The notes under the pieces are model-generated. The model saw only the letters and a program-made list of their open reading frames with translations. It had not been told where the DNA came from and searched no databases. Positions 1 to 64,000 of a stretch of 64,000 nt of DNA are shown one piece after another. Source of the DNA: Bacillus sp. UNC438CL73TsuS30 (lineage in GTDB: Bacteria; Bacillota; Bacilli; Bacillales; Cytobacillaceae). Each line of letters starts with the position of its first letter. Within the stretch, counting starts at the first letter, position 1. Position numbers and translations under genes: made by a program. The stretch is taken from positions 447,653 through 511,652 of the forward strand of contig NZ_AXVA01000005.1 in the NCBI RefSeq assembly GCF_000482325.1. The letters run 5' to 3'.

Positions 1-1740
1 GTTGAAAGCACAAATGAATTTCAATCCTTAGTAAAAGCCATCTCGGATGCGGAGAGTATTAAAACAGATGCTAAAACAAGTGCGGATGCAGCGGCTGCTT
101 CTGCTCAATCTGCGCAACAAAATGCCCAAGAAACGATTGCAGCTAGGACGAATGCAAGCGGCACAACCTACACAAATTTGAAGGCTAGGCTCGACAACAC
201 TGATTCGTCTTTGGCCGAAAAAGCGAAGAAAAAGAAAACTGACCCTTGGGTAGATGTAGTATCAGATTACGGTGCAGACCCGTCGGGTACGATTGATACT
301 ACAGCCCTAATTCAAAACGCTTTAAACAGTGGGGTTAGTAAAGTTCATATACCTGACGGTACATTTCTAATTAACGCAGTAACGGACAGCAACGATAATC
401 CTAGTTCTGGTGGACTCTCTATTCCAAGTAATACCACTCTTGTTTTATCTCCGAAAACCATTTTAAAAGTCATAACTAATGGTTCGGGTAGGTATGCAGT
501 CATTCGAGTAGCTGATGCCGAAAATGTAAAAATTATTGGAGGACAAATACTTGGCGATCGTTCAACACACACAGGTACAACTGGTAGTTGGGGTTATGGA
601 ATAATTATTAATGGTTCAAAAAACGTAACTATTGAAGATACCATTATTAAAGATTGTTGGGGAGATGGGATTTTTATTAACGGTGGTGTTATTGATAAAA
701 CAATTCCATGCGAAAACATAAAAATAAAAAAAGTAATTAGTGATAATAACCGAAGACAAGGAATGAGCGTTCAATTTTGTGACGGTCTTTTTCTCGAATC
801 TTCCTCATTCATCAATACTAATGGAGCTTCACCTCAATCTGGTATAGATTTAGAACCAATTGTTACTACTTCTCTTAAAAATGTTGTTATTAATAGTTGT
901 AAATTTCTCAATAACACTGGCGATGGTATCCAAGTAAATCCCGGAGTGACTAAATTAGCTATAAAAAGCAGTGTTTTCAAGGGTAATGATAGAGGGATTT
1001 CGTTGTATCAAATGTCTGAAGCTAATGTAATTAGTAATTTGGTGCAAGAAAATAGATCTATTGGGATTAACGTACAAACTTCAAGTGCTATAAATGTAAG
1101 TAACAATATTTGTGTAAGTAATGGAACGCATGGGATAGCACTATCCACTCAAGCAACAAAAAATACCATTACTAATAACTTATGTAAAGCAAACACTTCA
1201 AACGGAATTATTGCATCAGCTTCAAATGAAAACAATATTGTAGGAAACACATGTATAGACAATATTGCTCAAGGAATCTATAACTACTCTTCAGCAAAAA
1301 ACAACGTTGTTGGGAATCAAACAAATAATAATTCTATAGGTATTCAATCATCGAGTTCAAATAATACACAAATAGCTAATAATTATTGTATTAAAAATAA
1401 AAATGAAGGTATTAAAATTACGGGTTGCAATAATGAAAATTTGCTGAATAATTCATGCGCAGAAAACAGTCAAGCGAATAGTATTTCATACGATAATATT
1501 CTGATCTATACAACTAACTATAGTAATATTCAATCTAACTTTTGTCGCCAAGGGTCGCAAACAAATAAGCCAAGACATGGGATATATATTCAGGATGCTG
1601 GAAGTAGTAATAATACACTGTTTAATAATGATTGTTATACAGGAGGAGCTACGAATGGTGTAAGAAATCTTGGAATGAGCACTATCTTAGGTGTTGGAAA
1701 TAGAAATAATGATGGTACATTTAGTACAACGCCAAATTAA
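1..1740 (+). CDS. phage tail/baseplate protein with pectate-lyase-like beta-helix (5' end outside window)
   Basis: The reading frame is open from base 1, so the N-terminus lies upstream; at least 579 residues are seen. The first ~65 are an Ala/Gln/Ser-rich coiled-coil-like linker, then YTNLKARLD, a phrase typical of Bacillus phage minor tail proteins. From about 80 residues in comes a pectate-lyase-3-type opening (DYGADPSGTIDTTALIQNAL, then HIPDGTFLI), followed by Asn- and Ile-rich repeats with NN..G spacing across the rest, as in right-handed parallel beta-helices (NosD-like). Inferred role: a receptor-binding or polysaccharide-degrading tail appendage on the virion. There is no transmembrane segment. 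An ATG/TTG start inside the visible part is unlikely because the conserved linker precedes it. The specific glycan cannot be read. Confidence 0.85.
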   Translation, partial: VESTNEFQSLVKAISDAESIKTDAKTSADAAAASAQSAQQNAQETIAARTNASGTTYTNLKARLDNTDSSLAEKAKKKKTDPWVDVVSDYGADPSGTIDTTALIQNALNSGVSKVHIPDGTFLINAVTDSNDNPSSGGLSIPSNTTLVLSPKTILKVITNGSGRYAVIRVADAENVKIIGGQILGDRSTHTGTTGSWGYGIIINGSKNVTIEDTIIKDCWGDGIFINGGVIDKTIPCENIKIKKVISDNNRRQGMSVQFCDGLFLESSSFINTNGASPQSGIDLEPIVTTSLKNVVINSCKFLNNTGDGIQVNPGVTKLAIKSSVFKGNDRGISLYQMSEANVISNLVQENRSIGINVQTSSAINVSNNICVSNGTHGIALSTQATKNTITNNLCKANTSNGIIASASNENNIVGNTCIDNIAQGIYNYSSAKNNVVGNQTNNNSIGIQSSSSNNTQIANNYCIKNKNEGIKITGCNNENLLNNSCAENSQANSISYDNILIYTTNYSNIQSNFCRQGSQTNKPRHGIYIQDAGSSNNTLFNNDCYTGGATNGVRNLGMSTILGVGNRNNDGTFSTTPN

Positions 1741-1810
1741 TAATTGCACAATATAAAAATCTCTATATTATTTTAATGAATTAAATTAAAATGTTATAGA
1801 GGTGGTAATT

Positions 1811-2365
1811 GTGTTAAATAAAGTAAAAACAAAATTGAAGAGGGTTTTACGAGGAGAATTTTCCACAGAAGAATTAATCAGTTTGGGACTTAAGGTTGGA
1901 AAGAATTTCAGCAGACAAGAGGAAGTGAAAATTGATCCTTCTCATTGTGAACTTATAAGCATAGGAGATAATGTAATACTTGCTCCTAGAGTCCATATCC
2001 TTGCACATGATGCTAGTACAAAACCTTTTTTAGAAAGCACAAAAGTTGGTAGGGTGACTATAGGAAATAACGTCTTTATAGGTGCTGGTAGTATCATTTT
2101 ACCGAATGTTAAAATCGGCAACAATGTTGTAGTAGGTGCTGGAAGTGTTGTAACTAGGGATGTCGAGGATAACAGTGTTGTATCGGGTAATCCTGCTAAG
2201 TTTATTAAACATACTAGCGAGTTTATAGAAAAAAACAAACAACTGATGGAAACATCGGCTGTTTTTGGAGCTAAGTATAAAGCAGACACTCCTTCTATCG
2301 CTCAAAGAAAGAAGGATATGATCGATGCAACAAAAGATAGGATTGCATTCTCAAGTTCAAAATAG
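1811..2365 (+). CDS. hexapeptide-repeat O-acyltransferase (left-handed beta-helix)
   Basis: A 184-residue protein. Hexapeptide repeats run through residues ~45-135 (IGDNVILAP, IGNNVFIGAGSIILPNVKIG, NNVVVGAGSVVTRDV) and end in the NPAKFI motif seen in maltose/capsule-type acetyltransferases of the LbH family. HILAHDAST holds the likely catalytic His. A GTG start at 1811 is chosen because AGGTGG sits 5-6 bases upstream; the GTG at 1802 lies inside that ribosome binding site. It follows the tail protein by ~70 bases with no obvious terminator. Such phage-borne acetyltransferases can alter a cell-surface polysaccharide of the lysogen, but that role is inference; acetyl-CoA as donor is a family expectation. 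Confidence 0.8.
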   Translation: MLNKVKTKLKRVLRGEFSTEELISLGLKVGKNFSRQEEVKIDPSHCELISIGDNVILAPRVHILAHDASTKPFLESTKVGRVTIGNNVFIGAGSIILPNVKIGNNVVVGAGSVVTRDVEDNSVVSGNPAKFIKHTSEFIEKNKQLMETSAVFGAKYKADTPSIAQRKKDMIDATKDRIAFSSSK

Positions 2366-2451
2366 AGTTTAACGTCTCACTTGGAAAATAAGATGCAGCA
2401 GTGAAAAGTAAGAATTAAGTAAGAAATAAGTAAGAAAAAAGAGCATCCGGA
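2366..2451. repeat. short A/T-rich spacer with TAAGTAAGAA-like tandem units
   Basis: Between the acyltransferase and the terminator, around 2407-2437, near copies of TAAGAA / TAAGTAAGAA follow one another. No gene is seen. Confidence 0.4.
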
Positions 2452-2473
2452 TCACTCCGATTGCTCTTTTTTT
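2435..2473. terminator. bidirectional intrinsic terminator
   Basis: AAAAAAGAGCA at 2435-2445 pairs with TGCTCTTTTTT at 2462-2472, enclosing a second small TCCGGA/TCCGA fold. It can stop rightward tail-operon transcription and leftward transcription of the repressor gene, whose last codons lie inside the hairpin. Confidence 0.8.
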
Positions 2474-2613
2474 AATCCTAATTGAACTAATTCACGGATA
2501 GCTTCATTTCTGTTTTTGAGCTTTTTATCGTGCCAAAACTTTTCAATTTCTTCTACAAGTTCATTTGGAAAAGTTACAAGAATTTGGGCGTTTTTGGTTT
2601 TATCTACTGCCAT
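2452..2613 (-). CDS. small ribbon-helix-helix DNA-binding protein
   Basis: 53 residues, starting at an ATG with a strong AAAGGAGA ribosome binding site. The layout is that of Arc/CopG-type repressors: a short basic N-terminus, a beta-strand (NAQILVTFP), helix A (NELVEEIEKFWHDK), and helix B (NRNEAIRELVQLGL). Such proteins bind palindromic or tandem sites as dimers. It is transcribed away from the recombinase gene. The promoter region between them carries three GTTATATAA(C/G) copies, so autorepression together with repression of the recombinase is a natural reading. It is too short for most gene finders. Confidence 0.8.
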   Translation of the reverse strand: MAVDKTKNAQILVTFPNELVEEIEKFWHDKKLKNRNEAIRELVQLGLKKEQSE

Positions 2614-2638
2614 AAAAATCACATCTCCTTTTATAAGT

Positions 2639-2713
2639 AGTATAGGTTATATAACTTATATTTGACAATAAGAATATTCGTTTGTATCATAGTTATATAA
2701 GTTATATAACTAT
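2639..2713. promoter_or_regulatory. overlapping divergent promoters with palindromic operators
   Basis: Rightward: TTGACA (2662-2667), 17-base spacer, TATCAT (2685-2690). Leftward: TTGTCA (complement of 2663-2668), 18-base spacer, TATACT (complement of 2639-2644). The two -35 boxes overlap. GTTATATAAC at 2646-2655 lies in the leftward spacer. A perfect 25-base palindrome with 12-base arms around G2701 spans 2689-2713, covering the recombinase transcription start and abutting its ribosome binding site. The likely ligand is the RHH protein. Confidence 0.75.
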
Positions 2714-2729
2714 GAAGGAGATGAAGGTA

Positions 2730-3722
2730 ATGACTAACGATGTAAGTCGTTTGATGATGGATTTAAATGTTGTCGTAAGTACCCTTTGCCCTGATGTTGA
2801 TATGAATGTTCTACCGGTTAGATTAGAAGAAGTACTATGCAACTACAATATCCAAAGAAAATCTGATTTGGATTTAGAGAAGGACATTCCAGAAAAGATT
2901 GAATTGTATTTAGCCTCAAAAAGTTTAGAGGGGTTAAGTAACAGAACTATAAATGGTTACAAAAGTGAGCTGAATTTATTTAGCCGTTTTTGCCAAAAAG
3001 CCACTTCACTGGTAACAACCAATGATATTCGAGCTTACTTATCATCCAACAAGAAGGCTAATATGAATACAATCGGTACAAAGCTATCTGTCCTAAAAAG
3101 CTTTTTTGGCTGGCTGGTTAAAGAAGAAGTAATCTTACGGGATCCTACCGGCAAGGTTAAATTACCGAAAAAACCAAAACGATTGCCAAAAGGATTATCC
3201 ATTGAGGAGTTGGAAACAGTCCGTGAAGCGTGCACTACATTGCGGCAGAGGGCCCTGATTGAAGTGATGTACACTACTGGCTGCCGATTATCCGAGATTG
3301 CAAATATGGATATTGACGATATCGACCAACAAACCATGAGTCTTAGGGTCATAGGGAAAGGGAACAAGGAACGTATTGTTTATATCTCAATTAAAGCTCA
3401 AATTCACCTAAAAAAATATCTTAAATCCAGAGACGATGATTGCGAAGCTTTATTTGTAACTGAAAGAAAACCGAACCATCGAATGGGTAATCGCTCCATT
3501 CAAAGAGAGATTGATAAAATTGAACAAGCGGCAAAAATTAAGACCAAATTAACTCCTCACGTTATGAGACATACATTTGCTACGTTATCGATGGACGCGG
3601 GCATCGAATTAACAGACTTGCAGCATCTTATGGGGCATAGCGATCCAGGAACAACTTTGATATACGGATCGGTTTCTGAAGAAAGAAAACAACAAGCATT
3701 TAAAAAATATCACGTTATGTAG
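2730..3722 (+). CDS. tyrosine recombinase / phage integrase (XerC/D-like)
   Basis: 330 residues. An N-terminal SAM-like core-binding domain (~50-140, NRTINGYKSELNLFSRF) is followed by the catalytic domain with the full set R186 (TGCRLSE), K210 (IGKGNKER), H277 and R280 (HVMRH), H303 (LMGHSD) and nucleophile Y312. The ATG at 2730 is chosen because AAGGAG lies 9 bases upstream; a TTG at 2682 in the same frame would overlap the -10 box. The gene sits between tail and lysis genes rather than at a prophage end, and is paired with a repressor. It could be the integrase, or a resolvase/dimer-resolution enzyme for a circular phage genome; the sequence does not decide. Confidence 0.9.
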   Translation: MTNDVSRLMMDLNVVVSTLCPDVDMNVLPVRLEEVLCNYNIQRKSDLDLEKDIPEKIELYLASKSLEGLSNRTINGYKSELNLFSRFCQKATSLVTTNDIRAYLSSNKKANMNTIGTKLSVLKSFFGWLVKEEVILRDPTGKVKLPKKPKRLPKGLSIEELETVREACTTLRQRALIEVMYTTGCRLSEIANMDIDDIDQQTMSLRVIGKGNKERIVYISIKAQIHLKKYLKSRDDDCEALFVTERKPNHRMGNRSIQREIDKIEQAAKIKTKLTPHVMRHTFATLSMDAGIELTDLQHLMGHSDPGTTLIYGSVSEERKQQAFKKYHVM

Positions 3723-3747
3723 AGTCCCTCTAGGGCTCTTTTTATTT
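3721..3747 (+). terminator. intrinsic terminator after the recombinase
   Basis: AGAG(T)CCC pairs with GGGCTCT across a TCTA loop, with a one-base bulge, and is followed by TTTTTATTTT. It starts right behind the stop codon. Confidence 0.75.
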
Positions 3748-3768
3748 TGCCTATTTAGGAGGTAGACG

Positions 3769-4173
3769 ATGAATTGGGAAGCATTTTATAAAACTGGAAT
3801 TACTGTAATCGGAACGTTTGTAGGCTGGCTATACGGGGGGTGGAGTCCATTGCTACAGGTATTAACTGCTTTTATTATCTTTGATTATGCGAGTGGTCTC
3901 CTTGCCTCTGGTGTGGAAGGTAAATTAAGCAGCAAGGTTGGATTTAAAGGAATTGCGAAAAAACTCATGATCTTTTGCATGGTTGCAGTTGGGCACCTTG
4001 TCGATAAAGCTATTGGCCAGGGGCATTTAATTGGTGACTCAATTATCTTTTTCTATCTTGGGAATGAGCTTCTCTCCATCATTGAAAATGCAGGAAGAAC
4101 CGGATTACCGGTACCTGATCAGATTAAAAATGCGATTGATATTTTAAAGGGAAAAGGAGTCGATAAACAATGA
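3769..4173 (+). CDS. phage holin (phi29/toxin-secretion holin family)
   Basis: 134 residues with three hydrophobic segments (roughly 10-27, 28-46 and 62-80) and a weaker fourth around 85-100. The motif FDYASGLLASGVEGKLSSKVGFKGIAKK is shortened here to its recognisable parts (FDYASG ... LSSKVGFKGI), typical of Bacillus phage holins. A charged C-terminal tail ends GKGVDKQ. Ribosome binding site AGGAGG is 7 bases from the ATG. The stop overlaps the amidase start by 4 bases, the classical holin-endolysin coupling: the holin opens the membrane so the amidase reaches the wall. Confidence 0.9.
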   Translation: MNWEAFYKTGITVIGTFVGWLYGGWSPLLQVLTAFIIFDYASGLLASGVEGKLSSKVGFKGIAKKLMIFCMVAVGHLVDKAIGQGHLIGDSIIFFYLGNELLSIIENAGRTGLPVPDQIKNAIDILKGKGVDKQ

Positions 4174-4886
4174 GTTTATTTAAAATCACTTTATCACCAG
4201 GACACGGATTACACACACCAGGTAAACGTACTCCCGATGGAATGCACGAATGGGAATTTAACGCTGCAGTTGTAACGAAAATGATTGATTTGTTTTCCCA
4301 CTATAAAGATGTAGCAGTAAAACGACTTGATGATCCAACAGGTAAAAATGATATCCCCTTAGAGACAAGAGCAAAGGCATCTAACAACTGGAATGCTGAT
4401 TATCATTTAGATGTTCATGCAAACGCAGCTGGGGATACATGGAGCGATGCACACGGAATCGAAACCTTCTCTTTTGGATTATCAGGAAAGTCATTTGAAA
4501 TTGCAAAAGTGCTACAGAAAGCATTGGTTAATGGCACTGGTTTAGCTGATCGAGGTGTAAAAAATGGCGATTGGCTTTATATGGTTCGCACTACAAAGGC
4601 ACCGGCCAACCTTGTTGAATGCGGTTTTATGAGCAACAAAAATGAGGCTGCTTTGCTAAAATCGGATGCATACCGAGAAAAGATTGCCAATACTTTGGTT
4701 AATGCGATTGCTGGATATTTTAAACTTGAAAAAGTTAAAGAAGATCCTAAGCCAGCTGCAAAACCAAAAACTGACGCTGGAATCCATAAGGTTCAAGTTG
4801 GTGCATTCTCTGATCCCAAAAATGCTGAGAAACTAGCAGAAGAACTGAAGAAAAAAGGGTATAAGTCTTTTATTGTTAAGGAATAA
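4170..4886 (+). CDS. phage endolysin: N-acetylmuramoyl-L-alanine amidase, Amidase_3 with C-terminal SPOR segment
   Basis: 238 residues. Zinc ligands of the Amidase_3 fold are visible: H12 (SPGHG), E27 (HEWEF) and H83 (LDVHAN), with catalytic E150 (LVECGFMSN). A Lys/Pro/Ala linker (~186-202) leads to a SPOR-like module (HKVQVGAFSDPKNAEKLAEE) ending at residue 238. That module is only about half the usual 70 residues, so cell-wall binding may be weak or may need partners. There is no signal peptide, in agreement with holin-dependent release. It cleaves the amide bond between MurNAc and the stem peptide. It is read from the ATGA overlap with the holin. Confidence 0.92.
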   Translation: MSLFKITLSPGHGLHTPGKRTPDGMHEWEFNAAVVTKMIDLFSHYKDVAVKRLDDPTGKNDIPLETRAKASNNWNADYHLDVHANAAGDTWSDAHGIETFSFGLSGKSFEIAKVLQKALVNGTGLADRGVKNGDWLYMVRTTKAPANLVECGFMSNKNEAALLKSDAYREKIANTLVNAIAGYFKLEKVKEDPKPAAKPKTDAGIHKVQVGAFSDPKNAEKLAEELKKKGYKSFIVKE

Positions 4887-4912
4887 TAATTTTACCCTTT
4901 TAGTACTTCTAT

Positions 4913-4947
4913 AAAAAAAGCCCTTCTCAATCATCGAGAGGGGCTTC
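4913..4947. terminator. bidirectional terminator between lysis genes and leftward gene
   Basis: AAAAAAGCCC(T)TCTC and GAGAGGGGCTT close a short loop. The poly-A side acts as a T-run for leftward RNA; for rightward RNA the T-run is weak. It overlaps the 3' end of the leftward 74-residue gene. Confidence 0.6.
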
Positions 4948-5151
4948 ATCTAATTTTTTAACCAAATCCGTTATATCTTCTCCGTTTACCTTTACCTTCA
5001 CCAATTCTTCATAAAAGGGCATCTCCCTTTTAATTTGCTTTAGCCATTCAAAAGCCACTTCTTCGGGTTTTCTTCTCCTTAATGGGAACTCGCCACGTTG
5101 CATGACTCTGCTGTCAACAGCAATGTATTGGATCTCGATTAATACAATCAT
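4927..5151 (-). CDS. hypothetical prophage protein, 74 aa
   Basis: Not recognised. Starts MIVLIEIQYIAV, a beta-rich opening, then a basic patch (LRRRKPEE) and an amphipathic helix (VAFEWLKQIKREMPFYEELV), ending in acidic residues. AAGGAAG lies 6 bases before the ATG when read leftward. No membrane segment, cysteines or signal peptide. It lies 20 bases downstream of the leftward membrane-protein gene and may be its last operon member. Likely a cytosolic accessory protein of the prophage; no function offered. Confidence 0.6.
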   Translation of the reverse strand: MIVLIEIQYIAVDSRVMQRGEFPLRRRKPEEVAFEWLKQIKREMPFYEELVKVKVNGEDITDLVKKLDEAPLDD

Positions 5152-5171
5152 CCTAAACTTCCTTACAGTGA

Positions 5172-6197
5172 TTATTTATTTAACTCATTAGATAAAGCTG
5201 GATGCATCCAAAACTGATCTGCAATGGTTTTATAGTTGTTATAATAAAAGTTTTCCCATTCAATCTTTTTAAATGTTTCCTTGGTTAAAGAAATCTTAAT
5301 AACATTTTCATCTTTTGATTTACCGTAAGCATCCGTCATAGGGTATTGCCAAAATATAGTGACTTCCTCAACTTCATTGTTTTTAAATATGGATTGAAAA
5401 ACTTTATTACTATCCATCAACATTCCCTTAATCGTTAACTTAGCTGTTAAGTTTTCATCACCAGCAAGCGTTATTAATACAATCTTATCCCCTTGCTTTT
5501 CTGTCCCCATATGATCGTTGGCTTCCAATTTTGCGATTCGCTTTGTTTTGTTGTTAGTTTTTGAACCTAATTTTTTATTGATATCCTGTTTAATCTTTTC
5601 CTGTAGAGATAATTTTTTTTGTGGCTCTTCTTTAACTACAGGAACAGCAGCAGTGTCATTTTTTATTTGCTTCGATTCTTCCTTCATTGGTTGGGAAACT
5701 TCTTTGTTGTTACCTCCATTGAAAAGATTCCCTATGAAAGCAATAATTAATAAATATCCAATAATTGCGGTAACCATTTTCCATTTTTTCTTGGAGCGAA
5801 ATCCTAATATCTTGTTGAACCATTTTCTTTTTAAGATAGTGACGGAAACATTATTTTCTTTTAATTTTTTCGTCAAATCTCCTGAGGCATCAACTTTTAA
5901 AGTAAACCCAGTATTGAATTTATAGAGAGTCGCTAAAGCGAATTTATCGACCTCAGCCGATTCAAAGTCGCTCCATGTAAAGGAATGCCTTAATTCTACC
6001 TTATCTAATACTTCTTCGTGATTGACTACTTTTTTATTAGCAAAATAAATTTCGAACCCTAGTTCAGTAATCATCATGTACATAGATTCTTTATTTACCG
6101 TAACTCCATACACCTTTTTTTCATTAAAATGGTGCGAGAGTAGTGTGAGGATCCCAGCCCGTTTGATTTTCTTTTCTTCTTTCTTTTTCTCTGTCAT
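5172..6197 (-). CDS. single-pass membrane protein of the prophage, function unknown
   Basis: 341 residues. Residues 1-140 are a charged cytoplasmic domain containing SHHFNEKKVYGVTVNKES and YFANKKVVNHEEVLDKVEL; one transmembrane helix lies at ~141-160 (MVTAIIGYLLIIAFIGNLF). A Lys/Glu-rich linker follows, then an extracytoplasmic domain (~200-341) ending WMHPALSNELNK. The start overlaps the stop of the upstream XRE regulator by 4 bases, so the two are cotranslated. The arrangement (DNA-binding protein plus membrane protein with an outside domain) hints at a sensor or exclusion function. That is inference only; no enzyme motif is seen. Confidence 0.7.
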   Translation of the reverse strand: MTEKKKEEKKIKRAGILTLLSHHFNEKKVYGVTVNKESMYMMITELGFEIYFANKKVVNHEEVLDKVELRHSFTWSDFESAEVDKFALATLYKFNTGFTLKVDASGDLTKKLKENNVSVTILKRKWFNKILGFRSKKKWKMVTAIIGYLLIIAFIGNLFNGGNNKEVSQPMKEESKQIKNDTAAVPVVKEEPQKKLSLQEKIKQDINKKLGSKTNNKTKRIAKLEANDHMGTEKQGDKIVLITLAGDENLTAKLTIKGMLMDSNKVFQSIFKNNEVEEVTIFWQYPMTDAYGKSKDENVIKISLTKETFKKIEWENFYYNNYKTIADQFWMHPALSNELNK

Positions 6198-6400
6198 TTT
6201 TCTTCCCCCTCTTTTCTTACTAATTCATCAAGCAAAATCCCAAAAATATTTGCTAATTGGGCAGCGCGTTCAAGATCGGGTTGAGTAATATTTCTAACCC
6301 AGTTGGAAAATGTTTGTGGAGATACCCCACATTGTTTTGCTAACGCCTTATGTTTCATCCCCTTTAAATCTGCCCAATATGCTATTTTGTTTTCAAACAT
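6194..6400 (-). CDS. XRE/Cro-type helix-turn-helix regulator
   Basis: 68 residues, nearly all one HTH_3 domain: KALAKQCGVSPQTFSNWVRN is the helix-turn-helix and ITQPDLERAAQLANIFGI the supporting helices, ending in a charged tail. It is read leftward, divergent from the small-gene train at 6,787 onward. The 386-base region in front of it holds inverted and direct repeats that may be its operators. Likely a phage-type repressor or Cro-like switch for one or both directions. The start ATG at 6400 has an AAGAGAAGGTGA ribosome binding site. Confidence 0.85.
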   Translation of the reverse strand: MFENKIAYWADLKGMKHKALAKQCGVSPQTFSNWVRNITQPDLERAAQLANIFGILLDELVRKEGEEK

Positions 6401-6786
6401 ATGTATTCACCTTCTCTTAAATACCAATTCGACCCAATAAGACAAACTCCTGTTAAAAATTTTTAGATCAAAAAATAAAAAATATTTGATGGACAAGATA
6501 TTTTTTTGATCACTTGCCCATAGGCTATTAACACGAAAGCTACACAGTACCCACCTAGTTACTACTTAGTATCTACACAGTAGAAACCATATCTCTAACA
6601 CAGTAACTACCATGTATATTAACCACGGTTGTACAAGAAGAAATCCAATATCAACACAAAAAACAAAATTTGTTAAAGAACGGAGTGATGAGCGAAGCGA
6701 AGAAAGAAGTGAGGCAGCGGCCGGCGGAGATTATTCAGATAATTAAACAATTCGGTTTTTAAGAATTTTCAAAGGAGGCTATCAAT
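6401..6786. promoter_or_regulatory. divergent control region with inverted and direct repeats
   Basis: Between the XRE gene and the small-gene train. GATCAAAAAATA at 6466-6477 is mirrored by TATTTTTTTGATC at 6499-6511, with a further ATTTGAT half-site between. CTACACAGTA occurs at 6540-6549 and 6573-6582, with a near copy TAACACAGTA at 6596-6605; TAGTTACT at 6556 and AGTAACTA at 6602 form an inverted pair. A purine-rich, higher-GC stretch follows (6682-6730). The repeats look like operators or iterons. No strong -35/-10 pair could be fixed by eye. Confidence 0.5.
6688..6762 (+). CDS. possible 24-residue peptide
   Basis: ATG to TAA reading MSEAKKEVRQRPAEII then QIIKQFGF, with GGAG only 3 bases before the ATG. 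It is a small basic peptide whose codons are unusually GC-rich for the neighbourhood. The next gene begins 24 bases later with its own ribosome binding site, so this could be a leader peptide or a chance frame. Confidence 0.3.
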   Translation: MSEAKKEVRQRPAEIIQIIKQFGF

Positions 6787-6951
6787 ATGGAAAACTGGCA
6801 ATCTCTTATTTTGTTACTGGAAAAGCACAATTCCTATCCTGATTTTATTGCAGAATGCGTCTATGCCTATATTGTGAATTACAGTTTTGAAAAACCCGAA
6901 GATAAAGCTTTTGCAGATGAGCTAGTTGAATTTATTAAGGAGGTTAATTGA
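6787..6951 (+). CDS. small acidic phage protein, 54 aa
   Basis: Starts MENWQSLILLLEKHNSYPDF and continues with AECVYAYIVNYSF and an acidic C-terminus. AAAGGAGG lies 9 bases upstream. It opens a train of closely packed small genes; its TGA overlaps the next ATG (ATGA). Predicted helical and soluble. No family recognised. Confidence 0.6.
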   Translation: MENWQSLILLLEKHNSYPDFIAECVYAYIVNYSFEKPEDKAFADELVEFIKEVN

Positions 6952-7076
6952 TGCCTAATTTTGATTGGGAATATTGCGCTGAATGTGGATGCCAAAAGCC
7001 ATTGGAGGAATCTAATTATAAGTTGTGTCCTGATTGTCGGGAGGATTTAGATTGTGAACAGGACTGGTTCAGATAA
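6951..7076 (+). CDS. small zinc-ribbon-like protein, 41 aa
   Basis: Reads MPNFDWEYCAECGCQK then LCPDCREDLDCEQDWFR. Two CxxC pairs (C9/C12 and C26/C29) spaced 13 residues apart suggest one structural zinc. It is translationally coupled to the previous gene. Such mini zinc ribbons are frequent in Bacillus phages, usually without known function; a regulator or host-takeover peptide is possible. Confidence 0.6.
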   Translation: MPNFDWEYCAECGCQKPLEESNYKLCPDCREDLDCEQDWFR

Positions 7077-7092
7077 GAAAAGGGGGATAAAA

Positions 7093-7245
7093 ATGGGATT
7101 GTTAGATTTGATTGTATATCGTTGTAATGCTTGCGGAGATTTCTTCCCTAAAAGCGTACTGGTTACATTGAGCGGTTATGAAAAATCAGGAACATATTGC
7201 ACATGTTGTGTTCAAGAAATTATAGAAGATGAAGGAGAGGAATAA
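7093..7245 (+). CDS. small CxxC zinc-binding protein, 50 aa
   Basis: The ATG at 7093 is chosen because AGGGGGA precedes it; an in-frame GTG at 7054 lies inside the previous gene. Residues include YRCNACGDFFPK and TYCTCCVQEI, two CxxC pairs in a treble-clef or ribbon arrangement, with an acidic tail IIEDEGEE. It follows the other zinc-ribbon protein directly, suggesting a shared origin or shared partner. Function unknown. Confidence 0.65.
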   Translation: MGLLDLIVYRCNACGDFFPKSVLVTLSGYEKSGTYCTCCVQEIIEDEGEE

Positions 7246-7247
7246 AA

Positions 7248-7436
7248 ATGTTATTTGGTCCAGGAATGTTATTAGCAGCTGGCGCGACTATCGGGGTGGC
7301 CTTAATTGATAAAGTGTGTGAGGAATTAGGAATCCATTGGTTAGGAGCGGCTATAAAGATGATTTTGCCTATCGTGGGGTTTGGTCTAGCAATCTATTTC
7401 TTGGAATTTAATCCTTTATTGAGGTGGTTAAAATGA
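7248..7436 (+). CDS. two-helix small membrane protein, 62 aa
   Basis: Hydrophobic segments at ~3-20 (FGPGMLLAAGATIGVALI) and ~33-52 (AAIKMILPIVGFGLAIYFL) with a short charged hairpin DKVCEELGIHW between, ending basic. GGAGAGG lies at the end of the previous gene. The stop overlaps the next ATG. The shape is like holin-like or conjugative-pore accessory peptides. No specific family recognised. Confidence 0.6.
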   Translation: MLFGPGMLLAAGATIGVALIDKVCEELGIHWLGAAIKMILPIVGFGLAIYFLEFNPLLRWLK

Positions 7437-7621
7437 ATAATTTTGCTGAGTTTCTTTTTAAACGTATTGAAGCAAAACTGGATAATATTCGAGAAACAGA
7501 GGAATTCGAAATAGTTAATTCCATTTGTGATGATCTAGATCAATATGTTGTAGCTTTAAAAAATCTTTTTAAAGAGGGGGAACAAAATGAACTTCATTCA
7601 GAATTTAAAAGCCCGCTATAA
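7433..7621 (+). CDS. small helical protein, 62 aa
   Basis: The ATG at 7433 overlaps the upstream TGA and follows GAGGTGG by 5 bases; a GTG three codons earlier is less well placed. The sequence (FAEFLFKRIEAKLDNIRET ... SICDDLDQYVVALKNLFKE) is a likely antiparallel coiled coil, acidic. Its last 35 bases overlap the FtsK-like gene in another frame, so the two are probably coupled. Function unknown. Confidence 0.6.
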   Translation: MNNFAEFLFKRIEAKLDNIRETEEFEIVNSICDDLDQYVVALKNLFKEGEQNELHSEFKSPL

Positions 7622-8771
7622 ATTAACCAAAGCATTTAGAACAGCAGCCATTTATAAAACCATCGGTAGCGGTGATAATCAGAAAAAAATCTTCCCTAAG
7701 ATCCACAACATTCCCAACTCAAAATATGACTACTATACATTTACCCTTCCTAATGGCATCGACCCCAAATTACTAAGAAAGAATTTCTATGTGTTCCAGC
7801 AAATATTTGGTGAAGGAGTTTACCTGGAAGGAGCTATTAAAAGATTTACTTTAACGGTTAGAAAAAGCAAGAAGATTGATGAAGTTGATTATGATTATCC
7901 AAAATTACTTGAAATAATTAAAAAAGAAGAAATTCTAATGCCCATAGTGTGTGGTGGGAATGAATTAGGTGAGCTGAAAATATACGATGCAACGAACAGT
8001 CCTAACCTCTTAATATATGGGGAACCTGGTAGCGGAAAAAGTTCCATCCTGCATGTTATCCTATCTACGCTTATTCAATATTATACTCCTGATCAGATAC
8101 AGATTTACCTGGCTGATTTTAAAATGAGCGAACTAAACCTTTATGAAGGAGTTGAGCACATAAAGAGTATTAGTTATTTAACAAAAGACTTTGGTCCAGC
8201 CCTTAAACATTTAAAGAAGGAGTTAACGATTCGCGGCCAGTTATTAAAAGAGCATAAAGTTAGACATATAAATAAGCTCCCAGAGGATAAGAAACCACCT
8301 TATATCGTTCTTTGTGTGGATGAGTTTGTAATGATTAGGGATGAAGATATAATGGCTGATTTACTTCAAATTTCCAGCCTTGGAAGGGCATACGGTATTT
8401 ATTTAATCCTATCTATGCAGAGGCCCAGTCATAAAATACTTTCCACAGATGTTAGAGGATTACTTTCAGTCAGAATGGGATTTAGGACAGTCGATAAGCG
8501 GAACGCCTTAATTGGAGAAACCCCGGGAAGTGAAACGATAAGCAAAGATGTTCCCGGGACATTTTTATTAAATCTGGATGAACTAACCGAATTGAGAGCT
8601 CCTTTTTTAAACGAGGATAAAACAGAAAAAATCCTGAGCAAGTTTAAAAATAAAGATTGGCTAAATCACAATTATAAAAAGGCGGTTTCTCCAGGTAAGG
8701 AAGAACTTCCAAAGGAACAAACAGAATTAACTGAAAAGGACGTGTTTGCCGATGTCATTGACAAACCGTGA
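7587..8771 (+). CDS. FtsK/SpoIIIE-type DNA translocase ATPase
   Basis: 394 residues. An N-terminal region (~1-120) is followed by a RecA-like motor: Walker A GEPGSGKSS at 145-153, Walker B IVLCVDEF with D245/E246, and sensor-like LILSMQRPS. It has neither N-terminal transmembrane helices nor a C-terminal winged gamma domain, so it is the short soluble form found in phages, phage-plasmids and conjugative elements. Ribosome binding site AGAGGGGGA. It partly overlaps the replication-relaxation gene downstream. In related elements such pairs are linked with plasmid-like replication or transfer; here packaging, segregation or transfer cannot be told apart. Confidence 0.88.
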   Translation: MNFIQNLKARYKLTKAFRTAAIYKTIGSGDNQKKIFPKIHNIPNSKYDYYTFTLPNGIDPKLLRKNFYVFQQIFGEGVYLEGAIKRFTLTVRKSKKIDEVDYDYPKLLEIIKKEEILMPIVCGGNELGELKIYDATNSPNLLIYGEPGSGKSSILHVILSTLIQYYTPDQIQIYLADFKMSELNLYEGVEHIKSISYLTKDFGPALKHLKKELTIRGQLLKEHKVRHINKLPEDKKPPYIVLCVDEFVMIRDEDIMADLLQISSLGRAYGIYLILSMQRPSHKILSTDVRGLLSVRMGFRTVDKRNALIGETPGSETISKDVPGTFLLNLDELTELRAPFLNEDKTEKILSKFKNKDWLNHNYKKAVSPGKEELPKEQTELTEKDVFADVIDKP

Positions 8772-9396
8772 CAAAGCAATCATTAAGGATTTGAATAAAT
8801 TCCGGGTGATGGATCGTGATTCAATAGCAGAATTGCATTTTTCTAATCTAAAGAAGCCGTGGAAGGCTGCTAATAATGTGCTATTACGGTTACAGCGGGA
8901 AGGGAAAATTCAAGTTTCTAAAGCATTTGCACCATACGTATATTTTGGTCAAGATGTTGAAATAAAAAAGAACTCACAAAAGATAGGACATTTCCTCGGC
9001 ATATTAAATGTTTATAAAGAATTAAAGCAGCTGGGCACCCTAGAAACCTTCCTAGTAGAACCTAAATATGGGAAGAAGGGGGAATGTGCGGAGCCGGATA
9101 TATTTTGCGAGTATAGGCGTACTAAATTCTTTGTGGAAGTACAAAGGACAGTATATAGTGAAAAACTCATGAATGAAAAATTAGATAGGTATGTGGATTT
9201 ATACAACTCCGGACACACGGGGGCACCCTTTCCACATGTTCTGATTCTGAGTGATCAGCGTTATGCCATTGATGGGGATTATCCTTTTAAAGTATTCCAG
9301 GCAGAAAGTTTTACTCAATTTGTAGGTAGCCTGAAGATACGTGAAGATACAGTAAAGGTTGAAAAAGGTGAAGGGATTAAAATTAAGATTGGTTAA
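8752..9396 (+). CDS. replication-relaxation family protein
   Basis: 214 residues from the ATG (a TTG at 8746 is an equally placed alternative behind AAAGGA). A winged helix-turn-helix comes first (TNRDKAIIKDLNKFRVMDRD ... AANNVLLRLQREGKIQ), then a nuclease-like alpha/beta core (EPDIFCEYRRTKFFVEVQRT) whose E-x-D..FxVEVQ spacing resembles PD-(D/E)XK folds. Members (Replic_Relax) were named for a role in plasmid replication and copy control in Gram-positives. It is the last recognisable gene before the T-poor block and overlaps the FtsK-like gene by 20 bases, hence one operon. Confidence 0.8.
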   Translation: MSLTNRDKAIIKDLNKFRVMDRDSIAELHFSNLKKPWKAANNVLLRLQREGKIQVSKAFAPYVYFGQDVEIKKNSQKIGHFLGILNVYKELKQLGTLETFLVEPKYGKKGECAEPDIFCEYRRTKFFVEVQRTVYSEKLMNEKLDRYVDLYNSGHTGAPFPHVLILSDQRYAIDGDYPFKVFQAESFTQFVGSLKIREDTVKVEKGEGIKIKIG

Positions 9397-9420
9397 ATTT
9401 AATTATGCGCCTATTATACA

Positions 9421-9436
9421 TACTAGGCATCTAGTA
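9421..9436. repeat. small perfect inverted repeat at the left edge of the T-poor block
   Basis: TACTAG and CTAGTA flank the 4-base GCAT. It sits 24 bases after the last phage stop codon and 13 bases before the composition changes at an A10 run (9450-9459). Possible recombination crossover or simple hairpin. Confidence 0.45.
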
Positions 9437-9439
9437 CTT

Positions 9440-15474
<6,035 letters not shown>

Positions 15475-15641
15475 GTTTTTCAGCTCCTTTTCTAACAATA
15501 ACCTATTGCTCAAAATATCATTTTAGGGTAGGATGTTAGTAGCTTAGAAAGTTTTAAATTTTTGTAATATAGTAAATGATTTTGAAGATGTATTTATTTT
15601 AGTATTACCCATATGGAAAATATTATAAATGCGGATGATAA
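15475..15641. promoter_or_regulatory. divergent intergenic region before the glycine riboswitch
   Basis: A/T-rich, holding the promoter for the broken leftward gene and, further right, that of the gcv operon (candidate TTGAAG near 15582 with weak -10s). Nothing else recognised. Confidence 0.4.
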
Positions 15642-15808
15642 CAAGGGGAGAGACTACTCGTGTAGCGCCGAAGGAGCAAACAGAAATGTGAATCTCTCAG
15701 GCAAAAGAACTCTTGTTTGACGCAGCTCTGGAGAGTGCTTCAGTTAAAAAGAAGCCACCAAAGGGGAAAGCCATTAATGGTAAACTTTCAGGTGCAAGGA
15801 CAGAGACC
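15642..15808 (+). promoter_or_regulatory. tandem glycine riboswitch (gcvT leader)
   Basis: Two aptamers in series. Aptamer 1 begins GGGGAGAGACTACTCG and contains GCGCCGAAGGAGCAA and CTCTCAGGCAAAAGAAC. Aptamer 2 runs from about 15729 and contains GCCACCAAAGGGGAAAGCC and TTTCAGGTGCAAGGACAG. These are the conserved glycine-aptamer cores (GCCGAAGGAGCAA / CTCTCAGGCAAAAG). In Bacillus the element turns the downstream gcv genes on when glycine is abundant, through the adjoining terminator. Confidence 0.95.
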
Positions 15809-15844
15809 TTCTTTTATTAAAAAGGGGGGACTCTGTCTTTTTTT
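15799..15844 (+). terminator. riboswitch-controlled terminator
   Basis: GACAGAG (15799-15805) pairs with CTCTGTC (15831-15837), followed by TTTTTTT. The 5' arm directly abuts the end of aptamer 2, so glycine binding can compete with the hairpin. Confidence 0.88.
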
Positions 15845-15972
15845 CTGGGGAAAAATAGCTTAGAAAAAATGTAAAACTTATTCGAGAGATATGAGGTCTC
15901 TTATGGATAGGTTTCTCCACGCACCATCTTGTTATTTTTCTAATAAAATTTTCTGAAAAAGGGGAATTCAAT

Positions 15973-17079
15973 TTGGCTGATTTAAAACGCACTCCATTAT
16001 TTGAAACCTACAAGCAATACGGGGGTAAGACAATCGATTTTGGCGGCTGGGAACTTCCTGTACAATTTTCAAGCATTAAGGAAGAGCATGAAGCCGTTCG
16101 TACAAAAGCAGGTTTATTCGATGTATCTCATATGGGGGAAGTTGAGGTTAAAGGACCTGACAGCTTATCCTATTTGCAAAAAATGATGACGAATGATGTT
16201 TCTAAACTGAAGGATGGCGGCGCTCAGTACACAGCGATGTGCTACGAAAACGGCGGTACAGTGGATGATTTGCTTGTTTATAAAATGGAAGACAATCATT
16301 ATCTACTCGTAGTAAATGCCTCCAATATTGAAAAAGATTATAAGTGGCTCGAAGACCATCTTGAGGGTGATGTGACCCTTAAAAACTTGTCTGAACAAAC
16401 AGCTCAATTGGCCATTCAGGGACCACTTGCTGAAAAGGTACTTCAGAGGTTGGTTAATGAATCCGACCTAAGTCAAATTGGCTTTTTCAAATTTCAGCAG
16501 GAAGTAAAAATCGATGACAAAACGGCCCTTGTTTCTAGAACTGGTTACACTGGGGAAGATGGGTTCGAAATTTATTGTCAGTCAGAAGATGCGGTTGACC
16601 TTTGGAATACTATTTTGGAGGCAGGTAAGGCAGAAGGAATTCTTCCTTGTGGATTGGGTGCACGTGATACGTTACGCTTTGAGTCCGTTTTACCGCTTTA
16701 CGGTCAAGAACTTTCTCCTGAAATCTCACCACTCGAAGCAGGAATTGGTTTCGCTGTTAAGTTAAATAAGGAAGCAGATTTTATTGGTAAAGAAGCATTA
16801 AAAGAACAAAAAGAAAAGGGTCTTCCTAGAAAAACGGTTGGGATTGAAATGATTGACCGTGGTATTCCACGCCATGGGTATTCCGTTTATAAAGGGGAAG
16901 AGCTCATCGGTGAGGTAACTACAGGTACGCAGTCCCCAACATTAAAGAAAAATATCGGGCTTGCACTAATTCCAACTCAATATGCCGAATTAGATGGTGA
17001 AGTTGAGGTTGAAATTCGCGGAAAACGTTTAAAAGCAAAAGTAATTCCAACACCTTTTTATAAAAAAGAAAAGAAATAA
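15973..17079 (+). CDS. gcvT: glycine cleavage system T protein (aminomethyltransferase)
   Basis: 368 residues. Transfers the methylene group from the H-protein aminomethyl arm to tetrahydrofolate, releasing ammonia. Recognisable blocks: [25 protein letters not shown] split here as TPLFETYKQ and [44 protein letters not shown] and the C-terminal [10 protein letters not shown]. Starts at TTG with AAAGGGG about 9 bases upstream. First gene of the gcvT-gcvPA-gcvPB operon, controlled by the glycine riboswitch. Length matches the family (362-368). Confidence 0.97.
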
Positions 17080-17097
17080 CGGAAGGGAGTTAGGTTT

Positions 17098-18444
17098 ATG
17101 AAACATCGCTATTTACCTATGACTGAAGAAGATAAGAGAGTAATGCTTGAAACCATTGGCGTTTCCTCCGTTGATGAACTTTTTAGCGATATCCCGGAGC
17201 AAGTACGTTTTAAAGGTGAATACAACATTAAAGCAGCTAAATCAGAGCCTGCTTTAATGAAAGAACTATTTAAGATGGCGGATCGTAATGCAGACTTGAA
17301 AAGAAATGCTTCCTTCTTAGGAGCAGGCGTTTATGACCATTATATGCCTGTTATTGTCGACCATGTTATCTCACGTTCAGAATTTTATACAGCCTATACA
17401 CCGTATCAGCCGGAAATTTCTCAAGGGGAGCTTCAAGCGATTTTTGAATTCCAAACAATGATTTGCGAATTAACGGGAATGGACGTTGCCAACTCTTCGA
17501 TGTATGATGGCGGAACGGCATTAGCTGAAGCAGCAATGCTTAGTGCCGGTCATACAAAGCGGAAAGTAATTTTAGTTTCAAATGCGGTTCATCCTGAATA
17601 TCGTGAAGTTCTTAAAACCTATGCAAAGGGTCAGAACTTGTCTGTTGTAGAAATACCGGTAATTGACGGACTAACAGATTTAAATGAATTAAAAGGCTTA
17701 GTAAATGCCGATGTTGCAGCGGTTATTGTTCAATATCCAAACTTTTTTGGCAGAATTGAGCCATTAAAAGAACTAGAAGAAATCATTCACGCCAATAAAT
17801 CAATGTTTGTTGTATCAAGCAATCCACTATCTCTTGGAGTATTAACACCTCCAGGCAAATTTGGTGCTGATATAGTCATTGGGGATGCACAGCCTTTTGG
17901 TATTCCATCCGCATTTGGCGGTCCGCACTGTGGATACTTTGCTGTTACTGAAAAACTAATGAGAAAAGTTCCAGGTCGCCTTGTCGGACAGACAACAGAT
18001 GACGAAGGACGCCGTGGTTTTGTTTTAACCCTGCAGGCACGCGAACAACATATTCGCCGTGAAAAAGCGACTTCAAATATTTGTTCTAACCAAGCATTAA
18101 ACGCACTTGCAGCTTCTGTTGCCATGACTGCACTTGGCAAAAAAGGTGTTCGTGAAATGGCAGCAAATAATATGCAAAAGACTCAATATGCGAAAAATGC
18201 CTTTAAAGCGGCAGGCTTTGAAATTGTCAATGATGGTTTTTCATTTAATGAATTTGTAGTTAAATTGAATCACCCGGTAAAAGAAATAAATAAACAGCTT
18301 TTACAAAAAGGAATCATCGGCGGTTATGATTTAGGTCGTGATTATTCAGAACTTACCAATCATATGCTGATTGCTGTGACTGAACAAAGAACGAAGGAAG
18401 AAATCGATACTCTTGTAAAAGAATTGGGGGATTTGCATGCATAA
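17098..18444 (+). CDS. gcvPA: glycine dehydrogenase (decarboxylating) subunit 1
   Basis: 448 residues. Forms, with GcvPB, the split P-protein that decarboxylates glycine and loads the aminomethyl group on lipoylated H protein. Typical N-terminus ([18 protein letters not shown]), [12 protein letters not shown] and [18 protein letters not shown], and the GGPHCGYFA loop. The PLP lysine resides on the other subunit. AAGGGAG ribosome binding site; 18 bases behind gcvT. Its 3' end overlaps gcvPB by 8 bases, suggesting coupled translation. Confidence 0.97.
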
Positions 18445-19897
18445 TCAAGATCAGGCGCTCATTTTTGAACTTAGTAGACCTGACCGAGTCGGATACAGCC
18501 TCCCAGAGATGGATGTTCCGGAATTAGAATTAAATGACCTTCTTCCAGAAGGATATTTACGCGCAGATGAGCCTGAGCTTCCTGAAGTTTCTGAGCTTGA
18601 TATCATGCGTCATTATACAGCACTTTCAAAACGAAACCATGGCCTTGATTCAGGATTTTATCCATTAGGCTCATGTACGATGAAATATAATCCAAAAATT
18701 AATGAAAATGTTGCCCGCTATAACGGGTTTGCTCATATTCATCCCCTTCAGGATGAAGACTCTGTACAGGGTGCATTGGAGTTAATGTACGACCTTCAGG
18801 AGCATTTAATCGAAATTACAGGGATGGATGAAGTAACCCTGCAATCGGCTGCAGGTGCCCACGGGGAATGGACCGGGTTAATGTTAATCCGTGCTTTCCA
18901 CGAGGCTAATGGTGATTTCAACCGGACAAAGGTTATTGTTCCGGATTCAGCCCATGGTACAAATCCTGCGTCTGCAACAATTGCTGGCTTTGAAACCGTA
19001 ACAGTTAAGTCTAATGAAAACGGTCTTGTTGACCTTGAGGATTTAAGAAGAGTGGTTGGCGAAGATACAGCAGCGTTAATGTTGACGAACCCAAATACCC
19101 TTGGACTTTTCGAAGAAAATATTGTAGAACTAGCTGAAATTGTTCATGATGCAGGCGGAAAGCTTTATTATGACGGAGCAAACCTTAACGCAGTTCTTTC
19201 AAAAGCAAGACCGGGGGACATGGGATTTGACGTTGTTCACTTAAATCTTCATAAAACGTTTACTGGTCCACATGGCGGCGGCGGTCCTGGTTCAGGTCCT
19301 GTCGGTGTAAAAGCTGACTTAATTCCATTCTTGCCAAAGCCAGTTGTCGCAAAACGCGGGGAAGATTATGTGCTTGATTATGATCGTCCACTCTCAATTG
19401 GGCGCGTGAAGCCATTCTACGGAAACTTTGGTATTAATGTCCGTGCTTACACATATATCCGTTCAATGGGTCCTGACGGCTTAAAAGCTGTTACTGAAAA
19501 TGCGGTTCTAAATGCGAACTATATGATGAGAAGACTTGCAGATCATTATGAGCTTCCATTTGATAAGCATTGTAAGCATGAATTTGTATTAAGCGGTAGA
19601 CGCCAGAAAAAATTGGGTGTCCGTACATTAGATGTTGCAAAACGTCTGCTTGATTTTGGATATCATCCACCAACCATTTACTTCCCATTAATTGTAGAAG
19701 AATGCTTGATGATCGAGCCGACTGAAACCGAAGCAAAAGAAACCCTAGACGCTTTCTGTGATGTGATGATTCAAATTGCCAAGGAAGCAGAGGAAAATCC
19801 TGAAATCGTTCAGGAGGCGCCACATACGACTATCGTTGGACGTATGGACGAAACAAAAGCAGCACGTAAACCTGTGTTAAGATATAAAAAGAATTAA
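18437..19897 (+). CDS. gcvPB: glycine dehydrogenase (decarboxylating) subunit 2
   Basis: 486 residues. PLP-carrying subunit of the P-protein; the lysine is in [17 protein letters not shown]. Other signatures: [39 protein letters not shown]. The product acts with GcvPA, GcvT, GcvH and dihydrolipoamide dehydrogenase to feed one-carbon units from glycine. AAGAATTGGGGGA serves as ribosome binding site inside gcvPA. Last gene of the operon, followed by an intrinsic terminator. Confidence 0.97.
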
Positions 19898-19904
19898 TTG
19901 ATCA

Positions 19905-19947
19905 TTGGAGGGCGGATTTCATAAAAGGAATCCACCTTCTTCTTTTT
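19905..19947 (+). terminator. terminator of the gcv operon
   Basis: GGCGGATTTC and GGAATCCACC form the stem around ATAAAA, followed by TTCTTCTTTTT. Confidence 0.75.
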
Positions 19948-19952
19948 AATGT

Positions 19953-19988
19953 AAAAAAATAAGACCTCTATTTATATAAGAGGCCTTT
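19953..19988 (-). terminator. terminator of leftward yqhL
   Basis: Read leftward, AGGCCTCTTAT and ATAGAGGTCTT pair and are followed by ATTTTTTTAC. It is placed back to back with the gcv terminator. Confidence 0.65.
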
Positions 19989-20003
19989 AGGCTAATATCT
20001 TTT

Positions 20004-20384
20004 TTATTTTGCTTTTACCTTGCCAGTCCATTTTTTAAAACCGCCTTGAAGCTGGGTAAGGTCTTTGTATCCTTTACGATATAAAAACTGTGCTGCCCGG
20101 CCGCTGCGCATTCCGCTTTGGCAATATAGGTAGACAGGCATATCGGAGCGGATTTCTTTCATTCGCATTCTAATTTGTGACATTGGAATATTTCGAGCTC
20201 CTAAGATATGTCCGGCATCAAATTCATTTGGTTCGCGCACATCGATTAACTGCGCTTTGCGATAGCCTCCACGAAATTCTTCTTCAGAAACGGTTTTGAC
20301 AATCTTCTTCTGATAGAAGTAAGTGAATATAGCGTAGATTGCAACCGCGACGATAATGATTAATAGACTAATAATTGAATTCAA
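20004..20384 (-). CDS. yqhL: membrane-anchored single-domain rhodanese
   Basis: 126 residues from a TTG with AAAGGAG 8 bases upstream; a further in-frame ATG 17 codons earlier has no ribosome binding site. N-terminal transmembrane helix (~4-22, IISLLIIIVAVAIYAIF), then a rhodanese domain: QLIDVREPNEFDAGHI, active-site loop YCQSGMRSGR with the sulfur-accepting Cys, and LQGGFKKW. Carries sulfane sulfur in its family; the in vivo substrate is unknown. It sits between gcvPB and lipM as in B. subtilis, read leftward. Confidence 0.92.
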   Translation of the reverse strand: MNSIISLLIIIVAVAIYAIFTYFYQKKIVKTVSEEEFRGGYRKAQLIDVREPNEFDAGHILGARNIPMSQIRMRMKEIRSDMPVYLYCQSGMRSGRAAQFLYRKGYKDLTQLQGGFKKWTGKVKAK

Positions 20385-20587
20385 TTGAAATGCTCCTTTC
20401 AAGCTTGCTGCACTAATTTTTATTATATAAGTCAACCTCTACTACAGTAAAGATACATTAGTAAAAATCTTTTTTTTGCCCGCAAAAATTATTATAGCAG
20501 AAATATTTCATTTTGAATTCATATCAGATTTTGGTAGACTAAGAATCGCCAAAGTAAATTATTATTCATAAAAATGAGGTCTTGAAA

Positions 20588-21424
20588 ATGGAAAAAGAAG
20601 TATGGCGTTTTATTGATTCGGGAAATGGCTCCCCATCATTTAATATGGCTCTTGATGAGGCCTTACTTGACTGGCACAGTGAAGGGAAGATTCCTCCTGT
20701 GATTCGATTTTATGGCTGGAATCCGGCAACACTTTCCGTTGGTTACTTTCAAAAGGTAGAAAAAGAAATTGATATGGAGGCAGTAAAAAAACATCAATTG
20801 GGTTTTGTCAGAAGACCTACTGGCGGACGCGGTGTTCTTCATGAACATGAACTTACATATAGTGTTATAGTTTCTGAAGACCATCCTGAAATGCCTCAAT
20901 CTGTAACAGAGGCTTACCGGGTCATCTCTGAGGGGATATTGAAGGGATTTCATCATTTAGGTTTAGAAGCCTATTTTGCCGTACCAAAGACAGCGGAGGA
21001 ACGGGAAGCATTGAAAAATCCACGCTCTGCAGTTTGTTTCGATGCCCCTAGCTGGTATGAACTTGTTGTTGAAGGGCGAAAGGTAGCAGGGAGTGCTCAA
21101 ACCAGACAAAAGGGCGTTATTTTACAGCATGGTTCGATTTTATTGGATTTAGAGGAAGATAAGTTATTTAGCTTATTTAAATATCCAAGTGAAAGAGTAA
21201 AGGAACGGATGCAAAAAGCATTCAAGAATAAAGCAGTTGCCATCAATAATATAAGCAAGCGAAGAATTTCGCTGGAGGAAGCAAAAGAGGCATTTTATAA
21301 AGGCTTTGCAGAAGGACTCAATATTGATCTTGAGCCCTATCAATTAACTGAAGAAGAGCTTGAATACGTTCAGAAAATAGCAAAAGAGCGTTATGAAAGT
21401 GATGAATGGAATTTTAAAAGGTAA
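20588..21424 (+). CDS. lipM: octanoyl-[GcvH]:protein N-octanoyltransferase LipM
   Basis: 278 residues, as in B. subtilis. Moves octanoate from acyl carrier protein to the H protein of glycine cleavage, the entry step to lipoate in Bacillus. Visible: [33 protein letters not shown], catalytic Cys in [11 protein letters not shown], and the conserved Lys in GRKVAGSAQ. The ATG at 20588 follows GAGGT by 8 bases; a TTG two codons earlier is too close. Its position next to gcv genes makes sense since GcvH is its product. Confidence 0.95.
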
Positions 21425-21430
21425 CCGATT

Positions 21431-21467
21431 AAAAGGCGGCGCGATGTCGCTTTTTCTTTTTTTGAAA
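21431..21467 (+). terminator. terminator after lipM
   Basis: GCGGC and GTCGC pair around GCGAT with flanking AAAA/TTTT, then TTCTTTTTTT. Confidence 0.75.
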
Positions 21468-21580
21468 AAAATTGGAGAAATAATTTATGGGCAAACTGCG
21501 AAATTTGTTAAAATTACTCGTTTTACCTCGAAAACCAAACGAAAACTTTAATTTGCTCTAAAATCTAGTTTTTTTTAAGT

Positions 21581-21657
21581 TTGACAAAATAAATATTTTT
21601 TGCGTCATTTACAATATGTAGTAGTGTCGAAATTATTGCGAACACTATATGTTGATT
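21581..21657 (+). promoter_or_regulatory. candidate NrdR boxes and promoter of nrdJ
   Basis: Two degenerate sites face each other about 30 bases apart: CAATATGTAGTAGTGT (21612-21627), matching the right half of the NrdR consensus ACACTATATATAGTGT, and ACACTATATGTTGATT (21642-21657), matching the left half. A TTGACA occurs at 21581. Helically phased pairs of this kind precede many ribonucleotide reductase genes. The half matches keep confidence moderate. Confidence 0.5.
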
Positions 21658-21766
21658 TTTTGTGTGTCGATATGGTACCTTAATTGTATTAAACCAACTA
21701 GGTCTAGCATGAAACTACTAGAACTAGCACAATAGATTGATTTTATTATTTGAAGGAGTTGTTCTC

Positions 21767-24325
21767 ATGTCGGTTGTGTTTAGACAAAAAATGAATATTG
21801 ATTTCGAGAGGTTGAATGAGGAGATCCACTTATTTCCCCAGGTACACCCAGTTACCCCTGATATGAAAATAACTCACAAGGGTGTTTCACGCTTGGTCAT
21901 GCTGGACCGTTACACCTTTAAAGACACTGAAAAAATTACCCTCAAAAATGGTGACTTTGTCGTTCTTACAATCAAAGAGGATCCAAAATTCCCAGCACGT
22001 GGTTTAGGATACATCACGGATATAGACTGGGAGAATAAAAAGGCTAAAGTTTTAGTGGAAGAGGAATTCAGAGGAGTTTTAGATGACCCGGAAGAGGCGA
22101 GCACAGGGATTATTTCTCGCTCACTTGATGTAATTGAGAAACCCTTAGAAATTTTTTATGAGCAAATTGCGAAACGTAATGCCACAGGACTTGCATCCGT
22201 TGAAATAACAGAGGAAAAGCGGAGAGAGTGGTTTGAAAGGTTTTATAATGAGCTCGTAAATATGAATTTTATTCCTGCGGGGCGTGTTCTTTACGGTGCA
22301 GGAGCGAATACGGATGTAACGTTTTTTAACTGTTACGTGATGCCTTTTGTAGCTGATTCACGTGAAGGGATTTCGGATCACCGAAAGCAGGTAATGGAAA
22401 TCATGAGCCGCGGCGGCGGTGTCGGAACGAATGGTTCAACTCTTAGACCGCGTAATACCTTGGCAAGAGGCGTAAACGGTAAATCATCAGGATCTGTATC
22501 TTGGTTGGATGATATTGCGAAATTAACGCATCTGGTGGAACAAGGTGGCTCGCGCAGGGGCGCGCAGATGATCATGCTGGCTGACTGGCATCCAGACATT
22601 ATTGAATTCATTATTTCAAAAATGCAAAATCCAAGAATTCTACGATTCTTAATTGAAAATACAAATGATGAAACAATCAAAAAGCATGCGAAAGATAAGT
22701 TGAAGTTTATGCCATTAACACTTCAAGAAACTGCTATGTACCAAGGAATTGTAAATTATAAAAACATCCCTGGAATGGGTGGATTTAGTGAAGGAATTAT
22801 CGCTGATGCGGAAGAAAAGTTAGAAGTCGGTGGGACTTTTGCAGTCCATAATTCAGAATTCTTAACAGGTGCAAATATTTCTGTTTGTTTAACAAAAGAA
22901 TTTATGGAAGCAGTTGAAAATGATAGTGATTATGAACTGCGATTCCCATATGTTGAGCACTATGATGAAGAAGAAATGAAGGTTTACAACGAAGAATGGC
23001 ACAAAGTTGGAGACGTTCGTGAGTGGGAAAAACTTGGTTATAAAATACGGACCTACAAAAAGATTAAAGCCAAGGAACTTTGGAACTTAATCAACATCTG
23101 CGCAACCTATTCAGCAGAGCCAGGAATTTTCTTTATTGACAATGCCAACGATATGACAAATGCAAAAGCATATGGTCAGAAAGTTGTAGCAACTAACCCA
23201 TGTGGAGAACAACCATTGGCACCGTTTTCCGTATGTAACCTTGCTGCTGTGAATCTTGCAGAAATGGCTAATAAGGAAACAAAAACTGTTGATTTTGAAA
23301 AACTTAAGAAAACAGTTTCTGTCGGAGTAAGGATGCAAGACAATGTAATTAACGCTACTCCTTACTTCTTAGAAGAAAACAAAAAGCAAGCACTTGGAGA
23401 ACGCCGTGTTGGATTAGGTGTAATGGGCTTGCACGATTTACTCATTTATTGTGAAACCGAGTATGGCTCCGAAAAAGGAAACCAGCTTGTAGATGAAGTT
23501 TTTGAAACGATTGCAACAACAGCATATAGAACATCGGTGGAACTGGCGAAAGAAAAGGGAAGTTTCCCATTCTTAACAGGTGAAGCACCTGAAGCAACCA
23601 ATCGATTAAGACAGGCATTTATCGAGACAGGGTTCATGAAGAAAATGCCAGAAGATATCCGCCAGTCTATTTTAGAAAACGGAATTAGAAATTCACATTT
23701 ACTAACTGTTGCTCCAACGGGATCCACAGGTACCATGGTTGGCGTATCTACAGGATTAGAACCTTACTTCTCGTTCTCTTACTTCAGAAGTGGACGCCTT
23801 GGTAAATTTATTGAAGTAAATGCAGATATCGTTCAAGAATATCTAGAACAGAATCCAGAAGCAGACAAGGAAAATCTTCCAAATTGGTTCGTAACAGCAA
23901 TGGAACTAGCACCAGAAGCACATGCAGATGTTCAATGTGTCATCCAACGCTGGATTGATAGCTCAATCAGTAAAACAGTCAACGCGCCTAAAGGCTATAG
24001 TGTTGAACAGGTAGAAAAGGTTTATGAGCGTCTATACCGTGGTGGTGCCAAGGGTGGTACCGTCTACGTCGATGGTTCACGTGATTCTCAAGTGCTAACC
24101 CTTAAAGCCGAAGAAAACACAGAAGAACAACTATCAATGTTTGAAGATAAGCCAAAGCAGCATGTTGTCCTCGTTGATACCATCACTGACCTTCGTTCAA
24201 CGGATGTAACAATTGGATCTGAAGTAGGCAACACTTGCCCAGTTTGCCGCAAAGGAAAAGTAAAAGAAATTGGTGGCTGTAACACCTGTACAAACTGCGG
24301 TGCACAATTGAAATGTGGTTTATAA
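21767..24325 (+). CDS. nrdJ: adenosylcobalamin-dependent (class II) ribonucleotide reductase
   Basis: 852 residues. Reduces ribonucleotides to deoxyribonucleotides with B12 as radical source, independent of oxygen. Seen: NFIPAGRVLYGAG and FFNCYVMPF (active-site region), RGGGVGTNGSTLRPR, NPCGEQPLAP (active-site Cys/Glu motif), PTGSTGTMVGVSTG, and a C-terminal zinc-like CPVCRKGK ... CNTCTNCGAQLKCG. The ATG at 21767 follows AAGGAG; an in-frame ATT/TTG further up has none. Monocistronic: own terminator and upstream NrdR-like sites. B. subtilis lacks this class, so it sets this host apart. Confidence 0.95.
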   Translation: MSVVFRQKMNIDFERLNEEIHLFPQVHPVTPDMKITHKGVSRLVMLDRYTFKDTEKITLKNGDFVVLTIKEDPKFPARGLGYITDIDWENKKAKVLVEEEFRGVLDDPEEASTGIISRSLDVIEKPLEIFYEQIAKRNATGLASVEITEEKRREWFERFYNELVNMNFIPAGRVLYGAGANTDVTFFNCYVMPFVADSREGISDHRKQVMEIMSRGGGVGTNGSTLRPRNTLARGVNGKSSGSVSWLDDIAKLTHLVEQGGSRRGAQMIMLADWHPDIIEFIISKMQNPRILRFLIENTNDETIKKHAKDKLKFMPLTLQETAMYQGIVNYKNIPGMGGFSEGIIADAEEKLEVGGTFAVHNSEFLTGANISVCLTKEFMEAVENDSDYELRFPYVEHYDEEEMKVYNEEWHKVGDVREWEKLGYKIRTYKKIKAKELWNLINICATYSAEPGIFFIDNANDMTNAKAYGQKVVATNPCGEQPLAPFSVCNLAAVNLAEMANKETKTVDFEKLKKTVSVGVRMQDNVINATPYFLEENKKQALGERRVGLGVMGLHDLLIYCETEYGSEKGNQLVDEVFETIATTAYRTSVELAKEKGSFPFLTGEAPEATNRLRQAFIETGFMKKMPEDIRQSILENGIRNSHLLTVAPTGSTGTMVGVSTGLEPYFSFSYFRSGRLGKFIEVNADIVQEYLEQNPEADKENLPNWFVTAMELAPEAHADVQCVIQRWIDSSISKTVNAPKGYSVEQVEKVYERLYRGGAKGGTVYVDGSRDSQVLTLKAEENTEEQLSMFEDKPKQHVVLVDTITDLRSTDVTIGSEVGNTCPVCRKGKVKEIGGCNTCTNCGAQLKCGL

Positions 24326-24334
24326 AATTTTACA

Positions 24335-24367
24335 AAGAGGTTGTCTCAAATAAGAGGCAGCCTTTTT
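24335..24367 (+). terminator. terminator after nrdJ
   Basis: GGTTGTCTC and GAGGCAGCC pair around AAATAA, then TTTTTCTGTTTTT. Confidence 0.8.
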
Positions 24368-24471
24368 CTGTTTTTCGAGTCGAAAAAACGAATTAACTTT
24401 ATAAAAAAATGACAAAACCTCCTATATTTATAACAAACTAGACATCTTTCTTTGTAAGAAAAGTCGAAAAT

Positions 24472-24488
24472 TGTAATATAACTGTAAT
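24472..24488 (+). promoter_or_regulatory. WalR (YycF) box
   Basis: TGTAAT-ATAAC-TGTAAT fits the WalR consensus TGT(A/T)A(A/T/C)-N5-TGT(A/T)A(A/T/C) without mismatch. It lies 76 bases before a secreted NlpC/P60 wall hydrolase, the kind of gene WalRK controls in Bacillus. Confidence 0.75.
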
Positions 24489-24563
24489 CTACCTGTGATG
24501 TAAACGTTATCTTTATTTTATATAGTAAAAGTAACAAAACACCTCACAGGGGGATCAAACAAG

Positions 24564-25016
24564 ATGTTGAAAAAACTTATCGCAGTTCTCGTCTTTGCAA
24601 TTACAATAAGTTCATTGTTTACACCTATGGGGGATAAAGCAGAAGCGGCATACTATCATAAGAAAGCTATTTCAGTAGCGAAGGCAAATATCGGTGTTCC
24701 ATATAGATGGGGTGGTATGAGCTCTAGAGGTTTTGATTGCTCAGGACTTGTAAGTTACTCTTATCGTAAAGCTGGAAAGAACTTACCACATTCAGCAGCG
24801 CAAATGTTTTACACTAAAGGAAAACGAGTTAAATCATCTTTAAGAGTCGGAGATTTAATGTTTTTTGGTCCAAATAAAGCAAGCCGTCCAACTCATGTTG
24901 CCATCTACATTGGCAACGGAAAAATGATTCAGTCCGTCACATCAAATGGTGTTTCCATTACCTATACAACCAATAGCTACTGGAAGCCAAGATTTATTGG
25001 GGCTAAACGTATATAA
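24564..25016 (+). CDS. secreted NlpC/P60 cell-wall endopeptidase
   Basis: 150 residues. A signal peptide (MLKKLIAVLVFAITISSLF ... AEA) is followed directly by the catalytic domain: catalytic Cys in GFDCSGLVSYSY, GDLMFFG, His in PTHVAIYIGNGKMI, and a polar third residue further on. It lacks LysM or SH3 wall-binding repeats, so it is a minimal D,L-endopeptidase that cuts peptidoglycan stem peptides. GGGGG ribosome binding site. Flanked by terminators, so transcribed alone, with a WalR box in front. Not a clear orthologue of a named B. subtilis enzyme such as LytE or CwlO. Confidence 0.92.
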   Translation: MLKKLIAVLVFAITISSLFTPMGDKAEAAYYHKKAISVAKANIGVPYRWGGMSSRGFDCSGLVSYSYRKAGKNLPHSAAQMFYTKGKRVKSSLRVGDLMFFGPNKASRPTHVAIYIGNGKMIQSVTSNGVSITYTTNSYWKPRFIGAKRI

Positions 25017-25022
25017 AATAAA

Positions 25023-25060
25023 AAGAAACATCGGGGACGCCCCGATGTTTCTTTTTATTT
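25023..25060 (+). terminator. strong intrinsic terminator
   Basis: GAAACATCGGGG and CCCCGATGTTTC form a perfect 12-base stem around ACG, followed by TTTTTATTT. Confidence 0.92.
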
Positions 25061-25180
25061 AGCGGCTATTTCATTTCACGACTATCTCCACACAAATTTT
25101 CTCCCTGTCCTCCGTACTATTTTTTTAACATCGCGCTTAAAGATGTAACAGTGAGTATATCAACTTTGGGAGTGGCTGCC

Positions 25181-26065
25181 ATGAAAATAGACGGCGTTTT
25201 TTCTGGAGGGGGTATTAAAGGGTTTGCATTAATTGGTGCATGTCAGGAAATTGAAAATCAAGGATTCCAATTTGAAAGGCTAGCCGGAACGAGTGCGGGT
25301 TCAATAGTGGCGGCATTACTTGCTGCAGGATACTCAAGTAAGGAAATTTATCAACTGCTTGAAGAACTAGATATTACCACAATGCTTGATCCAAGAAAGA
25401 CATTCATACCATTTTCCTTTGCGAAATGGCTGCTAGTCTATTTCAAACTTGGACTATATAAAGGAAATGCATTTGAAAAATGGATGACAGAAAAATTAGC
25501 GGCAAAAGGAATAAGGACATTCTCAGATCTTCCTCCACAAAAACTTAGAGTCGTTGCCTCCGATCTTTCAAATGGCCGGTTAATTGTCCTGCCAGATGAC
25601 TTGGAGAAATACGGTATCACATCAGGTTCCTTTTCTATTGCTAAAGCAATTAGAATGAGCTGCAGCATTCCCTACTTTTTTGAACCGGTAAAAATGCGTT
25701 CCATTGAGGGTATAGACGTCATTGTAGATGGCGGAGTCCTAAGTAACTTTCCAATGTGGCTGTTTGATACAGATGACGGTAAGATTAGGAGGCCAGTAAT
25801 CGGAATCAAACTAAGCACAAGCGAATATGAACACCAAAAACATAAAATCCAAAATGGTATCCAGCTATTTGGCGCATTATTTGAAACAATGAAGGATGCC
25901 CATGATGCCCGGTATATATCCAAAAAGCATGCAAAGAATATTATTTTTATCCCAGCGGAGGGTGTAAACTTAATTGAATTTGGCTTGACTGATGAAAAAA
26001 AGCAAAAAATAGTTGAGATCGGGAGAGCACATGCAGAAAGGTTTTTAAAAGCATGGGCATATTAG
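25181..26065 (+). CDS. yqhO: patatin-like phospholipase
   Basis: 294 residues. The patatin catalytic dyad is present: oxyanion loop GGGIKGFAL, nucleophile Ser in GTSAGS, and Asp in DGGVLSNFPMWL. It should hydrolyse acyl esters of (phospho)lipids in the cytosol or at the membrane; the true substrate is unknown. The ATG at 25181 is preferred since GGAGTGG precedes it and the conserved DGVFSGGG begins right after. Order yqhO-yqhP-yqhQ-yqhR matches B. subtilis. Confidence 0.9.
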   Translation: MKIDGVFSGGGIKGFALIGACQEIENQGFQFERLAGTSAGSIVAALLAAGYSSKEIYQLLEELDITTMLDPRKTFIPFSFAKWLLVYFKLGLYKGNAFEKWMTEKLAAKGIRTFSDLPPQKLRVVASDLSNGRLIVLPDDLEKYGITSGSFSIAKAIRMSCSIPYFFEPVKMRSIEGIDVIVDGGVLSNFPMWLFDTDDGKIRRPVIGIKLSTSEYEHQKHKIQNGIQLFGALFETMKDAHDARYISKKHAKNIIFIPAEGVNLIEFGLTDEKKQKIVEIGRAHAERFLKAWAY

Positions 26066-26069
26066 GCAA

Positions 26070-26104
26070 AAAAAAAGAGCGTTAAAGTGACGCTCGATTT
26101 TTCT
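26070..26104. terminator. bidirectional terminator between yqhO and yqhP
   Basis: GAGCGT and ACGCTC flank TAAAGTG, with A9 before and ATTTTT after. It includes the yqhP stop codon. Confidence 0.8.
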
Positions 26105-26474
26105 TTTTGCCTTTTTTTCCGTCAATTACGGTTAAGTGAGCAGGAGATTTCTTTTTGATTCGATTGCTTTTCTTTAAAGATGAGAGGGTCCCAAGTGAAG
26201 AACTCTTAATTCCCGAGTCCTTCCCTTTATGCTGCAAGCGTTTTTTTGACTTTTTCGCTGCCTTAAGAAATGCCCGCTGCTCTTTTTTCTGAGGGCTCAA
26301 ATTTGAAAACCTTCGAACAAGGAAAAAGATAACGAGACCAACCAATGCAATGACAAGTATATTCTGAAGAAAAGCAGAAGGATTATTAGTAAATGTTGCA
26401 AAAATCCCCAATAAAGCAAGAAGTATTAGCCCGCCAACAATGATAACGGGTGTCCGATTTTTCAAGAAAGCCAC
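26082..26474 (-). CDS. yqhP: conserved membrane protein YqhP
   Basis: 130 residues. Two transmembrane helices (~9-27 and ~36-54, the latter QNILVIALVGLVIFFLVRR), then a very basic C-terminal half (KKSKKRLQHKG, RIKKKS, KKGKKKNRAS). The composition and position between yqhO and yqhQ match YqhP of B. subtilis (SA1362 family). The tail may touch nucleic acid or acidic lipid; no function is established to my knowledge. Its start has GGAGGTGG. Confidence 0.85.
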   Translation of the reverse strand: MAFLKNRTPVIIVGGLILLALLGIFATFTNNPSAFLQNILVIALVGLVIFFLVRRFSNLSPQKKEQRAFLKAAKKSKKRLQHKGKDSGIKSSSLGTLSSLKKSNRIKKKSPAHLTVIDGKKGKKKNRASL

Positions 26475-26531
26475 CTCCCTATGAGCATCTTAAGCATTTT
26501 TTTTATCTTTTAAACACGGAAAAGGCAAAGA

Positions 26532-27482
26532 TTAGACAATTTCCTCTATCTCTACATGCTTCTCTGTTGCCTCTTCCATTTTTAAGAGTTCCTTAAAGGA
26601 CAAAATCGCCACTTCCACCTGGTCATTATCTGGTTCTTTTGTTGTTAACAATTGAAGCCATAAACCAGGGAGACCTAAATACTTTAATACAGGAATATCT
26701 CGAAGCTTATTGGTAAGCTGTAAGACTTCAAACGCAATTCCAAGTACAACTGGAATTAATGCCAGCCGGTCAACAATACGTAACCATAAAGGCGAAGTTG
26801 GGACAAGCATATAAACAAATACCCCAACAATAACCGTAAACAAGATAAAACTGCTGCCACATCGGTAATGAAGCCGGGAATGTGCTTGCACATTTTCCAC
26901 CGTTAGTTCCGCTCCGGATTCGAAGGTATTGATTACTTTATGCTCAGCACCATGATATTGAAACACCCTTTTAATCAAAGGTGTAAGAGAAACAAAATAA
27001 ATATAGCAAAGTAATAAGATTAGCTTAAAAAAGCCTTCAACAAGCACCTGTGCAAAATCGGATGGAAAAATGGTTCTGGTTAATTCGGCAAGGAAGACAG
27101 GGATTAACGTAAAAGCAAATTTCCCAAATAAAAAGGAAATAACACCAATTACAGCGACCCCCAGGTACATACTAAGCTTCGAACCTTCTTTTTCTTTTAT
27201 TGTATGATCATCTTTTGGGTCCACATCAAATCTTTCGGTTGAAAAATTTAAATGTTTGGAACCATTTGCACTAGCTTCAATAATGGCAATGATCCCACGG
27301 AGAAATGGAATCTTTTTCAGGTTTGCCAATTGAGGGTTTACCTTCCGAGGTAAACGGAAATATTCAACAGAATGATCCTTTCTGCGAATGGCGGTAACAT
27401 AATGATGCTTTCCGCCGAACATAACGCCTTCGACAACCGCCTGGCCGCCGTAAACTGGTTTTTGAGTTTTAGACATGTACAT
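26532..27482 (-). CDS. yqhQ: DUF1385 membrane protein YqhQ
   Basis: 316 residues from the ATG that follows AAGGTTGG by 8 bases. The N-terminus YGGQAVVEGVMFGG is the family hallmark, later YHGAEHKVINTFE with an His-rich GAEHK motif and LHYRCGSSFILFTV. Four or five transmembrane helices (around 115-150, 160-185, 220-245, 250-270). The conserved His/Glu motif between helices has suggested metal binding, but no activity is established. Leftward, next to yqhP, as in B. subtilis. Confidence 0.9.
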   Translation of the reverse strand: MYMSKTQKPVYGGQAVVEGVMFGGKHHYVTAIRRKDHSVEYFRLPRKVNPQLANLKKIPFLRGIIAIIEASANGSKHLNFSTERFDVDPKDDHTIKEKEGSKLSMYLGVAVIGVISFLFGKFAFTLIPVFLAELTRTIFPSDFAQVLVEGFFKLILLLCYIYFVSLTPLIKRVFQYHGAEHKVINTFESGAELTVENVQAHSRLHYRCGSSFILFTVIVGVFVYMLVPTSPLWLRIVDRLALIPVVLGIAFEVLQLTNKLRDIPVLKYLGLPGLWLQLLTTKEPDNDQVEVAILSFKELLKMEEATEKHVEIEEIV

Positions 27483-27725
27483 TACACCAACCTTAACAAA
27501 GTTGCACATTAGCAGAAAGTAAATCTGTATGTACTTAAATTTATTCTACTAGAAAAAAGAAAAAACCTCTATGAATGTAATAATTTTTCCATTTAAATTA
27601 AAAAAATTTTTATATGCAAGGGAATGAAATCCGAAGGACATAATAAAGAGCAAGAACATTATGGAAGCATACTCAAAAAAACTCAGTATATCCATTGGAT
27701 AAAAAGATAAAAGGAGGTCTATTCC

Positions 27726-28223
27726 ATGGAAAACGATCATAAAGAAAAAACGTATCCAAAACCAATGTCCTTCCCAATGATGGTTTTTTGGACAGGGCTA
27801 ATTGGGGGACTTTTTTGGAGTACAATCGGCTGGTTAGCTTACTATTTTAGTTTTACGGAGATTCGCCCAAATATCCTTTTGGAGCCATGGGCCCTTGGCA
27901 GCTGGAAATACGGTTGGATTGGAACGGTAATCTCCATACTATTACTTGGATTCATTTCTGTTGTGGCTGCATTTATTTATTATGCTGCATTAAGAAAGTT
28001 TACCGGCTTTTGGGTTGGACTTGGTTACGGGGTTGTTTTATTTTTATTGGTATTCTTTGTACTAAATCCGCTCTTTCCGAGTATGGATCCTATTGTTGAC
28101 TTAAAGAGAGATACTTTGATTTCTTCAGTTTGTTTATATATTGTATATGGAATTTTCATAGGATATTCGATTAATTATGAGTACCAAAATACCGTAATGA
28201 AGCAAAAAGAGACAGCCAGTTAA
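27726..28223 (+). CDS. yqhR: conserved membrane protein YqhR
   Basis: 165 residues with four transmembrane helices (~16-42, ~60-87, ~92-112, ~130-150), a charged N-terminus and the motif WALGSWKYGWIGTV. GGAGG ribosome binding site 8 bases from ATG. In B. subtilis yqhR is followed by aroQ (yqhS) and pepQ (yqhT); here aroQ is absent and pepQ starts about 100 bases later. Function unknown; expression in the forespore or mother cell has been reported for neighbours in the family, which I do not assert here. Confidence 0.88.
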   Translation: MENDHKEKTYPKPMSFPMMVFWTGLIGGLFWSTIGWLAYYFSFTEIRPNILLEPWALGSWKYGWIGTVISILLLGFISVVAAFIYYAALRKFTGFWVGLGYGVVLFLLVFFVLNPLFPSMDPIVDLKRDTLISSVCLYIVYGIFIGYSINYEYQNTVMKQKETAS

Positions 28224-28326
28224 TCATCATGATTAGGCGTATTTGATCTATTATGATAAAATAATTTTGTTGTGCAGTCCAAGTACATAGTTCTAAAACT
28301 GCCTTTTAAAAGGAGAGTAGAAACCC

Positions 28327-29388
28327 ATGGTGAAATTAGAGAAATTAAGAGAAAGTTTTGCGGCAAATGGGATTGAGGGAATACTGATTACAAGCCCATA
28401 TAACCGCCGATATGTTTCAAACTTTACCGGAACAGCAGGAGTCGTTTTGATTAGTTCTGAAAAGGCATTATTTATAACAGATTTCCGCTATATGGAGCAG
28501 GCCTCAAAGCAATGTGAAGGATTTGAAATTATTAAATTTTCAACTACGATTCCAGAAGAAGTGGCGAAACAGGCCAAACAGCTTGGAATCAACAAGCTTG
28601 GTTTTGAAGCGGACTATTTAACTTTTTCTGAATTTAAATCATATGAGAAAGAAATTGAAGGGGAGCTGCTGCCGGTTTCAGGAGTAATTGAAAAATTACG
28701 CTTGATTAAGACGGATGCAGAGATTAAGATATTAAAGGAAGCAGCAGATATTGCTGATGCTGCGTTTAAACATATTTTAGATTTTATTCGCCCCGGGAAG
28801 ACTGAGCTTGAGGTAGCGAATGAATTAGAGTTCTTTATGAGAAGGGCCGGAGCAACATCTTCTTCATTTGATACAATTGTCGCTTCAGGGAAACGCTCCG
28901 CACTTCCACATGGTGTAGCAAGTGATAAAGTAATTGAAACTGGGGATTTTGTTACCCTTGATTATGGTGCATATTATAAAGGTTATGTATCCGATATCAC
29001 AAGAACAGTTGCAGTGGGACAGCCGGATGAAAAGCTTAGGAATATTTATGAGATTGTTCTGGATGCACAGCTAAAAGGGATGGAAGGCATTAAACCTGGG
29101 ATGACAGGTAAAGAAGCCGATGCATTAACAAGAGACTACATAACTGAAAAGGGATTCGGTGAATATTTTGGACATTCAACCGGCCATGGAATTGGTCTTG
29201 AAGTTCATGAAGGTCCTGCTCTTTCATTTCGTTCTGACCTTGTTTTAGAACCAGGAATGGTGGTTACATGTGAGCCAGGAATCTATATTCCAGGGCATGG
29301 CGGCGTCCGAATCGAAGATGACACATTGGTCACGAAGACTGGTAATGAAGCTCTGACTCACTCAACAAAAGATCTAATTATTTTGTAA
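28327..29388 (+). CDS. yqhT: M24 aminopeptidase P family Xaa-Pro peptidase
   Basis: 353 residues. N-terminal creatinase-like domain (1-125), then the pita-bread domain with the dimetal ligands: Asp in [13 protein letters not shown] and SDITRT, His in [12 protein letters not shown], Glu in [10 protein letters not shown] and the last Glu in RIEDD. HGVAS carries the substrate-side His. It removes or splits Xaa-Pro dipeptides in the cytosol. AAGGAG ribosome binding site. Directly upstream of efp with 22 bases between, as in most Bacilli: likely one operon. Confidence 0.93.
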
Positions 29389-29410
29389 TGTATATAGGAG
29401 GATTTATTGC

Positions 29411-29968
29411 ATGATTTCTGTTAACGATTTTAAAACAGGCTTAACGATTGAAGTGGATGGCGGTATTTGGCGCGTCATTGACTTCCAACACGTAAAACCA
29501 GGTAAGGGTGCAGCTTTTGTTCGCTCCAAGCTGCGTAATCTTCGTAACGGAGCCATCCAGGAAAAAACGTTCCGTGCCGGTGAAAAAGTTGAAAAGGCCC
29601 AAATTGATAACCGCAAAATGCAGTACCTTTATGCAAGCGGAGATCAACATATATTTATGGATATGGAATCGTACGAGCAAGTTGAGCTTCCGGCAACTAG
29701 CATTGAGTATGAATTAAAGTTTTTGAAAGAAAATATGGAAGTTCACATTATGATGTTTAATTATGAAACCCTCGGGGTGGAATTGCCAAACACAGTTGAA
29801 CTTGAAGTGACTGATACAGAGCCTGGAATTAAGGGTGATACTGCTTCGGGCGGTACAAAACCAGCAACACTTGAAACTGGTTTAATTGTTCAAGTCCCAT
29901 TCTTTATAAACCAAGGTGACAAGCTAATCATCAATACTACAGAAGCATCATATGTATCAAGAGCATAA
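29411..29968 (+). CDS. efp: elongation factor P
   Basis: 185 residues, three beta-barrel domains. Relieves ribosome stalling at polyproline. K32 in the loop [10 protein letters not shown] is the residue that B. subtilis modifies with 5-aminopentanol, here with the flanking Gly-Lys-Gly preserved. C-terminal signature [23 protein letters not shown] 8 bases before ATG, 22 bases behind the peptidase. Followed by a terminator. Confidence 0.97.
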
Positions 29969-29976
29969 TTTATTTT

Positions 29977-30020
29977 TAAAAGCCTTAGAGCGGTTCAGCC
30001 GTTCTAGGGCTTTTTTTCTT
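29977..30020 (+). terminator. terminator after efp
   Basis: AAGCCTTAGAGCGG and CCGTTCTAGGGCTT pair with two wobble pairs, then TTTTTTT. Confidence 0.88.
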
Positions 30021-30198
30021 TTCCTTCGAAAAGGCCGATATTTGAAAAGTTTGTGAAATATAAAGGGATAAGTTTTGAACAATTTATTAAACTCATTCTT
30101 TATCACTAGTGTGTACATGGCTTGAAGAATAAAATGGAGTTGGATAACGAGGAGCATTTTAGTGTGTTAATTTACCTTTTTAGATTAGGGGGAGTCAA

Positions 30199-30873
30199 AT
30201 GGATAAAATCAGAATTCTTATAGCAGATGATTATCATTTGTTTATCCGCGGCATGGAAAGTATTCTTTCTGAAGATTCATCTCTTCAAATCGTCGGGAAA
30301 GCATACAACGGCAAACAAGCCTATGAAATGGCTGTAGAACGAAAACCCGACGTGATTTTGTTAGATATGAATATGCCTGTTATGAATGGTCTTCAAGCCT
30401 TAAAAATGATTGTAGGGGAATTGAAGGATATAAAAGTTTTAATGTTGACACTGAATGATCAGGAAGAATTATTAGTCGAAGCACTAAAATCAGGTGCTAA
30501 GGGATATTTATTAAAGGATTTACTTCCTAATGAATTGCTGACATTTGTACATATGGTGTATAGAGGAGAAAACATTATTACGGGACAAATGGCCGGGAAA
30601 ATCATAGAAAACAGCTCAATGCAGGCAATAAATAGACGAAATCAAGTAGAATTGATTTTTACTAAAAAGGATGTTTTGACTAGACGAGAGAAGGAAATTT
30701 TGGTCCATGTGATGAAAGGCCAGACCAATCGTGAAATTGCTCTGGCATTACTTATTTCAGAAAATACCGTAAAAAATCATTTGCGAAATATTATGGAAAA
30801 GCTTCACATGAATAATCGTGTCCAAGCAGCGGCCTATGCATTCCAGGAAGGCTGGCTGCAAAAAGGGTCATGA
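30199..30873 (+). CDS. NarL/LuxR-type response regulator, orphan
   Basis: 224 residues. Receiver domain (1-120) with acidic pocket D10/D11 (IADDYH), phospho-acceptor D55 (VILLDMNMP), Thr in MLTLND and Lys in YLLKD. C-terminal GerE-type helix-turn-helix (LTRREKEILVHVMKGQTNRE ... TVKNHLRNIMEKL). AGGGGGA precedes the ATG. No histidine kinase is adjacent, so partner and signal are unknown. It lies just before the cytochrome c island (135 bases away), so control of that island is possible, but this is inference. Confidence 0.88.
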   Translation: MDKIRILIADDYHLFIRGMESILSEDSSLQIVGKAYNGKQAYEMAVERKPDVILLDMNMPVMNGLQALKMIVGELKDIKVLMLTLNDQEELLVEALKSGAKGYLLKDLLPNELLTFVHMVYRGENIITGQMAGKIIENSSMQAINRRNQVELIFTKKDVLTRREKEILVHVMKGQTNREIALALLISENTVKNHLRNIMEKLHMNNRVQAAAYAFQEGWLQKGS

Positions 30874-31007
30874 CCAGCTGGACAAAATCACTACCAAAAC
30901 GGTTAAAACCATAAAACTTCACTAAATAGTAAGAATTAAGGACCGTTTGCAAAAAATGTTTTGCTAAAATGAACATGAAATTAGGATTAGGAAGGAGGGA
31001 ATTGGAA

Positions 31008-31451
31008 ATGAAGCGAATTGGCTCATTATTTTTGATGGGTATAATAATTGCATTTATTGCTGCCGGATGCAGTTCGAATCAAGCGAACACAAAATTTGAT
31101 AAAAAAAATGCTCCTTTACCGGATTACGTTCTAAACTCAACCACAAAAATAAAAGAAACCTATGTAATGGCCTCGAACTATCCAAAGGTATTGGCACAGG
31201 TTCCGTGTTTTTGCGGCTGTGGTACGGATGGGCATGATAGTAATTTAAGTTGTTATATTGATAAATTCGATTCAAATATGAAAGTAGAACAATGGGATTC
31301 GATGAGTATATCGTGAGACATTTGTATCAATATCGCCCGGGAGGCGGTACAAATGCATCTGGATGGTAAAAATCCAAAGGAAATTTATCGATTAATTAAT
31401 GAAAAATATAAAGAATATGGGGATCCAACACCAACACCTGAACCAAAGTAG
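31008..31451 (+). CDS. PCYCGC-family lipoprotein, candidate selenoprotein with in-frame TGA at codon 103
   Basis: Reading through TGA at 31314-31316 gives 147 residues; stopping there gives 102. Signal peptide with lipobox AAGC (C21), then the family core PCFCGCG (C67, C69, C71) with H76 and C82. Relatives in Bacillus continue with a CxxC (recalled as HGxxCGVC) followed by a helical tail. Here the same frame continues after the TGA as DICINIAREAVQMHL and ends in the usual E-K-Y-K-E-Y then PTPTPEPK, so the TGA replaces the first Cys of CxxC, giving UxxC. A hairpin starts 2 bases after the TGA. The ATG at 31008 follows GAAGGAGGG. Alternatives: a nonsense mutation, or readthrough. It is followed after 9 bases by a cytochrome c gene. 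Outer-leaflet lipoprotein; metal (copper) or redox role is unproven. Confidence 0.78.
31314..31355 (+). promoter_or_regulatory. candidate bacterial SECIS element
   Basis: TGA is followed by a 13-base-pair hairpin: CATTTG (31319-31324) with CAAATG (31350-31355), a 6-base bulge, then TATCGCC (31331-31337) with GGCGGTA (31343-31349) including one G-U pair. The loop is CGGGA, with G at its second base, and starts 21 bases after the TGA. These values fall in the range published for bacterial SECIS hairpins (loop 16-37 bases from UGA, G within the first two loop bases). Confidence 0.65.
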
Positions 31452-31460
31452 GGATAGCCT

Positions 31461-32114
31461 TTGAAGAAATTATTCGTTGGAGTTTTTGCTTTGATTTTAA
31501 TTGCCGCTGCTTTCCTTGGGAAGGGATTTATTCCCGTTCAGAATGACTCTAAAGCGATTGCAACAGGTAAAAAAATTTATCGTCAGCATTGTCTTGCCTG
31601 TCACGGACAAACTGGTAATGGTGAAGGCACAAAGGTCGGGACAGCCCTTAATAATCAGCAATTCTTAAGTACGGTGACAAATCGTGATCTATATGAGTAT
31701 GTGAAATCTGGCAGGAATGGTACAGATATGCATGCTTACGGAACAATTTTGTCCGAAAAAGATATAAACCAACTCGTTACCTTTATCCGAAGTTGGCAAA
31801 CCGACAGAATTAAATTTGTTGCGCCAAAAACGATCTCTGGAAATATCGAGAGGGGAGAGAAACAATATAATCTGTATTGTCTAAATTGTCATGGAGAGGC
31901 AGGCGCGGGAAAATTAAATATGGGGACAGCTCTTTCAAATCCACAATATTTAAAATTCACTTCCAATAAGCAAATTTGGATTAGTACGGCTTATGGCCGT
32001 GAAGGCACCCGTATGGGTCCATCCTTAAAAGGGCTAGACGGGGTACGGCAATTAAAAAAGGAGGATATTACCGATATTGTTTCCTATATTCGGTCATTAG
32101 AAAAGAAAAAGTAG
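31461..32114 (+). CDS. membrane-anchored diheme cytochrome c
   Basis: 217 residues from a TTG start. An N-terminal hydrophobic anchor (~5-25) and two cytochrome c domains: C44-LA-C47-H48 and C140-LN-C143-H144. Candidate Met axial ligands are in TDMHAYG and TRMGPSLKG. No Cys lipobox, so the anchor is probably uncleaved. Lies 9 bases after the PCYCGC gene and is closed by a terminator, so the two form a short operon. It may carry electrons on the outer face of the membrane; its partner oxidase or reductase is not in the window. The Ccm genes that follow would attach its heme. Confidence 0.92.
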   Translation: MKKLFVGVFALILIAAAFLGKGFIPVQNDSKAIATGKKIYRQHCLACHGQTGNGEGTKVGTALNNQQFLSTVTNRDLYEYVKSGRNGTDMHAYGTILSEKDINQLVTFIRSWQTDRIKFVAPKTISGNIERGEKQYNLYCLNCHGEAGAGKLNMGTALSNPQYLKFTSNKQIWISTAYGREGTRMGPSLKGLDGVRQLKKEDITDIVSYIRSLEKKK

Positions 32115-32146
32115 AAACCTGAATCAACTGGATTCAGGTTTTTTAC
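32115..32146 (+). terminator. terminator after the diheme cytochrome
   Basis: CCTGAATC and GATTCAGG pair around AACTG, followed by TTTTTTA. Confidence 0.9.
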
Positions 32147-32338
32147 TTTTCCATTTCATTATATGTGAAAATTTTGTGTTGTTTTTTTGTCAAAAACAGG
32201 GCGATTTTCCTCCTTTAACAAAATGTTCAAGAGTGAATCAACCAACGGCATCTATTACGGATTATATTTATTCCGAAGAGGGCTATGGTGGAAAATAGTA
32301 CTTTCTGGTGATGAGTTTTCCAATTAAGGGGGATCTAA
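32147..32338 (+). promoter_or_regulatory. likely promoter region of the ccm operon
   Basis: About 190 bases of A/T-rich DNA before the first ccm-cluster gene. TTGTCA occurs near 32188 but no -10 could be fixed. No clear FNR or ResD site was found by eye. Confidence 0.35.
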
Positions 32339-33397
32339 ATGCTAAAAAAGAAATGGTTTGTCCTATTCATTCTTGCCTCATTTTTATCCAGCTTTTGTTT
32401 ACAAAAAGCAAGTGCAGAAATGGAATTTAAGGAAGAAAAATTTCCGTTTAAAGAAATGCAAATTCAGGTAATGCCGGAGTTTGATTACCCGGAGGATTGG
32501 CCAAAAGACACTCCATCCTTACTAGTAGGTCAATACGGAACGATTACTAATAAAAGCGGACAAGATTTTAACGGTAAAGTTGAAATTTCTGTTCCTGCAA
32601 AGGAAAAAAACTTTCAGGCCTATTTAGTAGCAGAATTTCCTGAAGTAAATAAGCCAGAGGTTCAGCGGCCATATGATGTTGATCAAGAAAAAGGCATCGT
32701 TACCTGGAAACCGAAAAATCCAATTAAAAATAACCAAACCTATCGATTTGTCATCGAATATTACACAAATTCAATAAAAGTTGCGGATAAAAAAAGTTTT
32801 ACATACGAATTAAAAAATAATGCAGAAATTAAGCAGCTTGACGTAATTTTTTATGCACCAATGAAAGCAAAAGAAATTCAAATGAATCCTAAACCAGAAA
32901 ATACTGAAAAAAGTGAGTATGGAGAAGATCTTTTCTATTACCAATACAAAAACGTTAAATCTGGAGATTCAATGAAATATTCGTTCTCTTATAAGAAATC
33001 TGGATCTGAATCAACAATGGCTGCCATTAATAAACAGCAAGCTCCTAAAGATGAAAACCATAAAGGGGTTAGCAGTGGTACTTCAACCGATCAAGTGCTC
33101 AATAACAGTACAAGCACTAAGAGTACAAACCCAAAACCGATTATCGGGGTTGGTGGTGCTTCTATAATCGGATTAGCCATTATCATTGCAGGTGCTCTTG
33201 TATATATGGGAATCAAAGGTAGACCACATAAAGAAACAAAGGGTGCCTTGAAAAATCAACCGCAACAACCAAAACAAACTCTAAAAAAAGAAAATAAGTC
33301 TTTAAACGATGAGCAAAAAAAGGAACTTCGAAAAAAACTGTTAACAGGAAAAATTGATCAAGAAACATACGACGAACAAATGAAAAAATTAATTTGA
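32339..33397 (+). CDS. exported Ig-like domain protein with TM and charged cytoplasmic tail (ccm cluster, unknown)
   Basis: 352 residues. Signal peptide (~1-26, ending KASA), an extracytoplasmic beta-rich region (~27-225: YGTITNKSGQDFNGKVEIS, TYRFVIEYYTNS), a Ser/Thr linker, one transmembrane helix (~265-290, IIGLAIIIAGALVYMGI) and a cytoplasmic tail ending KLLTGKIDQETYDEQMKKLI. That tail resembles SHOCT-type modules and recurs in two other proteins of the cluster. It is first in the ccm operon, 13 bases before ccmE. No family name recognised; a scaffold or sensor for cytochrome maturation is only an inference. Confidence 0.7.
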   Translation: MLKKKWFVLFILASFLSSFCLQKASAEMEFKEEKFPFKEMQIQVMPEFDYPEDWPKDTPSLLVGQYGTITNKSGQDFNGKVEISVPAKEKNFQAYLVAEFPEVNKPEVQRPYDVDQEKGIVTWKPKNPIKNNQTYRFVIEYYTNSIKVADKKSFTYELKNNAEIKQLDVIFYAPMKAKEIQMNPKPENTEKSEYGEDLFYYQYKNVKSGDSMKYSFSYKKSGSESTMAAINKQQAPKDENHKGVSSGTSTDQVLNNSTSTKSTNPKPIIGVGGASIIGLAIIIAGALVYMGIKGRPHKETKGALKNQPQQPKQTLKKENKSLNDEQKKELRKKLLTGKIDQETYDEQMKKLI

Positions 33398-33410
33398 TGG
33401 GGTGATGGGA

Positions 33411-33863
33411 ATGAAGAAAAACACACTCGTATTACTTGGAGGCTTTGTAATTGCTGGGGCGATTATTTTTCTCTTAATGGCCGCAACGCCGGGGTCAAGC
33501 GGGATTGAATTAACGATGAAACAATTACTTGCAACACAGGACCAACATAAAGATGATTTTGTCACCGTCGAAGGCTTATTACAGGAAAAAACCATTCAAT
33601 GGAATCCTGACAAAATTGAATTGAAGTTTGATTTAAAGGATAACGAAGGTAATACGCTTCATGTCATCCATAACGGACCAAAACCGGATAATTTCTCTCA
33701 AGGAGTCATTGTCATTCTCCAAGGGTCACCGACAACAAAGGAACGTTTTAAAGCTGAATCGGTAAAAACGCGATGCCCTTCAAAATATGAGGGAAAAGAT
33801 ATGAAAAACTATGATCCTAAAAAACACGCAAAAATGTTAAACAAGCCACCAAAAGAAAACTAA
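33411..33863 (+). CDS. ccmE: cytochrome c maturation heme chaperone CcmE, CXXXY type
   Basis: 150 residues. N-terminal transmembrane anchor (~5-24) and an OB-fold beta barrel (KDDFVTVEGLLQE, IELKFDLKDNEGNTLHV, QGVIVILQGS). In the classical protein a His in HXXXY binds heme covalently; here the motif is C122-PSK-Y126, the Cys variant known from Desulfovibrio and archaea. It should take heme from CcmC on the outer face and give it to CcmF/H. The ATG at 33411 is chosen for GGGGTG 6 bases upstream. The C-terminus is Lys-rich. Confidence 0.88.
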   Translation: MKKNTLVLLGGFVIAGAIIFLLMAATPGSSGIELTMKQLLATQDQHKDDFVTVEGLLQEKTIQWNPDKIELKFDLKDNEGNTLHVIHNGPKPDNFSQGVIVILQGSPTTKERFKAESVKTRCPSKYEGKDMKNYDPKKHAKMLNKPPKEN

Positions 33864-33888
33864 GAGAGAAACATAAGAAGGTGACAAA

Positions 33889-35871
33889 ATGTATTTATTC
33901 GCGAATGCAACAATTTATATTGGATTAGCACTTGCCATATACGCTCTTCTCATTATGACACTAGGAATTAGTACAAAGAATCAGCGGTTTATCAATAGTG
34001 GTAAGGGTGCAATGGTTGCCCTATTTACATGCGCAGCGTTTGCCATGATTTCATTGCTGTATCTATTAGCAACCTCTCAATTTCAATATGAATATGTAAC
34101 AGACTATACAAGCAGTGAGCTTCCGATTATTTATAAACTCACGGCTTTATGGGCAGGAAATTCCGGTTCCCTGCTATTATGGACTTTTTTCTTAACATTG
34201 TATTCAATCATGATTGTTTTTTCTAAAAAGATGAAAAGGAACCCAATGGTTCCATATATTTCTGCCATTCTATTAGCCAATGCGGTTTTCTTCTTTTTCA
34301 TACTTGGCTTTGTAGCAAAACCGTTCGCCATACTGACAGAAATACCTGCAGAAGGTAAGGGTCTAAATCCGATGCTTCAAAATCCAGGTATGATTATTCA
34401 TCCTGTGACCCTTTACCTGGGCTATGTTGGATTAGCTGTTCCCTTTGCATTTGCTATGGCTGCGTTAATCCTGAAAAATGTCGATGATTTTTGGATTAAA
34501 ATGACAAGACGGTGGACGATTATTGCTTGGTTGTTTTTAAGCTTAGGCAATATCTTTGGGGGGCAATGGGCGTATGTTGAACTAGGCTGGGGCGGATACT
34601 GGGCATGGGATCCGGTAGAGAACGCTTCGTTTATGCCGTGGTTAACGGCTACTGCTTTTTTACACTCTGTTATGATTCAAGAGCGAAAAAATATGTTAAA
34701 GGTTTGGAATATCAGTTTAATTATTGTTTCCTATGCATTGACACTATTCGGAACATTCTTGGTCCGAAGTGGAGTTCTTACTTCTGTCCATGCTTTTGCA
34801 AACTCAAATCTCGGATTATACTTCCTAATCTTTATGGGGGTAGCCGTCATTGGGGCATTATATGTGCTGATGAGCCGCTATAACCTTCTTAAAAGAAGTG
34901 CAGGAGAATTTACATCCTTTGTTTCAAAAGAAAGCAGTTTCTTAGTTAACAATCTATTATTAGTTGGAGCAGCTTTCGCCGTGTTCTGGGGAACCATCTT
35001 TCCGCTTGTTTCAGAGGCTGTTCGTGGTACGAAGGTAACGGTTGGGCTTCCTTTCTTTAATAAAGTAGAAGCTCCAATTCTTTTATCGATGATGTTTGTG
35101 ATGGCTGTTTGTCCTATGCTTGCCTGGCAACGTTCCACTGTGAAAAATTTAAAGAAAAACTTTGTAATTCCTGCAATCCTTGCAGTCGCTGGTATGGTGT
35201 TAATGATTGTGCTCGGTATCCAGAAAGCATGGGCGGTTATCGGCTATGGAGTTATTATTCTATTATTTATTACCCATTATTTAGAGTTTTATCGAGGCGT
35301 AAAGGCAAGGAGAAAAATGACGAAGGAAAGTCCATTTGTTGCACTTTACCGTTTAATGATTAAAAATCGCCGCCGCTATGGAGGTTATCTTGTCCACCTT
35401 GGGATTGCTTTTATCACAATGGGGATTATTGGTTCACAAAACTATGATTTGCAGACGATGAAAACCGTTCCTTTAGGCGGCTCTATTGACATTAAAGATT
35501 ATCGTATCAATTATGAACGGCTAGATCAGAAAAAAGAAGGAATTAATGATATTGTTTACGCAGATGTTACTGTCTTTAAGGATGGGAAAAAGCTTGGCTC
35601 CTTTGAACCACAAAAGGTCTTTTACGGTAACTGGGAAGAACCTTCTTCTGAGGTAGCAATTATTTCTTCTTTAAAAGAAGACTTATATATTGTCCTAAGT
35701 GCCTGGGAAGATGATGGCAAGGCCACATTTGTCGTTAAAGTAAATCCAATGATGGATTGGTTATGGATTGGGTCTTTCATGATTGTGATCGGGGCATTGT
35801 TTGCTGTATGGAATGGCAAGTATCAAACTATTACTCCGAGATATACAGGAGTAAAGAAAGAGGTGGCTTAG
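33889..35871 (+). CDS. ccmF: cytochrome c heme lyase subunit CcmF
   Basis: 660 residues, about 14-15 transmembrane helices. The WWD domain is clear: ELGWGGYWAWDPVENASFMPW. Flanking conserved His residues are seen in IIHPVTLYLGY, FLHSVMIQE and LVHLGIAFITMG, the type that ligate heme b or position heme. Joins heme to apocytochrome CXXCH with CcmH. AGAAGGTGA ribosome binding site. Length is typical (640-660). B. subtilis uses ResBC (System II) instead, so System I is a striking content for a Bacillus-like genome. Confidence 0.95.
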   Translation: MYLFANATIYIGLALAIYALLIMTLGISTKNQRFINSGKGAMVALFTCAAFAMISLLYLLATSQFQYEYVTDYTSSELPIIYKLTALWAGNSGSLLLWTFFLTLYSIMIVFSKKMKRNPMVPYISAILLANAVFFFFILGFVAKPFAILTEIPAEGKGLNPMLQNPGMIIHPVTLYLGYVGLAVPFAFAMAALILKNVDDFWIKMTRRWTIIAWLFLSLGNIFGGQWAYVELGWGGYWAWDPVENASFMPWLTATAFLHSVMIQERKNMLKVWNISLIIVSYALTLFGTFLVRSGVLTSVHAFANSNLGLYFLIFMGVAVIGALYVLMSRYNLLKRSAGEFTSFVSKESSFLVNNLLLVGAAFAVFWGTIFPLVSEAVRGTKVTVGLPFFNKVEAPILLSMMFVMAVCPMLAWQRSTVKNLKKNFVIPAILAVAGMVLMIVLGIQKAWAVIGYGVIILLFITHYLEFYRGVKARRKMTKESPFVALYRLMIKNRRRYGGYLVHLGIAFITMGIIGSQNYDLQTMKTVPLGGSIDIKDYRINYERLDQKKEGINDIVYADVTVFKDGKKLGSFEPQKVFYGNWEEPSSEVAIISSLKEDLYIVLSAWEDDGKATFVVKVNPMMDWLWIGSFMIVIGALFAVWNGKYQTITPRYTGVKKEVA

Positions 35872-35872
35872 T

Positions 35873-36376
35873 ATGAAATACAAATATTCTATTGGGCTTA
35901 TCCTCATTGCTTTTATCTTTCAAGCATCCTTCTTTCGTGTAGATGCCAGAACCATTGATTATAAATCAGCTGAATTTAAAGCGGTAGCTTCACAATTTTC
36001 CTGCACATGCGGCTGTGGACAGGATCATTTTGAGTGCGATCCCAATACATGCAGTCTCACGAAAGAGTTTAAGAAGGATCTAGTTGGCATGATGAATAAG
36101 GGTTGGGACAAGGATAAAATCCGCGATTATTACGTCAATATCTACGGTGAAGAAATTTTAACTGCTCCCGAAAAAAGCGGTTTTAGCTTGACTGCCTGGA
36201 TTCTTCCTTTTGTCGTGTTAGGACTTGCTGCCGCTTCATTATTTTTCGTCATTAGAAAATGGGTGAGGAAAAAGGAAGGGGATGAACCTGTCCTTGAGGC
36301 TGAAACAAATAAGGATGAAGTTGAAGGAGAAATCCTTTCCTCCATAATTGATGAGGAACGTAAAAAGTATCTCTAG
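35873..36376 (+). CDS. ccmH: cytochrome c maturation thiol oxidoreductase CcmH (CcmL-type)
   Basis: 167 residues. Signal peptide, then a three-helix domain with Cys-rich FSCTCGCGQDHFECDPNTC (family motif LRCxxC; here CTCGC), LVGMMNKGWDKDKIRDYYV and a transmembrane helix (~105-125), then an acidic cytoplasmic tail. Reduces apocytochrome CXXCH thiols for heme attachment by CcmF. It starts one base after the ccmF stop, so translation is coupled. The extra cysteines may also mark it as related to PCYCGC proteins. Confidence 0.9.
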   Translation: MKYKYSIGLILIAFIFQASFFRVDARTIDYKSAEFKAVASQFSCTCGCGQDHFECDPNTCSLTKEFKKDLVGMMNKGWDKDKIRDYYVNIYGEEILTAPEKSGFSLTAWILPFVVLGLAAASLFFVIRKWVRKKEGDEPVLEAETNKDEVEGEILSSIIDEERKKYL

Positions 36377-36388
36377 GATGTGAACAAA

Positions 36389-36760
36389 ATGCACGATATC
36401 TCAATCATATCAATCATTTTTACCGTTGCATTATTACTGGTCTGTTTATTTTTAACCATATCACCACTTTTTAATAGGGATTCTTATTTACCGGGCAGTG
36501 TAAAACCAGAACAAGCTGGGACGAAAGAAGCACTGATGACAACACTCAATGAATTAGAGTTTGAGTACAAGATGGATAAAATATCGCAAACCGATTATCA
36601 ACACTTAAAGAAACAGTACGAGATTCAGATTGCCGTGTTGATGAAAGAAGACGAGCATGTCGAAGAACAGAAGATAAATCAAGCGCTAATGGCTGAAATA
36701 GAACGAGAAATTGAAGCAACGATGAAAAGCTATAAAAAGAAAAAGGGGGAAGGGAAGTGA
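36389..36760 (+). CDS. small membrane protein resembling CcmI N-terminus
   Basis: 123 residues from the ATG with TAGGATG upstream. One transmembrane helix (~3-24, ISIISIIFTVALLLVCLFL) followed by a Leu/Glu coiled region containing LNELEFEYKMDKISQTDYQHLKKQY, close to the conserved ELEFDYxxGKLSxxDY of CcmI-like proteins. TPR repeats of full CcmI are missing. Its product would sit by CcmF/H and may link to apocytochrome. The gene ends overlapping the next by 4 bases. Confidence 0.7.
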   Translation: MHDISIISIIFTVALLLVCLFLTISPLFNRDSYLPGSVKPEQAGTKEALMTTLNELEFEYKMDKISQTDYQHLKKQYEIQIAVLMKEDEHVEEQKINQALMAEIEREIEATMKSYKKKKGEGK

Positions 36761-37749
36761 TTAAGAAGATCACCATTTTCTTCCTTGGGTTGCTGATGCT
36801 TCTTCCCTTAAATGGGATGGCAGCATCCAATTCAAAGATTTCAATTGATATGCATTATCTTGTAGTAAGCCCTGCAGAAGATGGCTCTACGAATATGATG
36901 AATATGGTCAATTATTCGAATGAAACTGCCCATGAATATAACGGGGATGGAAAAAGTGAAGGAGTATTAAAAGTAACCTTGCCGGTAGGAGCTACAGACT
37001 TAAACTTTTTAGATAGTAAAATAGCAATAAAACAGATGGATACAGGGTTTATTACAAAGGATCCAATCCTGGCTAATCAAACTCAGGTTCTTCCCTACAG
37101 TTATCGGATGACAAAAGGTAAGGGAATTAACCTTTCGTTTGATTATCCTGTGCAAACGATGCAGGTCCTAGTCCCTGAAGGCATGGGAAGTGTTGAATTT
37201 AAGGGTGTGGAAGCAACAGAACAGGGACTCTTTAAATTTGAAAATCAAAACTATTGGGGCTATAGCGTCGAAGGAATTAAAGTGGACCAGTCCTTTACGC
37301 TTTTTTATAACAAGGATAAACAGCCTTCCACAGAAGGAACTGCGGCAGCGGCAGAGAAAAATAGCGCTAAAACAACATCCGTTACACGAACGGCACCTGC
37401 GTTTCATAATCCAGGACATATTCGCATGTGGGAGCAATCGGCACTAAGGCGCTTCAACCCGCATCTTTTTTTAATCGTATTGTTTGCCATAATCATCGCA
37501 GGAGTCTCCTATTTTGCCTACTTTAAAAGAAAAACGAGATTGGAAGAGGAAAGGCTTGGTGCAGATAAGGAAGAAAAAGCGTTTAAGCTGTTAATGGCAA
37601 AACAAAAGGCAATTTTGGATAAAATTCTTGAGCTCGAAGAAACCTTCGGGGATGGAAGCCTGTCTGAGGATGATTATCAGGCAAAACTCAATGCATATAA
37701 ACAGCATTTGGTCCAAGTGAAATTGAGTTTACGGAAATATATAGAGTAA
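36757..37749 (+). CDS. second exported/TM protein with cytoplasmic coil (ccm cluster, unknown)
   Basis: 330 residues from a GTG overlapping the previous stop. Signal peptide (~1-22), a beta-rich outer domain (~25-190: ISIDMHYLVVSPAEDGS, GINLSFDYPVQTMQVLVPEG), linker with RT/AP residues, transmembrane helix (~225-250, HLFLIVLFAIIIAGVSYFAYF), and a cytoplasmic coiled coil with GDGSLSEDDYQAKLNAYKQ. The layout parallels the 352-residue protein at the start of the operon. No family recognised. Possibly a heme- or apocytochrome-handling scaffold of Gram-positive System I. Confidence 0.7.
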   Translation: MIKKITIFFLGLLMLLPLNGMAASNSKISIDMHYLVVSPAEDGSTNMMNMVNYSNETAHEYNGDGKSEGVLKVTLPVGATDLNFLDSKIAIKQMDTGFITKDPILANQTQVLPYSYRMTKGKGINLSFDYPVQTMQVLVPEGMGSVEFKGVEATEQGLFKFENQNYWGYSVEGIKVDQSFTLFYNKDKQPSTEGTAAAAEKNSAKTTSVTRTAPAFHNPGHIRMWEQSALRRFNPHLFLIVLFAIIIAGVSYFAYFKRKTRLEEERLGADKEEKAFKLLMAKQKAILDKILELEETFGDGSLSEDDYQAKLNAYKQHLVQVKLSLRKYIE

Positions 37750-37772
37750 GCTTCTAGTTTGGGGGGACTGCA

Positions 37773-38477
37773 ATGATTGAAATACAAAAACTTACTAAGC
37801 AAGCGGACAACAAATTAATTTTACGTGGAGTAGACCTCTCTATTAAAAAAGGAGAAACAGTAGCCATTCTTGGACCAAACGGTGCGGGAAAAAGTACTCT
37901 GTTAAAAGTGCTTGCTGCCTTAATAAAACCCACATCGGGAATAGTCAAAGTAAATGGTTTGGATTTAAAAAAGAACCAAACGGAGATTAAAAAAATATTA
38001 GGATACCTGCCCCATTCAAGCTTGCTTTATGATCATTACTCGCCTTTGGAAAATCTCGTATTCTATGGAAATGTTTATGGTGTGCAAGAGGTCGAAAAAA
38101 AAGCGGTTGAACTGGTAAAAGATGTAGGATTGTCTTTCTTTTTAAATGAACCGGTAAAGAATTTTTCCCGTGGGATGATCCAAAGAATTGCAATTGCCCG
38201 AGCGATTATTCATGATCCGGAAATCCTACTTCTCGATGAGCCGCATACTGGATTAGATCAAGGGGCGATAACGATATTAAACAAAGCAATCCTTTCCATG
38301 AAAGAAAAAGGGGCAACAACCTTGATGGTTACACATGATTTTAAACAAGCTGCTGAAATTTGTGACCGAATTATCATTGTGAAAAATGGGAAACTTGTCG
38401 ATGATTTTCACATCAAGGATCAGTCCCTTAGCATCGTTTCTCAAAAATATGAGCTGCAGGTGGAGGGAGCCTCATGA
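37773..38477 (+). CDS. ccmA: heme exporter ATPase CcmA
   Basis: 234 residues. ABC ATPase: Walker A GPNGAGKST, Q-loop region GYLPHSS, signature NFSRGMIQR (a variant of LSGGQ), Walker B ILLLDEPHTGLD and the switch His in MVTHDF. With CcmB, C and D it drives release of holo-CcmE. It begins the ccmABCD group; the stop overlaps ccmB (ATGA). GGGGGG-type ribosome binding site. Confidence 0.93.
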   Translation: MIEIQKLTKQADNKLILRGVDLSIKKGETVAILGPNGAGKSTLLKVLAALIKPTSGIVKVNGLDLKKNQTEIKKILGYLPHSSLLYDHYSPLENLVFYGNVYGVQEVEKKAVELVKDVGLSFFLNEPVKNFSRGMIQRIAIARAIIHDPEILLLDEPHTGLDQGAITILNKAILSMKEKGATTLMVTHDFKQAAEICDRIIIVKNGKLVDDFHIKDQSLSIVSQKYELQVEGAS

Positions 38478-39154
38478 ACCTTTTTCGAACAGCGCTCCTA
38501 CTAGCAAAAAAAGATTTACTCTCAGAATTAAAAACAAAGCAAATATTAGTAACTCAGATTATTTTTGCCGGACTTGTCATCGTGGTTTTCAGCTTCGCCT
38601 TTGATCCTGCAAACAATACAACCAAAGCTGTTATTCCCGGGATTATTTGGGTGATTATCGTTTTTGCCGGTATCTTAGGTCTTAACCGCTCATTTATTTC
38701 CGAGCAGCGAAATGATACGATTCAGGGTTTATTGGTGGCGCCGATGGAAGCCGCAAGTATTTTTTTAGGAAAATTCATCGCAAATTTCACGATGATTCTA
38801 ATTGTTGAACTGGTTTCCATCCCGTTTTTATTCTTATTATTTGATTTCAAAATGCTTGGAAGTGTCGGTTATTTTATTCTCGTTATCTTTGTCGGCAGCT
38901 TTGGGTTTATTTCCATTGGTACTTTTTTAGCTGCCTTGGCTGCGAATTCCAGAAGCAGCGAAATGTTGTTGCCATTATTATTATTTCCGATTACAAGTCC
39001 GATCCTAATTGGGGTTACCCAAGCAACCAGGATTATTTTAACGGATATGAGCAAATTATCAAGTGCACTTTCATGGACGCAAATGGTCACAGCTTACGAT
39101 ATTATTTTCTTCGTGGTTTCGTTTTTATTAATCGATTATATATTGGAGGTTTAA
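38474..39154 (+). CDS. ccmB: heme exporter permease CcmB
   Basis: 226 residues with six transmembrane helices (~20-40, 50-68, 92-115, 127-150, 155-178, 200-222). The opening LLAKKDLLSELKTKQ and FDPANNTT then GIIWVIIVFAG are family-typical. Works with CcmA as the membrane half of the ABC unit. Translation is coupled to ccmA by overlap; next gene starts 4 bases later. Confidence 0.92.
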   Translation: MNLFRTALLLAKKDLLSELKTKQILVTQIIFAGLVIVVFSFAFDPANNTTKAVIPGIIWVIIVFAGILGLNRSFISEQRNDTIQGLLVAPMEAASIFLGKFIANFTMILIVELVSIPFLFLLFDFKMLGSVGYFILVIFVGSFGFISIGTFLAALAANSRSSEMLLPLLLFPITSPILIGVTQATRIILTDMSKLSSALSWTQMVTAYDIIFFVVSFLLIDYILEV

Positions 39155-39157
39155 GAA

Positions 39158-39919
39158 ATGAGTATGAATCTCGAAAGGGAAAAGGTCACGCTTCCATTAC
39201 CTCAATTGGACGAAGCAAAGCACTCGAGGTTACCTAAAATATTATTTGGCAGTACGGTTATTGCAATGCTTTTATCTCTTTATTTTATTTTCTTATATGC
39301 GGAGGAAGAGAAAACAATGGGTGCGGCACAAAAGATCTTTTATTTCCATGTAAGTTCCGCCTGGGTGGCCTTTTTTGCCTTTTTTATCACCTTTTTGTTT
39401 AGTATATTGTTTTTGATCAAGCGGAAAAGAATCTTTGATACATATGCCTATGTTTCCGCAGAAATTGGGATTGTGTTTACGCTAATTGTATTAACAACTG
39501 GCCCAATATGGGCAAAATCATCATGGAATACTTGGTGGGTATGGGAGCCCCGTTTAATTACGACGTTAATCCTTTTCTTTATATATATTGCCTATATTAT
39601 GATTCGTCATATGGATGGAGTCTGGGATAAAAAGGCAAGGCTGTCTGCTGTTTTCGGAATCATTGGGTTTGTTGATGTTCCGATTGTATTCTTTGCGATT
39701 CGCTGGTGGCAGACAAAACTTCATCCAATTGTTTTTGGAGAAGGTCCTTCTCAAAAAGGAGAGGGGATTGCCCCAACGATGCTTGTAGCTTTGTTGGTTA
39801 CGATTACGACGTTTACACTTCTTTATTCCTATTTACTAAACAAAGGCGTAACACTCGAAAATATGAAAATTAAAGTAGATCAATATAAAGAAAAATTAAG
39901 AGAAAGCATGGAAAATTAG
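39158..39919 (+). CDS. ccmC: heme-presenting protein CcmC
   Basis: 253 residues with six transmembrane helices. WWD segment reads SSWNTWWVWEPRLITT (Asp of the usual WD is Glu here). Heme-ligand His candidates flank it: YFHVSSAW and KLHPIVF. Hands heme to CcmE. TTGGAGG precedes the ATG. The extra ~20-residue N-terminal segment before the first helix is Lys/Glu-rich. Confidence 0.92.
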   Translation: MSMNLEREKVTLPLPQLDEAKHSRLPKILFGSTVIAMLLSLYFIFLYAEEEKTMGAAQKIFYFHVSSAWVAFFAFFITFLFSILFLIKRKRIFDTYAYVSAEIGIVFTLIVLTTGPIWAKSSWNTWWVWEPRLITTLILFFIYIAYIMIRHMDGVWDKKARLSAVFGIIGFVDVPIVFFAIRWWQTKLHPIVFGEGPSQKGEGIAPTMLVALLVTITTFTLLYSYLLNKGVTLENMKIKVDQYKEKLRESMEN

Positions 39920-39931
39920 GAGGAATGTAAA

Positions 39932-40063
39932 ATGAATTATGAATTTATGTATGCTGCTTATTCGGTTGCCTGGGTGATCATATTCTCATATTTGTTTGTG
40001 ATTGATAAGAAACAAAGCAAGCTGAAAAAAGAAATCGAGTTCTTGAAACAGCTGGACAAATAA
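39932..40063 (+). CDS. ccmD: small membrane protein CcmD
   Basis: 43 residues: MNYEFMYAAYSVAWVIIFSY then a Lys-rich tail LFVIDKKQSK. One transmembrane helix with the Y..YS.AW motif of CcmD, which helps release holo-CcmE from CcmABC. GGAGG 8 bases upstream. Its size and place between ccmC and ccmG leave little doubt. Confidence 0.88.
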   Translation: MNYEFMYAAYSVAWVIIFSYLFVIDKKQSKLKKEIEFLKQLDK

Positions 40064-40086
40064 GAAGCGAATTTGGAGGATATGCG

Positions 40087-40593
40087 ATGAACCAGCGTGT
40101 CATCAAATCAGTCGTGTTGATCCTTTTAATTGGAATGTTTTCGTTTTTCGCCTATAGTTTAGTGAGTAAGGCGAAGCATACAGATGTAGGGGATCAAGCC
40201 TATAATTTTAAATTGCCAAATTTGACAGGCAGTAATACAAGGCTTTCTGATTTTCGCGGTCAAGTGGTTGTTTTGAATTACTTTGCAACCTGGTGTGCAC
40301 CATGTAAGGAGGAAGCACCGGAACTAGAAGCTTTTGCAAAGGATTACGGTGATCAATATAAATTGATTATGGTAAATAGAGGCGAAACAATCGACCGGGT
40401 TAAAAGGTTTTTGAAAAAATATAATACACCCGCAATCTATATTTTTGATTACAATGCTAAAATATCAAAATTATATAACGTCACAGGACAGCCTGAAACC
40501 TTTGTGATTGACAAAAAAGGTGTGATCCGTGAACACTATAATGGTCCGGTAACCGAAATGCAGCTTTATAATTTTGTTAAAAAGTATGACTAG
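40087..40593 (+). CDS. ccmG: membrane-anchored thioredoxin (CcmG/ResA type)
   Basis: 168 residues. N-terminal anchor (~6-25) and thioredoxin fold with WC70APC73 (FATWCAPCKEEAPEL) and a cis-Pro in TGQPETFVIDKKG. Keeps apocytochrome cysteines reduced outside the membrane. The active site WCAPC and Glu-rich helix resemble ResA more than a general DsbA. Could equally be named ResA. Last gene of the operon, followed by a strong terminator. Ribosome binding site GGAGG. Confidence 0.9.
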   Translation: MNQRVIKSVVLILLIGMFSFFAYSLVSKAKHTDVGDQAYNFKLPNLTGSNTRLSDFRGQVVVLNYFATWCAPCKEEAPELEAFAKDYGDQYKLIMVNRGETIDRVKRFLKKYNTPAIYIFDYNAKISKLYNVTGQPETFVIDKKGVIREHYNGPVTEMQLYNFVKKYD

Positions 40594-40598
40594 TAAAT

Positions 40599-40644
40599 GA
40601 AAAAAGGATGGAATCGACTATATCCCGATTCCATCCTTTTTTAA
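40599..40644. terminator. strong bidirectional terminator
   Basis: AAAAAAGGATGGAATCG and CGATTCCATCCTTTTTT pair perfectly. Ends the ccm operon and the leftward SIMPL gene, and marks the right edge of the cytochrome island. Confidence 0.95.
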
Positions 40645-41291
40645 TATTCGAATTCAGCTGAAATCGTTGCTTTGACTATTAGCTCGCCGGGTTCAAATTG
40701 AGTGGAGCTAATCCCTTTCACATAGCTCATTTGTGGATTCAAAATAGGCGGTGGGAGCGTTCCGACTTCAATGACCGAGATTGGAGTTGGATTCAATGTT
40801 ACCCTTAACGTGTTTGCAATGGTTTTAGCTTTTTCAATCGCCTTAGTTAATGCGAGGGAAAGTGCTTTTTGATAAATCCCATCTTGATTTTTTAATGAAA
40901 AATGGACATTTGCTACATAGTTAGCCCCGTTTTGAACGGCGGTATCGATTACCCTGCCAATCGATGTTAAATCCTCTAATTTTACTTTAAGTATATAGGT
41001 CACTTTATATGCGCGAAAAGTTTGTTTCCCTTGATCAAAATCATATTCGGAATCAATTCGATAATCAAAGGTTTGTAGATTTTTTCGTGCAACCCCTAAG
41101 GATAAAAGTGATTGAATCAACTTGTTAACCGCCTCTGAATTTTGCTGCTGTGCCTCCATCAATACCTTATTCTCGGTCATGACACCTAAATTTACGTTGG
41201 CCATATCAGGCTGCACCGCAAGCTCCCCTTCACCGGTAACTTTAATGACATGGTTTTTACCTATACGTTCCGGTTGTTGGTAACGATACAT
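40641..41291 (-). CDS. SIMPL (DUF541) domain protein
   Basis: 216 residues, no signal peptide. Starts MYRYQQPERIGKNHVIKVTG, followed by the SIMPL core GEGELAVQPDMANVNLGV, an amphipathic helix with EAVNKLIQSLLSLGV, and the C-terminal REX repeat ELIVKATISAEFEY. Members form oligomeric assemblies; a chaperone-like or stress role is suspected. AGGGGGAG ribosome binding site. It is read against the ccm and spoIIIA operons. Function in Bacillus not established. Confidence 0.88.
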   Translation of the reverse strand: MYRYQQPERIGKNHVIKVTGEGELAVQPDMANVNLGVMTENKVLMEAQQQNSEAVNKLIQSLLSLGVARKNLQTFDYRIDSEYDFDQGKQTFRAYKVTYILKVKLEDLTSIGRVIDTAVQNGANYVANVHFSLKNQDGIYQKALSLALTKAIEKAKTIANTLRVTLNPTPISVIEVGTLPPPILNPQMSYVKGISSTQFEPGELIVKATISAEFEY

Positions 41292-41432
41292 TTGTTGACT
41301 CCCCCTCCTATGTTCTTTTTATAAAATACTGTTGCAACGCAGGAAGTATTCCTTAGGGGTTCCTACTGTCTATCATTTAGGCTGAAAAAAATAGAATGAA
41401 AGGAAATTTTGAAAGAATCGCCTGATTTGAAA

Positions 41433-41461
41433 GTCATATTGCGCTTTAAAAGGCATACATT
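41433..41461 (+). promoter_or_regulatory. sigma-E promoter of the spoIIIA operon
   Basis: GTCATATT (-35) and CATACATT (-10) are separated by 13 bases, matching the sigma-E consensus. The start of spoIIIAA is 39 bases downstream; B. subtilis drives this operon with sigma-E in the mother cell. Confidence 0.85.
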
Positions 41462-41499
41462 TTAAATAATGAGACAAGCAACAACAAGGAGGATACATT

Positions 41500-42423
41500 G
41501 TGGAAACGATTCTTCATTTTTTACCAAAAAATATTGCAGACCTTATCAGTAAACTCCCTCCTAATCAAAAAGAAGAGCTCGAGGAAATCCGAATTCGCAT
41601 AAATCGACCGATTGAAATTACAACGAAAGGAGCTCCCCAGTTCCTATCGTATCGGATCCAGCCGGAGGATGCGTTCCATTTAATGAATAAAATAAGCCAC
41701 TTTTCTATCTACACCCTTGAGGAAGAGCTAAAACGGGGATATATCACCGTGTCCGGCGGGCATCGTATTGGTCTTGCCGGAAAGGTCATTCTCGAGGATG
41801 GAAGGGTAAAGGCAATTAGGGATATTTCTTCTTTTAATATTCGAATTGCCAGGGAGAAGCTGAGGATTGCTGAACCATTCATTTCCTATATTTATAAGGA
41901 TACATGGATGAATACGATGGTGATTGGGGCCCCGCAAACAGGGAAAACAACCTTGCTGCGTGATTTTGCCCGAATCATTTCCACCGGGGTTTATTCAAAA
42001 GGGATCCAGGCAAACAAGGTAGGTATTGTGGACGAACGAAGTGAAATAGCTGGGTGTGTTAACGGAGTTCCTCAGCTGACATTCGGTCACCGTGTGGATG
42101 TTTTGGATGCCTGTCCAAAAGCTGAAGGAATGATGATGATGATTCGCTCGATGAGTCCGGATGTATTAATTGTGGATGAAATTGGACGTAAGGAAGATGC
42201 GGAGGCAATCCAAGAGGCGGTCCATGCTGGAATAAAGCTGATGATGACCACCCATGGAACAAATTTAGAGGAAATAAAAAATAGGCCGTCACTTAAGGGA
42301 ATACTTGAGCAAAGAATCTTTCGCCGCTTCATTGTCCTTAGCAGGGATGAAGGACCTGGAACGGTTACACATCTATTGGATGGAGAAGGAAAAGAACTGA
42401 TTCAAAAAGTGAGAGTGACATAA
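41500..42423 (+). CDS. spoIIIAA: stage III sporulation ATPase SpoIIIAA
   Basis: 307 residues. Secretion-type ATPase of the SpoIIIA-SpoIIQ feeding tube. Walker A GAPQTGKTTLLRD, Walker B VLIVDEIGRKED, with an R-rich arm ISSFNIRIAREK. Starts at GTG behind AGGAGG. The stop is followed at once by spoIIIAB. Works on the mother-cell face of the outer forespore membrane. Confidence 0.96.
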   Translation: METILHFLPKNIADLISKLPPNQKEELEEIRIRINRPIEITTKGAPQFLSYRIQPEDAFHLMNKISHFSIYTLEEELKRGYITVSGGHRIGLAGKVILEDGRVKAIRDISSFNIRIAREKLRIAEPFISYIYKDTWMNTMVIGAPQTGKTTLLRDFARIISTGVYSKGIQANKVGIVDERSEIAGCVNGVPQLTFGHRVDVLDACPKAEGMMMMIRSMSPDVLIVDEIGRKEDAEAIQEAVHAGIKLMMTTHGTNLEEIKNRPSLKGILEQRIFRRFIVLSRDEGPGTVTHLLDGEGKELIQKVRVT

Positions 42424-42939
42424 ATGATTAAAATTATTGGTGCCATTTTCATTATTATTGCAACCACTTGGACAGGTTTTGAAGCAGCACGGAATTTCAG
42501 TGAACGGCCAAGGCAGCTTCGAATGCTGAGATCAAGTCTGCAATCACTCGAAGCTGAAATCATGTATGGACACACACCATTGCATGAAGCTGCAAGAAGG
42601 CTCTCAGACCAGCTAACAAAACCTTTATCCGGCTTTTTTGAGTCCTTCGCAAAGAAACTTACGGACTCGGAGACAACTGTAAAAGAAGCCTGGGAATCAA
42701 GCTTGAAAGAGGTATGGAAATCAACAGCCTTAAAGCAAGGTGAATTTGAGATTATGAAGCAATTTGGGGAAACGCTTGGCCGACACGACCGCTATTCCCA
42801 GCAAAAACATATTATGCTAACTCTTTCACATTTAGAGAGAGAAGAAGCAGATGCGCTTGATAGACAGTCAAAATACGAAAAAATGGTAAAAAGCCTGGGA
42901 TTCCTGTCAGGATTATTATTAATCATTTTATTATTCTAG
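42424..42939 (+). CDS. spoIIIAB: stage III sporulation protein SpoIIIAB
   Basis: 171 residues. N-terminal transmembrane helix (IIGAIFIIIATTWTGFEA), cytoplasmic helical domain (RPRQLRMLRSSLQSLEAEI, HTPLHEAARRL) and C-terminal helix LGFLSGLLLIILLF. GspF-like membrane partner of SpoIIIAA. It starts directly after the spoIIIAA stop (TAA then ATG). Confidence 0.95.
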   Translation: MIKIIGAIFIIIATTWTGFEAARNFSERPRQLRMLRSSLQSLEAEIMYGHTPLHEAARRLSDQLTKPLSGFFESFAKKLTDSETTVKEAWESSLKEVWKSTALKQGEFEIMKQFGETLGRHDRYSQQKHIMLTLSHLEREEADALDRQSKYEKMVKSLGFLSGLLLIILLF

Positions 42940-42950
42940 GGGGAGCTGCA

Positions 42951-43154
42951 ATGGGGTTAGAAGTGGATATTATTTTTAAAATAGCGGGGGTAGGGATTGT
43001 TGTTGCCTTTTTGCATACAGTCCTAGACCAAGTTGGTAAAAAGGAATACGCCCAGTGGGTGACGTTATTTGGTTTTATCTATATTTTATTTCAAGTGGCA
43101 ACCATCGTGGATGATCTTTTCCAAAAAATAAAATCTGTCTTCTTGTTCCAATAG
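42951..43154 (+). CDS. spoIIIAC: stage III sporulation protein SpoIIIAC
   Basis: 67 residues, two transmembrane helices (IIFKIAGVGIVVAFLHTVL; WVTLFGFIYILFQVATIV). GGGGGAGC 7 bases before ATG. Conserved LHTVLDQVGKKEYA. Part of the channel between mother cell and forespore. Confidence 0.94.
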   Translation: MGLEVDIIFKIAGVGIVVAFLHTVLDQVGKKEYAQWVTLFGFIYILFQVATIVDDLFQKIKSVFLFQ

Positions 43155-43170
43155 AAAGGGGGGCTCTGCC

Positions 43171-43560
43171 ATTGAAATCGTAAAAATAGTCGGGTTAGCT
43201 CTAGTGGCAACCTTTCTTGCCTTAATCATTAAAGAGCAGAAACCCAATTTTGCCTTTCTCTTAATCGTATTTGTCGGCTGTACCATTTTCCTATTTTTAA
43301 TTGATAAGATTTATGAAATTATTCATATGCTTGAAAAGCTTGCCGTGAATGCAAATGTAAATTTGGTCTATGTGGAAACGATTCTTAAAATTATTGGAAT
43401 TGCCTACATTGCTGAATTTGCTTCTCAAATTACAAAGGATGCCGGCCAAGGAGCAATCGCTTCAAAAATTGAATTAGCAGGAAAAATTTTGATCCTTGCT
43501 ATGGCCATCCCAATTCTAACTGTCATGATCGAAACCATTATAAAACTAATACCCAGCTAA
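43171..43560 (+). CDS. spoIIIAD: stage III sporulation protein SpoIIIAD, ATT start
   Basis: 129 residues if read from ATT at 43171. The conserved N-terminus EIVKIVGLALVATFLALI lies between this ATT and the first usual start (GTG at 43204), and GGGGGG sits 7 bases before the ATT. No ATG, GTG, TTG or CTG occurs in frame in between; the nearby TTG at 43172 is in another frame and closes at once. Length then matches the family (~130). Rest: KEQKPNFAFLLIVFVGC, NANVNLVYVETILKIIG, AGKILILAMAIPILTV, four transmembrane helices. The rare initiator may keep its level low. Confidence 0.9.
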   Translation: MEIVKIVGLALVATFLALIIKEQKPNFAFLLIVFVGCTIFLFLIDKIYEIIHMLEKLAVNANVNLVYVETILKIIGIAYIAEFASQITKDAGQGAIASKIELAGKILILAMAIPILTVMIETIIKLIPS

Positions 43561-43598
43561 AGACGCCAATTTTTTTTAAAACAGAGGTGAAATTCTAA

Positions 43599-44798
43599 AT
43601 GAAGCAATGGTGGCAGATTATTCCGATTATCATTCTCTTAGTCTTTTTTTTAAACGTTCCAATTGCCCAAGCCTCACAGGATACAAATCAAACTTCTACG
43701 CCTCTATCACCTCAAGAATTGGTAGATTCCCAGCTGAAAACAATGGATTTAACAGAGCTCAAGCAATTCTGGGAAGATATCCAAACCAAATATGACGGAT
43801 TTCTACCAGAAAGCCAGAAAGGCAGCCTATATGATTTTATCAAAGGAGAGAAAAAATTTTCTTTCAAGCAATGGGGACAAGGGGTTATAAAGTTTGCATT
43901 TCATGAATTTGTTGCCAACGGAAAGCTCCTCGGATCAATCATCATGCTTACCGTTTTCAGTATGTTTCTACAGTCCATGCAGAATGCTTTTGAAAAGAGT
44001 GCCATCAGTAAAGTAGCTTATGCGATTGTTTATATGGTCCTGGTGATTCTTGCTTTAAATAGTTTTCATGTTGTGATCAACTATACAAATGAAGCGATTG
44101 GGACGATGATTTCATTTGTACTGGCACTGATTCCACTTCTATTAGCTCTAATTGCCGCTACAGGCGGGATTGTTTCAGCAGCATTTTTTCATCCAGTGAT
44201 CCTTTTTTTAATGAATACAAGTGGCTTGTTTATGCAATATGTGATTCTTCCGCTTCTTTTCTTAGCGACATTGCTAAGTATTGTAAGCACCATGTCGGAT
44301 CAATATAAGGTCACTCAGCTTGCGCAGCTACTTCGAAATTGGAGTATTGGATTAATGGGTCTTTTTTTAACGGTTTTTCTTGGAGTTATATCCGTACAAG
44401 GGGCATCGGCAGCAGTTACTGATGGTGTCGCAATACGAACAGCAAAGTTTATAACCGGGAACTTTATCCCTGTCATTGGCCGAATTTTTACTGATGCGTC
44501 TGACACAATCATTAGTGCTTCAACTCTGCTAAAAAATACGGTCGGAATAGCCGGTGTGGCAATCCTGTTAATTATCGTCGCATTCCCGGCTCTAAAAATA
44601 CTAATGATCGCGTTTATTTATAAATTTGCAGCTGCTATTTTACAGCCCTTAGGCGGCGGTCCAATAATCAGTTGTCTTGATATTATAAGCAAAAGTGTTA
44701 TCTATGTTTTTGCTGCATTGGGTATTGTTTCATTAATGTTTTTTTTAAGTATAACGGTAATTGTGGCTGCAGGAAATCTGACCATGATGATGCGATAG
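43599..44798 (+). CDS. spoIIIAE: stage III sporulation protein SpoIIIAE
   Basis: 399 residues. Signal peptide (WQIIPIIILLVFFLNVPIAQAS), outer domain to ~95, then eight or so transmembrane helices from ~110. Conserved LDTNGAS-like stretch is GASAAVTDGVAIRTAKFITG and PLGGGPIISCLDIISKSV. Related to export/permease components; likely the pore of the feeding tube. AGAGGTGA ribosome binding site. Confidence 0.94.
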   Translation: MKQWWQIIPIIILLVFFLNVPIAQASQDTNQTSTPLSPQELVDSQLKTMDLTELKQFWEDIQTKYDGFLPESQKGSLYDFIKGEKKFSFKQWGQGVIKFAFHEFVANGKLLGSIIMLTVFSMFLQSMQNAFEKSAISKVAYAIVYMVLVILALNSFHVVINYTNEAIGTMISFVLALIPLLLALIAATGGIVSAAFFHPVILFLMNTSGLFMQYVILPLLFLATLLSIVSTMSDQYKVTQLAQLLRNWSIGLMGLFLTVFLGVISVQGASAAVTDGVAIRTAKFITGNFIPVIGRIFTDASDTIISASTLLKNTVGIAGVAILLIIVAFPALKILMIAFIYKFAAAILQPLGGGPIISCLDIISKSVIYVFAALGIVSLMFFLSITVIVAAGNLTMMMR

Positions 44799-44810
44799 GG
44801 GGGAAGCGAT

Positions 44811-45440
44811 ATGGAGTTTATAAAAGAGTGGGTAACAAATATTATTCTATTTGTTCTCCTGGCAACTGTAATCGATATGCTTCTTCCCAATTCTAGTATG
44901 CAAAAGTATGTAAAGATGGTAATGGGATTATTGTTAATCGCTATTATCCTTACCCCCATTTTTAAATTAATCTCCAAGGACTTTGAAACAACGCTTGTGT
45001 CGATCCCATCAAATCAAACCCCTGGAGAAAAAAATATAAAAAATTTAATAGATTCAAAGAAAAAAGAAATACAAGACTCCCAACATGCATATATTTTAGA
45101 ACAGATGCGTGTCCAATTAAAAAAGGACGTTAAGGAGGAGTTGATGGAAAACTACGGTTTAGCAATTGCAGACATAGACATTGCAACGAACGAAGAAAGT
45201 AACCAAGCCTTCCCTGAAAACATCCAAAAGATAACGGTTCTTCTGAAGCATCCAGAAACATCGGTACAGACAGTCGAAGCGATCAAACAAGTGGACATTA
45301 ACACAGAAACACCTCTTTCATCCAATGTTTCAGCAGAAGATACAGCAAAGGTTGCTGCCTTTCTTTCTCAAAAATGGGATGTTGCAGAGAAATCACTAGA
45401 AGTTTCGATTGAAGGGGGGATTAAGAACAAAAATGGATAA
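44811..45440 (+). CDS. spoIIIAF: stage III sporulation protein SpoIIIAF
   Basis: 209 residues. Two N-terminal transmembrane helices (NIILFVLLATVIDMLLP; MGLLLIAIILTPIFKLI) and an outer ring-building domain with LENYGL-like ELMENYGLAIADIDI and LSQKWDVAEKSLEVSIEGG. GGGGGGAAGCG before ATG. Ends inside the first codons of spoIIIAG. Confidence 0.94.
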   Translation: MEFIKEWVTNIILFVLLATVIDMLLPNSSMQKYVKMVMGLLLIAIILTPIFKLISKDFETTLVSIPSNQTPGEKNIKNLIDSKKKEIQDSQHAYILEQMRVQLKKDVKEELMENYGLAIADIDIATNEESNQAFPENIQKITVLLKHPETSVQTVEAIKQVDINTETPLSSNVSAEDTAKVAAFLSQKWDVAEKSLEVSIEGGIKNKNG

Positions 45441-46083
45441 AAACCAAGGCCCATTATCATGGTTAAAGAATTTACTTAAAAAAGGCGGAAGCACTGATAA
45501 AAAAGCCGGAAAATATCAATATATGCTTCTTGTTCTCTGTATCGGGGCTGCCTTCATGCTTGTTGGGAATGTCCTATTTAAAACGGACTCAGCTGCACCG
45601 GATGTTCCAGCTATGAAAAGTGATAACCAGCCAGCGAGTGATGTACCCGCCTTTGGATTGGGGAAATCAACTGGAAATAAAACCATCCATGAATATGAAC
45701 AAGCATATGAGGATCAGTTGAAGAAGGCATTAGAAAATATGCTAGGGGTCAAAGATGTCACTGTCGTTGTAAATATTGATTCCACGGATCAGCGAGTGCT
45801 TGAAAAGAATAGGGTAACAAAATCGCAAACAACAGAAGAAACCGATCGTGAAGGTGGACAACGAAAGGTTCAGGAATCTTCTACAGATGAACAGCTTGTT
45901 ATCATCCGAGACGGCGAAAAAGAAACTCCAATTGTGACAGAAACAAAAAAGCCTGAAATTCGTGGTGTCCTTGTTGTTGCCCGCGGTGCAGAAAATATTC
46001 AAGTGAAAAAATGGATTATTGAAGCAGTAACAAGAGCGCTTGGTGTTCCAAGCCACCGAGTTGCTGTCATGCCAAAAAAATAA
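45433..46083 (+). CDS. spoIIIAG: stage III sporulation protein SpoIIIAG
   Basis: 216 residues from the ATG at 45433. Cytoplasmic start (GPLSWLKNLLKKGG), transmembrane helix ~30-48, then a ring-forming domain: DQLKKALENMLGVKDVTVVV, and the C-terminal RGVLVVARGAENIQVKKWI. Forms a large ring in the intermembrane space. An 8-base overlap with spoIIIAF; GAAGGGGGG lies ~12 bases upstream. Confidence 0.94.
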   Translation: MDKNQGPLSWLKNLLKKGGSTDKKAGKYQYMLLVLCIGAAFMLVGNVLFKTDSAAPDVPAMKSDNQPASDVPAFGLGKSTGNKTIHEYEQAYEDQLKKALENMLGVKDVTVVVNIDSTDQRVLEKNRVTKSQTTEETDREGGQRKVQESSTDEQLVIIRDGEKETPIVTETKKPEIRGVLVVARGAENIQVKKWIIEAVTRALGVPSHRVAVMPKK

Positions 46084-46098
46084 GAGGGGGATTTATTC

Positions 46099-46674
46099 AT
46101 GCTTTTGAAAAAACAAACGGTTTGGTTATTAACGATGTTAAGTTTGGTGGTTGTATTATCGGTGTATTATATTACTTCACCGGAGCAAAAAAATAGTAAT
46201 GAGCTTGCAGCTGTACAACAAAAAGCAAAAGATCAAATGAATCAAAAAGAAATGAATTCAAAATCAACAGCAAAAACAAATGCTAAAGATGATAAGACCA
46301 TTATCTCCCAGATTGCTGGTGATGATGAATTTGAAGCACTTCGTTTAAAATTGCAAGATGAACGCAGTCAATTACAAGAAGATTTAACAGCTCAAATGGC
46401 GAGTACAGATCTTCCTGCCGATAAAAGAAGTGAAGCAATGGATCAAATGAAAGAATTAAATAAAACAGCTCAAAAAGAAGAAATTCTGGAAACATTAATT
46501 AAAACGATGGGATATGAGGATGCTCTGGTAAGAGCCGAAGGAAACCAAGTTCGCGTGACAGTAAAATCAAAGAAACAACCATCAGCAACTGCAGCAAACG
46601 ATATCATCCAACAGGTTAAAAAGGAAATTGGCGATACCAATTACGTTGCCGTCGAATTCCAGCCAACGAAATAA
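46099..46674 (+). CDS. spoIIIAH: stage III sporulation protein SpoIIIAH
   Basis: 191 residues. One transmembrane helix (TVWLLTMLSLVVVLSVYYI), a charged linker, and a YscJ/FliF-like domain (GYEDALVRAEGNQVRVTVKS) that binds SpoIIQ from the forespore. GAGGGGGA before ATG. Last gene of the eight-gene operon, closed by a terminator. Confidence 0.95.
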   Translation: MLLKKQTVWLLTMLSLVVVLSVYYITSPEQKNSNELAAVQQKAKDQMNQKEMNSKSTAKTNAKDDKTIISQIAGDDEFEALRLKLQDERSQLQEDLTAQMASTDLPADKRSEAMDQMKELNKTAQKEEILETLIKTMGYEDALVRAEGNQVRVTVKSKKQPSATAANDIIQQVKKEIGDTNYVAVEFQPTK

Positions 46675-46684
46675 GAAACAACCC

Positions 46685-46719
46685 CAAAGAAGGAAAGTAC
46701 AAAGCTTTCCTTCTTTTTG
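46685..46719 (+). terminator. terminator of the spoIIIA operon
   Basis: AAAGAAGGAAAG and CTTTCCTTCTTT pair around TACAAAG, then TTGG. Confidence 0.85.
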
Positions 46720-46728
46720 GTCTATGGA

Positions 46729-46784
46729 GTGTCCACCTGGTGCGGACACTTTTGCCGGAAAGTCCACGGGCGGTGCCTGTCACC
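46729..46784. repeat. intergenic repeat-like element with two small hairpins
   Basis: GTGTCC/GGACAC (46729-46749) and GGTG/CACC in GGTGCCTGTCACC (46772-46784). GC-rich against its surroundings; the phrase GTGCCTGTCACC recurs in many Bacillus intergenic regions as I recall. No gene. Confidence 0.5.
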
Positions 46785-46902
46785 CACTTTCCCACCCTTT
46801 TTTTACTTTTAGTTAAATAAAGATTAAAATAAATTTGAAGGTTATTGAAGAAGGAGAAAAAATATAGATTGTTGAACTTTTATAAGATAGTATCGTATAG
46901 TA

Positions 46903-46921
46903 TTAGTAGCTAGTCTTAATA
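46903..46921 (+). promoter_or_regulatory. candidate FapR operator before accB
   Basis: TTAGTAGCTAGTCTTAATA differs by one base in the core from the recalled FapR site TTAGTACCTAGTCTTAAT. It lies 24 bases before the accB start, near where its promoter would end. In that place a bound FapR (released by malonyl-CoA) could block transcription of accBC. Confidence 0.6.
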
Positions 46922-46945
46922 TAGTGGTACAAGGAGTGTTACTCA

Positions 46946-47458
46946 ATGTTAAAGGTACAAGAAATTCGTGAGTTAATTAAATTAGTTGATCAATCTAGTA
47001 TTGATGAATTTGTTTATGAAAATGAAGGGTCAAAAATTAAAATGAAGAAAAGTGTGACTTCTGTCGTCACTACGGTTCAACCAGTCGTACATACTGAAGT
47101 TCCATCAGCTCAAGCAGTTCAAGCTGCGCCTGTTCAACCGGCAGCACCAGTTACACCAGTGCAAGAAATCAAACAAGAACCGGTAACAGAAGCTTCTGTT
47201 CAAGCGGATACTTCCAACCTTCACAAAATTACTTCTCCAATGGTAGGGACTTTCTATGCCTCCCCATCACCAGATGCTGATGTCTATGTTAAAGCTGGTT
47301 CAAAGGTTTCTAAGGATTCCATTGTTTGTATCGTCGAGGCGATGAAATTATTCAATGAAATTGAAGCAGAAGTAAACGGAGAAATTGTCGAAGTTCTTGC
47401 GAAAGATGGACAATTAGTGGAATATGGACAGCCATTATTTTTAGTAAAGCCTGAATAA
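46946..47458 (+). CDS. accB: biotin carboxyl carrier protein of acetyl-CoA carboxylase
   Basis: 170 residues. N-terminal helical segment, a Pro/Ala/Val/Gln linker ([16 protein letters not shown]), and the C-terminal biotinyl domain with the biotinylated Lys in [11 protein letters not shown] and the thumb [15 protein letters not shown]. Carries CO2 on biotin in the first step of fatty acid synthesis. AAGGAGTG ribosome binding site. Operon with accC (15 bases apart). Confidence 0.96.
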
Positions 47459-47473
47459 GGAGCGGTAACAGAA

Positions 47474-48829
47474 ATGATAAAAAAGCTGTTAATTGCAAAC
47501 AGAGGAGAAATTGCAGTTAGAATTATTCGCGCCTGCAGGGAAATGGGGATTGAAACAGTCGCCGTATTTTCCGAAGCAGACCGTGAAGCACTGCATGTTC
47601 AATTAGCAGATGAGGCCTATTGTATTGGACCAACCTCATCAAAAGATAGTTATTTAAACTTTACAAATATTATAAGTGTAGCAAAATTAACTGCCTGTGA
47701 TGCGATTCACCCTGGTTATGGTTTTCTTGCTGAAAATGCAGCTTTTGCTGAGCTTTGCCGTGATTGCAACATCACTTTTGTCGGGCCAAGCCCTGAAGCC
47801 ATCACAAAAATGGGAACAAAGGATATCGCCAGAGAAACTATGCGGGAAGCAGGCGTTCCAATTGTTCCTGGCTCCACCGGAATCATCGAGAATATTGAAC
47901 AGGCGCTTGAACTTGTAGAAAAGATAAATTATCCGGTCATCATTAAAGCAACAGCCGGGGGCGGTGGAAAAGGGATTCGTATCGCCAAGAACGAACAAGA
48001 ATTAATTAAGGGAATTAATATCACCCAGCAGGAAGCCCTAACAGCATTTGGTAACCCTGGTGTATATATTGAAAAATATATTGAAGATTTCCGCCATGTT
48101 GAAATACAAGTGCTTGCAGATAATTATGGCAATACCATTCATTTGGGTGAAAGGGATTGTTCGATCCAACGGAGACTGCAGAAATTGCTTGAAGAAACCC
48201 CTTCACCTGCTTTGGACGGGGAAATTCGTGAAGAAATGGGTAATGCCGCAGTAAAAGCCGCGAAAGCAGTTGATTATTCGGGTGCAGGCACGGTAGAATT
48301 TATATATGACTACCGCAATCGAAAATTTTATTTTATGGAAATGAATACAAGAATACAGGTAGAGCATCCTGTAACTGAATTGGTCACTGGAACAGATCTC
48401 ATTAAAGAACAAATACGAGTAGCTTCCGGAGAAAAATTATCTTTGAAACAACAGGATGTTACCTTCACGGGTTGGGCAATTGAATGCCGAATTAATGCAG
48501 AAAATCCAGAGAAGAACTTTATGCCATCTCCAGGAAAAATCCATATGTATTTACCTCCTGGCGGCCTAGGGGTTCGGGTCGATTCTGCTGCATATCCGGG
48601 TTATTCAATTCCGCCTTACTACGATTCCATGATTGCGAAAGTCATCACATATGGAAACACCAGGGAAGAGGCAATTGCAAGAATGAAACGGGCCTTAAGC
48701 GAATTTATTGTTGAAGGAATCCATACGACAATTCCGTTTCATTTAAAACTTCTTGAACATGAAAAATTTGTAGAAGGCCAGTTCAATACGAAGTTTTTAG
48801 AATTGCACGATGTGATGAAGTCAGTCTAA
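47474..48829 (+). CDS. accC: biotin carboxylase of acetyl-CoA carboxylase
   Basis: 451 residues. ATP-grasp enzyme: [17 protein letters not shown], glycine-rich loop [12 protein letters not shown], catalytic region [19 protein letters not shown]. Carboxylates biotin on AccB using bicarbonate and ATP. AAGGAGCGG before ATG. Length matches the family (450). Confidence 0.97.
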
Positions 48830-48849
48830 AATCTGGAGGTGTTCTAAAA

Positions 48850-49257
48850 ATGAGTGAGTTTAGTATCTTGGAGATGGAACAAGGAAACAACGGACTTGGT
48901 AAAGTGGAAATTGCACCGGAAGTGATTGAAGTAATTGCAGGGATTGCTGCTTCAGAGGTAGAAGGCGTAGCCTCCATGAGAGGAAACTTTGCCGCAGGTG
49001 TAGTAGAACGGTTAGGGAAAAAGAATCATGGAAAAGGTGTTAAGGTCGAATTAACCGAATCGGGAATCAAAGTAGATGTCTATTGTGTGATGAAATTTGG
49101 GGTGTCCATTCCAGCAGTTGCACAAAAGATTCAAGATAATATCCGACAAGCCTTGTTAAATATGACCGCCTTAGATGCGGAAGAAATCAACATTCACGTT
49201 GTTGGTATCCAATTTGAAAATCAAAAAAGCGAACCAGAAATCGAACAAGAACTATAA
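48850..49257 (+). CDS. yqhY: Asp23/Gls24 family protein YqhY
   Basis: 135 residues, soluble. Core KVEIAPEVIEVIAGIAASEVEGV, KGVKVEL and ALLNMTALDAEEINIHVVG. Conserved next to accBC in Firmicutes, and thought to influence acetyl-CoA carboxylase activity; that link is from the literature on B. subtilis, not from this sequence. GGAGGTG ribosome binding site, 20 bases behind accC, so probably the same operon. Followed by a terminator. Confidence 0.94.
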   Translation: MSEFSILEMEQGNNGLGKVEIAPEVIEVIAGIAASEVEGVASMRGNFAAGVVERLGKKNHGKGVKVELTESGIKVDVYCVMKFGVSIPAVAQKIQDNIRQALLNMTALDAEEINIHVVGIQFENQKSEPEIEQEL

Positions 49258-49263
49258 TACCCA

Positions 49264-49292
49264 AAACCAAAGGAGAAATCCTTTGGTTTTTT
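49264..49292 (+). terminator. terminator after yqhY
   Basis: ACCAAAGGA and TCCTTTGGT pair around GAAA, then TTTTT. Confidence 0.9.
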
Positions 49293-49336
49293 AATTTAAG
49301 GTTGAGTAAAGGGGCAAATGCTGATTTTTGAACAAC

Positions 49337-49527
49337 GTTGATTGGAGCGGAAGGTGCTAGACTCCTCGAAAATGCTAACGCATTTTCTTCGTGCGTGGGC
49401 GGATTCGAGGATGTAATTCAATGTCCTGCGGGAGCAGCGGGACAGGTGAGACCCCACAGGCGCTAAAGCGCCGAGGAGGCTCACCGCCCGCCCCGCGGAA
49501 AGCGAGCATCCTGGAGCGGAAATCAAC
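49337..49527. repeat. GC-rich dispersed intergenic element (~190 bp)
   Basis: GTTGATT at 49337 and AATCAAC at 49521 form terminal inverted repeats; GGAGCGGA follows the left end and precedes the right end. Inside are hairpins GAAAATGC/GCATTTTC (49368-49387), GGTGAG/CTCACC and GGCGC/GCGCC. The string of GAGGAGGCTCACCGCCCGCC type is known to me from multi-copy intergenic elements of Bacillaceae. No ORF; could fold as RNA or cruciform. Confidence 0.7.
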
Positions 49528-49686
49528 AACTAAGTTCAACAGAACTTAATTTTAAAAAATTTTGCTCGTACAGTGCGAATCATTTTTAGTTATGCTATTA
49601 TATTTTTTATGTGATTGACAAACTAAAATAATGGAACATGATTGAACAGACTTTTATCAATGTCTCTAAAAGGAGTTAACGGTATA

Positions 49687-50085
49687 ATGAAAAGAAGAAC
49701 AGCTAGGGAAAAGGCACTACAAGCCCTTTTCCAAATCGATGTAAGCAATGTGGACCCGGAATCGGCAATCGAACATGTTTTGGATGGCGAAACGAATGAC
49801 GACTATTTAAACAGCCTTGTTTTAGGAGTTGTCGAACAAAAAAATACGATTGATCAATTGATTAAAGAAAACTTAGAAAAATGGACACTAGACCGAGTGG
49901 CTGTTGTGGACCGAAACCTGCTCAGAATCGCAGTATACGAATTAAACTTTGCACGAAGTGAAGTTCCAGAAAATGTAATTTTAGATGAGGCGATTGAAAT
50001 CTCAAAAATTTACGGTGATGAACAATCAAGCCGTTTTATCAATGGCGTTCTTTCAAAAGTGAAAGAAAAGCTTCCGAAGGAATAA
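49687..50085 (+). CDS. nusB: transcription antitermination factor NusB
   Basis: 132 residues from ATG (MKRRTAREKALQALFQIDVS); AAAGGAG lies about 11 bases upstream. All-helical RNA-binding fold; other conserved stretches: LDRVAVVDRNLLRIAVYEL and PENVILDEAIEISKIYGDE. Acts with NusE in rRNA antitermination. In B. subtilis folD follows; here xseA does. Confidence 0.95.
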   Translation: MKRRTAREKALQALFQIDVSNVDPESAIEHVLDGETNDDYLNSLVLGVVEQKNTIDQLIKENLEKWTLDRVAVVDRNLLRIAVYELNFARSEVPENVILDEAIEISKIYGDEQSSRFINGVLSKVKEKLPKE

Positions 50086-50245
50086 GTTTACAAAACAAGG
50101 TAAATAAAAGAATATACCCAGTGGTCCTTATCTTTCATGTATATTTTTCTTCATTTCCCGTAGATTGCGGACAAAATGGAGAACTATATATATAATGGGT
50201 AAGGACAGTTTTATGGTTATGTTAAAAACTCTAAAGGAGTTAGCT

Positions 50246-51604
50246 ATGCAGGAGCAAAGGTACTTATCAGTTAATGCCTTAACCAAATACATAAAAAGAA
50301 AATTTGATGCCGATCCCCATTTACAGGATGTTCATGTTCGCGGTGAAATTTCGAATTTTAAGCAGCATTCAAGCGGACACATGTACCTTACTCTAAAAGA
50401 TGAAAAAGCACGCATTCTAGCTGTTATGTTTTCCAGCCATTCAAGGACGATGAAATTTTCACCTGAAAACGGGATGAAGGTTATTGTCAAAGGGGACATA
50501 TCTGTCTATGAACCAAGCGGACAATATCAAATTTATATAAAGGAAATGCGGCCTGACGGAATTGGAGAACTATTTTTAGCCTATGAACAGCTGAAGAAGA
50601 GGCTTGAATCCGAAGGATTATTTGCACTAGATAAAAAAAGGCCGATTCCAGCCTATCCAAAAACGGTTGGGGTCATTACTTCCCAGACAGGAGCGGCCAT
50701 TAGGGATATTATTACCACCATAAAAAGGCGTTATCCCATAGTCAAAATCCTTGTTTTTCCGGCGCTTGTACAAGGTGAAAACGCTGCACCCTCAATTGCT
50801 GGAGCGATTGAAAAAGCAAATAAACTCGAAGCGATTGATGTACTCATTGTTGGCCGTGGCGGAGGTTCGATTGAGGAGCTATGGGCCTTTAATGAAGAAT
50901 TGGTTGCCAGGGCGATTTATACCTCGTCTATACCGGTTATCTCTGCTGTAGGACATGAAACGGATTTTACCATTGCAGATTTTGTGGCTGACCTCCGCGC
51001 ACCTACACCAACGGCTGCTGCGGAACTCGCTGTCCCTCATATTGAGGAGCTTATGGAAAGGGTCCTGCAGCGTCAAACACGGCTTTTAAGAGCAATGAAT
51101 GAAAAATTCCGGACAGAAAAGCAACGTTTTTCGCGTGTGCAAAAATCCTACGCTTTTCGTTACCCACTTCGACTGTATGAACAAAAGCTGGAGCAGGTGG
51201 ATAAATTAACGGAATCGCTTGAACGCGGTCTTACCCGACTGTCAGCATTAAAATCAGGACAATACGAAACGGTTTATAAGAGACTGCAGCTAAAGTCTCC
51301 GAAAGTATTAGTACTGGAAGCGGAAAAGCAATTTAATCGGACACAAAAAGAAATCAATCGAGCAATGATGCAAATTTTAATGAAAAAACAAACAGAATTT
51401 GATCGAATGATTTCAACATTAAAAGCTTTAAGTCCTTTAAAAATAATGGAACGGGGTTACAGTCTTGTTTATACAGAAGACAACAGACTGGTTAAGAGTG
51501 TTCATCAGGTACATAAGGATGAATCTGTTGAAATCCAATTAGCGGATGGAAGCTTAGTATGTAAGGTTGAGGATAAGAAGGAGAGTGAAAAAAGTGGTGA
51601 ATGA
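50246..51604 (+). CDS. xseA: exodeoxyribonuclease VII large subunit
   Basis: 452 residues. The ATG at 50246 follows AAAGGAG by 6 bases and gives the expected N-terminus ([16 protein letters not shown]); in-frame starts further up lack a ribosome binding site. OB-fold first (~10-105, [20 protein letters not shown]), then catalytic domain ([40 protein letters not shown]) and a long coiled coil. Degrades single-stranded DNA with XseB. The stop overlaps xseB. Confidence 0.95.
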
Positions 51605-51827
51605 AAAACAATTATCCTTTGAAGAAGCAATGAATAAATTAGAGCAAATTGTGGATAGGCTTGAAGAAGGAGATGTTCCATTAGAAGAGGCTATTCTTAT
51701 TTATAAAGAGGGAATGGAACTTTCTAAGCTATGTCACGATAAATTAAAAAATGTCGAAGAACAATTAACACAAATCATCACGGAGGATGGGCGAACGGAA
51801 AGTTTTTCAATTAAAGAGGAGGAATAG
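51594..51827 (+). CDS. xseB: exodeoxyribonuclease VII small subunit
   Basis: 77 residues starting at GTG (51594 or the adjacent GTG at 51597) behind AAGGAG. Helical hairpin: [20 protein letters not shown] and [16 protein letters not shown]. Several copies wrap the coiled coil of XseA. The start lies inside xseA, so the two are coupled. Confidence 0.93.
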
Positions 51828-51830
51828 ATT

Positions 51831-52724
51831 GTGGGAAATCGGTTACTTGATGAATTTGCATATGAATATAAACATCTGCTTGAAGCGGAACTCCGCAAAT
51901 TAGTTGACCGGCTTGAAGCACCTCCTATCATAAAAAAGGCAATGCACTATTCCCTCGAGGCTGGTGGAAAGAGGATTCGTCCGCTATTATTATTTGCAAC
52001 TCTCGCTGCATTTGGCATTGACCCGAAAAAAGGGCTACTAGCTGCTGCTGCTGTTGAAATGGTTCATACCTATTCCTTAATCCATGATGATCTGCCAAGT
52101 ATGGATGATGATGATTATAGGCGTGGTAAGCTGACCAATCATAAGGTTTTTGGTGAGGCTACTGCGATTTTGGCAGGGGATGCCCTTTTAACCTATAGCT
52201 TTGAAGTGTTGGGAATGATCCCAAATGAAGCGGCCAGTTCGGATACAAACTTAAAATTGATAGTGGAGTTTGCGAAAGCAGCCGGAGCGGAAGGCATGGT
52301 AGGCGGGCAAGTCGCCGATATGGAAGGGGAAAATAAAGAACTTTCTATTGAAGAACTGGAGTATATACATATTCATAAAACAGGTAAGCTTTTAGGCTTC
52401 AGTGTTCATGCTGGTGCATTACTTGCACAAGCAGATGAGGATCAATTAGAGAATTTGAGAGCTTTTGCGCATCATCTTGGATTGGCGTTTCAAATACAGG
52501 ACGATATTTTGGACTTAGAAGGTAATCCGGAATTACTAGGAAAACCTGTCGGAAGTGATACGTCCAACCATAAAAGCACATATCCGCAATTATTGACAAT
52601 GGATGGGGCTAAGAAGGCATTGCATCATCAAATTGACGAGTCAAAGCGTTACTTGGAACGAACAGGCTTGAATACATCCCTTCTTATTGAAATAACCGAT
52701 TTAGTGGCCTCTAGAGACCATTAA
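51831..52724 (+). CDS. ispA: farnesyl diphosphate synthase
   Basis: 297 residues. Prenyl transferase with first Asp-rich motif HDDLPSMDDDDYRRG and second FQIQDDILD; also GGKRIRPLLLFA. Condenses IPP with DMAPP/GPP to farnesyl diphosphate. GTG start behind AGGAGGA, 3 bases after xseB. Length is typical. Confidence 0.95.
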   Translation: MGNRLLDEFAYEYKHLLEAELRKLVDRLEAPPIIKKAMHYSLEAGGKRIRPLLLFATLAAFGIDPKKGLLAAAAVEMVHTYSLIHDDLPSMDDDDYRRGKLTNHKVFGEATAILAGDALLTYSFEVLGMIPNEAASSDTNLKLIVEFAKAAGAEGMVGGQVADMEGENKELSIEELEYIHIHKTGKLLGFSVHAGALLAQADEDQLENLRAFAHHLGLAFQIQDDILDLEGNPELLGKPVGSDTSNHKSTYPQLLTMDGAKKALHHQIDESKRYLERTGLNTSLLIEITDLVASRDH

Positions 52725-52767
52725 AAAGCAAGGGTGCTACAGCAGCACCGTGAGTCGTTATAGGTAT

Positions 52768-52796
52768 TTGAGGCATTCTTTTCGTTATGATATAAT
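52768..52796 (+). promoter_or_regulatory. sigma-A promoter of dxs
   Basis: TTGAGG, 17-base spacer, TATAAT (52791-52796). The dxs ATG lies 140 bases downstream. Confidence 0.75.
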
Positions 52797-52824
52797 GTGT
52801 TTTAATGAAGAAAACGTTGACAAT

Positions 52825-52856
52825 GCCGTTATCACTTGTGTGTTAGCGGCTATTTT
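52825..52856 (+). terminator. hairpin in the dxs leader, possible attenuator
   Basis: GCCGTTA and TAGCGGC pair with one wobble around TCACTTGTGTGT, followed by TATTTTT. It lies between the dxs promoter and gene, where a terminator would be conditional. Confidence 0.45.
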
Positions 52857-52935
52857 TAAATAGATGGAAATTTCAAGTGAAAACAAACCTTACTAAATGT
52901 TTAGATAGAAAAAGGATGAAAGTGAGTGGTCCCAA

Positions 52936-54828
52936 ATGGATCTGTTATCAATTAAAGACCCTTCCTTTTTAAAAAGGATGTCAAATAAAGAATTGGAGGT
53001 TTTGAGTCAAGAAATTCGCCAATTCTTGATTGAAAAGCTGTCTGTTACGGGAGGCCATATTGGACCGAATTTAGGTGTAGTTGAATTAACCATTGCATTA
53101 CACAAATGCTTCGATAGTCCTAAAGATAAACTTATTTGGGATGTCGGACATCAGTCCTATGTTCATAAAATTTTAACCGGCAGGGCATGTGATTTCGATA
53201 CATTAAGACAATTTAAAGGATTATGTGGATTCCCTAAGCGTGTGGAAAGTGAACATGATGTTTGGGAAACAGGGCATAGTTCAACATCACTCTCTGCTGC
53301 TATGGGTATGGCGATTGCTCGCGATTTAAAAAAGGAGAAATCGTTTGTAGTACCGGTGATTGGGGACGGCGCATTAACAGGCGGTATGGCCTTAGAGGCG
53401 TTAAACCATATTGGTCACGAAAAGAAAGATATGATTGTGATTTTGAATGATAATGAAATGTCCATTGCACCGAATGTCGGTGCGCTTCACAATATTCTTG
53501 GACAATTGCGCACAGCTGGAAAATATCAATGGGCTAAGGACGAACTTGAGGGGTTATTGAAAAAGATTCCTGCTGTTGGCGGTGTTCTTGCGGCAACTGC
53601 CGAAAGAATTAAAGACAGCTTAAAATATTTGCTTGTATCCGGCGTGTTTTTTGAAGAACTCGGCTTTACTTATCTGGGCCCAGTCGATGGTCATAGCTTT
53701 GAAGATTTATTTGAAAATTTTAGTTATGCTAAAAAAACAGAAGGCCCGGTCCTTCTCCATGTGATTACGAAAAAAGGGAAAGGGTATACCCCAGCAGAAC
53801 GAGACACAAAAGGGACTTGGCATGGAACCGGCCCTTATAAAATGGACACTGGAGCATTTGTCAAACCGGACAAAGCACCTCCGGCATGGAGTAGTTTGGT
53901 CAGTGAAACGGTGCGTAAGCTTGCACGGGAAGATAAAAGAATTGTGGCAATTACCCCGGCGATGCCAGTTGGGTCCAAACTGGAAGGCTTTGCAAATGAA
54001 TTCCCGGACCGGATGTATGATGTGGGAATCGCCGAGCAGCATGCCGCAACAGTTGCTGCAGGCCTGGCAACACAAAATATGAAGCCTTTTTTAGCAATCT
54101 ATTCTACCTTTTTACAGCGTGCTTATGATCAGGTGGTTCATGATATTTGTCGTCAAAACTTAAATGTTTTTATTGGAATTGACCGCGCTGGTCTTGTTGG
54201 TGCAGATGGCGAGACACATCAAGGTGTCTTCGATATTGCCTTTTTAAGGCATGTTCCGAACATTGTTTTGATGATGCCAAAGGATGAAAATGAAGGCCAG
54301 CACATGGTTTATACAGCACTTCAATATGATAATGGCCCAATCGCCATGAGGTTCCCGCGTGGAAATGGGCTGGGCGTACCGATGGATGAACAATTTAAAA
54401 TTATCCCGATTGGAACGTGGGAGGTACTAAAGGAAGGCGATGATGCGGCGATATTAACCTTTGGTACAACAATTCCTATGGCAATGGAGGCAGCGGATCT
54501 ACTCGAAAAACAAGGTATTTCAGCTAAAGTAGTCAATGCAAGATTTATAAAACCCCTTGATGAAAAAATGCTGACAAATTTATTAGATAAAAATATACCG
54601 CTGTTGACAATAGAAGAAGCAGTACTTCAAGGTGGTTTTGGCAGTGCGGTCCTTGAATTCGCTCATGACCATGGTTATTACAGCCAAGTAATTGACAGGA
54701 TTGGAATTCCGGATCAATTTATTGAACATGGAGATGTCGGTTCCCTGCTTGAGGAAATCGGCATGACTACTAAGGAAGTCGTTAAAAGATTAACCATTCT
54801 TGCACGAAAAAAACAACAAAGGGCTTAA
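52936..54828 (+). CDS. dxs: 1-deoxy-D-xylulose-5-phosphate synthase
   Basis: 630 residues. Thiamine-diphosphate enzyme: [18 protein letters not shown] and LNDNEMSI (cofactor binding), HTST-type [14 protein letters not shown], and the C-terminal transketolase part [18 protein letters not shown] and [15 protein letters not shown]. First step of the MEP isoprenoid pathway, from pyruvate and glyceraldehyde-3-phosphate. Weak GTGAGTGG before ATG. Followed after 3 bases by tlyA. Confidence 0.96.
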
Positions 54829-54831
54829 ATC

Positions 54832-55671
54832 ATGAAAAATAAAGAACGAATAGATGTCTTACTGGTCGAAAGAGGACTTATTGAAACACGGGAAAAAGCA
54901 AAAAGAGCTGTTATGGCTGGTCTTGTTTATACAAATGAAGAACGCTTAGATAAACCTGGGGAAAAAGTAAAAACAGATATACCTCTTACGGTTAAGGGAA
55001 ACCTTATTCCTTATGTAAGCCGCGGAGGCTTAAAACTTGAAAAGGCCCTAAAAGTATTTGATGTTTCGGTTGTGGATAAGATTTTATTGGATATTGGTGC
55101 ATCTACAGGTGGATTTACTGATTGTGCCCTGCAAAACGGAGCAAAAATGTCCTATGCACTGGATGTTGGTTATAACCAGTTAGCATGGAAACTCCGGCAG
55201 GATGACCGTGTGGTCGTAATGGAGAGAACAAATTTCCGCTATGTGACTCCGGCTGATTTAATAGAAGGAATGCCAAATTTTGCAACCATTGATGTATCAT
55301 TTATTTCGTTGACCTTGATTTTGCCGGTGCTTAAAACTCTTTTAGTACCTCAAAGTGATATCGTTGCACTTGTTAAACCGCAATTTGAGGCAGGACGGGA
55401 GCAGGTTGGCAAAAAGGGAATTGTTCGCGATGAAAAGGTCCATTTGCAGGTTGTAACCAAAATCATCAATTTTTCACTTGAGCAAGGGTATCAGGTTAAA
55501 AATTTATCTTTTTCACCTATTACCGGAGGAGACGGGAATATTGAATTCCTTCTACATCTTTCCTGGTGGGGAGAGGAAAACAAAGAAAATACCCCCTTGC
55601 CTGTGGACCCTTCAGAGGTTGTTAAACTTGCACATCAGGAATTCCATACAAAGCAAACGGGTGAAGGATAG
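54832..55671 (+). CDS. yqxC: TlyA-family rRNA methyltransferase / hemolysin-like
   Basis: 279 residues. S4 RNA-binding domain at the N-terminus (RIDVLLVERGLIETREKAKR), then a FtsJ-like methyltransferase fold: LLDIGASTGGFTDCAL (SAM binding) and the VALVKPQFEAGRE motif with catalytic Lys. Probably 2'-O-methylates rRNA; membrane toxicity reported for some relatives is not visible here. No ribosome binding site stronger than AAAGGGC; coupled to dxs. Confidence 0.93.
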   Translation: MKNKERIDVLLVERGLIETREKAKRAVMAGLVYTNEERLDKPGEKVKTDIPLTVKGNLIPYVSRGGLKLEKALKVFDVSVVDKILLDIGASTGGFTDCALQNGAKMSYALDVGYNQLAWKLRQDDRVVVMERTNFRYVTPADLIEGMPNFATIDVSFISLTLILPVLKTLLVPQSDIVALVKPQFEAGREQVGKKGIVRDEKVHLQVVTKIINFSLEQGYQVKNLSFSPITGGDGNIEFLLHLSWWGEENKENTPLPVDPSEVVKLAHQEFHTKQTGEG

Positions 55672-55703
55672 GCAATATACGCTTATCCTTCTGTTTTTGG
55701 GAA
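55664..55703 (+). terminator. terminator after yqxC
   Basis: GAAGGATA and TATCCTTC pair around a 12-base loop region, then TGTTTTTG. Overlaps the last codons of yqxC. Confidence 0.75.
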
Positions 55704-55803
55704 AATAAATGACAACTCTTACAAAATCGGCTAACATAAGGGTAGAAGCGACATTTTTGAACATAATATTTAAATGGTTTTTACTGTTTATGGGGTGAAA
55801 AAT

Positions 55804-56253
55804 ATGAATAAAGGCCAGCGCCATATTAAAATTAGGGAAATTATTGCCAATAATGACATTGAAACACAGGATGATTTAGTGGATGAACTAAGAAATTCTG
55901 GAGTCAATGTGACACAGGCTACTGTTTCCCGTGATATAAAAGAATTGCATTTGGTGAAAGTCCCTTTGTTGGATGGCCGTTACAAATACAGCCTTCCTGC
56001 TGATCAACGATTTAATCCGCTTCAAAAACTAAAAAGATCCTTAATGGATGCTTTTATTCGAATTGATTCAGCAGGACATTTATTGGTGATGAAGTGTTTA
56101 CCTGGTAATGCCATGGCAATTGGGGCGCTTTTAGACAATCTTGATTGGGATGAGGTATTGGGAACCATCTGTGGTGATGATACCATTTTAATCATTTGCC
56201 GAACACCTGAACAAACAGAAATCATTACAAACAGGTTTCTTGATATGCTTTAA
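55804..56253 (+). CDS. argR: arginine repressor ArgR/AhrC
   Basis: 149 residues from ATG ([15 protein letters not shown]) behind GGGGTGA. N-terminal winged helix-turn-helix ([28 protein letters not shown] in parts: VTQATVSRD), C-terminal arginine-binding domain with [13 protein letters not shown] and [12 protein letters not shown]. Represses arginine synthesis and activates catabolism as a hexamer. Lies just upstream of recN, as in other Bacilli. Confidence 0.95.
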
Positions 56254-56268
56254 TTGGGGGAATGTTCC

Positions 56269-57957
56269 TTGTTATCAGAACTATCGATAAAAAACTTTGC
56301 CATTATCGAAGCCTCTTCCATTTCGTTTGAAAAAGGCTTGACGGTTTTAACTGGTGAGACAGGAGCAGGAAAATCCATCATCATTGATGCGATACATTTA
56401 TTGGTTGGCGGGAGAGGTTCTGCAGAATTCGTACGGCATGGTGAAGAAAAGGCTGAGATTGAAGGACTTTTTCAATTAGATCATGACGGTCATCCATGCT
56501 ATCTAAAGGCAATGGAATTTGGAATTGATATTGAAGAAGGGATGGTCGTTTTACGAAGGGATATCTCTCGTTCCGGAAAAAGCGTTTGCAGAATAAATGG
56601 AAAGCTTGTGACCATTTCTACTTTAAGAGAAATCGGTTCGACATTGATTGATATCCATGGACAGCATGAGCACCAAGAATTAATGGATGAAACCAAGCAT
56701 TTATCATTGCTTGATCAATTCGGTTCCGAGGAAATCATTTCCTCCCTCCGTGAGTACCAGGAAGTATTCCATCGCTATGAACACACATTACATAAGCTAA
56801 AGGCGTTAAGTGAGAATGAGCAGCAGGCAGCACACCGTCTGGATTTAATTCAATTTCAATTGAACGAAATTCAAAATGCCAATTTAAAGCTTAATGAAGA
56901 TGATGAGTTATTTGAGGAAAAACGGAAGCTTGGAAACTTTGAACGGGTTTTCGAAGCGATACAATCCAGTTATTCAGCCTTAAGTGGTGAACAAAAGGGC
57001 TTGGACTGGATTAGTATGGTAATGGGGCATCTGGAGGATGCAGCAGGGTTAGACACAGAATACAAAGATTTATTTGAGGCGGTTTCAAACAGCTTCTATC
57101 AGCTTGAGGATGCTGCTCATGCATTAAGAAATGAAATGGATGAATTGGAATACGATCCACAAAGATTAAATGAAATCGAAGACCGATTAAATGAAATAAA
57201 CCAGTTGAAACGAAAGTATGGCAAGACAATCCAGGAAATTTTAGAATATGCAGCGAAAATTGAAGAAGAAATTGAAACATTACAAAATAAAGAAACACAT
57301 ATTAACAAATTAGAAAAAGAATTAGCCTCTATTCAAAAGGATTTAGTTCTTGAAGCAAAGCAATTAACTGAGCTTCGTAAAAAGTATGCGGAAAAGCTGA
57401 CAAAGCTTATACATAAGGAACTAAAGGATTTATATATGGCGAAAACGATTTTTGAAATTCGCTTTGAGAAGGATATAAAGCATTTTGCGAAAAATGGTGT
57501 CGACCATATCGAATTCTATCTATCAACAAATCCCGGGGAACCGCTTAAACCATTATCGAAAATTGCTTCCGGGGGAGAACTTTCACGAATTATGCTTGCC
57601 TTAAAGAGTATCTTTTCAAAACATCAAGGTGTCACTTCGATTATATTTGATGAAGTGGATACAGGAGTTAGCGGCAGGATTGCACAGGCAATAGCTGAAA
57701 AAATTTATAAAGTCGCACATTCATCGCAGGTTTTATGTATCTCTCATCTACCGCAAGTTGCTGCTATGGCTGACACCCATTTGTTTATTTCGAAGGTTAC
57801 GAAGGGTGGCAGGACCAAGACATCCGTGACACCGCTTAAAGCCGAAGAAAAAATAAAAGAAATCGGCAGGATGATTTCCGGAGTCGAAATCACCGACCTT
57901 ACAAAGAAACATGCTGAGGAATTATTGTTAATGGCTGCAAAAAATAAGAAAAATTGA
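56269..57957 (+). CDS. recN: DNA repair protein RecN
   Basis: 562 residues from TTG at 56269, 7 bases behind GGGGGAA. SMC-like: Walker A GETGAGKSIII near residue 30, a central coiled coil (~150-370), and the C-terminal signature GGELSRIMLALK with Walker B IIFDEVDTGVSG. Acts at double-strand breaks. An alternative TTG at 56254 overlaps the ribosome binding site. Follows argR by 15 bases. Confidence 0.95.
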   Translation: MLSELSIKNFAIIEASSISFEKGLTVLTGETGAGKSIIIDAIHLLVGGRGSAEFVRHGEEKAEIEGLFQLDHDGHPCYLKAMEFGIDIEEGMVVLRRDISRSGKSVCRINGKLVTISTLREIGSTLIDIHGQHEHQELMDETKHLSLLDQFGSEEIISSLREYQEVFHRYEHTLHKLKALSENEQQAAHRLDLIQFQLNEIQNANLKLNEDDELFEEKRKLGNFERVFEAIQSSYSALSGEQKGLDWISMVMGHLEDAAGLDTEYKDLFEAVSNSFYQLEDAAHALRNEMDELEYDPQRLNEIEDRLNEINQLKRKYGKTIQEILEYAAKIEEEIETLQNKETHINKLEKELASIQKDLVLEAKQLTELRKKYAEKLTKLIHKELKDLYMAKTIFEIRFEKDIKHFAKNGVDHIEFYLSTNPGEPLKPLSKIASGGELSRIMLALKSIFSKHQGVTSIIFDEVDTGVSGRIAQAIAEKIYKVAHSSQVLCISHLPQVAAMADTHLFISKVTKGGRTKTSVTPLKAEEKIKEIGRMISGVEITDLTKKHAEELLLMAAKNKKN

Positions 57958-57988
57958 AAAGCTTCCCAATAGGGGGAGCTTTTTTATA
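57957..57988 (+). terminator. terminator after recN
   Basis: AAAAGCTTCCC and GGGGAGCTTTT pair around AATAG, then TTTATATT. Confidence 0.85.
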
Positions 57989-58081
57989 TTGAAGGAAGGT
58001 TATAAATGCTTGCCAACGAGGCAAAATTATAGATGTAGCCATTTCGAAGTTGTGGACAAGAAGCGAGGAGAGTGAAAAAAT

Positions 58082-59371
58082 TTGAATTTAGATATAATTA
58101 GAAAAATCATTGGTGGAATTCTCCTTGTTTCATTAATCAGTTTTATTTTCAATCAACCGCTTAAACAATACCTCGAAATACCAAAGACAATCACTGTCTT
58201 TGAAGGGCAAGATTATAATTTTCAAAAGGCTGCTCCGGTGTCAGCCGCTTTAGTTTCACACAACTCAAGTATCGCACTTGCACAGGACAAACATTCAGTT
58301 TCTTTAAAGGCAAAGGAAAAAGGCAGTAATGAAATGCTTTTAGAGTTTGCAGGAATCCCCATTAAAAAGGTCGATGTAAAGGTTTTAAAAGATTTTCGAG
58401 TAATTCCAGGTGGTCAATCAATTGGCGTGAAACTAAATACTGTAGGTGTCTTAGTGGTCGGGCATCATTTAGTGAATACGTTAAATGGAAAAAAATCTCC
58501 TGGTGAAATGGCTGGTATTAAAGTTGGAGACATTATTACAAAAATTAATGGAACTAAAATTGAAAAAATGGCAGATGTTGCACCATTTGTACAGGATGCA
58601 GGAGAAAACGGTAAAGCTTTAAACTTGGTGGTTAGCCGTGAAAGCGGTAAATTTACGACAAAACTTACTCCCTTAAAGGACAAAGGGGAAAACACGTACA
58701 AACTGGGATTATATATTAGGGACTCGGCAGCAGGAATCGGAACGATGACCTTTGTTCATCCAGATTCCAAAAAATATGGTGCATTAGGACATGTGATTTC
58801 AGATATGGATACGAAAAAACCAATCGTCGTGGAAGACGGACAAATTGTCCGATCAACCGTTACGTCGATTGAAAAAGGTAGTAATGGAGACCCTGGTGAA
58901 AAACTTGCACGTTTTTCTTCAGACCATGAAATTGTTGGGAATATACAAAAGAATAGCCCATTTGGAATTTTTGGGAAATTAAATAAATCGTTGAAAAATG
59001 GTATAATGGATAAGCCATTGCCGATTGCTTTATCGAATCAAGTAAAAGAAGGCCCTGCGAAAATTTTGACTGTTGTTAACAATGATCAGGTAGAAGAATT
59101 TGATATTGAAATTGTGAACACAATTCCGCAAAAGTTTCCAGCTACAAAAGGCATGGTCATAAAAGTAACGGATCCAAAGCTTCTGGAAAAAACAGGCGGC
59201 ATTGTTCAAGGGATGAGTGGAAGTCCAATCATCCAGAATGGGAAGCTTGTCGGTGCTGTAACCCATGTTTTTGTAAATGATCCTACCTCTGGATACGGAG
59301 TGCATATAGAATGGATGCTGGATGAAGCAGGAATTAATATATATGATACACCGAAAGAAAAAGCAAGCTAA
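58082..59371 (+). CDS. spoIVB: SpoIVB serine peptidase (S55)
   Basis: 429 residues from TTG with GAGGAGAG upstream. Transmembrane anchor (~9-25), PDZ domain (~110-195, [32 protein letters not shown]), and the S55 peptidase with His in [12 protein letters not shown], and Ser in [21 protein letters not shown]. Made in the forespore; cleaves SpoIVFA to free pro-sigma-K processing. Ends with a strong terminator. Neighbour of spo0A as always. Confidence 0.96.
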
Positions 59372-59407
59372 AAAGCGAAAGTAACTTGGCGTTAAGTTGA
59401 TAATAAA

Positions 59408-59440
59408 AACAAATAGGCGGTATCGCCTATTTGTTTTTTG
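59408..59440 (+). terminator. terminator after spoIVB
   Basis: AACAAATAGGCG and CGCCTATTTGTT pair around GTAT, then TTTT. Confidence 0.92.
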
Positions 59441-59455
59441 CGGATTTAAAGATTA

Positions 59456-59572
59456 TTCGACAAAAAAGCGAAATTCGTCGAAAATAAGAGAAAAGTTAAG
59501 AAAAACTGAGATTTTATCACTATTTTAAGAAATATTAAAAAAATGAAAGGAATTTTAGTTGCATTGTCGAAT
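59456..59572 (+). promoter_or_regulatory. spo0A promoter with sigma-H element and 0A boxes
   Basis: TTCGACA at 59456-59462 (reverse 0A box), CGTCGAA at 59476-59482 and TGTCGAA at 59565-59571. AGGAATTT (59548-59555) and GTCGAAT (59566-59572) with 11 bases between AGGAATT and GTCGAAT match a sigma-H promoter (Ps). The last 0A box overlaps its -10. This fits the known autoregulation of Spo0A. Confidence 0.8.
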
Positions 59573-59639
59573 TTCTAATTTACAATAGAAAATAGAGACT
59601 ACAGATGGAACCTACCAATTGGATTTGAGGAGGAATACG

Positions 59640-60437
59640 GTGTTGAAGAAAATAAAGGTGTGCGTCGTTGATGATAATAGGGAATTAGTTGGATTATTAG
59701 AGGAATATATTTCATCCCAGGAAGATATGGAAGTTGCAGGGATTGCACATAATGGTCAAGAATGTTTAGATTTATTGGGGTCTGTAGATCCTGATGTACT
59801 CGTATTAGATATTATTATGCCCCATTTGGATGGGCTAGCTGTTTTAGAACGCCTTCGTGATTTGAAGAAAGGTGCCTTGCCAAATGTGATCATGTTAACT
59901 GCCTTTGGTCAGGAGGATGTTACCAAGAAGGCCGTTGAACTGGGGGCATCTTATTTTATTTTAAAGCCTTTTGATATGGAAAACCTGGGTAACCACATTC
60001 GTCAAGTCAGCGGCAGAAATGCTGCAATAACAAGAAAAGCACCTCCTTCTCCGGCTTACCGTGCGCAAGCGGAACAAAAACCCAAAAACCTAGATGCCAG
60101 CATTACGAGCATTATCCATGAAATCGGTGTACCTGCCCATATTAAAGGGTATTTGTATTTACGTGAAGCGATTTCCATGGTTTATAATGACATTGAACTA
60201 TTAGGGTCGATTACAAAGGTCTTATATCCTGATATTGCAAAAAAATATAACACGACTGCCAGTCGTGTTGAGCGTGCGATTCGTCATGCCATTGAAGTGG
60301 CGTGGAGCCGTGGAAACATCGACTCCATTTCTTCACTCTTTGGCTATACTGTCAGCATGTCAAAAGCAAAACCAACTAACTCTGAATTTATTGCGATGGT
60401 AGCAGATAAGCTGCGATTAGAGCATATGGCTTCATGA
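59640..60437 (+). CDS. spo0A: sporulation master regulator Spo0A
   Basis: 265 residues from GTG (the adjacent TTG is an alternative) behind GAGGAGG. Receiver domain with phospho-acceptor Asp in [15 protein letters not shown], acidic pair VVDDNRE, and [12 protein letters not shown] short linker ([12 protein letters not shown]) leads to the Spo0A_C DNA-binding domain ([40 protein letters not shown]). Phosphorylated Spo0A commits the cell to sporulation. Terminator downstream. Confidence 0.97.
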
Positions 60438-60454
60438 AACGTTTAAAACTATAA

Positions 60455-60491
60455 ATAAAAGCCTTCATTTATTGAAAATGAGGGCTTTTTT
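60455..60491 (+). terminator. terminator after spo0A
   Basis: AAAAGCCTTCATTT and AAATGAGGGCTTTT pair around ATTGA, then TT. Confidence 0.85.
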
Positions 60492-60550
60492 CGTTCTTAT
60501 ATGGTGGTTATCAAAATTTTGATGCATATGATAGGACTGTAGATTAAAAA

Positions 60551-60691
60551 TTACTTTTTTTGCTCCTTGTCCAATTCCATTAATTTTTGGATTAGGATAT
60601 GCTGTGGCATATGCATAATTTGCTCAATGGGAACGTTTAATTTTTCCGCAAGTTTAATCGCTGTTTCAGGGGTTATTTGTAAAGGTTTCAT
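60551..60691 (-). CDS. YycC-family small protein
   Basis: 46 residues, starting at ATG with a perfect GGAGGA ribosome binding site. Reads MKPLQITPETAIKLAEKLNV, then PIEQIMHMPQHIL, then IQKLMELDKEQKK. The MHMPQHIL segment is the mark of YycC-like proteins, short helical proteins of unknown function in Bacillales. It is read leftward between spo0A and the phosphodiesterase gene. Missed by length filters. Confidence 0.75.
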   Translation of the reverse strand: MKPLQITPETAIKLAEKLNVPIEQIMHMPQHILIQKLMELDKEQKK

Positions 60692-60733
60692 ATAAAATTC
60701 CTCCAATTTAATAAGTAGTTAGGAAGTGACGGC

Positions 60734-61462
60734 ATGACAGAAATTTTTGCTCACCGTGGTTATTCCTCCCAATTCGCAGAAAATACCATGAGTGCCTTTT
60801 ATGAGGCGGAAAAGGCAGGAGCGGATGGGTTAGAACTCGATGTACAATTGACAAAAGATGGTGAACTCGTTGTTATCCACGATGAAAAGGTGAACAGGAC
60901 CACAAGTGGAAACGGGTTTGTAAAAGATTTTTTATTTAAGGATATTCGTAAGTTGAACGCCAATAAAAAAGGGTTAAAAAAAGAAACCATACCATCCTTA
61001 ATCGAGGTTCTTGAATGGATGCAGACAAATACCCTGCTATGTAATATCGAGTTAAAAAATGGTCTTTTTGCCTACGAAGGTATGGAGGAAAAAGTCATTG
61101 AGCTTATCCAAAATTACGGTTTAACAGATAGGATCATTATTTCCTCTTTCAGTCATTACAGTATTGTTCATTGTTACAGGCTGGCTCCGGAAATTGAAAC
61201 CGCCCCGCTATTTTTAGAAGGACTATTTATGCCATGGGTTTATGCACAATCCATCAGAGCAAAAGGGATCCATCCTAAGTATTCAACTTTCAGTGATGAA
61301 ATCATAACCAGGACAATGGAGAACGAAATTGCCGTAAGGCCCTATACTGTTAATAATGATGCTGATCTACATCGGTTATTTAGACTTAACTGCACATCCG
61401 TCATTACTGATGACCCTGTCAAGGCGTTGCGAATTAGAAAACAGTATGAAAAGAGACCCTAG
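60734..61462 (+). CDS. yqiK: glycerophosphodiester phosphodiesterase (cytosolic)
   Basis: 242 residues, no signal peptide. GDPD barrel: IFAHRGYSSQFAENTMSAF with the catalytic His-Arg, GLELDVQLTKDGELVVIHDE, NIELKNG and ENEIAVRPYTVNND. Releases glycerol-3-phosphate from deacylated phospholipids. Metal ligands Glu/Asp in ELDV are in place. GAAGTGACGG precedes the ATG. The gene's stop lies in a terminator hairpin. Confidence 0.93.
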   Translation: MTEIFAHRGYSSQFAENTMSAFYEAEKAGADGLELDVQLTKDGELVVIHDEKVNRTTSGNGFVKDFLFKDIRKLNANKKGLKKETIPSLIEVLEWMQTNTLLCNIELKNGLFAYEGMEEKVIELIQNYGLTDRIIISSFSHYSIVHCYRLAPEIETAPLFLEGLFMPWVYAQSIRAKGIHPKYSTFSDEIITRTMENEIAVRPYTVNNDADLHRLFRLNCTSVITDDPVKALRIRKQYEKRP

Positions 61463-61476
61463 GAGGTCTCTTTTTA
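61452..61476. terminator. terminator after yqiK
   Basis: AGAGACC and GGTCTCT pair around CTAGGA, then TTTT. Confidence 0.8.
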
Positions 61477-61746
61477 GTTGGATTTTTTACCGTCGGTAGA
61501 CCGTGGGTTTCCAGGACCTTTGAAGCGTGATTGAACTTTGTTTCTTTTGCGGTCACGATGAAAAATAAATCCAGCAACAAACCCTAAACCGCCGAGAAAT
61601 AGTATGAGTCCGATCAAAAATTGCAGAGATAAATAGGGAATAGGCGACTGCAGGATTCCAAAGGTCATATCACGCATTAGCTTAATACCGAAAGCAGCCA
61701 AGAAACCCGGAATCAATAATATAATCAGAGCAATAATCCGCTGCAT
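61474..61746 (-). CDS. yqzF: DUF2627 membrane protein YqzF
   Basis: 90 residues from the ATG behind GGAAGGAA; an in-frame ATG 15 codons upstream has no ribosome binding site. Two transmembrane helices (~3-22, IIALIILLIPGFLAAFGIK; ~40-60, FLIGLILFLGGLGFVAGFI), between them RDMTFGILQSPIP, and a Lys/Arg-rich tail. Conserved near bkd genes in Bacillus. Function unknown. Confidence 0.85.
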   Translation of the reverse strand: MQRIIALIILLIPGFLAAFGIKLMRDMTFGILQSPIPYLSLQFLIGLILFLGGLGFVAGFIFHRDRKRNKVQSRFKGPGNPRSTDGKKSN

Positions 61747-61921
61747 AATAAATTCCTTCCGAATTTTAATTGAAAAGAAAAAGCTTCTCACGAAAATAAT
61801 AGTACAATGAATATATTTGTCAAGCTGAACTATTCACTATACAATAAATATGAAAAAAATTGCATGACTTACTATGAACGTATGAAAAAAGTTTCCTGAT
61901 ATAAAGAATGGAGGCTAGGAA

Positions 61922-63994
61922 ATGCAAAATGTAATGATTGTCGGAGCCGGAAAAGGTGGAACGGCGATTTTAAAAATTTTAAAAGAAACTGAGGTTTTAA
62001 ATGTAAAGGCAGTTGTTGACCGGAATACAGATGCACCTGGTATTCGATTGGCACAAAAAGAAGGGATTAAAACGGGAACGGACTGGCACCCCTTCCTATC
62101 TAAAAACATCGATATAATTATTGAGGTTACAGGAGATGACACAGCATTTCACGAAATAAGGCGGACAAAACCAAGTAGTACGATTTTAATTCCCGGAAGT
62201 GTTGCTTTCCTTGTTTCAAAACTAATGGAAGAAAAGGAAGATCTGGTAAAAAGACATCAAAATGAGTCCTATCAGCAAGAGTTGATTTTTAACTCCACAA
62301 ATGATGGGATGGCGGTAATTGATAAAAACGGCATGGTCATCCTCTTTAATCGTCGAGCGGAAGAAATGATGGGAGTAAAAAAAGAGGATGCGGTTGGAAA
62401 ATATGTCTGTGAAGTGATACCGGAAAGCAGACTCCCTCATATATTAGAGACGAGAAGAATTGAAGCAAACCAAGAAATGGTTTTAGGGAATGGACGAAAA
62501 ATTATTACAACAAGAATTCCAATCGTTGAAGAAAATGGCACACTCATGGGTGCTTTTGCCGTGTTTAAAGATATCACGGAAGTTGTTAACTTAGCGGAAG
62601 AAATTACGAATTTAAAAGAAATTCAAACGATGCTGCAAGCGATTATCCAATCTAGTGATGAAGCGATATCCGTTGTCGATGAAGTCGGCCGGGGAATTCT
62701 TATTAATCGGGCCTATACCCGTTTAACCGGACTGACAGAAGAACAGGTAATTGGTCAGCCCGCGACGACCGATATCTCAGAAGGTGAAAGCATGCATATG
62801 AAGGTTTTACAGACAAGAAGAGCTGTCCGCGGCGTCGCTATGAGGGTTGGGCCAAGCAAAAAGGAAGTAATCGTTAATGTCGCACCGATTATTGTAAAGG
62901 GAAAACTTAAGGGCAGTGTAGGTGTTATCCACGACATGTCTGAAATTAAATCGTTGAACAGGGAGTTGCACCGTGCACGGCAAATCATCCGAACACTTGA
63001 AGCAAAATATACCTTTGAGGACATTATCGGGAAGTCCGAGGAAATGCTGCTGGCAATAGAGCAGGCAAAGCTTGGGGCAAAAACTCCTGCTACCATCCTT
63101 CTTCGCGGCGAATCCGGAACGGGAAAAGAATTATTTGCCCACGCTATCCACAATGCAAGCGACAGAAAATACAATAAATTTATTCGTGTCAATTGTGCAG
63201 CTATATCGGAATCTTTGTTAGAAAGTGAATTGTTCGGTTATGAAGAAGGAGCATTTTCCGGCGCAAAAAGAGGAGGGAAAACAGGGTTTTTCGAAGAGGC
63301 AAACAACGGAAGCATTTTTCTTGATGAAATTGGTGAACTTCCGGCAAATACTCAGGCAAAGCTGCTCCGGGTTTTACAGGAAAATGAAATCATCCGCGTG
63401 GGCGGAACGAAGCCTGTTGCAATTAATGTTCGAGTCATTGCTGCAACCAATGTGAACCTTGAAAAAGGGATTGCTAAGGGTACTTTTAGGGAAGACTTAT
63501 ACTATCGTTTAAATCGAATGCCGATACATATTCCCCCGCTTAAAAGAAGAAAAGAGGAAATCCCTTTATTATGCGATCGGCTTATTCAAAAAATTAATCG
63601 TGATTATGGACGGAATGTTGAAGGAGTAATAGAGGCGGCGATGGCGGGGCTAATGGACTATGATTGGCCGGGAAATGTAAGAGAACTAGAAAATATCCTT
63701 GGGCGGGCCATTATTTTTATGAAATTTAACGAAGTCTATATTGATGTAAAACACCTGCCGGAACTTAACAATAATAAATTGATTGGCAGGGAATTTGGGA
63801 CATTAAAGAATCCTGATACTCTGGAACGGCCGTTATCAGCAATGGTCGACGAATATGAAGCAAAGATCATCCGCGATACACTTTATCGTTTAAACGGAAA
63901 CAAAACGTTAACAGCAAAAACACTTGGTTTATCTGTTCGAAATTTATATTACAAACTTGAAAAATATAAACTTGAAAATAACGGCATGCAGTAA
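61922..63994 (+). CDS. bkdR: sigma-54-dependent activator BkdR
   Basis: 690 residues. N-terminal Rossmann-like domain ([17 protein letters not shown]), two PAS domains (~120-215, [20 protein letters not shown]; ~240-345, [20 protein letters not shown]), AAA+ domain with Walker A GESGTGKE, the sigma-54 loop as GAFSGA (usually GAFTGA) and FLDEIGELP, and a Fis-type helix-turn-helix ([20 protein letters not shown]). In B. subtilis it turns on the branched-chain keto-acid degradation operon, which should begin just beyond the window. Ribosome binding site GGAGGC. Confidence 0.95.
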
Positions 63995-64000
63995 ATTTCA

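Follow-up and report, generated by a model that had tools for sequence, protein, structure and literature searches.

Organization of the locus

The window analysed here is a 64,000-nucleotide stretch of the genome of Bacillus sp. UNC438CL73TsuS30 (contig NZ_AXVA01000005.1), and all features described below lie on its forward strand. At 31008..31451 it carries a lipoprotein gene of the PCYCGC family (PF13798), assigned by Pfam and by its relatives, with a Shine-Dalgarno-like AAGGAGG upstream of the ATG at 31008 and an in-frame TGA at codon 103 (31314..31316), the putative selenocysteine (Sec) position and the first of a UxxC motif (UDIC). If this TGA is taken as a residue, the product is 147 amino acids long, and the frame is otherwise intact up to a TAG stop. 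The protein is laid out as a lipobox cysteine (Cys21), a PCFCGCG motif at codons 66-72 (31203..31223; located by frame translation and alignment), U103, C106 and a total of 44 residues past the TGA; the frame open for 44 codons with an intact second cysteine, as described in the original prediction, matches in its coordinates the translation of 31008-31451. A Pfam search with this product scored 98.7 bits against PF13798, over the gathering cut-off of 25. Across an alignment of 87 proteins (A1: the window's PCYCGC protein and 86 relatives), P66 was invariant and C67, C69 and C71 were each at least 90% conserved, whilst downstream of the TGA the frame was conserved and C106 was again invariant.

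Nine bases past the PCYCGC stop begins a gene for a diheme c-type cytochrome (31461..32114, with a TTG start according to the tool); the two genes are probably co-transcribed, and their order is kept in relatives. A terminator-like hairpin (32113..32143, recognized by consensus match only) separates the cytochrome gene from a cluster of cytochrome c maturation (ccm) genes. The first gene past the hairpin encodes a protein with a signal and a membrane segment, judged by eye (32339..33397), that has no family over cut-off and is conserved with the cluster. It is followed by CcmE (33402..33863, PF03100), with CxxxY (CPSKY) instead of HxxxY, a replacement described for archaea and some bacteria (PMC9084895); CcmF (33889..35871); CcmH with the motif CTCGCGQ (35873..36376, PF03918), the model of which matches PDB entries 2hl7 and 2kw0; two conserved proteins of 126 and 330 amino acids without a Pfam match at E 0.001 (36380..37749); an ABC ATPase occupying the position of CcmA, then CcmB and a CcmC-like Cytochrom_C_asm protein (37773..39919); and a TlpA/ResA-like thioredoxin in the place of CcmG (40087..40593). 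Together these genes make up a cluster for cytochrome c maturation by System I. The three conserved proteins lacking a family over cut-off (32339-33397 and 36380-37749) accompany the ccm cluster in relatives as well.

System II is also present in the genome (ResB), and System I is therefore an addition rather than the only route; this Bacillaceae genome combines ResB with a System I cluster (33402-39919) whose CcmE is of the CxxxY type. NrfA was considered as a client of the cluster and rejected, there being no PF02335 match in the genome.

Conservation of the in-frame UGA among relatives

Codon 103 was read in 155 distinct genes as TGA (n = 115), TGT (n = 23) or TGC (n = 17), where UxxC/CxxC formed part of the site-finding pattern and three more genes (two Cys, one TGA) escaped that pattern. 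The comparison with relatives proposed in the original prediction thus returned either Cys or TGA in every distinct gene read, and the same 155 genes show the pattern by which bacterial selenoproteins are recognized, an in-frame UGA where homologues have an aligned Cys. Within the genus, 55 of 61 genomes (own included) contained the gene, and only seven of these 55 had Cys alone. The close relatives among named records were mostly Neobacillus and Bacillus strains, which places the genome with Neobacillus. Farther away, Sec-type members extended to actinobacterial metagenome assemblies, with TGA at the site in 7 of 20 distant loci (L197-L216).

The codons past the TGA gave a dN/dS of approximately 0.36, compared with 0.23 before it, as rough ratios of mean dN to mean dS over related pairs, omitting those in which dS was saturated or very low and using differing pair sets (1035 before the TGA, 2362 after). 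This value indicates that the codons past the TGA evolve under purifying selection, in line with what had been proposed as a check.

Seven loci (L050, L092, L109, L110, L150, L151 and L153) each held a pair of closely spaced TGA-type PCYCGC genes. One metagenome copy (L206:7890-8342) read UDLU, with TGA for both residues of the second CxxC, and represents a double-Sec protein or else an error of assembly.

A positionally fixed hairpin downstream of the UGA

The hairpin originally described as starting 2 bases past the TGA with a 5-base CGGGA loop was recovered on refolding (31319..31361, apical loop at 31338-31342), with an energy of -14.1 kcal/mol, its first pair 2 bases past the TGA and its loop starting 21 nt past it. 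The bSECIS model calls for a G among the first two nucleotides of a loop 16-37 nt from the UGA (PMC13188914), an arrangement that the window's hairpin has under our own loose rule, which is modelled on the published bSECIS model. As a single sequence, the hairpin was of modest significance (z -2.04 by shuffling, where 7 of 200 shuffles folded equally well; z -1.9 relative to synonymous resampling).

Among relatives, the rule detected the hairpin in all 101 Sec-type genes that were distinct over 66 nt, with the loop starting exactly at +21 nt from the TGA in 98 of them (CGGGA 67, CGTGA 30, CGTGC 1); the search suggested for the 31300-31370 region thereby yielded a hairpin at a fixed place in Sec-type genes. 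Cys-form PCYCGC (lipo)proteins share the architecture of a PCYCGC motif and a second CxxC, but have Cys at 103, and although 18 of 40 Cys-type genes folded some hairpin under the same loose rule, only one did so at +21 (GCGGA) and none of the 40 had a CGGGA or CGTGA loop there. Since the loop encodes a conserved Arg-Glu, the protein constraint on it was tested by synonymous resampling. When folded without constraint, 84 of the 101 Sec-type genes had a 5-nt loop at +21, compared with 913 of 5050 synonymously resampled sequences and 1 of the 40 Cys-type genes; this loop was absent from all seven Cys-type genes of the genus, which retain Ala-Arg or Ala-Gln at the corresponding position. Folding energies differed less sharply, with a mean z of -1.65 for Sec-type genes and of -0.15 for Cys-type genes.

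Across the 101 Sec-type genes, stem pairs 1-5 formed in 504 of 505 cells and pairs 1-7 in 645 of 707, compared with 197 to 283 when the partner was slid by one or two, and pair 4 varied between C-G (n = 74), A-T (n = 20), T-A (n = 6) and T-G (n = 1). The stem thus covaries across Sec-type genes. What goes beyond chance is the position-exact conservation over 101 distinct genes, not the single-sequence fold. An Rfam search around the PCYCGC gene gave no match at its family's gathering score.

Selenocysteine machinery and its co-occurrence with the UGA form

All four components that the original prediction had named for checking were found in the genome, which encodes a complete Sec machinery comprising SelA (563 bits), SelB (353 bits, cut-off 242), SelD (401 bits, with an in-frame TGA of its own) and tRNA-Sec(UCA) (64 bits, cut-off 47, anticodon TCA). 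Across 398 genomes, consisting of this genome and relatives, selA was detected in 268 and the PCYCGC family in 229, three of which (G166, G184 and G242) were set aside as unclear in the co-occurrence table. The TGA form was frequent: with this genome counted in, 109 of the 229 family-bearing genomes had it. Of these 109, recognized from the tool's count of in-frame stops where the genes went unread, 108 encoded selA, compared with 61 of 117 genomes with Cys copies only (Fisher p 9e-19, uncorrected for kinship). Five genomes (G069, G098, G208, G279 and G334) were placed in the Cys-only class on the matches read, each having a second match beyond these; all five have selA, so reclassifying them would not weaken the contrast. 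The seven genus genomes with Cys only all keep selA. The one exception on the TGA side, G159 (L124), encodes a TGA-type gene (GFGUQVC), yet neither selA nor tRNA-Sec was found in its genome, for which recent loss, contamination or missing contigs are candidate readings.

Because the TGA is shared among relatives, the hairpin covaries at an exact position and the Sec genes are present in the genome, Sec is nearly certain from sequence, and we infer that UGA codon 103 of the PCYCGC lipoprotein is very probably read as Sec. SelB and tRNA-Sec would decode the UGA, and the bSECIS-like hairpin just downstream would assist insertion. The original proposal of a candidate selenoprotein with UxxC for CxxC is thus supported by relatives, hairpin, machinery and purifying selection alike. 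The opposite reading, a pseudogene or sequencing error in which the TGA is a nonsense change ending the protein at residue 102, might draw on a mechanical ORF caller that stops at 31316 and on a single-sequence hairpin z of only about -2, but is exceedingly improbable, since a TGA common to 115 of 155 distinct genes excludes a sequencing error and is more than a random nonsense mutation, with the frame conserved past it, C106 invariant in 87 proteins, the hairpin covarying and the Sec machinery in place.

Exchange of Sec and Cys, and plasmid copies

A tree of 128 proteins, built with the TGA residue masked, required at least 10 changes between Sec and Cys, seven of which were forced by well supported branches (the method was quick, and 50 of 125 inner branches were weak). 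The tree thus indicates repeated exchange between Sec and Cys. The clade containing the window's protein comprised 64 rows (57 Sec and 7 Cys), within which the inferred direction is from Sec to Cys. These changes contrast with the view of a 2026 review that replacement of Sec by Cys is rare in bacteria (PMC13188914).

Matches to PCYCGC were found in 17 plasmid records, all below 60% identity. None of the four translated plasmid copies had a TGA, one having Ser at the site, and they are therefore uninformative on how the TGA form is annotated publicly. The copy with Ser, from a Priestia plasmid (L222:2848-3336), reads PCYCGS, has Ser for Cys at the position of U103 and looks degenerate. No phage record matched the PCYCGC gene, and a phage origin was rejected accordingly.

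A known selenoprotein family with a branch beyond its curated model

The suggestion that PCYCGC proteins are an unrecorded selenoprotein family did not hold, as PF13798 with UxxC is already listed among selenoproteins in the 2026 review as 'CYCXC family protein (hypothetical protein OS_HP4)' (PMC13188914), the source of OS_HP4 being a 2007 paper on an Olavius symbiont (reference 60 therein). The listed UxxC is the window's motif, the Pfam family is the same, and the corresponding NCBIfam profile (NF041379, OS_HP4_CYCXC equivalog) aligns with window residues 45-135, covering PCFCGC and U103; in this comparison the window protein scored 71.3 bits, below the cut-off of 90. All 87 proteins in A1 stayed under that cut-off, the best being L198 (86.2 bits, E 1.2e-24). 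As PF13798 is listed while the A1 proteins all fall under the NF041379 cut-off, the window protein belongs to an established selenoprotein family, in a branch beyond the reach of the curated model.

Within the portions of the prokaryotic selenoprotein literature that we covered, no placement of a PCYCGC selenoprotein in Bacillaceae was found, and earlier notice is possible; in the PCYCGC literature, a lipoproteome paper names PCYCGC without any mention of 'selen'. Such genes are easily annotated as truncated, and NCBI's own model for this selenoprotein also misses the window's member at its threshold.

Similarity to CcmH and predicted fold

Comparison by hhalign of the PCYCGC profile with the window's CcmH gave a probability of 94.7 (E 6.4e-8 as a single comparison) over 61 columns, and a rerun gave a probability of 95.2 with a score of 53.1. 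Forty shuffles of the ectodomain columns with the cysteines fixed reached at most a score of 37.1, a probability of 78.1 and an E of 1.8e-5, indicating that the profile similarity goes beyond cysteine spacing. Shared with the N-terminal domain of CcmH (PF03918) are the CxCGC motif and, after it, a helix pair with a G..xxI..Y pattern, whereas the PCYCGC protein differs in being a lipoprotein and in having an additional redox pair plus a beta hairpin. The Pfam CcmH model itself did not match the window's PCYCGC protein at E up to 1, and matched three of the 87 A1 members (best E 0.036).

The predicted PCYCGC structure (mean pLDDT 91.2) consists in order of helices, the motif loop, a beta hairpin, a helix right after U103 and a further helix. 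Foldseek returned no usable match to this model in the PDB, CcmH with its three-helix fold included, an absence that is no evidence for a new fold, and a sequence search of solved structures gave only weak matches (ferredoxin II, E 0.076; saposin, E 0.16). Because the window's own CcmH model, predicted with lower confidence (mean pLDDT 66.7), does find the PDB CcmH structures 2hl7 and 2kw0 whilst the PCYCGC model finds no relative there, we did not file the PCYCGC protein as CcmH.

Possible function

Of the 30 genus loci fetched with wide flanks, 24 had CcmE and CcmF near PCYCGC, and four of the remaining six (L144-L147) were second copies. The same proximity was seen in all 30 named close-relative loci, which were chosen by similarity and partly drawn from the same genomes. 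At the level of family or order it held for 6 of 28 loci and among distant loci for 3 of 17, giving 63 of 105 in total. The three distant loci belong to Methanosarcinaceae and ANME-2 archaea and encode Cys-type proteins; there the PCYCGC member neighbours CcmE and CcmF, and the fetched stretch gave no homologue of the diheme cytochrome. PF13798 had no match in any of 14 control genomes, Methanosarcina acetivorans included.

In the proposed mechanism, a redox-active UxxC pair would lie on the membrane's outer face beside the conserved CxCxC motif, and the PCYCGC lipoprotein would act as a thiol/selenol reductase, related to the N-terminal domain of CcmH, in System I cytochrome c maturation. This role is the likeliest single reading, though we hold it tentatively and at less than even chances. 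The downstream ccm cluster in 24 of 30 genus loci and the CcmH-like profile speak for it; against it, the terminator-like hairpin parts the PCYCGC-cytochrome pair from the ccm genes, the cluster already has its own CcmH and TlpA, the PCYCGC model has no PDB match, and other TGA-type copies lie elsewhere, some by ArsR-type or CsoR-type regulators. The ccm context and the CcmH-like profile may be the new part: no literature linking a selenoprotein to cytochrome c maturation was found among titles and abstract openings, and earlier notice is possible.

The chief rival, a credible minority reading, is a selenoprotein that would bind or deliver a metal (copper, zinc or cadmium) on the membrane's outer face rather than reduce thiols, the conserved Cys, His and Sec residues being able to form a metal site. 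A scan of 20 neighbours of six other TGA-type loci returned AdoMet decarboxylase and aminotransferases alongside ArsR-type regulators, YtkA, a DUF326 protein, a metal-sensitive repressor (PF02583) and ZnuA, the last five of which would fit such a role. Likewise, in two of the three plasmid regions looked at, Cys-type or degenerate copies have heavy-metal P-type ATPases and ArsR/SmtB regulators in their vicinity, one of them also a CDF transporter, but the third region is without such neighbours. The window's own subfamily, moreover, adjoins the ccm cluster, and the copy in G159 adjoins DsbD_TM (CcdA-like) and TlpA-like genes, both of which argue against a metal role.

A further alternative, which we consider rather improbable, is that the protein is an accessory redox lipoprotein for the diheme cytochrome c itself, for example in electron transfer or repair, and not part of maturation. 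The 9-base spacing of the two genes, their conserved order and the terminator-like site right after the cytochrome would suit this arrangement, but the three archaeal members stand by CcmE and CcmF with no diheme cytochrome homologue detected in the fetched stretch.

Maturation by a thiol/selenol reductase can also be framed more broadly, and more doubtfully, for the family as a whole: PCYCGC/CYCXC proteins might be CcmH-related extracytoplasmic thiol/selenol reductases serving the variant System I with a CxxxY-type CcmE. They would then serve Gram-positive bacteria and some archaea in which CcmH is reported missing, with Sec as the working residue in Bacillaceae, a reach that we likewise regard as uncertain. 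Archaeal System I is described as lacking CcmH except in one species (PMC9084895, PMC4429474), and a replacement of CcmH is considered unlikely by the authors of PMC9084895. The tie to cytochrome c maturation gives these proteins a testable function.
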